NCBI GenBank assembly: GCA_031292195.1
Contig: JARLHP010000004.1
Coordinates: forward strand, 1 to 50,213
Length of the DNA: 50,213 bases
Direction of reading: 5' to 3'
Origin: Syntrophobacteraceae bacterium
Lineage (GTDB): Bacteria > Desulfobacterota > Syntrophobacteria > Syntrophobacterales > Syntrophobacteraceae
Shown: piece by piece, positions 1 to 50,213 of the stretch
How positions within the stretch are numbered: position 1 is the stretch's first letter
How the letters are laid out: the number at the start of each line of letters is the position of its first letter
Program-made: the position numbers and the translations under genes
The notes under the pieces: generated by a model
Databases searched by the model: none
Told to the model about the DNA's origin: nothing
What the model saw: only the letters and a program-made list of their open reading frames with translations

Positions 1-626
1 AATGGATGAATGACAATCGAAAAATCGCAAGGCGCACTATCCTCAATTGGCTTTCCATCAAAGATGTCGATGATGTTTTCAAAAAGGTCAATGTCGTTAT
101 CGATGAGTTTCTTCAACGGCTTCTCGCATCTTTGGGCAAAGAGTCTCCCCCAGTCGGCCCCGCCGTCCAATTCCTTGAACAGGACCCACCTTCCTGCGAT
201 TTTTTTCCCGGCGCCATGAATTACGTAGTTGAGCAGAGGAACGGTCAACCATGGTGTCAAATGGCGGTCTGATCTGACATTGCCCCTCTGATCGATATGG
301 AAATCTTTGCTGAGGCACCTCACCGTCAATGTGTTGCCGGAGTGAGAAACTCCCAGCCTTTCAGCGGCCTCGGCAAAATCGACGGCCTGAATCTGTGCTC
401 GTAGTTGCCTGAGTGTTTTGTCCCACTCATCCTGAATGGCGGATTGAGGATGCGGTGTAACCTTGAGTTGCTCCAACACGCTGCCTTCGACATAAGGACA
501 TTGATCCAGTCCTTTTTCACCCCGCATGACCGCCGCCGCAAACGCAAGGCATGAAGGCATACCACATTTTCCGCAGTTCGATTTTCGCAGTAACCGATAA
601 ATTTCCAAATGACTTATCTGATGCAT
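1..626 (-). CDS. Fe-S cluster domain / DUF3786 protein (3' end outside window)
   Basis: The minus-strand frame opens at an ATG (624-626) preceded by GAGGAG about 9 nt upstream. It stays open to the window edge, giving at least 208 residues without a stop, so the C-terminus is missing. Residues 18-26 read CGKCGMPSC, followed by Cys43. This is the four-cysteine pattern of the small 4Fe-4S domain also found at the N-terminus of corrinoid Fe-S proteins. The part after about residue 70 resembles DUF3786, a family of anaerobes with no known reaction. The next gene upstream on the same strand encodes a LuxR regulator with the same cysteine motif, which suggests a shared redox or metal role. The cysteine motif is seen directly. 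The DUF3786 assignment is recalled family knowledge. The function is unknown. Confidence 0.75.
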   Translation of the reverse strand, partial: MHQISHLEIYRLLRKSNCGKCGMPSCLAFAAAVMRGEKGLDQCPYVEGSVLEQLKVTPHPQSAIQDEWDKTLRQLRAQIQAVDFAEAAERLGVSHSGNTLTVRCLSKDFHIDQRGNVRSDRHLTPWLTVPLLNYVIHGAGKKIAGRWVLFKELDGGADWGRLFAQRCEKPLKKLIDNDIDLFENIIDIFDGKPIEDSAPCDFSIVIHP

Positions 627-858
627 GATTTCCTGCTCCTCGGTTCGTTCGAATGGCGTGAGTGCCACACATTGCCGCCCAAAGATTCGCAGGCCGTGGA
701 TAACCCTCCAAGCGACCCTGGAAATATTTTCTTTCGATCTGCCCGAATCCCGCTGAGAAAGTTTGCATATGGTAGACGGTATGAAATCCCCCATTTGGGG
801 GAGGGAGACTATTTTTCGATGCTTTTTTCAGGAGTGGCCGGGAAGAGGACGACGGCCA

Positions 859-1743
859 TCAGATCAAGGAGTTCCTGGCTGCCCAGACGGAAGCTTCTGT
901 CCTGTCATCTACTCCCAATTTGTTGAAGATCTGAATGACGTGGCTTTTGACGGTGTGATGGCTGATTTTGAGTAAATTCGAGATTTCGGTATTGGAGGCC
1001 CCTCGCGCCATGAGACTGAGCACTTGAATCTCCCGTTTGGTTAAGGGTGCGGGCAGGGAGCCGTTGGCGCTGTTTCCGGCGGGCTGGTCGATCCGTGTCA
1101 GCCGCACCAATTCATTTTCGAGCCTGGTGATATGTGCCTGCTTTTCCTTCAACGCCCTTCCAGCATCAACATCTATTGAAACGGTTCTGGCAAGATTTCC
1201 CTGAGCGTCATAGACGGGGAAGACTACATTCTGCTGAAGGGGAGGACCAAGCCCTGAACACTGGACGGGATAAGCCTCCTGTCTACTCAAAGCGGCGGCA
1301 AACGCCATACAGCCGGGGTAGCCGCACTCCATGCAGTTGCTGCCGGGAAGGAGCTTGAGAATCTCAAGTATGGGCGCATATCTGCGCCTCCCGGGATTCG
1401 GCCTGATCGAGTCCTTGCGCTGGTGGAGTTCATTTATGAAAGCAACGAGACGTCCAAGGAATTCACTGGCCTGGGCGTGATGTTCGAAAAGGCCAGCCGA
1501 TCCATCGGTTGGATGAAGGCCACATAGGAAGCCGTCGAGATTGAACTTTATAAAGACGGGCTGCTCATAGAAAATCGCCCCTTCGGCAACAGCGTTGATA
1601 TAAGGAAGCACGGCCGAGATATCGCCATCAAGGTTGAAGTGAGCAACCATCAGCGGATGAACGACCCTACACGTCCTGGACAGAGGACCGAGGACGCGAA
1701 GGGATAAGTCCGAATATCCTGTTATAAACCCGTTACCGTCCAT
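859..1743 (-). CDS. LuxR-type transcriptional regulator with Fe-S domain
   Basis: This 294-residue regulator has three parts. Residues 1-120 form an unrecognised sensory region, present in similar proteins of anaerobic deltaproteobacteria. Residues 125-165 carry Cys137, Cys140, Cys145 and Cys162 in CMECGYPGC plus a distal Cys, a likely 4Fe-4S ligand set. Residues 234-294 are a typical LuxR/GerE helix-turn-helix (LTKREIQVLSLMARG). There is no phosphoacceptor receiver domain, so the signal is probably sensed directly, perhaps oxygen or redox state through the cluster. The ATG at 1741-1743 overlaps the end of the recombinase gene by 11 bp. The target is unknown; the downstream DUF3786 gene 232 bp away is the obvious candidate. 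The domain call is strong; the sensing role is inference. Confidence 0.8.
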   Translation of the reverse strand: MDGNGFITGYSDLSLRVLGPLSRTCRVVHPLMVAHFNLDGDISAVLPYINAVAEGAIFYEQPVFIKFNLDGFLCGLHPTDGSAGLFEHHAQASEFLGRLVAFINELHQRKDSIRPNPGRRRYAPILEILKLLPGSNCMECGYPGCMAFAAALSRQEAYPVQCSGLGPPLQQNVVFPVYDAQGNLARTVSIDVDAGRALKEKQAHITRLENELVRLTRIDQPAGNSANGSLPAPLTKREIQVLSLMARGASNTEISNLLKISHHTVKSHVIQIFNKLGVDDRTEASVWAARNSLI

Positions 1744-2326
1744 CTATTTCGTCCGTAGCGTTAAAGAATCTTGAAGCTATACATCCTTTGATCCGATAAA
1801 TAGTCGCTGGGTGGACGTTGAAGGTTTTGGCAATCTGCTTGGCTGATTTGCCTTCCTCAAAAAGCTGGGCGGCCAGCTCCTTTTGTTCAGGATTGAGCTT
1901 TAAGGGTCGGCCAAATCGAACGCCGCGTTTTTTTGCCGCGACCCGGCCGGTTGACGTCCGGTCCCGGATAAGATCCCGCTCAAACTCCGCAATGCCTGCA
2001 AAGATGGTGAGAACCATCTTCCCGGCATAACCGGTTGTATCCGCCCATGGTTCTGAAAGAGATTGGAGGCCGGCCCCGGCTCCCATGATCTCTTCAACGA
2101 TATCAAGCAGGTCCCTGGTTGAGCGGGCCAGCCGGTCAAGCTTCCAGACCACCAAAACGTCGTTTTGCCGGAGCTGATCAAGTAACCGCTCCAGTTCGGG
2201 ACGGTTACGGTTTTTGCCGGATAGCTTCTCTTGAAAAATGCGGCCGCAGCCTGCGGCTTGGAGAGCTTGAAATTGAATTTCCGTGTTTTGTTCCTCAGTG
2301 GATACCCGAGCATAACCTATCTTCAT
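1733..2326 (-). CDS. Serine recombinase (resolvase/invertase family)
   Basis: The 197-residue product begins MKIGYARVSTEEQ, with the catalytic serine at position 9. It continues with the resolvase-family motifs DRLARS and FERDLIRDRT and a C-terminal Hin-type helix-turn-helix (KSAKQIAKTFNVHPATIYRI). Length and order match small resolvases/invertases that cut and rejoin DNA through a phosphoserine link. I chose the ATG at 2324-2326 because the family begins there; an in-frame extension to 2386 has no homology. The last 15 or so residues are not family-like and run into the LuxR gene. No transposase, res site or inverted repeats were seen nearby, so this may be a relic of a mobile element or an orphan. 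It lies directly after a truncated toxin gene. Confidence 0.9.
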   Translation of the reverse strand: MKIGYARVSTEEQNTEIQFQALQAAGCGRIFQEKLSGKNRNRPELERLLDQLRQNDVLVVWKLDRLARSTRDLLDIVEEIMGAGAGLQSLSEPWADTTGYAGKMVLTIFAGIAEFERDLIRDRTSTGRVAAKKRGVRFGRPLKLNPEQKELAAQLFEEGKSAKQIAKTFNVHPATIYRIKGCIASRFFNATDEIDGR

Positions 2327-2337
2327 GCTGGTCCTTG

Positions 2338-2499
2338 TTACCTCAAAATCTTGTCGTATTCGGAATGGCCTCCAATCCAAAACCAAAGCAGGCCCTCCGG
2401 GACTTCCATAGCAAGCGCCCTGAAGTGAACGCCAACACGCACCTCCCGGTATTTGCCAATCTTCTTAAAGTGTAACGAAGGGTGAGAAGCGTCTAGGCC
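2338..2499 (-). pseudogene. Truncated ParE/RelE-like toxin fragment
   Basis: The minus strand encodes about 48 residues from HPSLHFKKIGKYREVRVGV through LLWFWIGGHSEYDKILR to a TAA at 2338-2340. This is the C-terminal half of the same toxin family as the intact gene at 9402-9665, which has PPLHFKC and WFWIGSHDGYERF at matching places. There is no start codon. The fragment continues in the same frame as the antitoxin, directly after that gene's TGA, so about 36 N-terminal codons have been deleted. The toxin is almost certainly inactive. The family match is by eye. Confidence 0.7.
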
Positions 2500-2700
2500 T
2501 CAAATTTCGCTCGTCTTTCCTGCTTTGTGATCCGCAAGGGCCTTTTGGGCCAGGCGGTCAAGTTTGCCGGTCAGGGCATCCTCTTCAATCTGGCTGTCCC
2601 ATTGATCCGAATCGAAGTCTTCGAACCATTTGCGAAAAGCTGCAAGCTCGCTCGGAGCAAGTTTTCTGACTTCCTGTTCGAGTTCTTGCACTCTTGTCAT
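2500..2700 (-). CDS. Antitoxin of a broken type II TA pair
   Basis: This 66-residue acidic protein begins MTRVQELEQEVRKLAPSEL. I chose the ATG at 2698-2700 because AAGGGGA lies a suitable distance upstream; a longer in-frame start at 2751 has no such site. The helical N-terminus and the SGKLDRLA-like tail (here TGKLDRLAQKALADHKAGK) are characteristic of small antitoxins paired with ParE/RelE-like toxins. Its partner directly downstream survives only as a C-terminal fragment, so this gene is either a solitary antitoxin that may still neutralise related toxins, or is decaying. Confidence 0.7.
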   Translation of the reverse strand: MTRVQELEQEVRKLAPSELAAFRKWFEDFDSDQWDSQIEEDALTGKLDRLAQKALADHKAGKTSEI

Positions 2701-2702
2701 GC

Positions 2703-2997
2703 GGCATCCCCTTATGCGATGTTGGTATTGCAAAAGATATAGCAAAAACAATCTAGTTTTGCAAATAACTTATGCGAAAGGTAAGTGCTTAAAAAGCCTA
2801 GCCCGGAATCTCGCGGGCAAGGCATCAGCAAAAGTTACAAGTTTTGCGAGAGGTCGTGGGAGAGCTTCTGGCGTTCAAAAACGCCAGGGGCGGATTCGTA
2901 AAGCGGCGAATGCGTAAAACGCTTTCGGGCTTTAGTAAAAGCTACCGCAGGCTTCGTGACGATCTGGCAATGGCATGTGTCTGGCTGGAGGAAGGGA
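2703..2997. other. Intergenic region, no gene seen
   Basis: About 295 bp between the divergent antitoxin and the kinase-like pseudogene. It contains AT-rich stretches suitable for promoters but no open frame or repeat I can support. Confidence 0.5.
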
Positions 2998-4394
2998 ATG
3001 AATCCCAATGAGCTCATCCGGGTGATTCTTCCCCGAAAGGGGGAGATTTTGCTTCTTCCCCGCGACCATCTGGCCACGGGTGGGGAAGGGGCGGTCTATT
3101 TAAAAGACGGTTTGGTGTTCAAACTCTACCTCGATTCGGCCGGTGCGCGGGCCAGGGGGATGGAGGAAAAAATCCGGCTTCTTTCCAAAATTCGCCATCC
3201 TTCTATCGTTGCCCCCATCGATATCGTGTGCGACAGGCAACACCGGATGGTCGGGTTTTGCATGGAGGCGGCCCCGGGCGTGCCGCTGGTAAAGACCTTC
3301 ACCTTTCAGGCGGGGGGACATGGAAGCCAGAATGCGGGCCAACGCCTCCGTATTCGACAGCAGAGTGAAACTAAACGGAGCGGTGCGGGATTTTTCCGTG
3401 ATTCCCAAACCTCTTGCGGCTTGGTATGAAGGGGTGTTTGAAAAAGGCGAGCGCTGCGCTCCACCCAGTGCGACGATTTCCGCGGTGCCGGCAGTCGCCC
3501 TGAGAACGTTTCGCGCCCTCGCCGCCGGTTCCGGTTTGCTCAAACATGAGCGAACCCTCACACTACCTGGCCGGATAAGGTATGTTACCCCCAATGGGGT
3601 GGCTCTTTTCGAAGGACCGGGAGGACTGAGCGCTTGCGATCTCCAACGGAGGCAACCGCTCCCCGGTCTGCCGCCGGATGCGCTGGGACGCCTTATCGAT
3701 AATCAGGCCTGCCTGGTCAGGCACGGCGTCGGTTTTGTGCTGCTCGAACTTGCCGGCCAGGGGATAAGTGGGCGCATTGTGACCGCGGAGCGCGACCCGG
3801 CGCCTCCAGGCCCGATTATGGCGCCGCTGCCCTGCCTGGCGGAAAGACTCCTGGCCCGGGGCAACCGGGTTTTTGCCCTAAGCAGTCTAAATGAACACGG
3901 ACTTACGGAAATTGGCCTCGAAAGCCCGGGCGCTTCGGCTTTTTTGTCCATCAAACACTCCTGGCCCGTGAATCTGCTTTGGACCCGTTTCTTTGAGGGT
4001 TTCGCGGTCACGGACTGTCCGGGCGCGCCAGTCATAGTGCAGCCGGAAGGGGACTGCGCGGTGCTCATTCATCGTGCCGTGGGGCTGCGAGATTATCACC
4101 TGGTGAGCGGCTATGCCGGAAACCGCTTCTGTATCGTCCTTCACGCTATTCGAAGGACTGACGGCCGGATACGAAGTAACCAGTTCCTCCACCGAGGATG
4201 TCGCGGACATCCCTGTGGCCGTGACGCATAGGGGTATCGCGGTCGCCATTTTCGAAGAGGGCGAGGTATCGGTCTGGAACATCAAGGGAACCGAAACCCG
4301 GAAAATCCTCGATCCGGCCGCCACTTTGGAAATGCGGCTTTTTGCCCTGCCCGGGGGCTCTATTACCGCACCGGGTGCGATGTGTTCAGGCTGA
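2998..4394 (+). pseudogene. Decayed protein-kinase-like gene with C-terminal repeat region
   Basis: Three consecutive plus-strand frames appear to belong to one former gene. The first starts at ATG 2998 after a GGAGG site and shows a kinase N-lobe: ATGGEGAVYLKDGLVFKLY has a glycine-rich loop and the expected lysine, followed by RLLSKIRHPSIVAPID. It is lost near a run of G at about 3307-3314. The second frame (about 3315-4137) has no catalytic loop and looks like a beta-rich, possibly propeller-like C-terminus. The third (about 4138-4394) continues from a one-base shift near 4137-4142 and ends at TGA. The kinase C-lobe is therefore absent, implying an internal deletion plus frameshifts. Sequencing error could explain a single shift but not the missing lobe. 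Confidence 0.6.
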
Positions 4395-4476
4395 GCCTTG
4401 ACTGAACCGCTCGCTACCCGCGGTTTTGCAACGACCGTGGACACACGGAAACGAAGAAAAGATGTCGGGCGCGGTT

Positions 4477-4511
4477 CTTCCCGCTTCCCGCTCCCTGCTC
4501 CTCGCTTCCCG
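4477..4511 (+). repeat. Heptanucleotide tandem repeat upstream of pncB
   Basis: Five consecutive 7-mers read CTTCCCG, CTTCCCG, CTCCCTG, CTCCTCG, CTTCCCG, followed by CTTCTTT. This is an imperfect heptad array on a pyrimidine-rich strand, directly before the pncB ribosome site. Confidence 0.8.
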
Positions 4512-4538
4512 CTTCTTTTCTTTTTTAGGAGTATTACC

Positions 4539-5765
4539 ATGAACTTCACACCGATCATCGACAGCCTGCTCGATACCGACCTCTACAAGTTCACGATGCT
4601 TCAGGCCTTCCTGCACCAGTTCCCGGGGGCCGCGGGAGAATACCGGTTCAAGTGCCGCAACAGGCCCGCGGCGCCGATTTCCGGCTTCAAGCAGGAGATC
4701 GATGCGCAGATAGATCACCTCTGCACCCTGCGCATGCGCCCCGAGGAACTCGATTACCTGGCGAAGCTTCGTTTCATCAAATCCGATCTGGTGGATTACC
4801 TGGATCTTTTCCAGTTCCGGGGACGCTTCATCCGCACGGAAGTCTCCAGGAGCGATCCGGATTCGATTGAAATCGTGGCCGGCGGTCCGCTGATGCACGT
4901 GATGCTCTTCGAGATCTTCGTGCTGGCTATTGTCTCGGAGGTTTACTTCCGGGGGACCGGTGGGGCCGCACATTTTGAAGAAGGCCGCGGGAGGCTGCGC
5001 GAAAAGATCGGGCTTCTCAAGGAGTTCGGCCGGGAACCTGCCCTTCGCCACCCCTATGTCTTCTATGATTTCGGGACGAGGCGAAGAGCATGTCGCGGGT
5101 GGCAGGAAGAGGTGGTTACGACCTTTGCCCGCGAGGTCCCGGAATTTTTCCGGGGTACCAGCAACGTCGACCTGGCCCGCCGGCATGGCCTGGTCCCCAT
5201 CGGCACCATGGCCCACGAATACCTGCAGGCCCACCAGGCCTTCGGGTACAGGCTGAGGGATTTCCAAAAGATGGCGCTCGAAAACTGGGTCGGGGAATAT
5301 CGCGGAGACCTCGGTATCGCTCTGACCGATACGGTGGGCATGGACGCTTTCCTGGCCGACTTCGACCTCTACTTCGCCAAACTCTTCGACGGCCTGCGCC
5401 ACGACTCGGGAGATCCCCTGGTGTGGGGCGCCAAGGCGCTGGCGCACTACCAGAAGCTGCGAATAGATCCCAATACCAAACTGTTTACCTTCTCCGACGG
5501 TCTCGATCTGAAAACGACTTTCGATATCTACCGCGCCTTCGCCTCGAAGGTGAAAGTGGGGTTTGGCATTGGGACCAATCTGACCAACGATCTTGGCGTG
5601 GAACCGCTCAACATCGTAATGAAGCTGGTAACCTGCAACGGCAACCCTGTGGCCAAGATCTCCGATGCCCCGGGAAAGACACTGTGCGACGATGACACCT
5701 TCATGGCCTACCTGAGGCAGGTATTCGAGGTCCCCTCCGAAGCGGACGGGGCGCGGAAACCATGA
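4539..5765 (+). CDS. pncB: Nicotinate phosphoribosyltransferase
   Basis: The 408-residue product begins [20 protein letters not shown], the usual PncB N-terminus. It catalyses formation of nicotinate mononucleotide from nicotinate and PRPP, the entry step of the Preiss-Handler NAD salvage pathway, in the cytoplasm. Conserved segments include [19 protein letters not shown] around residue 225 and the phosphate-binding LRHDSGDP near residue 290, then GIGTNLTND. Length is normal. I chose the ATG at 4539 because AGGAG lies 7 nt upstream and the family starts there; longer in-frame extensions run through the pyrimidine repeat. The gene stands alone, between a pseudogene and a convergent lipid-kinase gene. 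Confidence 0.95.
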
Positions 5766-5838
5766 GAAGTCGTCTTCTTTTGGCGACTTCGCGGCTTCGC
5801 GTGCGAAAACTTTTTCAGACAGCTCCGCACGGGCTATG

Positions 5839-5907
5839 CGGCCCACCCGAAAATCGCGAAAAGTCCGTGGTTCGGGCTTGGCGATCCCGGCTGCGGCGGC
5901 ACGCCGC
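5839..5907. repeat. Dispersed repeat, copy A
   Basis: The segment beginning CGGCCCACCCGAAAATCGCG and ending CCCGGCTGCGGCGGCACGC(CGC) recurs with small changes at 12887-12948. The terminal GC-rich core (about 22 bp) also occurs near 13284-13307 and 17430-17453. Confidence 0.75.
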
Positions 5908-5913
5908 AGATTC

Positions 5914-5945
5914 GTAGGTTGGGCTAAGCGGTAGCGCAGCCCAAC
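5914..5945 (+). repeat. 32-bp GTAG-type REP palindrome, copy 1
   Basis: The unit begins GTAGGTTGGGCT and ends AGCGCAGCCCAAC; the TTGGGCT and AGCCCAA arms pair into a hairpin. It is 32 bp long, like the copies at 16050, 24370, 24514 and 35278. The 5' GTAG plus an imperfect palindrome is the pattern of REP sequences mobilised by REP-associated tyrosine transposases. It lies between the convergent ends of pncB and the lipid-kinase gene. Confidence 0.85.
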
Positions 5946-5977
5946 AATCAAGGTTTTACCGCAACGAGGTTTCCACC

Positions 5978-6910
5978 TCACGAGGGGCTTTTCACCTTTT
6001 GAGCGGCGAAAGAAAAGGCGTCGGGTATCAACTCAATATCGACGGCCGAAGTCATTCCAAGTAATTCGCCGTCGGTTTCGAACCGGGTCGGCGCACTGCA
6101 TTGGATTTTTGCTCCGCGGCCCGACAAACTGGTGGTGATTCGGGTGTCATGATGGAGCCCCACCAAGTAGGCTCGCAGGATCTCGATGAGCAAGCCGGCC
6201 GGCGAAGCCTTGGAGACCAGGACGAACTGGAACTGGTCTTTGGAGGGAGAAGCCCGCGGGGCGATTTTCATTCCCTCCGCCATGCTGTGCCCCAGGGCTG
6301 CGGCGAAAAAGACCGTTTCGGTAAGGACCCGGGTACCGCCAACGGGGCCTTCCACCGTAAACGAGCGAATATCCCTCATCGCGGCCAGAGCGCTGATGGC
6401 GTAAGAAAGCCAGCAGGAGCGGGGGAAGCCGAAGCTTCTGAAACGGTGAATCACTTCGGCGTCAAACCCCAACCCCAGAACCATGGCGAAGACTCTTTGC
6501 CGGAGGTGGTCGCCAACGCGATAGCGGCACAGGCCGAGACTCACTCTCACGGCCGGCGCCTCGATGGCCGTCTTGAAGATGTCCCTCAACCCGGTGCCGA
6601 TTTCGAAGTTTCGAACGTAGTCGCACCCCGTTCCAAAGGGCAGCATGCCGATGGAAGGCATGCTGCCCTTCTCCTCCCACCACAGTCCGTTCAGGACTTC
6701 GTTTAGCGTGCCGTCCCCGCCTGCGGCGATCACCCTGTCGTAGCCGGCCCTCCGGGCTGATGCGGCAATCGCTTCGGAATGCCCCGGATACTGGCTCCAG
6801 AACGTGTCGATCCTCTTTGCCCCTCCGCCAAGGGAGTCGAGAAGAAAGGGCCATTGCTTCCCGGCCTGCCGGTTTCCGGCTAGCGGGTTGACGATTGCCG
6901 CTATTCTCAT
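5978..6910 (-). CDS. Diacylglycerol/lipid kinase family protein
   Basis: A 310-residue member of the DagK/YegS/sphingosine-kinase fold. The N-terminal domain has the nucleotide-binding GGDGTLNEVLNG at about residues 64-75 and then PFGTGCDYVR, the family's P-x-GTxND-like loop. The C-terminal beta-sandwich ends with the usual ETDGE-type segment, here FETDGELLG. Such enzymes transfer phosphate from ATP to diacylglycerol or related lipids at the inner face of the membrane. The start at 6908-6910 is preceded by GGGAAG. The exact lipid substrate cannot be deduced. It stands alone, convergent with pncB. Confidence 0.88.
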   Translation of the reverse strand: MRIAAIVNPLAGNRQAGKQWPFLLDSLGGGAKRIDTFWSQYPGHSEAIAASARRAGYDRVIAAGGDGTLNEVLNGLWWEEKGSMPSIGMLPFGTGCDYVRNFEIGTGLRDIFKTAIEAPAVRVSLGLCRYRVGDHLRQRVFAMVLGLGFDAEVIHRFRSFGFPRSCWLSYAISALAAMRDIRSFTVEGPVGGTRVLTETVFFAAALGHSMAEGMKIAPRASPSKDQFQFVLVSKASPAGLLIEILRAYLVGLHHDTRITTSLSGRGAKIQCSAPTRFETDGELLGMTSAVDIELIPDAFSFAAQKVKSPS

Positions 6911-7007
6911 GGGCTTCCCTTTCCTCGACTGAGGGTAAGGTTGTCTTGCAACCTGTCACTCTCGGGTGTATGGGGTAATTCAAGCAGGAGGGACCTGTCG
7001 TACAGCT

Positions 7008-8576
7008 TTAGAAACAACCTTGTTGGCTGAACCGCTCTTCTCTTTCGGCTTCGATTCTATCCGCCACGGCAGGGTCCAACTCTTCCAAGTTCTGCAAGTG
7101 CTCGATGGTTGCCTTGAAGCTTGTGCCTAATCGCGCTCGTATATCGTGAACGGCCTGTTCGGTCGTTATTGGGCCATCCAAACGGGCTACGGCCCGCCTG
7201 ATCAATTCATGTGGCATAAGGAGCATTGCCGCAAACGCCTTGGCTCGCATCTCGACCTGCAAAGGTGCCCATAGTCCACTTACCAGAGCTAGTTTCTTAG
7301 CGTACGTCCTGTCGAATAAAATATGGCAGAGTTCGTGAGCAATAGTAAAATTCATTCCTTCTGGTGTGGCGTTATGACGATCACTTGAATTTAACAGAAT
7401 AGAAGGCTGGTGATGTGGTCCGGCAACGGACACTCCCCTGATAGTGTTATCGCAGAGTTCAATTACTTCCAGGCGAATGCCTAGCCTATCCAATATCGCA
7501 TCTAGGTTGACCGAATCAGTTGTCTGCTCAATAAGTGAGAGACCATTGATTACTCTTTCGGCCAAGTTATATCCCGTCTTCCATGTTTGTTTGTCGTTAA
7601 AGTTAATCGTTTCACGGGCAACGAGGTTCCTAAGTTCCAGGTTTTCTGCATCAGTGGCATACAATTCAATTAGTTTGTGTGCAAGCTGCTTTACGTCACT
7701 CTCTAGGAGAGTGGGAGAAGCTGACCCGAACATGAGTGCCGCATGACAAGACCCAATGATGACCAGTTCGTCATCATTGGTTTCCAGTAGGTAGTCAGCA
7801 ACATCTTGCGGAGCACTCCGCAAAACTGCGGCAATCTTTTGCCACTTTGCGATGGCGGCTTCAGCGAACGAATCCAATCCGGCAAGCCACGCTACTCGGT
7901 TGTCCCTTGGAGCGCGCTTTATGGCCTCAATATCTTCCTCCAGCCTATGGAGGCGTTGTGATGAGCTTAGGAGGCTAAGTAAGTATCTGACAGCCTGCTG
8001 AAGCAAATCATATAATCGCTCGGCAACCAATTTTGGCTCTAAACGTTCGAAACCTTGATCGTAAGTAAACACTAGATCCTCGGGTATACCGAAAGGCCGC
8101 GAATTACCCCATGACACTTCCACCATATCCTGGTAGCGTCTAATCACAATATCAGGGAAAAGTCCTCCGGATCGGCAAGATTGAAGATTATGTCTGGACC
8201 ACCACCTTTGCCATTGCGCGCGCCACTCGTCCTCCTCGTCCTCCCTAAATCTCTCTGGGGGGAATTGTGTTTCAAACAACGAATTCCAGGCATCAATATC
8301 TTCATTGCGATTTGGCAAGCGCTCTTCATGCAGCAGGGGGTCCCAGTTAGTTGCAAGCCATTCGATGAAGGGCAGCAGATACCAATGTACTGACGGCGCC
8401 ACTTCTGCTCCCTCCAAATGGCTACAAAGATTCTTACCTCGCACCCATATCTCGATTGAACCCCAGGACATACTCTCTTCTACTGTTGCGCATAGTCCGT
8501 TATCCGGATCGTTTGCAAATGTGAGATGCAAAGCGAAATCTTGTTTGCTGCCGATAGATATGTCTTTATTGACCAT
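7008..8576 (-). CDS. Long ImmA/IrrE-type metallopeptidase
   Basis: The 522-residue product has an HELCH zinc-protease motif at residues 414-418, inside MNFTIAHELCHILFD, followed by the helical region containing EMRAKAFAAMLLMP that is typical of ImmA/IrrE (DUF955) proteases. The 350 or so residues before it are unusual: rich in Trp and acidic residues, with no helix-turn-helix I can recognise. ImmA/IrrE proteins usually cleave a repressor, triggering phage or element excision or a stress response. I prefer the ATG at 8574-8576 because AGAGGT lies just upstream; a GTG at 8582 is also possible. A small Cys-rich gene lies immediately upstream in the same direction. The DNA is visibly AT-richer than its surroundings, consistent with transfer. 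The substrate is unknown. Confidence 0.8.
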   Translation of the reverse strand: MVNKDISIGSKQDFALHLTFANDPDNGLCATVEESMSWGSIEIWVRGKNLCSHLEGAEVAPSVHWYLLPFIEWLATNWDPLLHEERLPNRNEDIDAWNSLFETQFPPERFREDEEDEWRAQWQRWWSRHNLQSCRSGGLFPDIVIRRYQDMVEVSWGNSRPFGIPEDLVFTYDQGFERLEPKLVAERLYDLLQQAVRYLLSLLSSSQRLHRLEEDIEAIKRAPRDNRVAWLAGLDSFAEAAIAKWQKIAAVLRSAPQDVADYLLETNDDELVIIGSCHAALMFGSASPTLLESDVKQLAHKLIELYATDAENLELRNLVARETINFNDKQTWKTGYNLAERVINGLSLIEQTTDSVNLDAILDRLGIRLEVIELCDNTIRGVSVAGPHHQPSILLNSSDRHNATPEGMNFTIAHELCHILFDRTYAKKLALVSGLWAPLQVEMRAKAFAAMLLMPHELIRRAVARLDGPITTEQAVHDIRARLGTSFKATIEHLQNLEELDPAVADRIEAEREERFSQQGCF

Positions 8577-8584
8577 GTTCACCT

Positions 8585-8878
8585 CTACCAGTGCTTGCTA
8601 ATATCACTCTTTTGAATCTTTCCTTCATTCTTCCATGCGCGCCAGAGTTTTTCAGGTACTTCGCGCCAGCCAACAGGGTACCCATGCCAACAGCGTTGGC
8701 TTTCCTGGGCGCAAAAGCACTGCCCATCACATGTTGCATAGCGCTTTCCATCGGGTCCGAGGATGCTGTGCTCCAACAGTTCTTTTGGATGAATGCTTAT
8801 TGATTTTGGGCACAAGGAGCCTTTTTTCCCCTGTTGCCAGGGATGCTTGTGCTTTGGATTACCTTCGTAAACCATCAT
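8585..8878 (-). CDS. Small Cys/His/Trp-rich protein paired with the metallopeptidase
   Basis: This 97-residue protein begins MMVYEGNPKHKHPWQ and contains four cysteines: one in SLCPKS and three in TCDGQCFCAQ and QRCWHGYP. It ends in GWREVPEKLWRAW and a basic tail. The cysteines could bind a metal. The stop codon lies only a few bases before the start of the ImmA/IrrE-type gene, so the two are probably co-transcribed and translationally linked. A TTG at 8917 would add 13 residues, but the double ATG at 8873-8878 is more natural. I cannot assign a family; my recollection that similar protein pairs exist elsewhere needs checking. Function unknown. Confidence 0.65.
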   Translation of the reverse strand: MMVYEGNPKHKHPWQQGKKGSLCPKSISIHPKELLEHSILGPDGKRYATCDGQCFCAQESQRCWHGYPVGWREVPEKLWRAWKNEGKIQKSDISKHW

Positions 8879-8986
8879 GGCGAACTCATTTCCCCAAAAA
8901 ATAGAGCATTTTCTCAATGGATCCTAGCGGTTCAAATCCAAATTGTCAACGACGCGAGACATTGGCGGATTGGACCAGTGTAGCCT

Positions 8987-9329
8987 TTAATCCTCGACGG
9001 GAACCTTTTTCGACCTCTCACCTTTCAACAGGCCGCGCTGCTTCTTCTCTTCCAACCGCCTGTGCTTAGCCCCCTTGCTGACCCGAGTCTTTTTTCTTAT
9101 TGGAAGCTGCTTCAAGGCCTCGCGCAGCAGTTCGGCAAAGCGCCCAACGGCAAGCTCTTTATTCTCCACTTGGCAACGGGTCTGCTGCGAAATGACACGA
9201 AGTACACCATTTTTGCCGATGCGGGTCGCAAGGCGGCGCATCACCAAATCCTTTTGCTCCGGCGAGAGACTCGGTGAATTCGTCACGTCAAACCAGAGTG
9301 TTACGCGGCTGGAGACCTCGTTTACGTGA
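8987..9329 (-). pseudogene. Truncated arfB copy lacking the GGQ motif
   Basis: The minus strand encodes the C-terminal 100 or more residues of a release-factor-like hydrolase, nearly identical to intact arfB at 10251-10676 (SPSLSPEQKDLVMRRLATR; KKTRVSKGAK). Homology stops abruptly at about 9327-9329, within VNEVSSRVTLWFD, and a TAA lies just beyond in the same frame. The essential GGQ-containing N-terminus is absent. A GTG could start translation at 9286 but the product would lack the catalytic loop. This is half of a local duplication, with a TA module between the copies. Confidence 0.85.
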
Positions 9330-9401
9330 TAGACTATTTAACAGGGGGCGCCTGGACCATTTCAGTGAGGTTTTTCTTAGGGATGAACCGACGGTGTTCC
9401 A

Positions 9402-9665
9402 TTACGAAAAGAACCGCTCGTACCCATCGTGGCTGCCTATCCAGAACCATGTCACCGTGTCACCCTGCAAAATCCCGACTGCTCGAAAGCCAAGTGTGAC
9501 TCTCACTGCCCAGACATCTTCTTCGGTGTTGATACATTTGAAATGCAATGGTGGATGGAATGGATTTTTCATCCATAAGCGGAATGCTTTTCTTGTTGCC
9601 CGCTTGATTTCTTCATCGAGTAACCGGTAGGCTGTCCAAAATGAAGGCAATGTTGCGGACTTCAC
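9402..9665 (-). CDS. ParE/RelE-like toxin of intact TA pair
   Basis: An 87-residue basic protein reading VKSATLPSFWTAYRLL at the N-terminus and ending WFWIGSHDGYERFFS, the characteristic C-terminus of this small toxin family. I chose the GTG at 9663-9665 because homologues start at this point (M/V-KSATLPSFW) and because it overlaps the antitoxin stop in a GTGA junction, implying translational coupling; a TTG at 9671 is less likely. The toxin is predicted to act in the cytoplasm, but whether on mRNA or gyrase cannot be told from sequence. It is the full-length relative of the fragment at 2338-2499. Confidence 0.8.
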   Translation of the reverse strand: MKSATLPSFWTAYRLLDEEIKRATRKAFRLWMKNPFHPPLHFKCINTEEDVWAVRVTLGFRAVGILQGDTVTWFWIGSHDGYERFFS

Positions 9666-9892
9666 AAGCAATCAGGGTCCATAGGCTTCGCTTGCCCGGC
9701 GGCGATTTCCTGTTTGGCCTGTTTGGCAGCGGCAATCAATCGCGGTTGTGTCTTATTGAAAAGATCATCCCACCGAAGCTCATCCTGCAATTCATCGAGA
9801 TATTGGCGAAGATGCGTTAAAATTTCCTCCTGTGCAGGTTCGGGCAAAGACTCCATCATTTTCACCACTGTTGCGATAGCTTTTGACGGCAT
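9662..9892 (-). CDS. Antitoxin upstream of the ParE/RelE-like toxin
   Basis: A 76-residue acidic, helical protein beginning MPSKAIATVVKMMESLPEPAQ, with a GAGGA ribosome site upstream of the ATG at 9890-9892. The leucine- and glutamate-rich middle (LRQYLDELQDELRWDDLF) followed by a lysine- and alanine-rich tail is typical of antitoxins in this position. Its TGA overlaps the toxin's GTG. It should bind the toxin and autoregulate the pair, though no operator is obvious upstream. It is sandwiched between two arfB copies. Confidence 0.8.
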   Translation of the reverse strand: MPSKAIATVVKMMESLPEPAQEEILTHLRQYLDELQDELRWDDLFNKTQPRLIAAAKQAKQEIAAGQAKPMDPDCL

Positions 9893-10250
9893 GATTGCAT
9901 CCTCTTCATTAGAGTCTTTTAGCAGGATTTGGGATCACTACGATAAAACCATCCCGCTAAAATCTAACTGCTGGACAAATTTTATCATTTCGTGTGGCTG
10001 TCCGTCAAATATACAGAAAAAAGAAGGCGTGCTCCCCGGCCATGGGAACTGATCCACGCTCACAATGCTATTCTTTTACAACGCAATGCGACCTCCTCGT
10101 ATGTCGCGCGATGTTTGCCGTAGGTCCACTACACTGGAAGATCCAGCGGTTGAACTTCCAATGTCGTGGCGACTCGGACTGCAGACGCGAGACGGAATTG
10201 AAGCTCAGCGGCAAAAAGCAACTGAATGTGCTTGTCACGATCACACATAG
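9893..10250. other. Intergenic region, no gene seen
   Basis: About 358 bp between the antitoxin start and the 3' end of arfB. Open frames on the plus strand (for example 9994-10254) show no family features. No repeat or hairpin was recognised. Confidence 0.5.
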
Positions 10251-10676
10251 CTAATCCTCCACTGGAATCCTATCCGATCTTCTACTTTTCAACAATCCGT
10301 GCTGCTTCTTTTCCTCCAGCCGTCGTTCCTTGGCTCCCTTGCTGACTCTTGTCTTCTTTCTTACCGGGACTTGCTTTAATGCATTCCGCATCAGTTCAGC
10401 GAAGCGCTCCATGGCGAGTTCCTTATTCTCCACTTGGCTGCGGGTCTGCTGCGAAATGACACGAAGCACACCATTTTTGCCGATGCGGGTCGCAAGGCGG
10501 CGCATCACCAAATCCTTTTGCTCCGGCGAGAGACTCGGTGAGTTCGCCACGTCAAACCAGAGTGTTACGCGGCTGGAGACCTTGTTTACGTTTTGTCCCC
10601 CGGGGCCGCCGCTGTGAGAGGCGGTGAAGACCAGTTCTTCTTCGGCAATTGAAATTTGTTCATTGATGGTCAGCAT
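10251..10676 (-). CDS. arfB: Peptidyl-tRNA hydrolase ArfB (ribosome rescue)
   Basis: The 141-residue protein carries the catalytic GGQ in ASHSGGPGGQNVNKV at about residues 24-34 and a long basic C-terminal tail (RKKTRVSKGAKERR) that enters the empty mRNA channel. It hydrolyses peptidyl-tRNA on stalled ribosomes in the cytoplasm. Length and layout match ArfB/YaeJ. The ATG at 10674-10676 gives the family start MLTINEQISI; the ribosome site is weak (GGAG 14 nt upstream). A second, truncated copy lies at 8987-9329 on the same strand. Confidence 0.93.
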   Translation of the reverse strand: MLTINEQISIAEEELVFTASHSGGPGGQNVNKVSSRVTLWFDVANSPSLSPEQKDLVMRRLATRIGKNGVLRVISQQTRSQVENKELAMERFAELMRNALKQVPVRKKTRVSKGAKERRLEEKKQHGLLKSRRSDRIPVED

Positions 10677-10972
10677 ATCGTTTCGCTTTGCTCCGGGGCG
10701 GTTACGGTCCACACGACTATACAATACCAGGAATAATTGCCCACGAAAATTAATTTGATGCCGCGATCCGGGCAACCCCCGGTCGGTTTTCCGGCACAAC
10801 TCTTCTCAGTCCGGATGAGCGTCTTAAATTTGATATTGAAACCAGGGGTGATCTCATCTAAAATTCATAACTTTTGAAAATTCCGGTTTGTCGATAAAAA
10901 TCTTTCTTGAACCGCCTGTCTCTTTTCGGACGGCAGCCGGTTCTAATTTATTTGGGGAAGGGAGCGCCGCAA

Positions 10973-11764
10973 ATGGATCTCGGTCTAAAAGACAAGGTCG
11001 CCTTTATTGCCGGGGCCAGCCAGGGTATTGGCAAGGCTACCGCCATCGAACTCAGCAAGGAAGGCGCCAAGGTCGCCATCTGCGCATTGGACGACCCGGA
11101 GTTGCCAAGAGCTGTCGAAGAAATCCGCTCGATTACCGGAAACGACGTAATAGGCATCCCCGCCGATTTGAGTCTCACCGAGGACGCCAAGAATTTCATC
11201 CGCAAGGGGCTGGAACATTTCGGAACGATCGACATCCTGGTCAATAACGCCGGGGGACCTCCTGACAGGCAGTTTTTGGAAATCGACGAGGAACAGTGGA
11301 CCAGGGGCTTTCGGCTCAACCTGCTAAGCACCATTACGATGACTAAAGAAGCTGTCCCGGTGATGATGGAAAAGCGATGGGGCAGGATCGTCAACATGAC
11401 CTCGGTTTCCGTAAAGCAGCCCATCCCGGGTCTCATTTTGTCCAATACGATCCGCATCGGAGTGGTGGGACTGGCCAAGACATTATCCAACGAACTTGCA
11501 CCCTACAATATTACCGTCAACAACGTCTGCCCGGCCTATATCGAGACGGAAAGAGTACGCAAGCTTTCCATCGACGTGGCTCAAAAAGAGGGGAAAACGG
11601 TCGAAGAAATCGTCGGCAGGTGGGAATCCCAGATGGTGATCGGGCGAATGGGCCAACCCGACGAGGTGGCGGCTCTCATAGCCTTCCTTGCTTCCGAACG
11701 GGCCGGCTTCATCACGGGCGACTCCATCCAGATAGATGGCGGATACTATAAGGGTGTAATGTAA
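10973..11764 (+). CDS. SDR-family oxidoreductase, atypical active site
   Basis: A 263-residue short-chain dehydrogenase/reductase. The Rossmann motif GASQGIGKATA is at about residues 14-24 and NNAG is at about 88-91. The usual catalytic Tyr-x3-Lys is not present: the aligned segment after TSVSVKQPIPG reads LSNTIRIGVVGLAK, giving Ser and Arg in place of Tyr and Lys. A subgroup of FabG-like SDRs has this change, so it is probably not an error, but the reaction is uncertain. The start at 10973 follows AAGGGAG. A FabH-like gene begins 13 bp downstream, suggesting an operon in acyl-chain metabolism. Confidence 0.85.
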   Translation: MDLGLKDKVAFIAGASQGIGKATAIELSKEGAKVAICALDDPELPRAVEEIRSITGNDVIGIPADLSLTEDAKNFIRKGLEHFGTIDILVNNAGGPPDRQFLEIDEEQWTRGFRLNLLSTITMTKEAVPVMMEKRWGRIVNMTSVSVKQPIPGLILSNTIRIGVVGLAKTLSNELAPYNITVNNVCPAYIETERVRKLSIDVAQKEGKTVEEIVGRWESQMVIGRMGQPDEVAALIAFLASERAGFITGDSIQIDGGYYKGVM

Positions 11765-11777
11765 AGGCAATTATAAG

Positions 11778-12782
11778 ATGAAAGAACGCACAGCTTATAT
11801 TCGCTCGGTAGGGCGCTTCCTGCCCGAAAGGAAGCTCACCAACAGAGATCTGGAAAAGATGGTTGACACCTCGGACGAATGGATCTTTACCCGGACCGGC
11901 ATCAGGGAACGCCGCATTCTGGGGCCGGGGCCGGGATGTTCGCACATGGCGGTGCCGGCCGCCATGGAGTGCCTGGAAAGGGCCGGGGTAACCCCGGACG
12001 AGGTGGACCTCATCATCGTCGGGACCGTTACTCCCGATATGATGTTTCCATCGACCGCCTGCCTGGTGCAGGATATGATCGGCGCCAAAAATGCCTGGGG
12101 ATTCGACCTGTCGGCCGGATGTTCCGGGTTTCTTTTCTCCCTTTCCACCGCCTGCCAGCTCATCGAGTCCGGAAGAGTCAACCGGGCGCTGGTTATCGGC
12201 AGCGATGTCATTTCCACCCTTATAGACTACAAAGACAGGGGAACCTGTGTGATTTTCGGCGACGGCGCCGGTGCTGTACTTCTGGAAGCATGCACTGAGC
12301 CCGGTTTTGGTTTTCTCGATTTTATCTTGAAGATCGACGGGTCCGGAGGCGATTACCTGTGCCTCAAGGGCGGGGGCAGTCGCATTCCCCCGACCCACGA
12401 ATCCCTCGACAACGGCGCGCATTACGTGACCCAGGACGGGCGCCAGGTCTTCAAGGCCGCGGTGAGCGAAATGTCCGACGTCTCGGTCCGCATTCTGGAA
12501 AGAAACGGCCTTTCCGGCAAGGATCTCACCTTCTTCGTTCCCCATCAGGCCAACAACCGGATCATTGAGGCCACCGCCAAACGCTTGAATGTCGAAGAGC
12601 ACAAGGTGGTCGTAAACATACACAAATACGGCAACACCGTCTCGGCCAGCATTCCGCTCGCCCTCTACGAGGCCGTGATGGAAAGAGGCCATGAATTCAA
12701 AAATGGCGACTATCTCCTGATGTCGGCATTCGGGGCCGGCTTTACCTGGGGAAGCACGCTGCTCAGATGGTGGCAGCCCTAA
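11778..12782 (+). CDS. 3-oxoacyl-ACP synthase III family (FabH-like)
   Basis: The 334-residue product has all three condensing residues of the KAS III family: Cys115 in LSAGCSGF, His256 in VPHQANN and Asn286 in HKYGNTVSAS. FabH condenses an acyl-CoA with malonyl-ACP to start fatty acid synthesis. Length and ending (GAGFTWGSTLLRW) fit FabH well. It follows the SDR gene by 13 bp, so the pair may form a condensation-reduction unit, either in fatty acid initiation or a secondary product. I give no symbol because paralogues of fabH with other roles are common in such genomes. Confidence 0.9.
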   Translation: MKERTAYIRSVGRFLPERKLTNRDLEKMVDTSDEWIFTRTGIRERRILGPGPGCSHMAVPAAMECLERAGVTPDEVDLIIVGTVTPDMMFPSTACLVQDMIGAKNAWGFDLSAGCSGFLFSLSTACQLIESGRVNRALVIGSDVISTLIDYKDRGTCVIFGDGAGAVLLEACTEPGFGFLDFILKIDGSGGDYLCLKGGGSRIPPTHESLDNGAHYVTQDGRQVFKAAVSEMSDVSVRILERNGLSGKDLTFFVPHQANNRIIEATAKRLNVEEHKVVVNIHKYGNTVSASIPLALYEAVMERGHEFKNGDYLLMSAFGAGFTWGSTLLRWWQP

Positions 12783-12886
12783 GGTAAAAAAAGAACCGCC
12801 CGCGCCATCTCTTCAAGCCAAAAAGGACCCCAGCCTGCCGCCGGGCTGGTCCATCCCGTATTGGAGAGCAGCGCCTGACGGCTTAT

Positions 12887-12948
12887 CGGCCCACCCGCGA
12901 AAAATCGCGAGAACCCGCTTGGCAATCCCGGCTGCGGCGGCACGCCGC
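12887..12948. repeat. Dispersed repeat, copy B
   Basis: Matches 5839-5907: CGGCCCACCCGCGAAAAATCG, then GGCAATCCCGGCTGCGGC and ACGCCGC. Gaps of a few bases separate the matching blocks. Confidence 0.75.
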
Positions 12949-12967
12949 TAAATAGTGATCCTGTTTT

Positions 12968-13014
12968 AGGGCCTCCATCCTCATCGAACCTTTTCGCTTG
13001 GGGCTGGAGGCCCT
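12968..13014 (+). terminator. Likely terminator after the FabH-like gene
   Basis: AGGGCCTCCA (12968-12977) pairs perfectly with TGGAGGCCCT (13005-13014) and is followed by TTTAT. The loop is 27 nt, longer than usual. An equivalent hairpin with a changed loop lies at 17114-17160, so the stem is conserved while the loop drifts. Confidence 0.6.
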
Positions 13015-13104
13015 TTTATGTTGCCTGGCAGAAGCTGGCTCCCTTCCTTTGCCACCAGAGGTGGAGGCGGCGCGCTCCGCTTTTTTGGGGGGCCGGCCTC
13101 GAGT

Positions 13105-13146
13105 AGCTATAAAATAGCTTGACCGGAAGTCAACTGCGTGTAAAAT
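13105..13146 (+). promoter_or_regulatory. Promoter and candidate operator of first acyl-CoA ligase
   Basis: TTGACC (13119-13124) and TAAAAT (13141-13146) are separated by 16 bp, a good sigma-70 match. Directly upstream, AGCTAT-AAA-ATAGCT (13105-13119) is a perfect inverted repeat touching the -35 box. The same arrangement is at 17251-17292. Confidence 0.65.
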
Positions 13147-13351
13147 TTCCGATCCATAGAAGAGAACTCAAAATGAGAACTCGACTTACGGAAAAGGCGA
13201 TTGCGTTGATTACGGCGCCAACGTCCCTCATTCGGGCAGAAGGTTGGCAGCCAAGGGTGGGCGCAAGTTTTTGGGCATGGCAACCCCGACTGCGGCGGCA
13301 CGCCGCCGGCAATCCGGCTGCGGCGCACGCCGCCTCGAATCGGAGTGTGGA

Positions 13352-14845
13352 ATGAACATCGCAAAAAACCTGGAACGGGCAAGTCTTTACTTTCCGGAAA
13401 AACCTGCGTTGATATTCGAAGGGCGGACCTATTCCTACGGGGAACTGAACGGGCGGTGCAATCGGCTGGCAAACGCCCTAAGGGCTCTGGGAGTGAACAA
13501 GGGGGACAGGGTGGGCCTGTTTTTGCCCAACATCCCGGCTTTTCCCATGGCTTACTTCGCCGTAGAGAAGCTGGGGGCCATCGCGGTCTCGATCAATGCG
13601 ATGTCGAAGAAAAGGGAAGTAAACTATATAGCCGGCGACTCCGGTTGCAAGGTGGTTTTTACCACGTCCGAACTGCGAAAAGAAGTTCCGGTGGAGGAAT
13701 TGCCCGCGCTTGAAAAGATCATAATCGCCGAAGGCGAAGCCGGTAACGATCTGGACATGGAAGCTCTTATCTCCGCAGGTGACGGTGACTTTCGCAGCCT
13801 CGACATGGACCCGGACGATCCGGCGGCCATTTTGTACACTTCCGGGACCACCGGTTTTCCCAAGGGCGCCACCCTCACTCACAGAAACGTTGTGACCAAT
13901 TCGGCCACCGCCGGCAATCACGCCGGGGTGCGTCCCGAGGACCGCATGCAGCTCTTTTTGCCCCTCTTTCACTGCTTCGGTCAGAATTTCATTATGAATT
14001 CGGCATTCGCCAAATGCGCCACCCTCGTACTGCATCGCCGTTTCGAACCCGAAGCGGTGCTCCAGGCCGTGGTCGACCACCGCGTAACCATGCTCTTCGC
14101 CGTTCCGACCATCTTTATCCACCTTCTGAACATGGACACCTCCCGCTACGACCTCTCCAGCCTGCGCTATTTCTTTACGGCCGCCGCCACCATGCCTCGG
14201 GAAACCGCGCTCCAGTGGAAGGAAAAATTCGGGATACCCGCCTGCGAAGGCTACGGGCTGACGGAATGCTCCCCCCACTCGCTCTACAATCACGATTACA
14301 GGTTCAAGCACGGCAGTGTGGGTACGCCGGTCGAAAACGTGGACGTGATTATTGCCGACGAAGAGGGCAACGAGTTGCCCCCCGGAGAGCAGGGAGAAAT
14401 ACTGGTCCGGGGGCCAAACGTCATGAAGGGTTACTGGGGCAAGCCGGAGGAAACCGAAAAGGCGATCCGAAACGGGTGGCTTCATACGGGCGACATTGGC
14501 AAGATGGACGAGGAAGGCTATTTCTTCATCACGGACCGGTTGAAGGACATGATTAACGCCGCCGGCTTCAATGTCTACCCCAACGAGGTGGAGCAGGTGC
14601 TCTACCAGCACCCGGCCGTCCAGGAGGCGGCCGTCTACGGTATGGCCGATCCGGTCAGAGGCGAAACGGTCCACGCCAGTATCGTCCTCAAAGACGGCAT
14701 GCAGGTCGGTGAAGAGGGTCTCATCGAGTTTTGCCGGGCCAATATGTCGGCCTACAAGGTGCCCCGGAAGATAATCCTTACCAGGGAACTGCCCAAGAGC
14801 CCCACGGGAAAAATATTGAAGCGAATATTGCGTGGAGACCAGTGA
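13352..14845 (+). CDS. Long/medium-chain acyl-CoA ligase (AMP-forming), copy 1
   Basis: A 497-residue adenylate-forming enzyme. It has the P-loop ILYTSGTTGFPKGATLTH near residue 160, GYGLTECSP near residue 300, the hinge segment WLHTGDIGKMDEEGYFFITDR near 380, and the C-terminal lysine in SPTGKILKR. It activates a carboxylic acid to its CoA thioester with ATP, the entry step to beta-oxidation; the chain length or an aromatic substrate cannot be decided. The ATG at 13352 starts MNIAKNLERASLYFPEK, with GGAG upstream. A close paralogue lies at 17501-18991 with the same upstream control DNA. Confidence 0.93.
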   Translation: MNIAKNLERASLYFPEKPALIFEGRTYSYGELNGRCNRLANALRALGVNKGDRVGLFLPNIPAFPMAYFAVEKLGAIAVSINAMSKKREVNYIAGDSGCKVVFTTSELRKEVPVEELPALEKIIIAEGEAGNDLDMEALISAGDGDFRSLDMDPDDPAAILYTSGTTGFPKGATLTHRNVVTNSATAGNHAGVRPEDRMQLFLPLFHCFGQNFIMNSAFAKCATLVLHRRFEPEAVLQAVVDHRVTMLFAVPTIFIHLLNMDTSRYDLSSLRYFFTAAATMPRETALQWKEKFGIPACEGYGLTECSPHSLYNHDYRFKHGSVGTPVENVDVIIADEEGNELPPGEQGEILVRGPNVMKGYWGKPEETEKAIRNGWLHTGDIGKMDEEGYFFITDRLKDMINAAGFNVYPNEVEQVLYQHPAVQEAAVYGMADPVRGETVHASIVLKDGMQVGEEGLIEFCRANMSAYKVPRKIILTRELPKSPTGKILKRILRGDQ

Positions 14846-14969
14846 ACCGGCGAGGATTGTGTAAGCAGGGGACGCTGGCCCCCTGACGACTCTTCCCCTC
14901 CTGTCGTCGAGACAGGAGGGGATTCTGGTCACCGCAGTCCGGCGGCGGGAAGATGAAGTTTCGCGCTGT

Positions 14970-15503
14970 CTACTGGAGAAAAACCTCGATGGCTCCTATG
15001 CTGATGCTGTCGATCAGGCTGTCCATCTTAACCCGCAGCATTAAATTCATCGTTCCCGATACGAGGATGGGAATTTTCGGGGTAAAGGTCGCCACGGAGG
15101 GGGTTTGCTTGTTGAGAGTTGAGGTGATGTCGTAAACGCTGGTCAAAGTTTTGGGATAGGTCAGTTTCGCCAGTTTTTCTTCCGCGATGTACGTATTGGT
15201 GGTCTCGGCGCTGACTTGGTAATAGATCACGAATTTAGCGATCTTCATGCCGGCGGGGAGTGATGATAGTGGGATGTTCACCCATTGCGGGCTGTTCGTA
15301 AAGGCTTCATTTAAGTCAACGCTAATTACCAGGGACGCGCCGTTACTCCCCGGCGAAAGTTGGATAAAAGTGTTTTGCCCGGTTGCCGGGGGGACTATGA
15401 CGGCATTGAGCGGGGTAAACCACAGGGATTCCGCGGCCTGCGCAAATCCGACACCCAACAGCAAAACGCCTAACGCCACAATCGCTATAAAACGAGTACG
15501 CAT
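14970..15503 (-). CDS. Secreted protein of unknown function
   Basis: A 177-residue product starting MRTRFIAIVALGVLLLGV, a classical Sec signal peptide with cleavage likely after AQA (residue 23 or so). The mature part is rich in Thr, Ser and Val with alternating hydrophobic residues, suggesting a beta-sandwich, and has no cysteines. The ATG at 15501-15503 has a perfect GGAGG five bases upstream. It is transcribed alone from an AT-rich promoter region and is convergent with the ligase. I recognise no family; an extracytoplasmic structural or binding role is a guess. Confidence 0.75.
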   Translation of the reverse strand: MRTRFIAIVALGVLLLGVGFAQAAESLWFTPLNAVIVPPATGQNTFIQLSPGSNGASLVISVDLNEAFTNSPQWVNIPLSSLPAGMKIAKFVIYYQVSAETTNTYIAEEKLAKLTYPKTLTSVYDITSTLNKQTPSVATFTPKIPILVSGTMNLMLRVKMDSLIDSISIGAIEVFLQ

Positions 15504-15905
15504 AGTAACCTCCATAGATTCGGAGCAGTTCCCTTCGCCGCTCGATCATGGCGCACGCCGCGCTTGACAGAGCGCAAATTCACGAGAAGTCAGACAGAGG
15601 TGTCGCGTATGCTGTTTTGAATGAATGTATTAAAATATTCCCTTAAAGATTATATAGGAAGACATTTGTATTGTAAATAAATATTGCGGAAGAAGGAAAA
15701 TACGAGGCTCCAAATAGAGTAAAAGATGCCACGGCATAGGCTGGTTTCAGGCTAAACATTTGGGATTCTTGACATCAAGCCCTTGAATTATCCTTAGCCT
15801 TTCTTCAGGCATCACCCGAATTTCCTCCCCGGGCGGTCCTCCAATGCTTTCAACTGGCCGATATTGAAGGTACAGGTGTTGGTCAGCAACTTTCGTTGGG
15901 GTAAG

Positions 15906-15980
15906 GGGTCTCGCCAGGCGAGGGCTAAAGCTGTGTTTCCTGTCCCGACTGCCGCCATTGCGGCGCCACCGGCGAGACCC
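15906..15980. other. Inverted repeat, possible structured RNA or element end
   Basis: GGGTCTCGCC (15906-15915) pairs exactly with GGCGAGACCC (15971-15980) around a 55-nt loop that contains a smaller GCCGC-CATT-GCGGC hairpin. Function unknown. Confidence 0.45.
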
Positions 15981-16049
15981 TCGATTTTCAATTGCGACAC
16001 GGTCTCTGGCGCTTCGCCCATCCAGCTTTCCCTCCAGACGTGGTGAACT

Positions 16050-16081
16050 GTAGGATGGGTGGAGCGGAAGCGCAACCCATC
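16050..16081 (+). repeat. 32-bp GTAG-type REP palindrome, copy 2
   Basis: Begins GTAGGATGGGTGG and ends GCGCAACCCATC; GATGGGT pairs with ACCCATC. Same length and layout as the copy at 5914, with compensating arm changes (TTGGGCT/AGCCCAA there). Confidence 0.85.
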
Positions 16082-16437
16082 AGCCCCACCAAAACAGCTC
16101 CCTCGGCGCCACGGCTGGACGGTTGCCGAGAGGAAAAATGGAGAGCTTTTACATGCCTGGCCGCCACGTCCCCAAGGGAGAATGAAACCAGGTTCGTCAC
16201 CCGGTCAATTCTTAAGCCGGGGTCCGGGGCCTCCACAACTCCTGAAGTTTCATCCCGGCGCCGTAAGAAAGAATTGTTCCTCGAGCGCGCATATAAAGCT
16301 TGGATCCCTTGCGCCTTGCAGGGACCGTCTTTAACTTGTTTCATCCTGAATGGGCGACATAAGCGGGTAATTAGCAAGGTGATCGAGTTATTTGAATAAC
16401 ATCCGGCAAAGTCCTGTTAATCCAAGAGGAGAATCGA

Positions 16438-17049
16438 ATGAAAGTGCTAATCGTCTATTACAGCACGTATGGCAACGTATTCAGTATGGCGAAGCTTGTC
16501 GCGGAAGGAGTGAGTGAAGTTGCCGGGGCCGAACCGGTGCTTCGGCGCGTACCCGAACTGATGCCCGAGTCCCTGGTCGAATCCAATGCGGACATGAAGG
16601 CCGGAAGGGATGCCCAGAAAGACGTTGTCCTGGTGACTACGGATGATTTCAAAGAGGCCGGGGCCATCGCCTTTGGCACGCCCACCAGGTTTGGAAACGT
16701 CTCGGCCCAGCTCAAAAACCAGATCGATCAACTCTCCGGGCTATGGCTGCAGGGCGGTTTTGAAGGTAAGCCGGCCGGCGTCTTCGTATCCACCGCAAGC
16801 CTCCACGGCGGGCAGGAGACCACGGCCCTGACGCTCATGGCCCCGCTGCTCCATTTGGGAATGGTGCTGGTCGGCGTTCCCTATTCAGTGCAGGAACTCT
16901 TCACTACCACGGGCGGCGGTTCCCCCTACGGGCCGGGACACATTGCCGGACCCGACGGCAAAAGGGGTGTCGATCCCCAGGAGGCCGCCATCTGCCGCAC
17001 TTTCGGGCGCAGGCTGGCACAGATCGGTCTCAAACTGCAAAACGGTTGA
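16438..17049 (+). CDS. wrbA: NAD(P)H:quinone oxidoreductase, flavodoxin-like WrbA
   Basis: A 203-residue flavoprotein beginning MKVLIVYYSTYGNVFSMA, the FMN phosphate-binding loop of the WrbA family. It has the second FMN loop in GTPTRFGNVSAQLKNQID and the SVQELFTTTGGGSPYG segment. WrbA reduces quinones by two electrons and protects against redox stress in the cytoplasm. AGGAG lies 7 nt before the ATG. It lies alone between a REP-containing stretch and the second ligase copy; a hairpin at 17114-17160 could end its transcript. Confidence 0.95.
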   Translation: MKVLIVYYSTYGNVFSMAKLVAEGVSEVAGAEPVLRRVPELMPESLVESNADMKAGRDAQKDVVLVTTDDFKEAGAIAFGTPTRFGNVSAQLKNQIDQLSGLWLQGGFEGKPAGVFVSTASLHGGQETTALTLMAPLLHLGMVLVGVPYSVQELFTTTGGGSPYGPGHIAGPDGKRGVDPQEAAICRTFGRRLAQIGLKLQNG

Positions 17050-17113
17050 TGCCGCCCGCACCGGCGCCAAAATTCAACCGCTGTTTTCTTCTTTAAAATT
17101 TCGATCCCGCTTT

Positions 17114-17160
17114 AGGGCCTCCATCCTCATTAAGTCATTCCGATTGTGGCTGGAGGCCCT
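17114..17160 (+). terminator. Likely terminator after wrbA
   Basis: AGGGCCTCCA (17114-17123) pairs with TGGAGGCCCT (17151-17160), followed by TTCAT. It is a homologue of the hairpin at 12968-13014. Confidence 0.55.
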
Positions 17161-17250
17161 TTCATATTGCCTCCGGAAGCTAAAGGCCTTCGTTTGACAC
17201 TAGCCTTGGAGGCCCCGCGCCGCCGCTTTTTTCGTTCCCTGTGCCCAAGT

Positions 17251-17292
17251 AGCTATAAAATAGCTTGACCGGAAGTCAACTGCGTGTAAAAT
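17251..17292 (+). promoter_or_regulatory. Promoter and candidate operator of second acyl-CoA ligase
   Basis: TTGACC (17265-17270), 16 bp, TAAAAT (17287-17292), with the perfect inverted repeat AGCTAT-AAA-ATAGCT at 17251-17265. Identical in layout to 13105-13146. Confidence 0.65.
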
Positions 17293-17500
17293 TTCCGACC
17301 CATGGAAGAAAACTCAAAATGAGTTCTCGACTTACGGAAAAGGCGATTGCGTTTATTACGGCGCCAACGTCCCTCATTCGGGCGGAAGGTTGGGAGCCTA
17401 GGGTGGGCGCAAGTTTTTTGGGAATGGCAACCCCGACTGCGGCGGCACGCCGCCGGCAATCCGGCTGTGCGGGGCGCGCCGCCTCGAATCGGAGTGCGGA

Positions 17501-18991
17501 ATGAACATTGCGAAAAACCTGGAGCGGGCAAGTCTTTACTTTCCGGGAAAACCTGCGTTGATATTCGAAGGGCGGACCTATTCCTACGGGGAACTGAACG
17601 GGCGGGTGAATCGGCTGGCCAATGCGCTAAAGGGGCTGGGGGTGAATAAGGGGGACAGGGTGGGCGTGTTTTTGCCCAACATCCCGGCTTTCCCCATGGC
17701 CTACTTCGCCGTGCAGAAGCTGGGGGCCATTGCGGTTTCGATTAACGTGATGTCGAAGAAAAGGGAAATAAACTATATAGCCGGCGACTCCGGTTGCAAG
17801 GTTCTTTTCACCACGTCCGAACTGCGAAGCGAAGTTCCCGTGGAGGAATTGCCCGCGCTTGAAAAGATAATAATAGCCGAAGGCGAAGCCGGAAACGATC
17901 TGGACATGGAAACTCTTATCTCCGAGGGTAGCGGTGATCTGCGCAGCCTGGAGATGGACCCGGACGATCCGGCGGCCATTTTGTACACTTCCGGGACCAC
18001 CGGCTTTCCCAAGGGCGCCACCCTCACTCACCGAAACGTTCTGTCCAATTCCACTTCGGCGGGCAATCACTCCCTGGTGACTTGCGAGGACCGGATGCAG
18101 CTCTTTTTGCCCCTCTTTCACTGTTTCGGTCAGAATTACATCATGAATGCGGCTTTCAACAAATGCGCCACCCTCGTGCTGCATCGCCGGTTTGAGCCCG
18201 AACCGGTGCTCGAGGCGGTGGTCGCCCACCGCGTGACCATGCTCTTTGCCGTTCCGACCATTTTTATCCACTTCCTGAATATGGACACCTCCCGGTACGA
18301 CCTGTCCAGTCTGCGCTACTTCTTTACGGCCGCCGCCACCATGCCGCTGGAAACCGCGCTTCAGTGGAAGGAAAAATTTGGTATCTCCACCCACGAAGGT
18401 TACGGGCTGACGGAGTGTTCGCCCTTCGCGCTCTACAATCACAATTACAAGTTTAAGCACGGCAGCCTGGGAACACCGATCGAAAACGTGGACGTGATGA
18501 TTGCCGACGAGGAAGGCAACCAGGCCCCCTTAGGGGAGCAGGGAGAAATACTGGTCCGGGGTCCAAACGTCATGAAGGGCTACTGGGGCAAGCCGGAGGC
18601 GACCGAAAAGGCGATCCGAAACGGGTGGCTTCATACGGGCGACATAGGCAAGATGGACGAAGAAGGTTATTTCTACATCACCGACCGGTTGAAGGACATG
18701 ATTAACGCGGCCGGCTTCAATGTCTATCCCAACGAGGTGGAACAGGTGCTCTACCAGCACCCGGCCGTCCAGGAGGCGGCCGTCTACGGTGTGTCCGATC
18801 CTGTCAGGGGCGAAACGGTCTACGCCAGTGTCGTCCTTAGAGAAGGCATGCAGGTAGGCGAAGAAGGTATTATCGAGTTTTGCCGGGCCAATATGTCGGC
18901 CTACAAAGTGCCCCGCAAGATCGTCCTGACCAATGAACTGCCCAAGAGCCCCACGGGCAAAATTTTGAAGCGAGTATTGCGTGGAGACTGA
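17501..18991 (+). CDS. Long/medium-chain acyl-CoA ligase (AMP-forming), copy 2
   Basis: The 496-residue product is colinear with, and very similar to, the ligase at 13352-14845 over its whole length. It keeps ILYTSGTTGFPKGATLTH, GYGLTECSP and SPTGKILKR. Differences cluster in the middle, for example GISTHEGYGLTECSPFALYNH against GIPACEGYGLTECSPHSLYNH, near the acyl pocket, so substrate range may differ. The shared 250-bp leader shows that duplication included the control region. Downstream, after about 100 bp, begins the beta-oxidation operon, so this copy is the one more likely co-regulated with it. Confidence 0.93.
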   Translation: MNIAKNLERASLYFPGKPALIFEGRTYSYGELNGRVNRLANALKGLGVNKGDRVGVFLPNIPAFPMAYFAVQKLGAIAVSINVMSKKREINYIAGDSGCKVLFTTSELRSEVPVEELPALEKIIIAEGEAGNDLDMETLISEGSGDLRSLEMDPDDPAAILYTSGTTGFPKGATLTHRNVLSNSTSAGNHSLVTCEDRMQLFLPLFHCFGQNYIMNAAFNKCATLVLHRRFEPEPVLEAVVAHRVTMLFAVPTIFIHFLNMDTSRYDLSSLRYFFTAAATMPLETALQWKEKFGISTHEGYGLTECSPFALYNHNYKFKHGSLGTPIENVDVMIADEEGNQAPLGEQGEILVRGPNVMKGYWGKPEATEKAIRNGWLHTGDIGKMDEEGYFYITDRLKDMINAAGFNVYPNEVEQVLYQHPAVQEAAVYGVSDPVRGETVYASVVLREGMQVGEEGIIEFCRANMSAYKVPRKIVLTNELPKSPTGKILKRVLRGD

Positions 18992-19095
18992 TAAACCGGC
19001 GCGGTTGGGGTCCTGAAGAATCGGCGCGCGCCCGGTTGATACTGTGCGATTTTGGGAACCATTTCCATCCCTTTATTTTTGACTATGGAGGCAAA

Positions 19096-21135
19096 ATGAA
19101 AGATATCACCACAATCGGTGTCGTAGGCGCCGGCAATATGGGGTCGGGCATTGCGCAAAAGCTGGCTCAGGAAGGCTTGAACGTAGTGCTGGTGGATATG
19201 AAGGAGGAGTTTGTTCAGCGCGGAATCGCCACCATCACCACCATTCTCGAACAGGGTATCGAGAGAAAGATATTTACCCGGGAGCAGGTAAGCGAGACTC
19301 TTGGCCGCATTCACGGAACGGCCGATCTAAAAGAACTCGCCGACGTGGACCTGGTTATCGAGGCGGTGTTCGAAGACGAAAATATCAAAAAGGACCTCTT
19401 CAAAAAGCTCGACGCCATCTGTTCCAAGGATACCATCCTGGCCACAAATACTTCCAGCTACTATGTGTCCGAAATGGCCAAGGCGACCGGCAGGCCGGAC
19501 CGCTTTGTGGGGATGCACTACTTTTTTCACCCGGCCAAAAACCGGCTTCTGGAAATCGTTCCCCACCTCGGGACAAGCGAGGAGACGGTGAACCGGGCCC
19601 TTGAGGTCGGCCGGCTCCATTCCAAGACCACCATAGTGGTCAAAGACGCCTCCGGTTTTTGCGTAAACAGGTTTTTCAGTCCTCTTCTCACCGAATCCGT
19701 GCAAATCCTGAGCGACGGGATCGCCAACATCGCCACGATCGAGGAGGCCGGAAAACGCGCTTTTAACATCGGAATGGGCGCCTTCGAGCTTATGAATGTA
19801 ACGGGAATACCCATCGAGGTACACGCCTCGACAACTTTTGGCCGCGAACTGGGGTCGCTCTACGATACGCCGAAGCTCCTGCGCGAGCAGATGGCGTCGG
19901 GCAAAAACTGGGACCTTTCCGGCGAAATCGACGAGTCCAGGATGGAAGAAATCCTCGAGCGGCTGTGGGGCGCCTGCCTGGGCGCCGCCGCGGCCCTGGT
20001 GAGCGAAGGGATCGCATCCATCGAGGATACCGACCGGGGGGCCAAGGTGGGACTGCGCTGGCAGCAGGGACCCTTCGAGATTGTGAACCGCCTGGGAATC
20101 GAGAGGGCCTGCAAACTGGTCGAAGCCATGACCGTGCGCTACTCGGATTTCAAGATGCCCGAAATCCTGGTGAAGCAAAAGCAACTCGGAAAACCCTTCG
20201 AGTTCCAGATCGTGGATCTTGCGGTCCGAAACGGCGTGGCCACGGTGACCATCAATCGTCCCGAAGCTATGAACGCGCTAAACGAAACCGTGGTGTCCCA
20301 GCTCATCGACAAATTCGGGGCGGCGGAAGCCGATCCGAGCGTGCGGGCCATAGTCTTCCGGGGCGCGGGGAAAGCCTTTGTGGCCGGCGCCGACATCCGC
20401 TATTTCATCGATAATATCAAAAGCGGCCGCATTGACGATACGTGCGCCTTTACCAAAAAGGGGCACGAGTTCCTGCTGCGGGTCGAAGAGTCTTCCAAAA
20501 TCACTGTGGCCGTGCTCGACGGGCTCTCCCTGGGGGGCGGAAGCGAACTGGCCCTGGCCTGCCAGGCCATCGTGGCAACCGCGGCGGGCTCCATGGGATT
20601 TCCCGAGACGGCCATAGGGATTTTCCCCGGTCTGGGCGGAATGATACGCTCTGCCCGGCAGATCGGGACCGATCTGGCCAAATACTATGTTTTTACGGGC
20701 AAAACCCTGTCTGCGCAGGACTGCTTCGACCTGGGGCTGATAACCAGGCTGGTGCGGCCTCAGGACCTGGAAAGGGCCGTAGCCGAGGTATGCTCGGGAG
20801 CAAAGCCCGACAAATATCGCTCGCGTGAGATTCCCGCCAGGTTTTCCGATCTGGCCGCACTCTGTTCGGCCCAAAACGTGAAACTGCTTTTCGCCGGGCA
20901 AAAACCTGCGGGCGTCCCCGACAAATTGGCCGAGGCCACTCTCAAGGCTCTTTCCCGCAAGGCCCCCCTGGCCTTGAAGACCGCCGATGAACTTATCGAC
21001 GCCCAACAGAAGGTCTCCATCCGCGAGGCCGTGGAACTCGAGCTTGCCAGGCTGCATTACATCTTTTCCACCGAGGATGCCCTGGCCGGGCTATCCTCGC
21101 TCGGCGGCAAGCCGCCCGTGTACTCGGGCAAATAG
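19096..21135 (+). CDS. Fused 3-hydroxyacyl-CoA dehydrogenase / enoyl-CoA hydratase
   Basis: A 679-residue bifunctional enzyme with the dehydrogenase first. The NAD-binding motif GVVGAGNMGSGIAQ is at residues 8-21, followed by the dehydrogenase C-terminal domains to about residue 370. A crotonase domain starts near residue 370, with the oxyanion segment GAGKAFVAGADI and both glutamates, in GGGSELALAC and PETAIGIFPGLGG. This order is the reverse of FadB, where the hydratase is N-terminal. It hydrates enoyl-CoA and oxidises the 3-hydroxyacyl-CoA. The ATG at 19096 has GGAGG upstream; the longer frame from 19036 is unlikely. Thiolase follows after 41 bp. Confidence 0.94.
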   Translation: MKDITTIGVVGAGNMGSGIAQKLAQEGLNVVLVDMKEEFVQRGIATITTILEQGIERKIFTREQVSETLGRIHGTADLKELADVDLVIEAVFEDENIKKDLFKKLDAICSKDTILATNTSSYYVSEMAKATGRPDRFVGMHYFFHPAKNRLLEIVPHLGTSEETVNRALEVGRLHSKTTIVVKDASGFCVNRFFSPLLTESVQILSDGIANIATIEEAGKRAFNIGMGAFELMNVTGIPIEVHASTTFGRELGSLYDTPKLLREQMASGKNWDLSGEIDESRMEEILERLWGACLGAAAALVSEGIASIEDTDRGAKVGLRWQQGPFEIVNRLGIERACKLVEAMTVRYSDFKMPEILVKQKQLGKPFEFQIVDLAVRNGVATVTINRPEAMNALNETVVSQLIDKFGAAEADPSVRAIVFRGAGKAFVAGADIRYFIDNIKSGRIDDTCAFTKKGHEFLLRVEESSKITVAVLDGLSLGGGSELALACQAIVATAAGSMGFPETAIGIFPGLGGMIRSARQIGTDLAKYYVFTGKTLSAQDCFDLGLITRLVRPQDLERAVAEVCSGAKPDKYRSREIPARFSDLAALCSAQNVKLLFAGQKPAGVPDKLAEATLKALSRKAPLALKTADELIDAQQKVSIREAVELELARLHYIFSTEDALAGLSSLGGKPPVYSGK

Positions 21136-21176
21136 TGGGCGTCGAACAACCCTGAAACTGACCGGAGGTATTTTAG

Positions 21177-22364
21177 ATGTTTCAAAAAGCGTTTATTCCC
21201 TACAAGGGCTATTATTGCACTCCCTTTTGCCGGTGGCAGGGGGCTTTTGCCAATGAGAATTCCCTCGTACTCGGCGCCGAAACGGCCAAAAGATGGTTCG
21301 CCACCAAAAGTTACGACATGTCGGAGTTCGACTACACCTTTTTCGGCATAACTGTCGGCCAGCACCACTGGTTTTACGGCGGAACCTGGGTTAACTCCAT
21401 GATCGGTCTTCAGATTCCGGCCATCAATATCATGCAGGCCTGCTCGACCGGAACGACCTGTGTCTACAATGCCGCCCTGGCCATCGAACACGACCAGATG
21501 AAAAGCCCCATATGTCTGACGACCGACCGACTCTCCAACGGACCTCACACCATATGGCCCAATCCCAACGGGCCCGGCGGCGAGGTGATTTCCGAAAACT
21601 GGGCCATGGATAATTTCAACAGCGACCCGGTCACCGGGCTTCCCATGATCCAGACCGCCGAAAACGCGGCCAAAAAGGCCGGGCTCACCCGCGAGCAGGC
21701 CGATGAACTGGCGCTGCGACGCTACGAACAGTACCTGGATTCCATGAAGGATGACCGCGCCTTCCAGAAACGGTACATGTTTCCGGTGGAAGTGAAGATT
21801 TCCAAGAAAAAAACAGTGGTTGTCGATGCCGACGAGGGCATAATGCCCACCACCAGGGAGGGGCTTGCCTCCCTCAGGCCGGTCCTTCCCGGCGGCATTC
21901 ACACCTTTGGCGCCCAGACTCACCCGGCAGATGGCAATGCGGTTATCCTGGTCACCACCAGGGAGCGGGCCGCCGCGATGAGCGGCAATTCCGCCCCCGT
22001 TATCCAGGTGATTTCCTACGGCTTTGCCCGGGTGGAGAAGGCCCACATGCCCATGGCCCCGGTCCCGGCGGCCCGCATGGCCCTGGAGCGCGCCGGCCTC
22101 TCCATCAAGGACGTATCGGTCATCAAGACCCACAATCCTTTCGCCGCCAACGACCTGTATTTCTGCAAGGAATTCGGTGTTGATTTTAACAGTTTCAACA
22201 ACTACGGCTCTTCGCTCGTTTTCGGCCATCCCCAGGCCCCGACCGTTCCAAGGCTGATAATCGAGGGAATCGAAGAAGCCGTGATGAAGGGCGGAGGATA
22301 CGTGCTCATCACCGGGTGCGCCGCCGGAGACACCGGGGCCGCCCTGGTTTTGAAAGTGAATTAA
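21177..22364 (+). CDS. Thiolase-family acetyl-CoA acyltransferase
   Basis: A 395-residue thiolase. The nucleophile is Cys89 in NIMQACSTGTT. The C-terminal active-site parts are THNPFAAND, NNYGSSLVFGHPQAP and GCAAGDTGAAL. These are recognisable but diverge from classical FadA (NRxCxSG, NxxGGxxAxGHP), so this belongs to an outlying thiolase branch common in anaerobic degraders. It would cleave 3-ketoacyl-CoA to acetyl-CoA and a shortened acyl-CoA. The ATG has GGAGG upstream. It lies between the dehydrogenase/hydratase and the acyl-CoA dehydrogenase in one operon. Confidence 0.88.
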   Translation: MFQKAFIPYKGYYCTPFCRWQGAFANENSLVLGAETAKRWFATKSYDMSEFDYTFFGITVGQHHWFYGGTWVNSMIGLQIPAINIMQACSTGTTCVYNAALAIEHDQMKSPICLTTDRLSNGPHTIWPNPNGPGGEVISENWAMDNFNSDPVTGLPMIQTAENAAKKAGLTREQADELALRRYEQYLDSMKDDRAFQKRYMFPVEVKISKKKTVVVDADEGIMPTTREGLASLRPVLPGGIHTFGAQTHPADGNAVILVTTRERAAAMSGNSAPVIQVISYGFARVEKAHMPMAPVPAARMALERAGLSIKDVSVIKTHNPFAANDLYFCKEFGVDFNSFNNYGSSLVFGHPQAPTVPRLIIEGIEEAVMKGGGYVLITGCAAGDTGAALVLKVN

Positions 22365-22378
22365 TTTTAAAAAATTGG

Positions 22379-22412
22379 GGGGGTGGCGGGGGCATGAGCC
22401 GCCGCCACCCCC
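22379..22412 (+). other. Intercistronic hairpin between thiolase and acyl-CoA dehydrogenase
   Basis: GGGGGTGGCGG (22379-22389) pairs perfectly with CCGCCACCCCC (22402-22412) around a 12-nt loop. No T-run follows, so it is not a simple terminator. It may protect or separate the mRNA parts within the operon. Confidence 0.6.
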
Positions 22413-22435
22413 GCGGGATTGGAAAGATATGCCCA

Positions 22436-24184
22436 ATGGCCGACAAATATAAAGGTGGAAGTTTTCTTTTGATTGCCACAGACCCCGGGAGCATATTCAC
22501 TCCCGAGGATTTTGCCGATGAACATCGAATGCTTGCCAAAACCGTTTCGCGCTTTGTCGCCGACAAAGTCTTCCCGGTTATGGATGAGCTGGATGCGAAA
22601 AAAGAAGGATTGATGCGGGGCCTGATGGCGGAAGCCGCGGAACTGGGGCTTTTGGGCGCGGATATCCCCGAGGAATACGGCGGCTTTGAAATGGACGAGA
22701 TCTGTTCCACCATCATAGCCGAGGAAGTGGGAAGCGTGGGCTCCTTCGGGGTGACCCATGGGGGGCAGGTGGGGATAGGAAGCCTGCCCATCGTCTATTT
22801 CGGAAACGATTTGCAGAAACGCAAATATCTGCCTTCCGTCGCCAACGGAGAAAAGATCGCCGCCTATGCCCTGACCGAACCCGGTTCGGGCTCCGATGCG
22901 CTTTCCGCCAAGTCCCGGGCGGTGCTCAGCGCCGACGGTAAATTCTACGTCCTGAACGGGGCCAAGCAATTCATAACCAATGCCGGCATGGCCGATATCT
23001 TCATCGTCTACGCCAAAATCGACGGGGACAAGTTCAGCGCCTTCATCGTGGACGGGAACTCCGAAGGGCTTTCCACCGGGGCCGAAGAAAAGAAAATGGG
23101 CATCCGGGGCTCTTCTACCCGCAGCGTCTATTTCGACGACGTGAAAGTGCCGGTGGAAAATCAGCTGTTCGAAATCGGCCGCGGGCATGTGGTGGCTTTC
23201 AATATACTCAATATCGGCAGGCACAAGGTGTCGGCCAACGCTCTGGGCTGCGCCCGGGTTGCCCTGAACCTCTCCGCGGCTTACGCAAACGACCGTAAGC
23301 AGTTTGGTAAGCCCATAGCCGAGTTCGGGCTGATAGGGGAAAAACTCGCGCAGATGGCCGTTCGCATCTACACGGCCGAAAGCATGGTATACCGCACCGG
23401 CGGACTGCTAAACGACATGCTCCTCAGCCTGGACCGCGGCGGCCCGGACGGAGGGCGCCTGGCCGCCGCCGGAATCGAGGAATATGCCATCGAGTGTTCC
23501 CTGGGGAAGGTGTTCGCCAGCGAGGTGCAGGCTTACGCGGTCGACGAGGGGGTCCAGATTCACGGCGGCTACGGCTTCATCTCCGAATACGCCATAGAGA
23601 GGCTCTACAGGGACGCTCGCATAACCAGGATATTTGAAGGCACAAACGAGATAAACAGGACCATCATCCCCATCACCCTGCTTAGAAGGGCCAAAAAAGG
23701 TGATTTGCCCCTGCTGCGGGCGATTTCCGACCTTAAATCTCGCCTGGCCTCCGAAATCCCCCCGCGCTCAAACGAAGAGGAGCTGATCCAGGCCGCCAGG
23801 GATATTTTTCTCTTTACCCTGGGGGCGGCGCTGGAAACCTCGGGCGACGATCTTGTGAAGCAACAGGAAATCCTCGGCCGCCTGGCCGATCTGGCTATCC
23901 TGACCTATGCGATGGAAAGCGGTTTGCTCCGAGCCCGCAAAGCGGCGGGGAAGGGCGGGAGCGCCTTGCACAAGGCCGCCATGGCCAAAGCCTTTCTGTA
24001 CGAGGCGATTCCCGAAATGGAGACCACCGCCACCGAAATCCTCGCCGCCGTTTCGGCGGGCCCGCAACTGGCGGAGCTGCGGGCGCTTCTTGGCAAACTG
24101 GCCCACCACGTCCCGATCGACCTGATAGCCCTGAGGCGCCAAATCGCGGCCAAGGTATCCGAGGCGGGAAAGTACATCTCCTGA
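22436..24184 (+). CDS. Acyl-CoA dehydrogenase with C-terminal extension
   Basis: A 582-residue flavoenzyme. The acyl-CoA dehydrogenase core occupies about residues 35-420, with YALTEPGSGSDA, the FAD segment and the catalytic glutamate in RIFEGTNEINR. An extra helical domain of about 150 residues follows, as in very-long-chain and ACAD9-type enzymes. It introduces the first double bond in beta-oxidation and passes electrons to electron-transfer flavoprotein. The ATG at 22436 gives MADKYKGGSF; the weak ribosome site (GGAAAG) lies just after a strong intercistronic hairpin. Final gene of the beta-oxidation operon. Confidence 0.93.
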   Translation: MADKYKGGSFLLIATDPGSIFTPEDFADEHRMLAKTVSRFVADKVFPVMDELDAKKEGLMRGLMAEAAELGLLGADIPEEYGGFEMDEICSTIIAEEVGSVGSFGVTHGGQVGIGSLPIVYFGNDLQKRKYLPSVANGEKIAAYALTEPGSGSDALSAKSRAVLSADGKFYVLNGAKQFITNAGMADIFIVYAKIDGDKFSAFIVDGNSEGLSTGAEEKKMGIRGSSTRSVYFDDVKVPVENQLFEIGRGHVVAFNILNIGRHKVSANALGCARVALNLSAAYANDRKQFGKPIAEFGLIGEKLAQMAVRIYTAESMVYRTGGLLNDMLLSLDRGGPDGGRLAAAGIEEYAIECSLGKVFASEVQAYAVDEGVQIHGGYGFISEYAIERLYRDARITRIFEGTNEINRTIIPITLLRRAKKGDLPLLRAISDLKSRLASEIPPRSNEEELIQAARDIFLFTLGAALETSGDDLVKQQEILGRLADLAILTYAMESGLLRARKAAGKGGSALHKAAMAKAFLYEAIPEMETTATEILAAVSAGPQLAELRALLGKLAHHVPIDLIALRRQIAAKVSEAGKYIS

Positions 24185-24255
24185 ACTAAAAGGATGAAGA
24201 GCGCGGGGCCCCAATATTGTTGCTTTAATGCCAGGATGCAAAGAAAGAACTAAAA

Positions 24256-24280
24256 GTGCAGGGCGGATGCCGCCCTGCAC
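24256..24280 (+). terminator. Perfect hairpin downstream of the beta-oxidation operon
   Basis: GTGCAGGGCGG and CCGCCCTGCAC form an 11-bp perfect stem with an ATG trinucleotide loop, 72 bp after the acyl-CoA dehydrogenase stop. There is no T-run. It may act as a terminator or RNA 3'-end stabiliser. Confidence 0.45.
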
Positions 24281-24289
24281 CCGCCATTT

Positions 24290-24320
24290 CAGGCCGGCGC
24301 AAGTTCCGTGCGCCGGCCTG
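24290..24320. repeat. Perfect 12-bp-arm palindrome
   Basis: CAGGCCGGCGCA (24290-24301) pairs with TGCGCCGGCCTG (24309-24320) around a 7-nt loop, immediately after the previous hairpin. Confidence 0.6.
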
Positions 24321-24369
24321 ATGCATCGCGCCTTTGGCGCGACCTGGAGTTTGGACGTTTGGAGGATCC

Positions 24370-24401
24370 GTAGGTTGGGGTGAGCATCCGCGAACCCCAA
24401 C
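24370..24401 (+). repeat. 32-bp GTAG-type REP palindrome, copy 3
   Basis: Begins GTAGGTTGGGGTGAGC and ends CGCGAACCCCAAC; nearly identical to copy 5 at 35278-35309, differing by one base (CATCC against CCTCC). Confidence 0.9.
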
Positions 24402-24513
24402 AGGATTGCCCTGTAACTGGCGCCCCGGTTGATCCCATGCTCTTGCTCTTTTAAAATACAAGGTTGGGCTGGGACCGTAGAGGAGAATCGTTTTTGACGG
24501 GCCGGGAGCGGGG

Positions 24514-24545
24514 GTAGGGTGGGCAATAGCGAAGCGTTGCCCACC
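24514..24545 (+). repeat. 32-bp GTAG-type REP palindrome, copy 4
   Basis: Begins GTAGGGTGGGCAATAGCG and ends GCGTTGCCCACC; GGTGGGCAA pairs with TTGCCCACC. A divergent member with compensated arms. Confidence 0.88.
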
Positions 24546-24583
24546 GGGAAGTTCCCGGATGGACACTGAGTCTTGTGACGGGT

Positions 24584-24648
24584 GGCACGGGCAAGCATTG
24601 CCCGTGCCGAAGGAAAGAGGGTTTCCATGATGACGCGGTGATGTCGCT
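24584..24648. repeat. Second palindromic repeat family, copy A
   Basis: GGCACGGGCAA-GCA-TTGCCCGTGCC (24584-24608) is a perfect 11-bp-arm hairpin, followed by GAAGGAAAGAGGGTTTCCAT and GATGACGCGGTGATGTCGC. The same block recurs at 38594-38654 with changes in the arms. Confidence 0.75.
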
Positions 24649-24747
24649 CCCCGCCATGAAAAGTATTGTTCCTTTCGGGTCTTTACTCATGATAAACAGA
24701 TCATAAAGGCTTACGCCGGAAAGACGCATGGATCGAAAGGGATTACA

Positions 24748-26160
24748 ATGCCGAAGGAAAGGACTGGCTCCGCCCCGCCCGATGAGACTGGAGTCGGGCT
24801 TTGGCGCCTTGCCCGAACATTTCTTGGCATCGGACTCTCATCCTTTAGCCTGGCTGCTTTGGGGGAGACCCAGGAGCGGGTGACCAAAAAACGAAAGTGG
24901 TTCACCGCTGATGAATATATGCAGGGACTCGCACTTGCTCAGCTCCTGCCGGGCGCGCCCACGGTAAATCTTTCGTCCTATTTGGGCTTCCGCCTGAGAG
25001 GGCTGGCCGGAGCGGCGGTGGCCTCCGTCTTTTTCCTGATTCCCTGCTTTTTGCTTATGCTTCTGCTCTCCCATCTCTACTTTCAATATGGCCGGATGTC
25101 CTTGGTTTCAGGCCTTTTCCACGGTCTGGGCGCACTGGTGATCGGCCTTATCTTCAACACGATTCTCAACCTCTTCAGATCCGGTGTGAAGACCTCTTTT
25201 AATTGTCTTATGGCCCTTGCCGGCTTCCTCATGGTCTTTTGGTTTCAAATGGGCGTTGTCTGGATTCTTCTCATTGCCGGCGGTGCAAGCGTTGCCATGG
25301 TGTTGCTCAATATTCGCTTCCCGGCTCTTGCCCGTTGGACGGGAGACTGGGAAGGGCTCAAAAAGAGCAATGCTGTTTCGGCCGGATCGGCCGGTTATAA
25401 CCTGCAACGTGGGCCGGACTCACACAATCCGTCTTCCGAAAAAATCTGTGACACCCTGGTTTCAGAAAGTCTCAAGAGCTTATGCCCGGCCGGGAGCGAG
25501 AACGCTTCCGCCCCCGATACCTCCGACTTCGAGTCGGCCTGCTGCCGGGCGCCTTTACACACGGACTGGCGCAGGATATCTCTTTTGATACTCTCCCTCA
25601 CACTGATTCTGACCGTTGATCTGGCGTTGATTCGCCTGCGGCCCGAGGTGATGCGGATGGGGGGCGCTTTCCTGCGAATCGGCGCTCTCACATTCGGTAG
25701 CGGCTACGCCATGCTCCCCTTCATTCAAAACGCCGTGGTGACTCAATTCGGCTGGCTCACCAACCAGCAGTTCGCGGTCGCATTGGCCTTGAGCCTGATA
25801 ACCCCCGGTCCGGTGACCATCATCGGGGTATTCATAGGCTACAAAGTGGCCGGTATCACAGGGGCGCTCGCCGGGATGGTGAACATGTATCTTCCCGCCT
25901 GGGCCATCACCACCCTCGTTGCCGCTCCCTACGCCAGGGCCGGTCGGGCGGTCCATGTTAAAAAGGTGATCGGCTCCATCGTGGCCGCCTTTATCGGTAC
26001 GCTGGTTGTGGTGTTGATAAAGCTTTCAGCCAATACTCTGGTCGATTTTCCCGCGATAACCCTGGCGGCCTCCGCTTTCATTGTACAGCGGTTTACCCGG
26101 CTGGACACGGTGTGGATTGTGCTGGGCGGCGCTTTGGTTTCACTTGCGGTTTTCCACTGA
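24748..26160 (+). CDS. chrA: Chromate transporter family protein (ChrA, two-domain)
   Basis: A 470-residue membrane protein of the CHR family with two homologous hydrophobic halves, each of about six segments, joined by a hydrophilic linker (about residues 195-265). The N-terminal half contains ALAQLLPGAPTVNLSSYLG. The second has FGSGYAMLPFIQNAVV, GWLTNQQF and LITPGPVTIIGVFIGY, both close to the family signature. It exports chromate, or takes up sulfate-like anions in some homologues, across the inner membrane. The start follows AAGGG. It lies alone after the repeat cluster; its specificity is inferred from family only. Confidence 0.88.
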   Translation: MPKERTGSAPPDETGVGLWRLARTFLGIGLSSFSLAALGETQERVTKKRKWFTADEYMQGLALAQLLPGAPTVNLSSYLGFRLRGLAGAAVASVFFLIPCFLLMLLLSHLYFQYGRMSLVSGLFHGLGALVIGLIFNTILNLFRSGVKTSFNCLMALAGFLMVFWFQMGVVWILLIAGGASVAMVLLNIRFPALARWTGDWEGLKKSNAVSAGSAGYNLQRGPDSHNPSSEKICDTLVSESLKSLCPAGSENASAPDTSDFESACCRAPLHTDWRRISLLILSLTLILTVDLALIRLRPEVMRMGGAFLRIGALTFGSGYAMLPFIQNAVVTQFGWLTNQQFAVALALSLITPGPVTIIGVFIGYKVAGITGALAGMVNMYLPAWAITTLVAAPYARAGRAVHVKKVIGSIVAAFIGTLVVVLIKLSANTLVDFPAITLAASAFIVQRFTRLDTVWIVLGGALVSLAVFH

Positions 26161-26267
26161 TCATCGATCGTCAGGCAAATGCGTAGTCACCTTAAAGCGC
26201 CCGGGGCTTTAAAGCTCATCAAATTGAATAGTTTGACGTTTTGACGTCAGGACGTTATACCCTTGGT

Positions 26268-26501
26268 ATGAAGGCGAATAAAAAAAGAGCAACGATTTAT
26301 CTGGATTCCGAACTGCATCGGGCCCTCAGGCTAAAGGCGGCAGAGTCGGATTGTTCTATTTCGGCGCTTGTCAATGAGGCTGTGAGATCAAAACTGGCCG
26401 AGGATGCCGAAGATCTGGCCGCGTTTGAGGATCGGGCGCACGAGCCCAATCTGCGATTTGAGGATGTTCTGAAAGATCTGAAGCGGCGTGCCAAAATATA
26501 G
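26268..26501 (+). CDS. CopG/RHH-type antitoxin
   Basis: A 77-residue protein starting MKANKKRATIYLDSELHRAL. The RATIYLD segment is the beta-strand of a ribbon-helix-helix DNA-binding domain, followed by helices containing ALRLKAAESDCSISALVNEAV and an acidic, Leu-rich tail that would bind the toxin. The upstream TTTGACGTTTTGACGTCAGG holds repeated TGACGT elements that may be its operator. Its stop overlaps the toxin gene by 14 bp. Confidence 0.85.
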   Translation: MKANKKRATIYLDSELHRALRLKAAESDCSISALVNEAVRSKLAEDAEDLAAFEDRAHEPNLRFEDVLKDLKRRAKI

Positions 26502-26748
26502 TGTTCTCATCAAGGCCTCCGCTGTAAAGGAAATCGAATCTATCGGTTCCAAACGGGATCGTCAGGCTATTGTCTCATTGATTGAAGCGCTCGCTGAAAA
26601 TCCGCGTCCACACGGTTGCGAGAAGCTCTCGGGCCAGGAAAAGTATAGACTGCGAAAAGGCCGATACAGGGTAGTATACTCAATCGGGGATCAGGAATTG
26701 ATCGTGTTCGTGGTTAAGGTGGGACATCGAAAAGATGTTTATCGCTGA
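26488..26748 (+). CDS. RelE-family toxin
   Basis: An 86-residue product beginning at GTG 26488 (VPKYSVLIKASAVKEIESI). It carries the RelE core: PRPHGCEKLSG, YRLRKGRYRVVYSI and a C-terminal VVKVGHRKDVYR, with Arg and Tyr residues used for ribosome-bound mRNA cleavage. It overlaps the antitoxin gene by 14 bp, implying coupled translation. A GTG start is accepted because no ATG exists in the conserved N-terminal region. The last 10 bp overlap the decayed hicA on the opposite strand. Confidence 0.88.
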   Translation: MPKYSVLIKASAVKEIESIGSKRDRQAIVSLIEALAENPRPHGCEKLSGQEKYRLRKGRYRVVYSIGDQELIVFVVKVGHRKDVYR

Positions 26749-26911
26749 AACTGCTTTCGCATATTTGGGGCTCGTCCGGAAAGCGTGGAACCCGGAAGCG
26801 CTCCTGCTTTGACCATCACAAGAGGGCTTCCAACTTGGCCGATCGTCTGCCAGCCGGCTTTTCAAAAGCCTTGGCCGCTTCCTTGCCCGATATATTCCCC
26901 AACTTTCCCAC
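26739..26911 (-). pseudogene. Frameshifted hicA toxin remnant
   Basis: Directly after hicB (3 bp), a GTG at 26909-26911 opens VGKLGNISGKEAAKAFEK, the HicA N-terminus. One base is then missing: the next frame continues AGWQTIGQVGSPLVMVKAG, matching HicA (normally GSHLVM). The catalytic histidine has become proline and the C-terminal part ends early at TAA 26739-26741. The toxin is therefore dead through a frameshift, an active-site loss and a truncation. The reading comes from direct translation of the minus strand. Confidence 0.7.
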
Positions 26912-26914
26912 GAC

Positions 26915-27130
26915 TTAAACCGCCACCATCAGCGGCTTTTGCCCTTCATGTTTCGATAAAGCCATGACGGCCTTTTGATCTTCTGCCCAAAGCCATGCGG
27001 TTATGGCCTCTTTTATGTTCTCGAGCGCCTCTTTCTCGTCCCTCCCTTGTGAAACACATCCGGGAAGGGCCGGACACTCTGCAACCACCCAGCCATCTTC
27101 GGCTGCTTCAAGAGTGACATGGAAAATCAT
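26915..27130 (-). CDS. hicB: HicB-family antitoxin
   Basis: A 71-residue partial RNase-H-fold HicB protein: MIFHVTLEAAEDGWVVAECPALPGCVSQGRDEKEALENI. The sequence CPALPGCVSQG is diagnostic. It lacks the C-terminal DNA-binding helix of larger HicB proteins, as is common for the short type. The partner hicA downstream is broken, so this is a solitary antitoxin. The gene order hicB-hicA is used by many deltaproteobacteria. Confidence 0.88.
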   Translation of the reverse strand: MIFHVTLEAAEDGWVVAECPALPGCVSQGRDEKEALENIKEAITAWLWAEDQKAVMALSKHEGQKPLMVAV

Positions 27131-27536
27131 ATTGCATCCTTTTGTATTTTGAGCATTCCCAAGCTATGGATCGGGCAGAACCTCGATTTTGCGCTCATAG
27201 CGGAAATTATTCCATTTTCTCCAAAATAGAGCCTTTATTTTCTTGACTTGAATCAGTACAACGGCGCCTGGGTAAAAGCACAAGTTTTTGCCCCTCTCCC
27301 GGGACAACGGCTGGAAAAGGAAATCTCCCTTGGCGGATTTCGAAACCAGAATCGGCGTCCTCGCGCCCGACGAGATCGAAGACCTCTAGCCGATCAACAT
27401 CGTGTCACCTGAACCTTCGTTTACGCGACAGTGGATAGCAGCGCTTCGCACGGCGGAAAACCGTCACTTTGTCAGTCACATGTTCAGTGTATCATAAACC
27501 TAAGAATTTTAGCTACATGACGCTTGCCTGGTCGGA
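27131..27536. other. Intergenic region, no gene supported
   Basis: About 400 bp between divergent TA modules. Short open stretches such as LADFETRIGVLAPDEIEDL ending at 27390 could be a gene remnant, but I recognise no family. Confidence 0.4.
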
Positions 27537-27563
27537 CGGTATACGGTATATTACCGTATACCG
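27537..27563 (+). promoter_or_regulatory. Palindromic operator of the DUF1778-GNAT module
   Basis: CGGTATACGGTA (27537-27548), TAT, TACCGTATACCG (27552-27563) is a perfect 12-bp inverted repeat 28 bp before the antitoxin start. A third related half (GCCGTATGCG) follows. A ribbon-helix-helix antitoxin would bind such a site to autoregulate. Confidence 0.75.
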
Positions 27564-27591
27564 CAATTTGCCGTATGCGAAGGAGATTATT

Positions 27592-27861
27592 ATGCCTGCT
27601 ACTACTCGATTTGATTTGAAGATGGATGCGGAAGAAAAGGATATTGTTTCTCGCGCTGCCGCCTTAATGGGCACCACGATGGCCGCGTTCGTGCGCATGG
27701 CGGCTAAAGAGAAAGCACGCGAACTATTGGATCGGGAATCTCGCATCACGATGACAGCACAGGATTTCGATGCATTCACGACGGCGCTCGATGGGGCATT
27801 CACGCCCAATGCAGCTCTACAAAACGCGATGAACGCCGCGCGTGAGGTGAGGCGTGCTTGA
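27592..27861 (+). CDS. DUF1778 (TacA-like) antitoxin
   Basis: An 89-residue protein beginning MPATTRFDLKMDAEEKDIVSRAA. The strand TRFDLKMD plus helices (KDIVSRAAALMGTTMAAFVRMAA) is the DUF1778 ribbon-helix-helix fold. The C-terminal ALDGAFTPNAALQNAM is the segment that in TacA-type antitoxins blocks the acetyltransferase. AAGGAG lies 7 nt upstream of the ATG. A perfect palindrome precedes it. It overlaps the toxin gene by 8 bp. Confidence 0.9.
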   Translation: MPATTRFDLKMDAEEKDIVSRAAALMGTTMAAFVRMAAKEKARELLDRESRITMTAQDFDAFTTALDGAFTPNAALQNAMNAAREVRRA

Positions 27862-28369
27862 AGAGCAATTTCTCGCTCCAAACCACCACGACCGTCAGGC
27901 TTTCAGCTCCGGTGTCGGGGAGCTTGACGAGTATCTTCGTCGTTTTGCGGCTCAGCAGAGCAAGAAAGGCATTACCGTCGTACGGGTATTGGTCGACACG
28001 GACACCCCCAGTACCATACTGGGCTACTATAGTTTGAGCGCCGCTCAAATCGATGCCGTCCAGCTTGATGAGCGTACACAGCAAAAACTACCGCGTTATC
28101 CGGTGCCTTGTTTTCGTTTGGGACGTTTGGCTGTGCATTCGGCTCATCACGGTCGCGGACTGGGGCGGCTCCTTATTGGTCTCGCAGTGGAGCGGTGTCT
28201 GGAGGCCCGGAAACATGTGGCCGCATACGCACTCGTGGTCGATGCGAAGGGAGAAAAAGCCAAGGCGTTCTACGAGCACTACGGATTTACGCCATGTCGT
28301 GATAGCCCTATGACCCTGTATCTACCGCTTGGGTGTATGAGTCAAGCGGCGCTTCCCGGGCGGCATTAA
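27854..28369 (+). CDS. GNAT acetyltransferase toxin (TacT/AtaT-like)
   Basis: A 171-residue GNAT-fold enzyme starting at GTG (VLEEQFLAPNHHDRQAFSSG). The acetyl-CoA pyrophosphate loop is in RLAVHSAHHGRGLGRLLIG and the catalytic tyrosine is in KAFYEHYGF. Paired with DUF1778 it belongs to the TA class that acetylates the amino group of aminoacyl-tRNA and stops translation. Which tRNA is unknown. The GTG overlaps the antitoxin's 3' end. The 3' end overlaps the convergent HAD gene by 4 bp. Confidence 0.9.
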   Translation: MLEEQFLAPNHHDRQAFSSGVGELDEYLRRFAAQQSKKGITVVRVLVDTDTPSTILGYYSLSAAQIDAVQLDERTQQKLPRYPVPCFRLGRLAVHSAHHGRGLGRLLIGLAVERCLEARKHVAAYALVVDAKGEKAKAFYEHYGFTPCRDSPMTLYLPLGCMSQAALPGRH

Positions 28370-29073
28370 TAGAAGTCATTTGCGTGCTTAATCCCCTGAA
28401 CTCCGGCAAGCTCCGCCAGGGTCGAGATTTCCAGGTCGGGACTTCCGGGGAGCATTTCCCGCTCCTGCCCGTAACGATTGCACCAGACGGTTTTCATCCC
28501 GAACACCGAAGCGCCGTGAGCGTCCCACGCGTTGGAGGATACGAAACAGACAGCATGCTTCTCCAGGGACAGCGAATCGAGGGCGATCCTGTAGACGGAA
28601 GGGTGCGGTTTATAGATTCCCGCGGCCTCGATCGAGAGAATCGCGTCGAGAAGCCGGTCGATACCCGTTGCCTTCGCAGCCGCCTCCAGCATTTGCGGCG
28701 TTCCATTGGACAGAATTGCGGTTTTGAGTCCACCGGATTTAAGACGCTCGATCGCGGCCGGAACTTCGGGAAAAACATCCAGGGTCCTGTAGAGGTTCAT
28801 GAGCTTGTTGCGCATTGCCGCATCGACAATTCCAAGAGACCTCATCGCATAATCCAGGGCGTCGCCGGTAATCCGCCAGAAATCCTCATGGCGCCCCATG
28901 AGGGAGCGGAGCCAAGTGTACTGAAGCTGTTTATCTCTCCATATTTTCGAAAGCGAATCGGACTTTTCCCCCAGTTCGTCCCGGCAACGGGCCACGGCTG
29001 AATTGAAATCGAACAGGGTCCCGTATGCATCGAAAACGCATCCCTTGATCCCGTGGAGCGCGCCTTGGGTCAT
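28366..29073 (-). CDS. Haloacid dehalogenase-type II hydrolase
   Basis: A 235-residue HAD-superfamily enzyme close to L-2-haloacid dehalogenases. The nucleophile Asp is in GCVFDAYGTLFDF, the second motif is ILSNGTPQML, and the lysine/acidic motifs are in KPHPSVYRIALD and CFVSSNAWDAHGA. It would hydrolyse 2-haloacids, though many relatives act on other substrates. AGGAG precedes the ATG. It is 15 bp downstream of the DsrE gene, hence part of the operon with the selenoprotein. Confidence 0.88.
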   Translation of the reverse strand: MTQGALHGIKGCVFDAYGTLFDFNSAVARCRDELGEKSDSLSKIWRDKQLQYTWLRSLMGRHEDFWRITGDALDYAMRSLGIVDAAMRNKLMNLYRTLDVFPEVPAAIERLKSGGLKTAILSNGTPQMLEAAAKATGIDRLLDAILSIEAAGIYKPHPSVYRIALDSLSLEKHAVCFVSSNAWDAHGASVFGMKTVWCNRYGQEREMLPGSPDLEISTLAELAGVQGIKHANDFY

Positions 29074-29088
29074 TTGATCTTCTCCTGT

Positions 29089-29433
29089 TTAAATGGTCAA
29101 AAGGGGTTTCCTGTCCTTTATTATCTCGGTTAGCGGCTGTCCCCAATATTTCACCTCTATACCTAAGCTTTCCAGCTTTTCGGTGACGCCCAATTGATCC
29201 GCGCATGCTTTGCACGCCGAGATCTTCCCCCCCGCTGCAAGCAGCTCCTTAATTTTGACTTGTATCTCAGGATTTTCGTCCACGAGTTTGGCCGTCGATC
29301 CCCATACAATGACAGTGACTTCTTTCCACCATCCTTTCTTGAGGGCGTTGGTAGCGTACATGAATACCATTTTGTCCGCCGTAACCGGATCGCTGTTTGT
29401 CCACAGAATATAAAGGTGATCCTTGTTTTCCAT
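29089..29433 (-). CDS. DsrE-family sulfur-relay protein
   Basis: A 114-residue single-domain DsrE-fold protein (MENKDHLYILWTNSDPVTADKMVFMYATNAL). Cys74 and Cys77 form an ISACKACADQLGV motif at the position of the sulfur-carrying cysteines of DsrE/TusD relatives. Such small proteins carry persulfide sulfur or act as redox partners in the cytoplasm. AAGGAG is 6 nt before the ATG. It begins 29 bp after the selenoprotein stop, so a redox link with that UxxC protein is plausible but inferred. Confidence 0.85.
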   Translation of the reverse strand: MENKDHLYILWTNSDPVTADKMVFMYATNALKKGWWKEVTVIVWGSTAKLVDENPEIQVKIKELLAAGGKISACKACADQLGVTEKLESLGIEVKYWGQPLTEIIKDRKPLLTI

Positions 29434-29462
29434 CCCAGACTCCTTCGCACAACTTACTTTTT

Positions 29463-30677
29463 TCAGGCCTGATCCATCGGGATCAAAAACATCGCCCCGG
29501 TGCGCCGGAGCGCAGTATCCTTCGACTTTATGCAGCGCTCCTTCACTATCCTTAAAACATGACCCGCCGCCGTCTTTTTCCAGAACCAGCGCTTGAATTC
29601 GTCACTGGTCGGGCAGTTGGTCCCTGGCCGGGCTGTCAGCGCTTCGAAGTAGAAGGCCGTGAGGTCTTGAACCGCAAGACGGAGCGCCACGGCCGGCGAC
29701 AGGTCCGCAATGGCGGACTCTGTAAGGTCCTGAAAGGCAAAGGAATAGATAAGCTCCATGGTCGAATCCGGCGCAAACTCTCCTACCGCCGTTCGGTCAT
29801 GCTTCTGGACGCTCAGATCGTACCAGGGGCGAAGCTCGGCAACTTCCCGTCTGAACGCCTCAGGAAGGTTCTCCGCGCCGGATTGCTCCCGTGGTCGGGC
29901 AGCGAAATTGATGGGGCAGGCCCAGCCTTCGACCGCCTGGCTGGAATCGGCCGCCCCGGGCTCCTCTTCGGGGAAATCAACCAGAATCGGGCCTTCGGCG
30001 GCATCGAGAAGCTCCAGGGCCGCAACCAGCACCCGGCGCTGAAACGGGGGGTTTTCAGGCGCCCCCAGAGGACGGCCTAGCGCGAAGGGTACCCATAGAG
30101 CCCTTGGCGGTCGAATCGCCTCCGTGTGCTTCCGGATCAAACTGATCTGGGTAGTCGGAATGCTGTCCGATTCGAGATAATGCGCCAGCGCGCCAACGGC
30201 GCGCGTGCAATACGGTCATACAGGCGCCAGAAAGGCCGCATCCACTCCATCGGCGGCAAGCAGTCGCGCCAGATGGTGCGCAGTCGGCTCCATTTGGCTC
30301 GGATCGCTAGCCCCCATGAACGAATAATGGTAGGCGGCCACCGACCCGATCACGCCTTCGGCGGCCAATTCTCGCAACCGGTCCAGGGGAAACACCACAT
30401 TCCAGTCCCGCTGAAAACCAAGGCGGTCGAAGTTGGTGGAGACATGGGTCATAACCAGGTCTCCGGCCTTGATGTCACCCGGTATTACCCGATAGTCGCC
30501 GGTCATTCCCTCAAAGGGGCGATCGCCTCTGCGATGGAGCCCCGCTGTGGAGATGATCGCCACCCGCCGCTTGGAAAGCGGCAGGCCGGCCGCCCATGGC
30601 TGGTTTGTAAACGAAGGGCAGGATAGTTGCCTGAGATGCGAGCGCATAGGCGCCTCCATCCGGTCGAGTCGTGCCAT
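29463..30677 (-). CDS. GrdB/PrdB-like selenoprotein with in-frame UGA (Sec154)
   Basis: One 404-residue reading frame if the TGA at 30216-30218 is read as selenocysteine. Residues 92-125 (DWNVVFPLDRLRELAAEGVI; AAYHYSFMG) and ADGVDAAFLAPV-U-PYC match the selenoprotein B family of glycine/betaine/sarcosine/D-proline reductases. The stretch after the UGA continues with TRAVGALAHYLESDSIPTTQ and IRPPRALWVPFALGRPLGAP, in frame, without another stop. A perfect hairpin lies 11 nt after the UGA. The start (30675-30677) follows AAGGGAG. Known relatives cleave C-N bonds with selenium; this one's substrate is unknown. The next genes are DsrE and HAD. Without Sec, the two halves look like two broken genes. 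Confidence 0.85.
30188..30218 (-). promoter_or_regulatory. Candidate bacterial SECIS element and recoded UGA
   Basis: Minus-strand order: UGA (30218-30216), 11 nt, stem GCGCGCC (30204-30198), loop GUU (30197-30195), stem GGCGCGC (30194-30188). The apical loop starts with G, 18 nt after the UGA. This fits the known pattern of SelB-binding bacterial elements, in which a short loop with an early G sits about 16-37 nt downstream. Confidence 0.75.
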
Positions 30678-31084
30678 ATTGATCTCCCTTAATCAAAATA
30701 TGCTCATGGGATGGCCGGCGGCTTGAAATCGATCGGGGCTTTGCCGTCGGCTTACTGTTGTCTCGCATGTCCTCGCTTTCCTTACTCTGCTCCAGCGCTC
30801 GCCACACTTCCCGGCAGATACCTGCCGGGTGGCGGCGGATTTCATCTCGATGATCTGTTAGCAATTATAGGTTACTCAAGCAAGTACCGCTGTAACAAAC
30901 GCTACATTCTACTTTCAAATTTCGGCGCTGTTGCCTTCGTTTACGGGGAAAATCGCTCTGGAGCCTGTTCGGGATGCCAACTTTCAAGATTGTAGCCCTC
31001 GCTACAGAAGTTTCTTTCTTTTGGATATATTCTTTTTGCCGATAGTCAAAATCCAGCGGTTTCGAGGAGGGGAGGTGACGAGAA
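30678..31084. other. Intergenic region between divergent genes
   Basis: About 400 bp between the selenoprotein start and the small zinc-ribbon-like gene. It should hold both promoters; no gene or repeat was recognised. Confidence 0.5.
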
Positions 31085-31210
31085 ATGCCAAAGTGTGGAA
31101 TTTGCGGTGGTGATGCCCCGAAACAACCCTGCATTACGGAAGAGGGTAAGTGCGATTTGTGCGGAAGGAAGGTAGTCCTCGAGGAAAATTCGGTGAAGAA
31201 GGAAAAGTAG
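31085..31210 (+). CDS. 41-residue CxxC zinc-ribbon-like protein
   Basis: ATG at 31085 is preceded by GGAGGTGACGAGAA, a strong ribosome site. The protein reads MPKCGICGGDAPKQPCITEE, then GKCDLCGRKVVLEENS and a lysine-rich end, with a TAG at 31208-31210. Two CxxC pairs (Cys4/7 and Cys23/26) plus Cys16 can bind one zinc or an Fe-S cluster. It is divergent from the selenoprotein operon and upstream of a Crp/Fnr gene. No named family is assigned; it is short enough to be missed by standard length cut-offs. Confidence 0.75.
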   Translation: MPKCGICGGDAPKQPCITEEGKCDLCGRKVVLEENSVKKEK

Positions 31211-31507
31211 AACTTTCAGCCGGGGCGGTTTAGATTTTCTCTTCCTCGGAAGAGGCGAAAGGAAAGCGGCCGCCCTGGCCCTTTTTCGAAGAAGCATTAC
31301 CTCCAAAATCCTACGAGAATGGTGATAATGATTTGTGGGGCGCAGAGTGGCGCCCGGCTTCTTCCTCGGTTCGGACATTGGTTTATACCGGAAAGGGCCA
31401 TTCATAATTTCTCCCGCGAGCGACAGTAAATTTGTTATCAATGGTTAAATCGACGGTCTTGATCAGTGCTCTCATGGCAGGGTCATAATCCGCAGAAAGG
31501 TTACGCG

Positions 31508-32212
31508 ATGGGATGCCTTTGCGAACAGTTGGCAGGAAAAGACTTACAGGTAACAACCATTTGCGTCGGGAGCTTGTGGATTTTCGAGAACCTGCGGCCT
31601 GAAGAAAAGAATGCTTTGGCCGAAGGGGCGCTCAGAAAAGTGTACGATCGGGGAGAGGCGATTTTCACTCAGGGCGATGAGGCCACACAAATGTTTTTGC
31701 TCAAAGCCGGCAGAGTGAAATTAAGTAAGATCATGGAAGATGGCGCGGAAATCACCCTGGATATGCGCAAAGCGGGTGATTTTTTAGGTGAAAACATGCT
31801 CAGTGAAGATATCCAATATCCAGTGACGGCCTGGTGTTTGGAAAAAACACTGGTCTGCGGGTTTGGCAAAAGTGGTTTTGAGAACATCGTGTTGCAATAC
31901 CCGAACATCGGCCTGCAGGTAATAAAAAATCTCAGCAACCGGATCAACTGGCTCACCACCCGTATGGGAGGCATGTCGATCACTAACCTGGAAGAACGTC
32001 TCCACAGGGTGCTCATCAGTGTTGCGCGCGAGCACGGGTTCAGTAGCCCGCGAGGTTTTGTCATTCATTTTCCTCTTACCCATGAAGATTTGAGTTTTCT
32101 AGTGGGCGCCCATCGCGTGAGCATCACACGGGCAATGAAAAGCCTTAGAGAATCCGGAAAAATAATTCAAGAAGGCAAAACCCTCACATTACCTGATGCG
32201 AATTTTCAGTAA
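31508..32212 (+). CDS. Crp/Fnr-family transcriptional regulator with N-terminal cysteines
   Basis: A 234-residue regulator. The N-terminal cyclic-nucleotide-binding-like beta-roll spans about residues 20-140 (GEAIFTQGDEATQMFLLKAG), followed by a dimerisation helix and a winged helix (THEDLSFLVGAHRVSITRAM). Cys3, Cys5 and Cys19 in MGCLCEQL and TTICVG, plus Cys110 and Cys117, resemble the extra cysteines of FNR-type Fe-S sensors, although spacing differs from E. coli FNR. A redox or nitric oxide signal is therefore possible. The start at 31508 has AAAGG upstream. It is convergent with the sensor kinase. The target genes are unknown. Confidence 0.9.
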   Translation: MGCLCEQLAGKDLQVTTICVGSLWIFENLRPEEKNALAEGALRKVYDRGEAIFTQGDEATQMFLLKAGRVKLSKIMEDGAEITLDMRKAGDFLGENMLSEDIQYPVTAWCLEKTLVCGFGKSGFENIVLQYPNIGLQVIKNLSNRINWLTTRMGGMSITNLEERLHRVLISVAREHGFSSPRGFVIHFPLTHEDLSFLVGAHRVSITRAMKSLRESGKIIQEGKTLTLPDANFQ

Positions 32213-32381
32213 AAGGTCATTCCCGAAGCGTAATGTGACGGACCAAGGCGACCACAACATTGCTCGCCGCTATTTTGAGTTACACGAAGTTACGTTCAAG
32301 ACGCGTCAAACAGATGGGTTTCCCTGCGTTTCACCCATCCCACAGCGCGACCTAATACCACAAACGGCCCCTGGTTGGACA

Positions 32382-35009
32382 TCACCCCGCTCTTTTGTCT
32401 TTTGCCTTTTCCACGCCGACCGGCCAAACCGCCCTTATCCTGGCGCCCTTTTTCAAAGCCGATTCCATGAAGAGTTTCCCCCCGGAGATTTCGGCCCTCT
32501 CTCGCATGCCGATTAGCCCCAGACTTTTGGCCGTGGTGGATTTTAGCACCGAGTCCAGATCCATGCCTTTGCCGTCATCGCTTATTTCCAGCTCGATGTA
32601 TCCGTTTTTAAGGGCCACACGAACGTCTATCCATTCACCACCGCTGTGTTTGCAGGAATTATTGAGCGCCTCCTGGGCAATTCGGAACATGGCGGTCTTC
32701 AAACCTTCCGGGATATCTTCCTCGGTGATCTCCCCCTCCAGTTCTATATGGAATTTCGTGTAAACCGCCAGCAGTTGCTGCCGATACCATTCAAGAGCGG
32801 CCAGAAGCCCGCGACTGGTGAGCACCGTCGGTTTTAGGCCCATGTACATGGTCCTGGTTTCATCGATTGAGCGCTGCATGACCGGAATGAATTCCTCCAG
32901 CAGTTTCTTTGTCTTTTCGGCCTTTTCTTCTCGTACCACGATCAGGACATGCTCCATGCGAAACTTCAGCGCGGCCAATGTTTGTCCGATGGTGTCATGT
33001 AAATCCGAAGCCAGTCTCCTGCTTTCGTTTTCCTGGACTTCGATCAGTTGGGAAGGCACCAGGCGCAGTTTTTCGTAGGCCGCTTCCAAGGAAGCGGTTC
33101 GCTCCCGGACTCGCGTTTCGAGCACTTCATGCGACTTGAGAAGCTGCTTCTCCATCTGTTTTCGCTCGGTGATGTCTTGAGCCAGGATGGCGATATCGCC
33201 TCCCATCCGGACCATCGCCAAGCGGAACCATGTCGGCTTCGGCAGGCAAGCGCCGGAAAAAAGGTCTTCTATTACCCGGGTCTCACCGGTTTCGGCCACA
33301 TGCCGGGATGTTTCAAAAAACGAGGAGGAGCGATGTTCGGGATAAACATCCAGCAGCCTCCGGCCCACCACGTCCCTGCGATCGTCGCCGCTCATGCGGG
33401 CCACCGCCGGATTCTCGTAGACCCAGGTGAAGTCGATGATGCTCCCCGCATCGTCGCGGACCGGTCTTAGGATGGTGAAGCCGTCGGGGGAAAGCTCCTG
33501 CGCCACCCGGAAGCGCTCTTCGCTCTCCCGAAGAGCTTCCTCGGCCTCTTTGCGCTGGGTGATGTCACTGGCCGTGCCAAACCATTCCACAATCTCCTGG
33601 TTGGCATCCATGAGCGGAATCGCTCTGGCGAACCGCCACCCGGAGCTTCCGTCTTTCCGTACGAACCGATATTCGTGCTCAAATACGCTTTTGTTGCGGA
33701 TGGATTCGTTGACTTTGGCCAGCAAGGCCGGTTGATCGTCGGGGTATATGCAACTCCTCAGCCAGAATTCGCCAGGGTTCCGCTTATCTTGAGTGGAATC
33801 CCGGCCAAAGAGGCGGCGGATCTCTTTCCAATCCGGGCCTATTTGATAAATGGCGTCCGAACTGGCCTGAAGAAGCGCCCGGAACCGTTCCTCGCTCCGT
33901 CTCAACTCCTCGACAATTTGAGCCCGCTCGATTATGTCCGCCGTCTGCCGCGCCAGCATGTCCAGCAGCCGCAGCGCCCTCTCATCCAGCTGCTTTTTTG
34001 CCTTGTAATGGGTTGAAAACACCCCCACCATTTGCTCCGACCGGCTCATGAGAGGGGTGCACTGAACCGTTTTCACTCCGGTCTTACGCATCATTTCCAG
34101 TGCCGGTGTGCCGACCAGCAATGGGCTTTCTTCAACGTCCAGGATTATGGTGCGTTTTCGACGCCTGAGCACCGCGGAGCAAGCTCCCTGGCCCCTGCAG
34201 GCCTGGTTCCAGCAGTTGGACCACCATTGCGGCAACCCGTGCTGTGCACCGAGTTGAAGGGTGGATGTCTCTTTGTCGAAAAGCTGAATGACGCCAAAAT
34301 CCGCGCCGGAAATGGCTACCGCCGCTTCCACTATTGCGCCCAGTACCGGCGTCAGGGCGCCCTCCTTGGCGAAAATGGAACCGATGTTTTGCAGTCGCGT
34401 CATGGCCTCCAACTCGGCCCGCAACTGCTCCTCTTTCTCCACCAGTTTTTTCTCGGCACTCTTACGATCGGTGATATCGACAAAAAACAGGCGCCACCCT
34501 TTCAGCTTCCGTTCCTCGTCGACTTCGGGCGCAAGCTCCAGATGAATGAACGCTTCCGTCTCCCCGTTTCCGACGGTCCGCAGCGTACAGGTTCCCTTTT
34601 CCCCTTTTGCCGCATGGTGCATGCAAGTTTGGAACTTCCCCCGATCCTCGGTGTGGATGAGTGCGCTGAAGGCAAGATTGGTTGGAAGCTGGTCGGAAAT
34701 CCCCAGTTTTTCCCGCGCGGCGATGTTTGCCCGGGCGATCAAACCGTCGCGGGTAAGGTCAAGATACCCCATGGGGGCGAACTGATACAGGGCGGCGTAT
34801 CTGTTTCTCGATTCCTGCAATTCGTTTCTGGCGGCTCGAAGCTCCTCGTTCTGGAGCTCCAGTTCGATCTGGCGCATTTCCAGTTCGCGGACCAGCATCA
34901 TCAAGTCCGAATCCGCAGGATCTTTGCTCTCCTCGTTTCGATTCTTGAGGACTTCTTCGGCCCTTTGGCGAAGCGCATCGAGCTTGTCGCCGAAATGTGT
35001 GTTGTCCAT
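32382..35009 (-). CDS. PAS-GAF-PAS-PAS sensor histidine kinase (NarL-partner type)
   Basis: An 875-residue cytoplasmic sensor with no predicted membrane segment. A coiled coil (residues about 35-75) leads to PAS1 (about 70-190), GAF (about 215-370), PAS2 (about 378-500) and PAS3 (about 505-635). The HisKA_3 dimer region carries His671 in SDLHDTIGQTLA. The ATPase follows with AQEALNNSCKHS, SDDGKGMD and SLGLIGMRERA. This is the UhpB/NarX-like kinase class that phosphorylates LuxR/NarL-type regulators. No response regulator is adjacent. The start follows GGGAG. It may sense a soluble redox or ligand signal. Confidence 0.9.
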   Translation of the reverse strand: MDNTHFGDKLDALRQRAEEVLKNRNEESKDPADSDLMMLVRELEMRQIELELQNEELRAARNELQESRNRYAALYQFAPMGYLDLTRDGLIARANIAAREKLGISDQLPTNLAFSALIHTEDRGKFQTCMHHAAKGEKGTCTLRTVGNGETEAFIHLELAPEVDEERKLKGWRLFFVDITDRKSAEKKLVEKEEQLRAELEAMTRLQNIGSIFAKEGALTPVLGAIVEAAVAISGADFGVIQLFDKETSTLQLGAQHGLPQWWSNCWNQACRGQGACSAVLRRRKRTIILDVEESPLLVGTPALEMMRKTGVKTVQCTPLMSRSEQMVGVFSTHYKAKKQLDERALRLLDMLARQTADIIERAQIVEELRRSEERFRALLQASSDAIYQIGPDWKEIRRLFGRDSTQDKRNPGEFWLRSCIYPDDQPALLAKVNESIRNKSVFEHEYRFVRKDGSSGWRFARAIPLMDANQEIVEWFGTASDITQRKEAEEALRESEERFRVAQELSPDGFTILRPVRDDAGSIIDFTWVYENPAVARMSGDDRRDVVGRRLLDVYPEHRSSSFFETSRHVAETGETRVIEDLFSGACLPKPTWFRLAMVRMGGDIAILAQDITERKQMEKQLLKSHEVLETRVRERTASLEAAYEKLRLVPSQLIEVQENESRRLASDLHDTIGQTLAALKFRMEHVLIVVREEKAEKTKKLLEEFIPVMQRSIDETRTMYMGLKPTVLTSRGLLAALEWYRQQLLAVYTKFHIELEGEITEEDIPEGLKTAMFRIAQEALNNSCKHSGGEWIDVRVALKNGYIELEISDDGKGMDLDSVLKSTTAKSLGLIGMRERAEISGGKLFMESALKKGARIRAVWPVGVEKAKDKRAG

Positions 35010-35346
35010 TCGCTGCTCCCGGCAGGTCGCCGTGCTGATTTTTTGTCAGAAGAATGCAGCGTGTTTGAGAATTCCCTGAAAATTAATTAACTTCTCATTG
35101 TTACATTATAATCTCCCCCCGGGAAGTTCGGTACCCTTGCTGTCCGACTAGGAGAATTTTGTTGGTGTCCAGGTTTTTTTCGAACCGCGGGAATGGAAAA
35201 TGTGGAAAGAGGGTTGCTTACCTTCCGGTCAAGCAACCCTTTCAATCAGAATAATAAGACAAAATAAGGGAGAACCCGTAGGTTGGGGTGAGCCTCCGCG
35301 AACCCCAACAGGAGATCCTCCGGAGCTGATTCTCCCAGAGGCTTAA
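35010..35346. other. Non-coding stretch with REP copy
   Basis: About 340 bp with an AT-rich promoter area for the kinase and the REP at 35278-35309, close behind the acyl-CoA ligase end. No gene. Confidence 0.6.
35278..35309 (+). repeat. 32-bp GTAG-type REP palindrome, copy 5
   Basis: GTAGGTTGGGGTGAGCCTCC followed by GCGAACCCCAAC; one base different from copy 3. Confidence 0.9.
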
Positions 35347-36993
35347 TCAGGCATCGGGCCACAGTTTTGCGGCCAGTTTTCTCAGCGCATACTTTTGCAC
35401 TTTCCCGCTGGCGGTCTGTGGAAGCTGATGAACGAAACTGACGTATTTGGGGACCTTGTAGTTTGAAATTTTGCCCCGGCAAAAATCCTGGACGTCTTCC
35501 GGCGAGAGATCATAACCTTCCTTGAGGACCACGAAGGCGCCGACCTGCTCGCCATACTTCTTGCTTCGCACCCCCACCACCTGGACATCCAGGATGCCTT
35601 CCATCCGGTAGATGAATTCCTCTATTTCCCTGGGGGATATGTTTTCACCGCCCCGGATTATGAGGTCCTTGTGCCGGCCGGTGATACGCAGATAGCCGTC
35701 CTCGTCCATTTCCCCCAGGTCGCCCGAAAGCAGCCAGCCGTCCGGGAGGATCGTCTTCGCGGTGGCTTCCTCCATTTTATAATAGCCCTTCATGACGGAG
35801 TACCCACGGCAGCAGACTTCACCTTCCTCCCCGGCCGGGAGTGGTTCGTGGGTTGCGGGGTGCATAATGGCCACTTCGATTCCCGGCAGGGCTTTGCCCA
35901 CCGTTTCCACCCTCTTGCGGACCGAGTCGGTTACGGTTGTCTGGGTCATCACCGGGGAATTTTCCGTAAGGCCGTAGCAGATCGTGATCTCCCGCAGGTA
36001 CATCTTCTCCATTACCTCTTCCATGGTTTTGACGGGGCAGGGGGAGCCGGCCATTATGCCGGTGCGAAGCGAACTGAAATCGAATTTGCTGAAGAGCTTG
36101 TGCTGCAAAACGGCTATGAACATGGTCGGAACGCCGTAGAGCGCTGTGCAGCGTTCTCCTTCCACGGCCGACATCACCGCCACGGGATCGAATGTCTCAA
36201 GAATTACCAGGGTGGTTCCGTGATTTACCGCGGCCAGGACCCCGAGCACACATCCGAAACAGTGGAACAGCGGAACCGGCAGGCATATCCTGTCCTCGGG
36301 CCCCAGCACTTGGTTGCGCCCGATCCAGTAGCCGTTGTTTCCAATGTTGTGGTGGCTGAGCATGACCCCCTTGGGAAAACCGGTGGTGCCGGAAGTGTAC
36401 TGCATATTGACCACGTCATGGGGGTTCAATTCGGCCTGCCGCGACTTGTAGGCCTCCTCCGAGAGGAGATCGGCCAGCGAGAGGACCTCGAACATCGAAT
36501 ACATTCCCCGGTGTTTGTCGTGGCCAAGAAACAATACACGTTTCAGGTGAGGGAACTTTTCCGACTTGAGAAAGCCTCGCGGCATGGTCTTTAGTTCCGG
36601 CACGAGTTCGTACATCGTCTGCACGTAGTCGGTATCTCTGCAGCCGTCGATTATGAATATGTTTTCGCAATCGGACTGTTCGAGCAGATAAGAAAGCTCG
36701 GCGATTTTGTAGTTGGTGTTGACCGTGAGTAAAATGGCCCCGATTTTTGCGGTGGCAAACTGCAGGGCTACCCAGTGAGGTACATTGGTGGCCCAGATGG
36801 CGACTTTTTCCCCTTTTTGAATTCCCAGGGCCAGCAGACCTTTGGCCATCCGGTCCACCAGGCCGCCGAACTGCCGGTAGGTGAGCCTCAAATCACGGTC
36901 ATAGTAGATGACTGCATCGTTATCCGGGTATTTTTCTATGGTTCTGTCGAGTATTTGCCCTAAAGTGAGGGACTGAAGAATCGTGGTTTCCAT
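35347..36993 (-). CDS. AMP-forming acyl-CoA ligase
   Basis: A 548-residue adenylate-forming enzyme. The P-loop MQYTSGTTGFPKGVMLSHHN is near residue 195, followed by ICYGLTENSPVMTQ, DGWLLSGDLGEMDEDGY, GRHKDLIIRGGENISPREIE and the catalytic lysine in TASGKVQKY. It is a medium-chain or general fatty-acid CoA ligase by family resemblance; the substrate is not determined. It lies 18 bp downstream of the XRE-cupin gene in the same direction, a regulator-ligase pair. It differs clearly from the two ligases at 13-19 kb. The start at 36991-36993 has only a weak GGA site. Confidence 0.93.
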   Translation of the reverse strand: METTILQSLTLGQILDRTIEKYPDNDAVIYYDRDLRLTYRQFGGLVDRMAKGLLALGIQKGEKVAIWATNVPHWVALQFATAKIGAILLTVNTNYKIAELSYLLEQSDCENIFIIDGCRDTDYVQTMYELVPELKTMPRGFLKSEKFPHLKRVLFLGHDKHRGMYSMFEVLSLADLLSEEAYKSRQAELNPHDVVNMQYTSGTTGFPKGVMLSHHNIGNNGYWIGRNQVLGPEDRICLPVPLFHCFGCVLGVLAAVNHGTTLVILETFDPVAVMSAVEGERCTALYGVPTMFIAVLQHKLFSKFDFSSLRTGIMAGSPCPVKTMEEVMEKMYLREITICYGLTENSPVMTQTTVTDSVRKRVETVGKALPGIEVAIMHPATHEPLPAGEEGEVCCRGYSVMKGYYKMEEATAKTILPDGWLLSGDLGEMDEDGYLRITGRHKDLIIRGGENISPREIEEFIYRMEGILDVQVVGVRSKKYGEQVGAFVVLKEGYDLSPEDVQDFCRGKISNYKVPKYVSFVHQLPQTASGKVQKYALRKLAAKLWPDA

Positions 36994-37011
36994 GATATGA
37001 GGATCCTGTTT

Positions 37012-37581
37012 TTAGTCCGGGATGTAGAGTACTGCATATATTTCGGCCTTCGCTCCACGGCAACTGACGTAATGCGGAACCAGGGAATTGTAATAGGCGC
37101 TGTCCCCGGTCTTCAGAATGGAAACCTCCCGGCCGTAGGAAAGCTCCACCTCGCCGGAAAGCACCACGATGAACTCCTCGCCCTCATGGGAGGAAGGCTT
37201 TTTGTCCTCGGCCGATTCGGGAAGTATCTCGATGAAGAAGGGTTCCATGTGCCTGTCTTTTTTGCCCCGTCCCAGGGAATGAAACTTCAGTGCAACCGGT
37301 TTTCCCTTGCCCTTCAGAACGCTCAGTTCTTCCTTGCGGTCCAGTAGGCGCACAATCAGCGGGTCTTGGCTGAGCTGGTCGTCCAGGACCGTGCCGAGCC
37401 TTATGCCCAAAGCCCGGGCAATCTTTAGAAGAGGGCCAAGGGAAGGGTAAATGTCCTCCTCTTCGATGGCTCGAATGAAATCCACATCCAGGCCGCTCCG
37501 GTTCGAAAGCTCCTCCCGGCCAACTTTTTGCCCCTCTCTAATCCGTAAGATCCGCGCTCCAATTTTTACGTCGCTGTTCAA
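37012..37581 (-). CDS. XRE-family regulator with C-terminal cupin
   Basis: A 189-residue protein. Residues 5-65 form an XRE helix-turn-helix (IGARILRIREGQKVGREELS). A cupin sensor domain follows at about 105-185, with SHEGEEFIVVLSGEVELSYG and GDSAYYNSLVPHYV. The start is TTG at 37579-37581, supported by GGAGG 7 nt upstream; no ATG is near. Cupin-XRE regulators respond to small metabolites, here perhaps an acyl or CoA ligand, and usually control an adjacent enzyme, in this case the ligase. This role is inferred from synteny. Confidence 0.88.
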   Translation of the reverse strand: MNSDVKIGARILRIREGQKVGREELSNRSGLDVDFIRAIEEEDIYPSLGPLLKIARALGIRLGTVLDDQLSQDPLIVRLLDRKEELSVLKGKGKPVALKFHSLGRGKKDRHMEPFFIEILPESAEDKKPSSHEGEEFIVVLSGEVELSYGREVSILKTGDSAYYNSLVPHYVSCRGAKAEIYAVLYIPD

Positions 37582-37800
37582 GACAAAACCTCCGAATGAA
37601 TAAGAAACTCAGCTCGAAAAAATTCATATCAGTAATTGGGATAAGCACATACTATAACAGGCTGACTTCACGATACAAAACACCTGGCGAACGGAAATTG
37701 GTTTAAATCAGTCTCTCATAACCGACTCTGTTTTGCAAATCTTGATTAACGCTCTTTCCCTACCGCCGCGAGGAGGGACGGCGCCTTTGCGTGAGCTTTC

Positions 37801-38400
37801 TCAGCCGATCAGGATCAACCCGCAAAGGGTCCCGACGGCCGTATCTATGGTCTTTCCGCCCGCTCTTTGGAGGGACCAGCCGGCCGATTGCATGAGCTTG
37901 GAGACATTGATGCCGAAACCTGACATGGAGGGCCTTGCCAGTTGGGGATTGCGGCATTTGCCCCCCTCGTGCAGAACGCGGCATCGGGGATGGTCGGAGC
38001 AAAAAAGGATCTTGCAGCAACTGCCGGCAAAACCTTTGGAGCGAGTCTGCCCGATTTTTACCGCGGCCAGCTCCACGCTCGCCGATATTTCCTGGAGAAG
38101 CCCGAACACCTCCAAACGCTCAACAGGCGAAAAAAGAACCGGGGAAGGCACTTCCAGTTTATACACAACCGCTTGCTCGTACACCTTGAGCAGCTCTCTA
38201 AACCCCTCGGGACCTGAAACATGGGGCGGGCAATTGGCCGAAGCCCCGTAATTTTCGCATTGCGGCTCCACGCAAAGCCTGGCCAACTCATCTTCGATGC
38301 GGATCTCGGAGGTGCTGATGACCGTGGCGTCACTGGCGCCAAGTCTTAAGGTTAACTCGAGCAGTTCCGCAAACTTTCCCGCGTCTTTTAGATCCGACAA
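37801..38400 (-). CDS. DUF2284 predicted metal-binding protein
   Basis: A 199-residue cysteine-rich protein. CENYGASANCPPH (about residues 48-60) and a later FAGSCCKILFCSDHPRCRVL with EGGKCRNPQLARPSMSGFGI are the signature of DUF2284, a family of anaerobes predicted to bind metal or an Fe-S cluster. The reaction is unknown. The TTG start at 38398-38400 has AAAGGA upstream. It is separated by about 220 bp from the XRE-cupin gene, so co-transcription is uncertain. Confidence 0.9.
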   Translation of the reverse strand: MSDLKDAGKFAELLELTLRLGASDATVISTSEIRIEDELARLCVEPQCENYGASANCPPHVSGPEGFRELLKVYEQAVVYKLEVPSPVLFSPVERLEVFGLLQEISASVELAAVKIGQTRSKGFAGSCCKILFCSDHPRCRVLHEGGKCRNPQLARPSMSGFGINVSKLMQSAGWSLQRAGGKTIDTAVGTLCGLILIG

Positions 38401-38593
38401 TCTTCTGTCCTTTCAATGTGTTCCCGACTCTGGAAATATGGGCGCAAAGAGATGTAAACGTATTTTTGCCAACTCCCATTTTACCGTAACCTGGCAATAT
38501 GGTCTTTCTAAAAAAAGAAATCCACCGCAGAGGCGCAGAGACCGCAGAAAAGACATACCGACAGAACAAAAAACAAAGGAAAGCGGTTCCATA

Positions 38594-38654
38594 GGCGAGC
38601 ATTGCCTGTGCCGAAGGCAAGAGGGTTTCTATGATGATCGCGGTGATGTCGCCA
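38594..38654. repeat. Second palindromic repeat family, copy B
   Basis: GGCGAGCATTGCCTGTGCCG, AAGGCAAGAGGGTTTCTATG and CGCGGTGATGTCGCC repeat the block at 24584-24648. The hairpin arms here are imperfect, so the copy is degrading. Confidence 0.75.
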
Positions 38655-38782
38655 CACACCGTGCGTGACCGGTGGCAAGGGTATTTGGTTCAGCCTTGAT
38701 CTTGATGTAAAACCGGCGAGTTACGACCTGTTCTGGATCGTGGGACGAGTATAGATCGATGGTGTTGTAGGGTTGAGGTGCA

Positions 38783-38830
38783 GGCTTCCAGCCGCGATCA
38801 AAACAAATCGCGGCTGGAAGCCGCTCCTAC
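38783..38830 (-). repeat. GTAGGAGCGGC-type REP palindrome
   Basis: GGCTTCCAGCCGCGAT (38783-38798) and ATCGCGGCTGGAAGCC (38807-38822) form a perfect 16-bp stem with an 8-nt loop, followed by GCTCCTAC. On the minus strand it starts GTAGGAGCGGCTTCCAGCC, a different GTAG-headed REP type. Confidence 0.85.
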
Positions 38831-38974
38831 AAAGACTAAGAATTCCCGGCAGAACCAATTTACCGTGTGACTGGTGGAGCGGGACCTTCCGCGCGGGATT
38901 TCCCCGTGCTATAATAAATAAATATCGGTGGTTGGTCCTTTTGCCACGCCTCCAAACTAGAGAAAGGGCTGACG

Positions 38975-39532
38975 ATGATGTCCGTTCAGACCGCCAGGAA
39001 AGAGTCCCGCTACACCTATGAAGATTACATGACTTTCCCGGATGATCCGCGGTGCGAGATCATTAACGGGCATGTCTATGACATGACCCCCTCCCCGACT
39101 ACCGCGCACCAGCGTGTGTCCCTGGAACTCTGCCGGCTGATAGGAAACCATCTGAAGGAACGGGCTCACTCCTGCCTCGTGTTCAACGCGCCTTTGGACG
39201 TCGTTATGGCCGAAGACCAGGTCGTGCAGCCGGATGTGTTTATCGTCTGTGATAGGCAAAAGATAGAAAAAACGCGTGTACTTGGCGCGCCCGACGTGAT
39301 CTTTGAGATCGTTTCCGTGTCGACGACTCTTAAAGACCGCAGGGAAAAGATGCAAATTTACGAGAGATCGGGTGTTGCGGAATATTTCATTATCGACCCC
39401 GATGCCGAGTTTATCGAAAAATACACACCGGAGGACGGAAAATACCGAAGAGTAGGGATCTTCGCCGGGGATGCCGCTTTCACTATCGACACCATCACCC
39501 TGGAACTCATAGCGGGGAAGCTCTTTGCTTGA
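38975..39532 (+). CDS. Uma2-family (DUF820) PD-(D/E)XK nuclease-fold protein
   Basis: A 185-residue protein starting MMSVQTARKESRYTYEDYM. It follows the Uma2/DUF820 plan: YEDYMTFPDDPRCEIINGHV, then VQPDVFIVCD and APDVIFEIVSVSTTLKDRREK, which supply the acidic and Glu-x-Val residues of a restriction-like nuclease fold, and AEYFIIDP. Members often come with transposons, but the biological role is poorly defined. AGAAAGGG lies upstream of the first ATG. It stands alone. Confidence 0.88.
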   Translation: MMSVQTARKESRYTYEDYMTFPDDPRCEIINGHVYDMTPSPTTAHQRVSLELCRLIGNHLKERAHSCLVFNAPLDVVMAEDQVVQPDVFIVCDRQKIEKTRVLGAPDVIFEIVSVSTTLKDRREKMQIYERSGVAEYFIIDPDAEFIEKYTPEDGKYRRVGIFAGDAAFTIDTITLELIAGKLFA

Positions 39533-39631
39533 AAATTCGCCTTTATGAAAATGGCTCCCGGCTTCAGGGAACAGGCGTTGCGATGGGCCGTTGAACCGGG
39601 CAATTCGCCTGTCCGCGTCTCCTGTCTTTTT

Positions 39632-40126
39632 TTACGGCTCCGAAAGTCTTTCCAGAAGTTTTTGCGCCACGCCGTCGGGCACCAGGCCGCTCACATCTCC
39701 CCCCGATCTCACCACTTCCTTGATAATCCTGGAGCTTATATATATCCAGCGCATACCGGTCATTATGAATGCGGTTTCGATTTCCGGGTTGAGCTTGCGG
39801 TTCATTAACGCCATCTGAAATTCATATTCGAAATCGCTCACCGCCCTGAGACCCCGGACTATGGTGCTGGCCGGAATGGACTGGACGTAATTGACCAGCA
39901 GGCCGTTTAGAAGGTCGACGGTCACCCGGTCTCTCAGGGGATGGTCCGCCAGGGACTCCTTTATCATTTCGAAGCGCTCCTGGGCGGAAAACACCGGTTC
40001 TTTGCCCACGTTTACCGCAACGGCGATAATGACCTTGTCAAACATTTTGAGCGCCCGCTCCAGCAGGTCGATGTGGCCGTTGGTGATGGGATCGAACGAT
40101 CCCGGGTATACCGCTATACTGGGCAT
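39632..40126 (-). CDS. coaD: Phosphopantetheine adenylyltransferase
   Basis: A 164-residue nucleotidyltransferase beginning MPSIAVYPGSFDPITNGHID with the T/HxGH motif. It continues with VRGLRAVSDFEYEFQMALMN and later ISSRIIKEVVRSGGDVSGLV. It adds AMP to 4'-phosphopantetheine to make dephospho-CoA. The ATG at 40124-40126 has AGGAG upstream; the longer frame to 40219 runs into rsmD. It begins 17 bp after the rsmD stop, the common rsmD-coaD pair. Confidence 0.96.
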   Translation of the reverse strand: MPSIAVYPGSFDPITNGHIDLLERALKMFDKVIIAVAVNVGKEPVFSAQERFEMIKESLADHPLRDRVTVDLLNGLLVNYVQSIPASTIVRGLRAVSDFEYEFQMALMNRKLNPEIETAFIMTGMRWIYISSRIIKEVVRSGGDVSGLVPDGVAQKLLERLSEP

Positions 40127-40143
40127 CTTTTCTCCTGCTCGGA

Positions 40144-40704
40144 TCAGCCGGATATTTCGGGCCGCGAATAGATGGAGATCAACGTGTCTCCGTATCTGCG
40201 CTCGCGCTCCTTTTGCCATGACAGGTCCGAAATGGGCTGTCGCAAGTCTTTTACATGGCTTTCGGCTATAACCAGCGCACTTTCGCCGGCAACCGGGCCA
40301 ATCATGTCAAGAGTTTGCTCGACGTATCCTTTCCCGTAGGGCGGGTCCAAAAAGACGAGGTCGAAGAGTTCCTTTTCCGCTTCCAGGCGACGCAGTGCCG
40401 ATGCCACAGTCGCATTTATTACCCGCGCGCTCTCCTGAGCGCCGCACAAGGCGACATTTTCACGTATGAGGCGTAAAGCCTCCGCGCCATTATCCACAAA
40501 AGAGCAAAACCGCGCGCCCCTGCTAAGAGCTTCCAGGCCCACAGCCCCGGTGCCCGCAAACAGATCCAGCACCCGGGCATCGGGAACGTATTCGGCAATC
40601 ATGCTGAAGACCGCTTCCCGAACCCGGTCGATGGTGGGGCGAATCCTGTCGCTGCCCGGCGCATGGAGTCTGCGCCCTCGAAAATCGCCCGAAATGATGC
40701 GCAT
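40144..40704 (-). CDS. rsmD: 16S rRNA (guanine-N2)-methyltransferase
   Basis: A 186-residue class I methyltransferase: MRIISGDFRGRRLHAPGSD, RPTIDRVREAVFSMI, the SAM motif VLDLFAGTGAVGLEALSRGA and the catalytic VFLDPPYGKG. It methylates G966 of 16S rRNA. The start at 40702-40704 lies 6 bp after the asd stop. The co-location with coaD on the downstream side is the usual bacterial pair. Confidence 0.96.
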   Translation of the reverse strand: MRIISGDFRGRRLHAPGSDRIRPTIDRVREAVFSMIAEYVPDARVLDLFAGTGAVGLEALSRGARFCSFVDNGAEALRLIRENVALCGAQESARVINATVASALRRLEAEKELFDLVFLDPPYGKGYVEQTLDMIGPVAGESALVIAESHVKDLRQPISDLSWQKERERRYGDTLISIYSRPEISG

Positions 40705-40710
40705 CTCAGT

Positions 40711-41730
40711 CTAGAACCGGCGGTTCTTAAGGAGAATCTCCGCGATTTGCACCGCGTTTGTGGCCGCGCCCTTACGGATATTGTCGGCAACCACCCACAT
40801 GGCCAGACCGTTTTCCACGGAGGGGTCGATGCGAATCCTGCCAACCAGGGTTTCGTCTATTCCCGCCGCATCCAGGGGCACCGGATAGCAGCCATTTGCC
40901 GGATCGTCCATCACCTTGACTCCGGGGGCGTTCTCTAACAGCCGCCGCGCCTCTTCGGGAGAAAGAGGCTTCTCGGTCTCGATGTTTATCGACTCGGAAT
41001 GGCCGTAGATAACGGGGACCCGGACCGTGGTGGCGCAAACCCGGATACGGGAATCCCCGAATATCTTCCGGGTCTCGTTGACCATTTTCATTTCTTCTTC
41101 GCTAAAGCCGTTTTCCAGAAAGGGTCCGATGTGCGGAAAACAGTTGAACGCGATCTGGCGAGGGTATATCTGCCGAGAAGGCTCGCGCCCGTTCACAATA
41201 TCGGCCACCTGGTTTTGCAGTTCTTCGATCGCTCGTTTCCCGGTACCGGAAACGGCTTGAAAAGTGGTCACCACGATCCGCCGGATCCCGGCGGCGTCGT
41301 AGAGGGGCTTTAGAGCCACAACCATCTGGATGGTCGAACAGTTCGGGTTGGCGATTATCCCCGAATGGGTGAGCGCGGCCTCGGGGTTTACTTCCGGAAC
41401 GACCAGGGGGACATCGGGCTCCATGCGCCAGGCATTGGAGTTATCGATGACCACTGTCCCGGCCCTCGCGGCTACCGGCGCAAATTTCCTGCTGGTGGAG
41501 CCTCCGGCCGAAAAAAGGGCCAGCTGAACGTCCTCGAAGGAATCTTCAACGAGTTCTTCCACCGGAAGTTCCACACCCCGGAAGGGCAGGGTTTTCCCAA
41601 CCGAGCGCGCCGAGGCGAGCAGCTTCAGGCTGCCTACCGGGAAAGCCCTTTCCTCCAGGACTTTTATCATCAGGTTGCCAACCGCCCCGGTGGCGCCAAC
41701 CACCGCGACCTTGATTCCGTTCTGTTCCAT
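40711..41730 (-). CDS. asd: Aspartate-semialdehyde dehydrogenase
   Basis: A 339-residue enzyme: KVAVVGATGAVGNLMIKVLE is the NADP-binding loop, and IIANPNCSTIQMV carries the active-site cysteine (about residue 131). It continues with AVSGTGKRAIEEL and PVIYGHSESINIE. It makes aspartate semialdehyde, the branch point to lysine, threonine and methionine. I chose the ATG at 41728-41730 with GAGG upstream; the longer frame to 41793 passes through the tandem repeats. The reading direction is shared with the leu genes. Confidence 0.96.
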   Translation of the reverse strand: MEQNGIKVAVVGATGAVGNLMIKVLEERAFPVGSLKLLASARSVGKTLPFRGVELPVEELVEDSFEDVQLALFSAGGSTSRKFAPVAARAGTVVIDNSNAWRMEPDVPLVVPEVNPEAALTHSGIIANPNCSTIQMVVALKPLYDAAGIRRIVVTTFQAVSGTGKRAIEELQNQVADIVNGREPSRQIYPRQIAFNCFPHIGPFLENGFSEEEMKMVNETRKIFGDSRIRVCATTVRVPVIYGHSESINIETEKPLSPEEARRLLENAPGVKVMDDPANGCYPVPLDAAGIDETLVGRIRIDPSVENGLAMWVVADNIRKGAATNAVQIAEILLKNRRF

Positions 41731-41742
41731 CTTTAAAACCTC

Positions 41743-41865
41743 GTGATTCGTGATTCGTGATTCGTGACTCGTTGCCAGCGGTGACCAGATCATTTTCTAA
41801 TCACTAGTCACCCGCCCATATGACCAGATCTTTTTCTAGTCACGAGTCACTAGTCACGAGTCACT
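41743..41865. repeat. Heptanucleotide arrays in inverted arrangement
   Basis: GTGATTC three times then GTGACTC (41743-41770) on one side; AGTCACG, AGTCACT, AGTCACG, AGTCACT (41838-41865) on the other, i.e. the same heptad on the opposite strand. Between them a 29- to 30-bp direct repeat (TGACCAGATCATTTTCT... at 41782 and TGACCAGATCTTTTTCT... at 41821) occurs. The right array reaches into the last codons of leuB. Confidence 0.85.
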
Positions 41866-42926
41866 GCCCCTATATATTTTACCACCAGGTCGCCGACCTC
41901 CGAGGTCGAGTAACCCATCTGTCCCGCCGAAAGACTCTTGAGGTCGCTTGAGACCACCTTCTTTATGGCGTTTTCGATCAGCGCGGCAGCCGAGGTTTCA
42001 CCAAGGTGTTCGAGCATCATCTGGGCCGCCGCGATCGCCGCGACAGGGTTGATGATGTTTTTGCCGGTGTACTTGGGGGCCGAACCGCCTATGGGTTCGA
42101 ACATCGATACGCCGCCCGGGTTTATGTTGCCTCCGGCCGCGATGCCCAGTCCACCCTGAATCATCGCTCCCAGATCGGTTATGATATCTCCGAACAGGTT
42201 GTCGGTCACGATGACGTCGAACCACTCCGGATTTTTGATCATCCACATGCAGATCGCATCCACGTGAACATAGTCGGTCTCTATATCGGGGTATTCTTTG
42301 GCCACATCGTAAAAGGCCCTCTGCCACAGGTCGAAGGCGTAGGTCAATACGTTTGTCTTGCCGCACAGGGTCAGCTTTTTACGATAATTGCGTTTGCGGC
42401 AGTAATCGAAGGCGAACCGGATGCATCGCTCGGCGCCCATCCTGGTGTTGATCGATTCCTGGACGGCCACCTCGTGAGGGGTGCCCTTGCGCAAAAACCC
42501 CCCCGCCCCGGCATAAAGCCCTTCGGTATTTTCGCGAACCACAACGAATTGTATGTCCTCCGGCCCCTTGTCCTTAAGAGGCGTTTCGACTCCGGGGTAG
42601 AGTATCACCGGCCTCAAATTGACGTACTGGTCCAGCTTGAACCGCAGTTCCAGCAGAAGCCCCTTTTCCAGTATCCCCGGCTTTACATCGGGGTGCCCAA
42701 TGGCGCCAAGAAGTATCGCGTCGAACTTTCTCAGTTCTTCGAGCGTTTCTTCCGGCAGGATCTCTCCGGTCTTGAGGTATCGCTCGCCTCCAAGGTCATA
42801 GTGCGTCTTTTCGGTGGTAAAACCGGTTTTTTGCGCTGCCGCGTCCAAAGCTTTCAGGGCTTCCCTCACAACCTCCGGGCCGGTTCCGTCTCCGGGAAGG
42901 ACCGCAATACGATAATTTTTCGCCAT
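41850..42926 (-). CDS. leuB: 3-isopropylmalate dehydrogenase
   Basis: A 358-residue decarboxylating dehydrogenase: [20 protein letters not shown] at the N-terminus, [32 protein letters not shown] and [19 protein letters not shown]. It oxidises 3-isopropylmalate with NAD in leucine synthesis. AAGGTG precedes the ATG. The final residues VTRD come from the heptad repeat, so the repeat has been built into the coding end. Confidence 0.96.
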
Positions 42927-42985
42927 TTGACACCTTTTCCTGTCATAAATTAAGCTTCAAAAAAAAATCCAAACCGACCGTGAGC

Positions 42986-43486
42986 CTATTGCTGTCCGGA
43001 CACTTGCTCTTTTACGTACTCCATCAGGCCCCCGGCCTTGATCAGTTTCTGCATGAAGGGCGGAATGGGCTGCGCCGTGTATTTTTCCCCCCTGGTCAGA
43101 TTTTCGATAAGGCCCGAATCCAGGTCGATTTCCAGTTCGTCGCCGGTCTGAATGCGGTCTGCGCCTTCGGGGCACTCCAGGATGGGCAACCCCATATTGA
43201 GAGCGTTGCGATAGAAGATCCTGGCAAAGCTCTGAGCGATGACGCAACCGATCCCGGCGGCCTTTATGGATATGGGGGCGTGCTCTCGGGACGAACCGCA
43301 GCCGAAATTTTTACCCGCGGCGATGATATCCCCCGGCCTGACTTTGGACGCGAACTGCGGGTCGGCGTCTTCCATGCAGTGCGAAGCAAGCGCCGCCGGA
43401 TCGATCGTGTTCAGATAGCGCGCGGGAATGATCGCATCCGTATCGACATCGTTTCCGAACTTCCAAGTCTTTCCTTTGATTTTCAT
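42986..43486 (-). CDS. leuD: 3-isopropylmalate dehydratase small subunit
   Basis: A 166-residue swivel-domain subunit: [36 protein letters not shown] and a C-terminal region ending YVKEQVSG. It pairs with LeuC to isomerise isopropylmalate. This is the short form typical of the archaeal/thermophilic or homoaconitase-like type. The ATG shares one base with the leuC stop (TGATG), so translation is coupled. Confidence 0.95.
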
Positions 43487-44751
43487 CAGCTCAAAACCTC
43501 TTCAGGGTGCGCTATGCGTCCCAGGACGGCCGAAGCGGCCGCAACCGCCGGGTTGCTCAGATAGACCTTGCTGTCGACGTGTCCCATGCGGCCCACGAAG
43601 TTGCGGTTGGTCGTGGCCACGGCCGACTCGCCCGGAGCCAGAATCCCCATGTGGCCACCCAGGCATGGACCGCAGGTAGGCGTACTCACAGCCGCTTCGG
43701 CCTCGATGAAGATTTCGAGCAGACCTTCTTCCATCGCTTCCATGTACACCAGTTGCGTTGCCGGGATCACCAGGCAGCGGACCCCCCGGGCAACCTTTTT
43801 GCCTTTGAGAACCTGGGCGGCCAACCGCAAGTCTTCCAGCCGGCCGTTGGTGCATGAGCCGATAACAACCTGGTCTATCGGGGTCTCGGGGATTTCCGTC
43901 ACCTGCATGACGTTTTGCGGGGAATGGGGCAGGGCCACAACCGGCTCGAGGTTCGAAAGATTCCATTCGTGAACGGCCTCGTAGGTCGCCCCCGGGTCGC
44001 TGCGATAGAATTTATAGCCCCTTTTTGCCCGGCCGTTCACGTACTGCTCGGTGGTGGCATCGGGGGCGATAAGACCCACCTTCGCGCCCGCCTCGATGGC
44101 CATGTTGCACATCGAAAACCGGTCGGACATGGGAAGGGAATCTATCACTTCGCCTTCGAACTCCATCGCCCGGTACCTGGCTCCGTCAACGCCGATCCGC
44201 CCGATGGTGTAGAGGATGATATCTTTCCCGCCGACCCAGGGCCGCAGTTTCCCGTGGTAAATAAACTTCAGGGAGTGGGGCGTCTTGAACCAAACCTTGC
44301 CGGTTATCATCGCGGCGGCGAGATCGGTGCTCCCAACACCGGTTGCAAAGGCGCCAAGCGCGCCGTAGGTGCAGGTGTGGCTGTCTGCTCCGATCACCAC
44401 GTCACCTGGTAAAACCAGGCCCTGTTCGGGCAAAAGAGCGTGTTCGACCCCCATCCGGCCCACTTCGAAATAGTAGCGAAGGTCGAACTCCTTTGCAAAA
44501 TCCCTGAGCATTCGGGCCTGCACGGCCGAGGCGATATCCTTGTTGGGCACGAAGTGATCGGGGACAAGACAGACCCGGTCCCGGTCGAAAACCTTTTTTG
44601 CCCCGGAGCGCCGGAACGCTTCGATTGCCAGGGGCGCGGTTATGTCGTTTCCCAGCGCGAAATCGACTTGCACTTCCACCAGTTCATCCGGGAAAACCTC
44701 CGGTTTTCCGGCGTGATCCGCCAAAATCTTTTCACTCATTGTTTTGTGCAT
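43486..44751 (-). CDS. leuC: 3-isopropylmalate dehydratase large subunit
   Basis: A 421-residue aconitase-fold subunit. The 4Fe-4S ligands lie in [13 protein letters not shown] and [14 protein letters not shown], and [18 protein letters not shown] is the usual substrate region. I selected the ATG at 44749-44751 ([15 protein letters not shown]) because AAGGTGG lies just upstream; an ATG overlapping the pssA stop (ATGA) would add five residues. It belongs to the shorter, about 420-residue type, consistent with leuD. No leuA lies between it and pssA. Confidence 0.95.
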
Positions 44752-44762
44752 GAATTCCACCT

Positions 44763-45650
44763 TCATTTCCGGTTGTCTTTGCCCGGTTTGACGAGTTCGG
44801 CGACAGGCTTGCGCTCCTCCGCACCGTTTTCCACAGGGACCTGGACCTCCTGCGGCTCGGGAGGACCGGCCTTTTTCCCGTTCCCCATGATTTTCCAGAC
44901 GATCCACCTCACCGGACCCGAAAGGGTGTAGACGGATAGAGTGAGAAAAAGCATGAGCTGTGGATCCGCCACGATTACACAGACCAGAATTATAACGCCG
45001 AACACGACCGAAGAGGGGCGGGCCTTTATGAACTCGATGTCCTTGAAACTGTCGTAGGGCATCGTGCTGATCATGAAGGACCCCAGCAAAAAGGTCATTG
45101 CCAGCAGTACGGGCCCGATGAACGGAGTGCCGTGAACGGATATCTCCCGGTAGCGGAGAAAAAGGACCGTCGTGGCTATCATGGTTGCTCCGCCCGGAAT
45201 GGGCAGACCGACGAAATACTTCTTGCTCGTCGTTTCCACCTGGACGTTGAAACGGGCCAGGCGCAGCGCGCCGCAGGCCATGAACACGAAGGCCGCCAGC
45301 CAGCCTATCCTTCCATAAGGTTTGAGCGCCATGAGGTAGATCATCAAACCGGGCGCCACGCCGAAGGCCACCAGATCGGCCAGCGAGTCGTATTCCACCC
45401 CGAACCGGCTCGACGTGCCGGTCAGCCTGGCCACCTTGCCGTCCAGAATGTCGAAGATACACGACGCCAGCACCGCAATGGCCGCCAGTTCGAAATTGCC
45501 GTCGATCGATTTAACGATCCCGAAAAAACCGCTCAGAAGGTTTGCCGTGGTAAACAGATTGGGCCAGATGTGTGCGCCGCGGAAAACCTCGCCTTCCTTG
45601 CGCCACCTTCTGCGGCGCGGACGTCGCTTCTTTACGGGTTCAATCTGCAT
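44763..45650 (-). CDS. pssA: CDP-diacylglycerol--serine O-phosphatidyltransferase
   Basis: A 295-residue inner-membrane enzyme. The CDP-alcohol phosphotransferase signature lies in DILDGKVARLTGTSSRFGVE followed by YDSLAD, with the required acidic residues in order. Multiple hydrophobic segments follow, then a hydrophilic, Pro/Glu-rich tail of about 45 residues. It makes phosphatidylserine from CDP-diacylglycerol and serine. It overlaps psd by 19 bp, so the two steps to phosphatidylethanolamine are translationally linked. Confidence 0.96.
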   Translation of the reverse strand: MQIEPVKKRRPRRRRWRKEGEVFRGAHIWPNLFTTANLLSGFFGIVKSIDGNFELAAIAVLASCIFDILDGKVARLTGTSSRFGVEYDSLADLVAFGVAPGLMIYLMALKPYGRIGWLAAFVFMACGALRLARFNVQVETTSKKYFVGLPIPGGATMIATTVLFLRYREISVHGTPFIGPVLLAMTFLLGSFMISTMPYDSFKDIEFIKARPSSVVFGVIILVCVIVADPQLMLFLTLSVYTLSGPVRWIVWKIMGNGKKAGPPEPQEVQVPVENGAEERKPVAELVKPGKDNRK

Positions 45651-46300
45651 AAGACCGTTTCTCCCGCATAGACACGGTTGCCCTGGAACACCAGTATCTC
45701 ACTGTCTTCAGGCACATAGACGTCCATCCGGGAACCGAACCGGATCATTCCGAATCGTTCCGCTTGAACCACCCGGTCCCCGATTTTCGGCCAGCACACG
45801 ATGCGGCGGGCTATCAACCCCGCTACCTGGGTGATCACGACGTCCAGACCCGAGCTCGATTTTATCCAGAGCCAGTTCTGTTCGTTTTCCTCGCCCGCCT
45901 GGACATGGTTGGCGGCCATGTAGCGGCCTTTCCGGTAATGCAGCCCCTCAAGCGTTCCCGACAGGGGGATCCGGTTGACGTGCACGTCCAGGACCGACAT
46001 GAAGATGCTGATCTTCATGGCCGGTTTGTCCAGGAACCTGACCGAAGGCGCCTTCTTGACCGAAATTACACGCCCGTCGGCCGGGGAGACGATTTCACTT
46101 TCCCCTGCGTTCGAGACCCTTTCGGGGTCCCGGAAAAAGTGTCCGATCAAAAGGGTGAGGGCGAACATCAGTATGGAAACCACTGCCCAGCCCAGCACCG
46201 CGGCGATCAGAGTGGCAAACATTGCAGCAAGGATGAATGGAATTCCTTCCCTGGCAATGGGGACATGTTTTTGCTTTTCCCTGAAATCCCCGACCGACAA
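45632..46300 (-). CDS. psd: Phosphatidylserine decarboxylase (short, archaeal-type)
   Basis: A 222-residue proenzyme with two N-terminal membrane segments (IPFILAAMFATLIAAVL; SILMFALTLLIGHFF). The FGMIRFGSRMDVY segment holds the Gly-Ser self-cleavage site that creates the pyruvoyl group. IVSPADGRVI and FMSVLDVHVNRIP are family segments. It makes phosphatidylethanolamine. The TTG start at 46298-46300 is accepted because AAGGAG lies 6 nt upstream and no ATG exists nearby. It follows ilvC by 16 bp. Confidence 0.93.
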   Translation of the reverse strand: MSVGDFREKQKHVPIAREGIPFILAAMFATLIAAVLGWAVVSILMFALTLLIGHFFRDPERVSNAGESEIVSPADGRVISVKKAPSVRFLDKPAMKISIFMSVLDVHVNRIPLSGTLEGLHYRKGRYMAANHVQAGEENEQNWLWIKSSSGLDVVITQVAGLIARRIVCWPKIGDRVVQAERFGMIRFGSRMDVYVPEDSEILVFQGNRVYAGETVLCRLNP

Positions 46301-46316
46301 TGCGAACTCCTTCCGT

Positions 46317-47318
46317 CTAGACCATCTTTACGGCATCGAGAAACGGCATCATGGCGCGAAGCTTTGCGCCAACCTGTTCGACCAAAAGCGCCTTTTCCTG
46401 GTTTCTGACCGACTGAAACATGGGACGCCCCGCCTGGTTTTCCAGGATCCAATCGCGAGCGAAACGTCCGGACTGAATATCTGCCAGAATCTTTTTCATC
46501 TCGGCCCGGGTCTCCTCGGTGATGACACGCTTGCCGCTCACAAAGTCACCGTACTCCGCCGTATCGCTGATGGAGTATCTCATGTAGGCAAGACCGCCCC
46601 GGTAGATGAGATCCACGATCAGTTTGAGTTCGTGCATGCACTCAAAAAAAGCGATCTCGGGCTGGTAGCCGGCTTCCACAAGGGTAGCGAACCCCGCCTT
46701 TACAAGCTCCGAGACCCCGCCGCAAAGAACTGCCTGCTCGCCGAAAAGGTCCGTTTCGGTTTCTTCCTTGAAGGTGGTTTCGAGAACTCCGGCCCGTGTG
46801 GCGCCGATGCCCGCCCCGTAAGCCAGGGCCGTCTGAAGAGCGCTTTTCGAGGCATCCTGGTGGATGGCCACCAGGGCCGGAACTCCCGCTCCCCGCACAT
46901 ATTCGCTGCGCACCAGGTGCCCGGGGCCCTTGGGGGCCACCATCACCACGTCGATTTCGGCCGGGGGCAGAATCTGGCCGTAGTGAATATTGAAGCCGTG
47001 CGAAAAAAGAAGGGTCTTGCCCGCGCCCATCGATGGGGCGATGTCGTTGCGATAGAGGGCCGCCTGTCCGTGGTCCGGGGTAAGCATCTGGATGACATCG
47101 CACTTTTCGGCGGCTTCGCGCGCGGTTACCGGCGTGAACCCGTCCTCGACGGCCTTCTCATAGCCGGGGCCCCCCTGCCTTGCGGCCACCACCACCTGAA
47201 GTCCCGAATCGCGAAGGTTCTGGGCCTGCGCATGGCCCTGGCTTCCATACCCAATTACGGCCACCTTCTTGCCGCGCAAACAATCCATACTGGCGTCAGT
47301 ATCGTAAAAAATCCGCAT
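46317..47318 (-). CDS. ilvC: Ketol-acid reductoisomerase
   Basis: A 333-residue class I enzyme: [20 protein letters not shown], the NADP loop [31 protein letters not shown] and the metal-binding [14 protein letters not shown], plus [13 protein letters not shown]. It converts acetolactate to dihydroxyisovalerate. I prefer the ATG at 47316-47318 over the TTG one codon upstream because GAGGAG is 9 nt before it. A central gene of the branched-chain block. Confidence 0.97.
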
Positions 47319-47346
47319 CAATTATCTCCTCGTTTGATTCGTTTCG

Positions 47347-47844
47347 TTATTTCTTGCTGCGTGCAAGAGCGGCTTTGCCCGTCCGGGCGATCTCCGCGAT
47401 TCCAATCTGGTCCAAAAGCTCCACTATGGCCGCCAGCTTTCCCTCGTTTCCGGTAACTTCGAGCGTGTAATAATGAGGGCTCACATCCACCACCTTGGCG
47501 CGAAAAATATCCACGATGCGAAGCACCTCCGCCCGGGTTTGCTGTTCGGCGTGGACCTTGATGAGGGCCATCTCCCTGTCGACGAACTCCGTTTCGGAAA
47601 AATCGAATACCTTGATTACATTAATCAGCTTGTTCAGTTGTTTTACTATCTGTGTGAGCACCCGTTCGTCGCCGGTCGTAACGAGCGTAATGCGCGTAAA
47701 CCCATGTTCATTGGTCTCGGCGGCCGTGACCGTTTCTATGTTGTACCCCCGGCCGCTGAAAAGCCCGACGATTCTTGCCAGGACCCCCGGCACATTCTGG
47801 ACCAAAATGCCTATCGTGTAGCGTTTGTCGTTTGTGACTATCAT
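47347..47844 (-). CDS. ilvN: Acetolactate synthase small (regulatory) subunit
   Basis: A 165-residue subunit with an ACT domain at the N-terminus (YTIGILVQNVPGVLARIVGL; GRGYNIETVTAAETNEHGFT) and a second, C-terminal IlvN-specific domain ending ARTGKAALARSKK. It binds valine to feedback-regulate IlvB. The ATG at 47842-47844 has AGGGA upstream. It is 22 bp downstream of ilvB and 28 bp upstream of ilvC, one transcript. Confidence 0.97.
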   Translation of the reverse strand: MIVTNDKRYTIGILVQNVPGVLARIVGLFSGRGYNIETVTAAETNEHGFTRITLVTTGDERVLTQIVKQLNKLINVIKVFDFSETEFVDREMALIKVHAEQQTRAEVLRIVDIFRAKVVDVSPHYYTLEVTGNEGKLAAIVELLDQIGIAEIARTGKAALARSKK

Positions 47845-47866
47845 CGGAAAATCCCTGCATCCTGAG

Positions 47867-49585
47867 CTAGGTAAGAAGCATGTCTGTGATGCTCTTTCCA
47901 GGCGGCACAATAGGGTAGACGTTTTCTTCGGCCGCTACCGTGAAATCCATGAAAACGGGCGCATTTATGGAAAAACCCTTTCGCAGGACCGCTTCCACCT
48001 GGTCGGGCCGCTCGGCCCGCAGCCCCACCGCCCCGTAAGCTTCCGCCAGTTTGACGAAATCGGGCGAGCCTTCCATGCAGGATCCGCTGTAATTCTTTTC
48101 GTAGAACAGTTCCTGCCATTGGCGGGGAAGACCAAGATAGGTGTTGTTGATTATGACTACCTTTACCGGGATATTGTTGCAGACCGCCGTGCACAGTTCC
48201 TGAATATTCATCTGGATGGAGCCGTCGCCCGCTATGTCTATCACCAGTTTGTCCGGAAAGGCCACCTGCGCGCCGATGGCCGCCGGAAACCCGTAGCCCA
48301 TCGTGCCCAGCCCGCCCGAAGTCAAAAGCGTGCGCGGCCGGTTAAACTTGTAGAACTGGGCGGTCCACATCTGGTGCTGCCCCACCTCGGTGGTGATTAT
48401 GGCCTCTTCACCCGCGATCTCATGGATTTTTTCGATCACGTATTGCGGCTTTATCAGCTCCTGCGATGGGGAGTAGGTAAGAGGATGTTCTTTTTCCCAT
48501 CGGGCTATCTGATCCAGCCACTGGACCCTGGCCTCTCCCACCCGCTGGATCGGTTCCTTTTCGAAAAACTCCAGGAACTGGAGCAGGGCGTTCTTGCAGT
48601 CGCCCACTATGGGAACGTCCACGTCAACGTTTTTGCTGATGCTGGTCGGATCGATGTCGATGTGAACGATCTTGGCCTTGGGAGCGAACGTGCTGATCTT
48701 TCCGGTCACCCGGTCGTCGAAGCGAACGCCCACCGCCAGGATCACATCGGCATGAGATATGGCCATGTTTGCCTGGTATGTGCCGTGCATTCCGGGCATT
48801 CCCAGCCACAGCGGATCGGGTTGCCGGCCGCCTTCAGCCGAGGTCGTGGTGGCCGGAAATCCCCCCAGGCCCAGAAGCGAGCAGGTGACCGGCGCCTGGA
48901 TGAGCCTGGCGAGCCTGGTCAGTTCCCCGGAGGATTCTGAAATAATAATGCCTCCGCCGGCGAAGATCACCGGCGACTTGGACTTGGCCAGAAGCTGGCA
49001 GGCCTTCCGGACCTGGCCTGAATGGGCCTCGACTGTGGGCCGGTAGCCCGGCAGATCGACTTTTTTGGGATACTTGAAGTCCGCCTGCGCCTGGATCACG
49101 TCTTTTGGCAGGTCCACCACCACCGGTCCGGGACGCCCGGTGCGCGCCAGGTAGAACGCTTCCTTTATGACCGTGGCCAGATCGTTTACGTCTCGCACCA
49201 GGTAGCTGTGTTTGGTGCAGGGCCGGGTGATGCCAATGATGTCCACCTCCTGGAAAGCGTCGTCTCCGATGAGCGGCGTTGGCACCTGGCCGGTGAATGC
49301 CACCATCGGCACAGAATCCATGTAGGCGGTGGCGATGCCCGTTACGGTGTTGGTCGCCCCCGGCCCGGAGGTCACCAGGCACACTCCCACCCGACCCGAC
49401 GCCCTGGCGTATCCGTCGGCCATGTGCGCGGCCCCCTGCTCATGGCGGACCAGGATGTGCCTTATATTGTGTTCGGTCATCTCGTGATAGATGTCCAGAA
49501 CGGCGCCGCCCGGAAATCCGAACACTACCTCCACACCCTCTTTTTTCAGGCATTCGAAAAATATCTGTGCGCCCTTGAGTTTCAT
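47867..49585 (-). CDS. ilvB: Acetolactate synthase large (catalytic) subunit
   Basis: A 572-residue thiamine-diphosphate enzyme. The catalytic Glu49 lies in VRHEQGAAHMADGYARASG, the FAD/PYR regions follow, and the ThDP-binding motif is GDGSIQMNIQELCTAV to IINN at about residues 450-480. It condenses two pyruvates (or pyruvate and 2-oxobutyrate). I chose the ATG at 49583-49585 (MKLKGAQIFF) with GAGGG upstream; a longer frame to 49678 runs through non-coding DNA. It is the first gene of the minus-strand block. Confidence 0.97.
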   Translation of the reverse strand: MKLKGAQIFFECLKKEGVEVVFGFPGGAVLDIYHEMTEHNIRHILVRHEQGAAHMADGYARASGRVGVCLVTSGPGATNTVTGIATAYMDSVPMVAFTGQVPTPLIGDDAFQEVDIIGITRPCTKHSYLVRDVNDLATVIKEAFYLARTGRPGPVVVDLPKDVIQAQADFKYPKKVDLPGYRPTVEAHSGQVRKACQLLAKSKSPVIFAGGGIIISESSGELTRLARLIQAPVTCSLLGLGGFPATTTSAEGGRQPDPLWLGMPGMHGTYQANMAISHADVILAVGVRFDDRVTGKISTFAPKAKIVHIDIDPTSISKNVDVDVPIVGDCKNALLQFLEFFEKEPIQRVGEARVQWLDQIARWEKEHPLTYSPSQELIKPQYVIEKIHEIAGEEAIITTEVGQHQMWTAQFYKFNRPRTLLTSGGLGTMGYGFPAAIGAQVAFPDKLVIDIAGDGSIQMNIQELCTAVCNNIPVKVVIINNTYLGLPRQWQELFYEKNYSGSCMEGSPDFVKLAEAYGAVGLRAERPDQVEAVLRKGFSINAPVFMDFTVAAEENVYPIVPPGKSITDMLLT

Positions 49586-49873
49586 ACACCACCCTCGATT
49601 AGCCGGCCGTGAAAAGCAGATAAGGCGCGCCTGCGGCGCAGAGCGCAAATCAGCCGGTTTGTTGTAATTACTTTCCACAGGAAATTAAAATTCTAACAAC
49701 AAGCCATCCGAAGTGTCAACGATAACAGTAAGCCGGGAGCAGAATTCAAAGTGACGGGGGGGGAGAATGCGCAATGAATCCTCGCCCGGTGTCATGAAGC
49801 GGCGTCGAATGAGTCGAGCGGAAGAAATAAAGTATTTTGTATGCTCTCTATTACAGAATGTTGTGTGACTCCC

Positions 49874-49887
49874 TGTAACATGTTACA
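49874..49887. promoter_or_regulatory. 14-bp perfect palindrome upstream of ilvB
   Basis: TGTAACATGTTACA is self-complementary and about 290 bp upstream of the ilvB start. It could be a regulator binding site; no protein is assigned. Confidence 0.35.
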
Positions 49888-49959
49888 CACCAAACCTTCC
49901 CTTGCCGAGTTTCGTGCTCACCCGGCAAGGCTCGAGTTGGCGATTATGATACACCATAT

Positions 49960-50133
49960 TCATCGCGCAGTCATGGCATACTTTTTGACCTTGTCACTCC
50001 ACATCTCTTTAGGATTGCCGAAGAAGAGAGCTCCCTTGATGCGCCCGGGGTCCCGCACTGTGGCGTTATGTTCACAGCGCCGAACTTGAAAAGCGGTGCG
50101 TATCGATGGTATCCGAATCAAAAATATTCTCAC
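49960..50133 (-). CDS. Possible small protein or gene remnant
   Basis: A minus-strand frame from GTG 50131-50133 to TGA 49960-49962 gives 57 residues, with a protein-like C-terminal half: TVRDPGRIKGALFFGNPKEM, then WSDKVKKYAMTAR. The composition (charged and aromatic mix) is more natural than in neighbouring frames, but there is no clear ribosome site and no family recognised. It may be the tail of a decayed gene. Confidence 0.25.
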   Translation of the reverse strand: MRIFLIRIPSIRTAFQVRRCEHNATVRDPGRIKGALFFGNPKEMWSDKVKKYAMTAR

Positions 50134-50213
50134 GTCATCACCTGCCCGAAAGCCTTGCCGGGGCTAGGAGGCTGTCCGAGAATAGCCAATCGGGGGTTTT
50201 TTGGAGCGGCTTC

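Follow-up and report, generated by a model that had tools for sequence, protein, structure and literature searches.

A gene on the minus strand of a 50,213-nucleotide stretch of DNA from a Syntrophobacteraceae bacterium (assembly GCA_031292195.1, contig JARLHP010000004.1, positions 1 to 50,213; hereafter the window) encodes a selenoprotein and belongs, as a founding-type member, to a long-form clade that stands apart within the GrdB/PrdB superfamily. Judged by sequence comparison, the long form belongs to this superfamily, yet it appears to be neither a D-proline nor a glycine reductase, and the enzyme seems to work without the usual pyruvoyl partner. The joint reading proposed here, in which UGA 154 is decoded as selenocysteine (Sec) in a partner-free long-form clade that would carry out reductive attack on small electrophilic substrates, is one that we regard as evenly balanced between holding and failing. 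The features of the locus are collected in Table 1.

Table 1. Features of the selenoprotein locus in the window.
Feature	Coordinates	Strand	Basis
PrdB-like long-form selenoprotein gene, 404 aa, Sec at residue 154	29463..30677	-	Translation with TGA = U, PrdB profile, relatives
In-frame UGA, Sec154 of the U-P-Y-C-T motif, with Cys157 as putative resolving residue	30216..30218	-	Codon kept in relatives
bSECIS-like hairpin: 7-bp stem, 3-nt GUU loop, 11 nt 3' of the UGA	30188..30204	-	Folding, codon and covariation tests
DsrE-like protein, 114 aa, C-x-x-C (CKAC)	29089..29433	-	PF02635 27.1 bits (cut-off 22.7); 2fb6 98 bits
L-2-haloacid dehalogenase homologue, 235 aa	28366..29073	-	TIGR01428 219.6 bits (cut-off 125.4); DehIVa 2no4 209 bits
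CRP/FNR-type regulator, divergent, upstream of the operon	31511..32212	+	PF00027 and PF13545 above cut-off

The UGA codon and its conservation

The gene opens with an ATG at 30677, directly 5' of which a ribosome-binding-like GGGAG was read from the sequence, and closes with a terminal TGA at 29465-29463; the UGA at codon 154 is its single internal stop. The sequence-only reading had described two minus-strand frames in register over one TGA, family conservation continuous across it and a U-x-x-C motif, and all of this was confirmed: the coordinates are exact, UPYC stands in the translation, and the TIGR04483 (PrdB) profile spans residues 32-225 unbroken over the UGA (E 7.5e-28). Taken alone, the stretch before the UGA matches this profile with E 2.4e-22; the remainder, beyond the UGA, has no match to the profile at E ≤ 1. 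Homology runs on past the UGA, where the same reading had named a normal stop in homologues, with no similarity beyond it, as the adverse outcome.

The C154 and C157 columns are invariant in an alignment of 45 sequences. A same-phylum search, made in a sample of 297 genomes, found a relative at E ≤ 0.001 in 73 of them, and TGA stands in the U-x-x-C motif in 30/30 same-phylum loci read, the window's own included. Nine aligned long forms served as query for a scan of the genome_contigs collection (84,980 species by its description), and the best 80 of 400 relatives were kept, giving 79 loci. Codon 154 is TGA in 79/79 of these loci from among the best 80 of 400, which come from several phyla, and the motif around it is U-P-x-C-T in 78 and U-A-M-C-T in one. 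Twelve whole genomes with long-form loci hold 28 matches, with one TGA in each. Counter-cases are a distant GrdB-like row that spans residue 154 without a stop (G035:C168, 26.9 bits) and one copy with an additional TAA at codon 128 (G026 = L013/L091). Among Pseudomonadota, 17/398 genomes have a match, mostly without a stop, and their distant homologues carry Cys (CPVCH/CPICH) at the Sec154 column in 13/14 loci and Sec in 1/14. The long-form relative L019 (G009:C1:66678-67879) lies in two reading frames with a break near residue 209, either real or an assembly error. Paralogous matches also occur within single genomes: four in G299, each along most of the long form, and three in G297, two of them in tandem.

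The hairpin downstream of the UGA

The perfect GC stem with its GUU loop reads as it had been described, GCGCGCC-GTT-GGCGCGC on the minus strand (30204-30188). Over 90 loci, the 42 nt past the UGA fold with a mean of -15.05 kcal/mol, compared with -11.22 for synonymous recodings, and z is below -1 in 65/90 loci and above 1 in 1/90. Among 87 distinct sequences, 549/609 stem cells are paired, where 500 shuffles reach at most 539, and 13 double changes were observed in the stem against a maximum of 5 in 500 shuffles. Shifting the 3' arm by -1 raises the double changes to 18, yet leaves just 191 paired cells, and the remaining slides pair at most 348. The middle stem pair fails in 39/87 distinct sequences, 38 of which have G-G, and the stem is therefore often broken at this point. 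Codon choice is extreme within the hairpin only: Thr is ACG in 79/86 (background 0.27), Arg CGC in 77/79 (0.30), Ala GCC in 75/84 (0.43), Gly GGC in 79/84 (0.40) and the second Gly GGG in 38/38 (0.22). The Val codon of the loop shows no strong bias to the GTT of the window (GTT 26/87, GTG 46). No Rfam family was found at E ≤ 1 in positions 28000-31500 of the window. The putative SECIS-like element is supported by both codon choice and compensatory changes.

Selenocysteine machinery of the host

The host assembly (5.5 Mb, 311 contigs, 94.9% complete) contains selA (626 bits), selB (368) and selD (386), all above cut-off, and a tRNA-Sec on contig C195 with the anticodon TCA assigned by ARAGORN; two weaker Rfam matches over cut-off in the tRNA-Sec search proved to be tRNA-Trp and tRNA-Leu. 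Every component of the machinery that had been proposed for checking is therefore present, and the genome is not one that lacks it, the other outcome named as adverse. The claim that the gene encodes a selenoprotein is thus upheld by the TGA in 79/79 relatives, the constraint on the hairpin and the machinery. The selD gene of the host (L047, G000:C272:19072-19995) has one in-frame TGA inside its profile match, and SelD itself is for this reason probably a selenoprotein.

A long-form clade of the GrdB/PrdB superfamily

The kinship with GrdB and PrdB that had been recognized from the sequence is borne out by matches to TIGR04483 and PF07355, and both matches have their limits. The TIGR04483 score, 97.6 bits, is below the PrdB cut-off of 300, and PF07355 matches residues 80-150 above its cut-off (32.2 bits, cut-off 22) over just the last 72 of 347 profile positions. 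TIGR01918 is below its cut-off as well (46.9 bits, 65.45), and no model in NCBIfam matches the selenoprotein above its own cut-off. The protein shares with PrdB the homology over residues 32-225 and Sec in U-x-x-C; the Peptoclostridium PrdB, with the motif UGTCH, is 34.9% identical over residues 33-215. Unlike PrdB, which has about 240 aa, it has 404, being extended at the C-terminus by about 165 residues; it falls in a separate clade, and its genome has no PF09338 partner. GrdB (PF07355, TIGR01917/01918) has the superfamily in common with the long form and differs by the short PF07355 match, the TIGR01918 score under cut-off and, again, the missing PF09338.

A tree of 35 proteins unites the 14 long forms in a single clade (100/99), separate from the short forms, the Cys forms and the Peptoclostridium PrdB, the placement of which is unsure because of its long branch. 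The clade was found in Thermodesulfobacteriota, Chloroflexota, Pseudomonadota and one Gemmatimonadota record, with SAR202 and marine alphaproteobacteria among its members. The AlphaFold model (pLDDT 89.6, pTM 0.90) is alpha/beta up to about residue 240, followed by a linker of low model quality and then, from about 268 to 397, by a mainly helical part. The PDB gave no match by sequence (best E 0.03, spurious) and no relative by fold at E ≤ 0.001. The Cys proteins of Pseudomonadota (about 310 aa) align their CPVCH/CPICH with Sec154; unlike the long form, to which they are about 30-38% identical, they lack the helical C-terminal domain and mostly have Cys for Sec. One of them, encoded on a plasmid, is named “glycine/sarcosine/betaine reductase selenoprotein B family” in RefSeq. 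The plasmid-borne relative L191:3863-4771 (“selenoprotein B family protein”) lies next to SelO in Roseomonas.

The missing partner subunit

GrdB and PrdB reductively cleave C-N bonds using a pyruvoyl partner. PF09338, the family of this partner (GrdE/PrdA-type subunits), has no match in the whole 94.9%-complete host genome (G000). As a positive control, the same search finds PF09338 in 9/15 genomes, where the matches lie mostly near GrdB-like genes. Among seven other long-form genomes, the family is absent in five (G047, G101, G254, G083, G013) and present in two (G026, G298), in both on a different contig from the long-form gene. The sequence-only reading had seen no GrdA/GrdC-like partner near the gene; for the GrdE/PrdA-type subunit, this absence extends genome-wide with a working control, and GrdA (PF04723) has no match in G000 in a search in which no control genome matched either. 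Given the missing PF09338 partner, the Sec/Cys pair probably acts alone.

The operon and the gene neighbours of relatives

The DsrE-like gene starts 29 nt past the selenoprotein gene and the dehalogenase homologue follows 15 nt past it, so the reported succession of DsrE and HAD genes holds, with PF02635 and TIGR01428 above cut-off. In the alignment with 2no4 the Asp, Arg, SN, K and SSNAWD segments are conserved, which we take to be the catalytic motifs of L-2-haloacid dehalogenases. The CRP/FNR-type gene is a possible regulator of the operon and is not conserved beside the genes of relatives in the 90 loci. Other genes nearby include a PAS/GAF histidine kinase upstream of the operon (32382-35009), a chromate transporter (PF02417, 24748-26160) and, packed against the operon at 26241-26748, 26915-27130 and 27589-28369, toxin-antitoxin-like genes: an RHH antitoxin-like protein (22.3 bits, below cut-off) with a ParE toxin, a HicB-like antitoxin, and a TacA-like antitoxin with a GNAT acetyltransferase.

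For comparison, 1107 open frames were clustered around 90 long-form loci, namely the 79 from genome_contigs (best 80 of 400), 10 taken from the phylum search and the window's own; two rows of this set are divergent, and at least one is a duplicate. The DsrE-like gene was not found in the other 89 loci (BLAST, E ≤ 1e-4). A HAD type II gene lies next downstream (16-62 bp) in 5/89 other loci (L075, L076, L077, L107, L143); four were scanned with TIGR01428 (cut-off 125.4), L075, L076 and L107 scoring above and L143 slightly below (118.7). These loci represent one clade, L143 and the window, and the tree therefore suggests at least three separate placements. At L076, a 1030-aa fusion of radical SAM, methyltransferase and DUF5714 (L076:11989-15078) stands two genes downstream of the long-form relative, past the HAD gene. 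MEDS/HTH (DcmR-type) regulators occur at 10/90 loci, among them the window's nearest relatives L051, L068 and L069. The arsenosugar gene arsS lies on the same strand within 10 kb at 6/90 loci (L053, L069, L074, L081, L122, L126), in L053 (G254:C66) 161 bp from the long-form gene, and ArsS is above the TIGR04167 cut-off in 5/5 tested (L069, L081, L122, L126, L053). The host genome has no ArsS above cut-off (best 58.7 vs 300). Genome-wide, ArsS is found in 39/59 genomes with a family match of at least 70 bits (14/73 with weaker or partial matches excluded) and in 46/238 others, counts that ignore kinship and Sec use; for the long form alone the association is weak (7/12 vs 78/285, p 0.027, kinship ignored). 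No neighbour is universal: the majority of the 90 long-form loci lack HAD, MEDS and ArsS partners altogether, and those from Chloroflexota, like most from Pseudomonadota, are flanked by unrelated genes.

Proposed mechanism and alternative explanations

It is proposed that the host SelA, SelB, SelD and tRNA-Sec insert Sec at UGA 154, guided by the downstream hairpin. Sec154 would then attack a small electrophile at a C-halogen, C-heteroatom or C/S-arsenic bond, giving a selenyl intermediate that Cys157 would resolve, and the Se-S bond would be reduced by a thiol or flavin donor. Within the operon, the dehalogenase might hydrolyse haloacids and the selenoprotein reduce a related substrate, while the CxxC DsrE-like protein could serve as thiol donor or carrier. 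We infer from these elements, for chemistry, substrate class and donor alike, a selenol/thiol reductase that acts on its own on small electrophiles, either organic or organoarsenic; its substrates are probably small toxic organic or arsenic compounds, and the reaction may be new. The neighbour classes (HAD, MEDS, ArsS) hint at organic electrophiles that carry halogen or arsenic, which agrees with the GrdB-like fluoroacetate system outlined in the available part of PMC10838667. According to the same excerpts, the selenoprotein FarB of this system is implicated in fluoroacetate reduction and resembles the long form as a GrdB-family selenoprotein with a proposed C-halogen cleavage by selenolate attack; unlike the long form, for which none was found, FarB uses the GrdE-like FarE and a GrdA/GrdC system, and it is without the CxxC residues, whereas the long form keeps Cys157 (PMC10838667).

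The main rival to a reductase is metal(loid) or selenide binding, in which the Sec/Cys pair would bind or buffer soft electrophiles (arsenite, mercury, selenide) or take part in thiol repair at large, without an organic substrate of its own. The U-x-x-C motif occurs in many redox proteins, and some loci have metal-related genes nearby: MerR-type regulators at 6/62 immediate neighbours of long-form genes, MerA-like oxidoreductases at 12/90 loci, and the arsenic genes. However, more than two dozen further residues outside the motif are invariant in the 45-sequence alignment, which suggests a substrate pocket, and the presence of haloacid dehalogenase and MEDS genes nearby speaks for organic substrates. 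We consider binding or buffering a serious possibility, short of an even one. A true D-proline or glycine-type reductase subunit with its partner encoded elsewhere would agree with the PrdB profile over the UGA and with PF07355 above cut-off, but is largely refuted and very improbable, given the 97.6 bits against 300, the lack of PF09338 where the same search succeeds in 9/15 genomes, the C-terminal extension and the separate clade. A broken gene or sequencing error, with the UGA as a real stop, would leave the two open frames seen here but hardly the TGA at codon 154 in 79/79 relatives (best 80 of 400) of several phyla, the synonymous-site constraint on the hairpin or the Sec machinery, and its probability is negligible. 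The frame would also be open under an altered code in which UGA means another amino acid, an idea with next to no likelihood when the gene's own terminator is TGA, homologues have Cys, not Trp, at the Sec154 place and the full Sec machinery is present.

Earlier records and significance of the family

GrdB and PrdB cleave a C-N bond reductively together with a pyruvoyl partner, according to the accessible text of PMC13188914; the stand-alone reductase proposed here would act without one. Ordinary annotation would probably split or misname the gene 29463-30677. The description of it as unannotated was partly right: the long-form clade has no model of its own in the NCBIfam and Pfam copies searched, but Sec “PrdB” proteins of pfam07355 were catalogued in 2005 and 2008, as the excerpts of those surveys state. 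These list 42 Sec and 1 Cys “PrdB” in the Sargasso Sea (PMC1088965) and 235 Sec and 110 Cys “PrdB” in GOS (PMC2398784); the accessible passages of PMC5029168 give 131 selenoproteins labelled “proline reductase”, spread over 110 organisms, and the available portions of the 2022 and 2026 reviews list the PrdB and GrdB families (PMC9312934, PMC13188914). In the accessible passages of these five papers no separate long form appears; other papers may describe the clade. The ocean proteins resemble the long form in pfam07355, UxxC and their origin from surface-ocean metagenomes, and differ in being called D-proline reductase, the excerpts giving neither a long form nor an analysis of partners or gene context (PMC1088965, PMC2398784). 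As SAR202 and marine alphaproteobacterial long forms were found, they may partly belong to the same clade. The name D-proline reductase, as used in the available text of the 2005 and 2008 surveys, does not fit the long-form clade. The widest version of the proposal, partner-free selenol-based reductive cleavage of haloorganics or organoarsenicals that also takes in a share of the ocean-survey “PrdB” selenoproteins, is in our view rather unlikely.

Recognition of a partner-free Sec branch would correct the assumption that a Sec “PrdB” means proline fermentation, and the clade gives testable substrates for a selenoenzyme family, namely haloacids and methylated arsenicals. If the proposal is true, then a widespread Sec-dependent clade, hitherto grouped with D-proline reductase, would have a new, partner-free chemistry.
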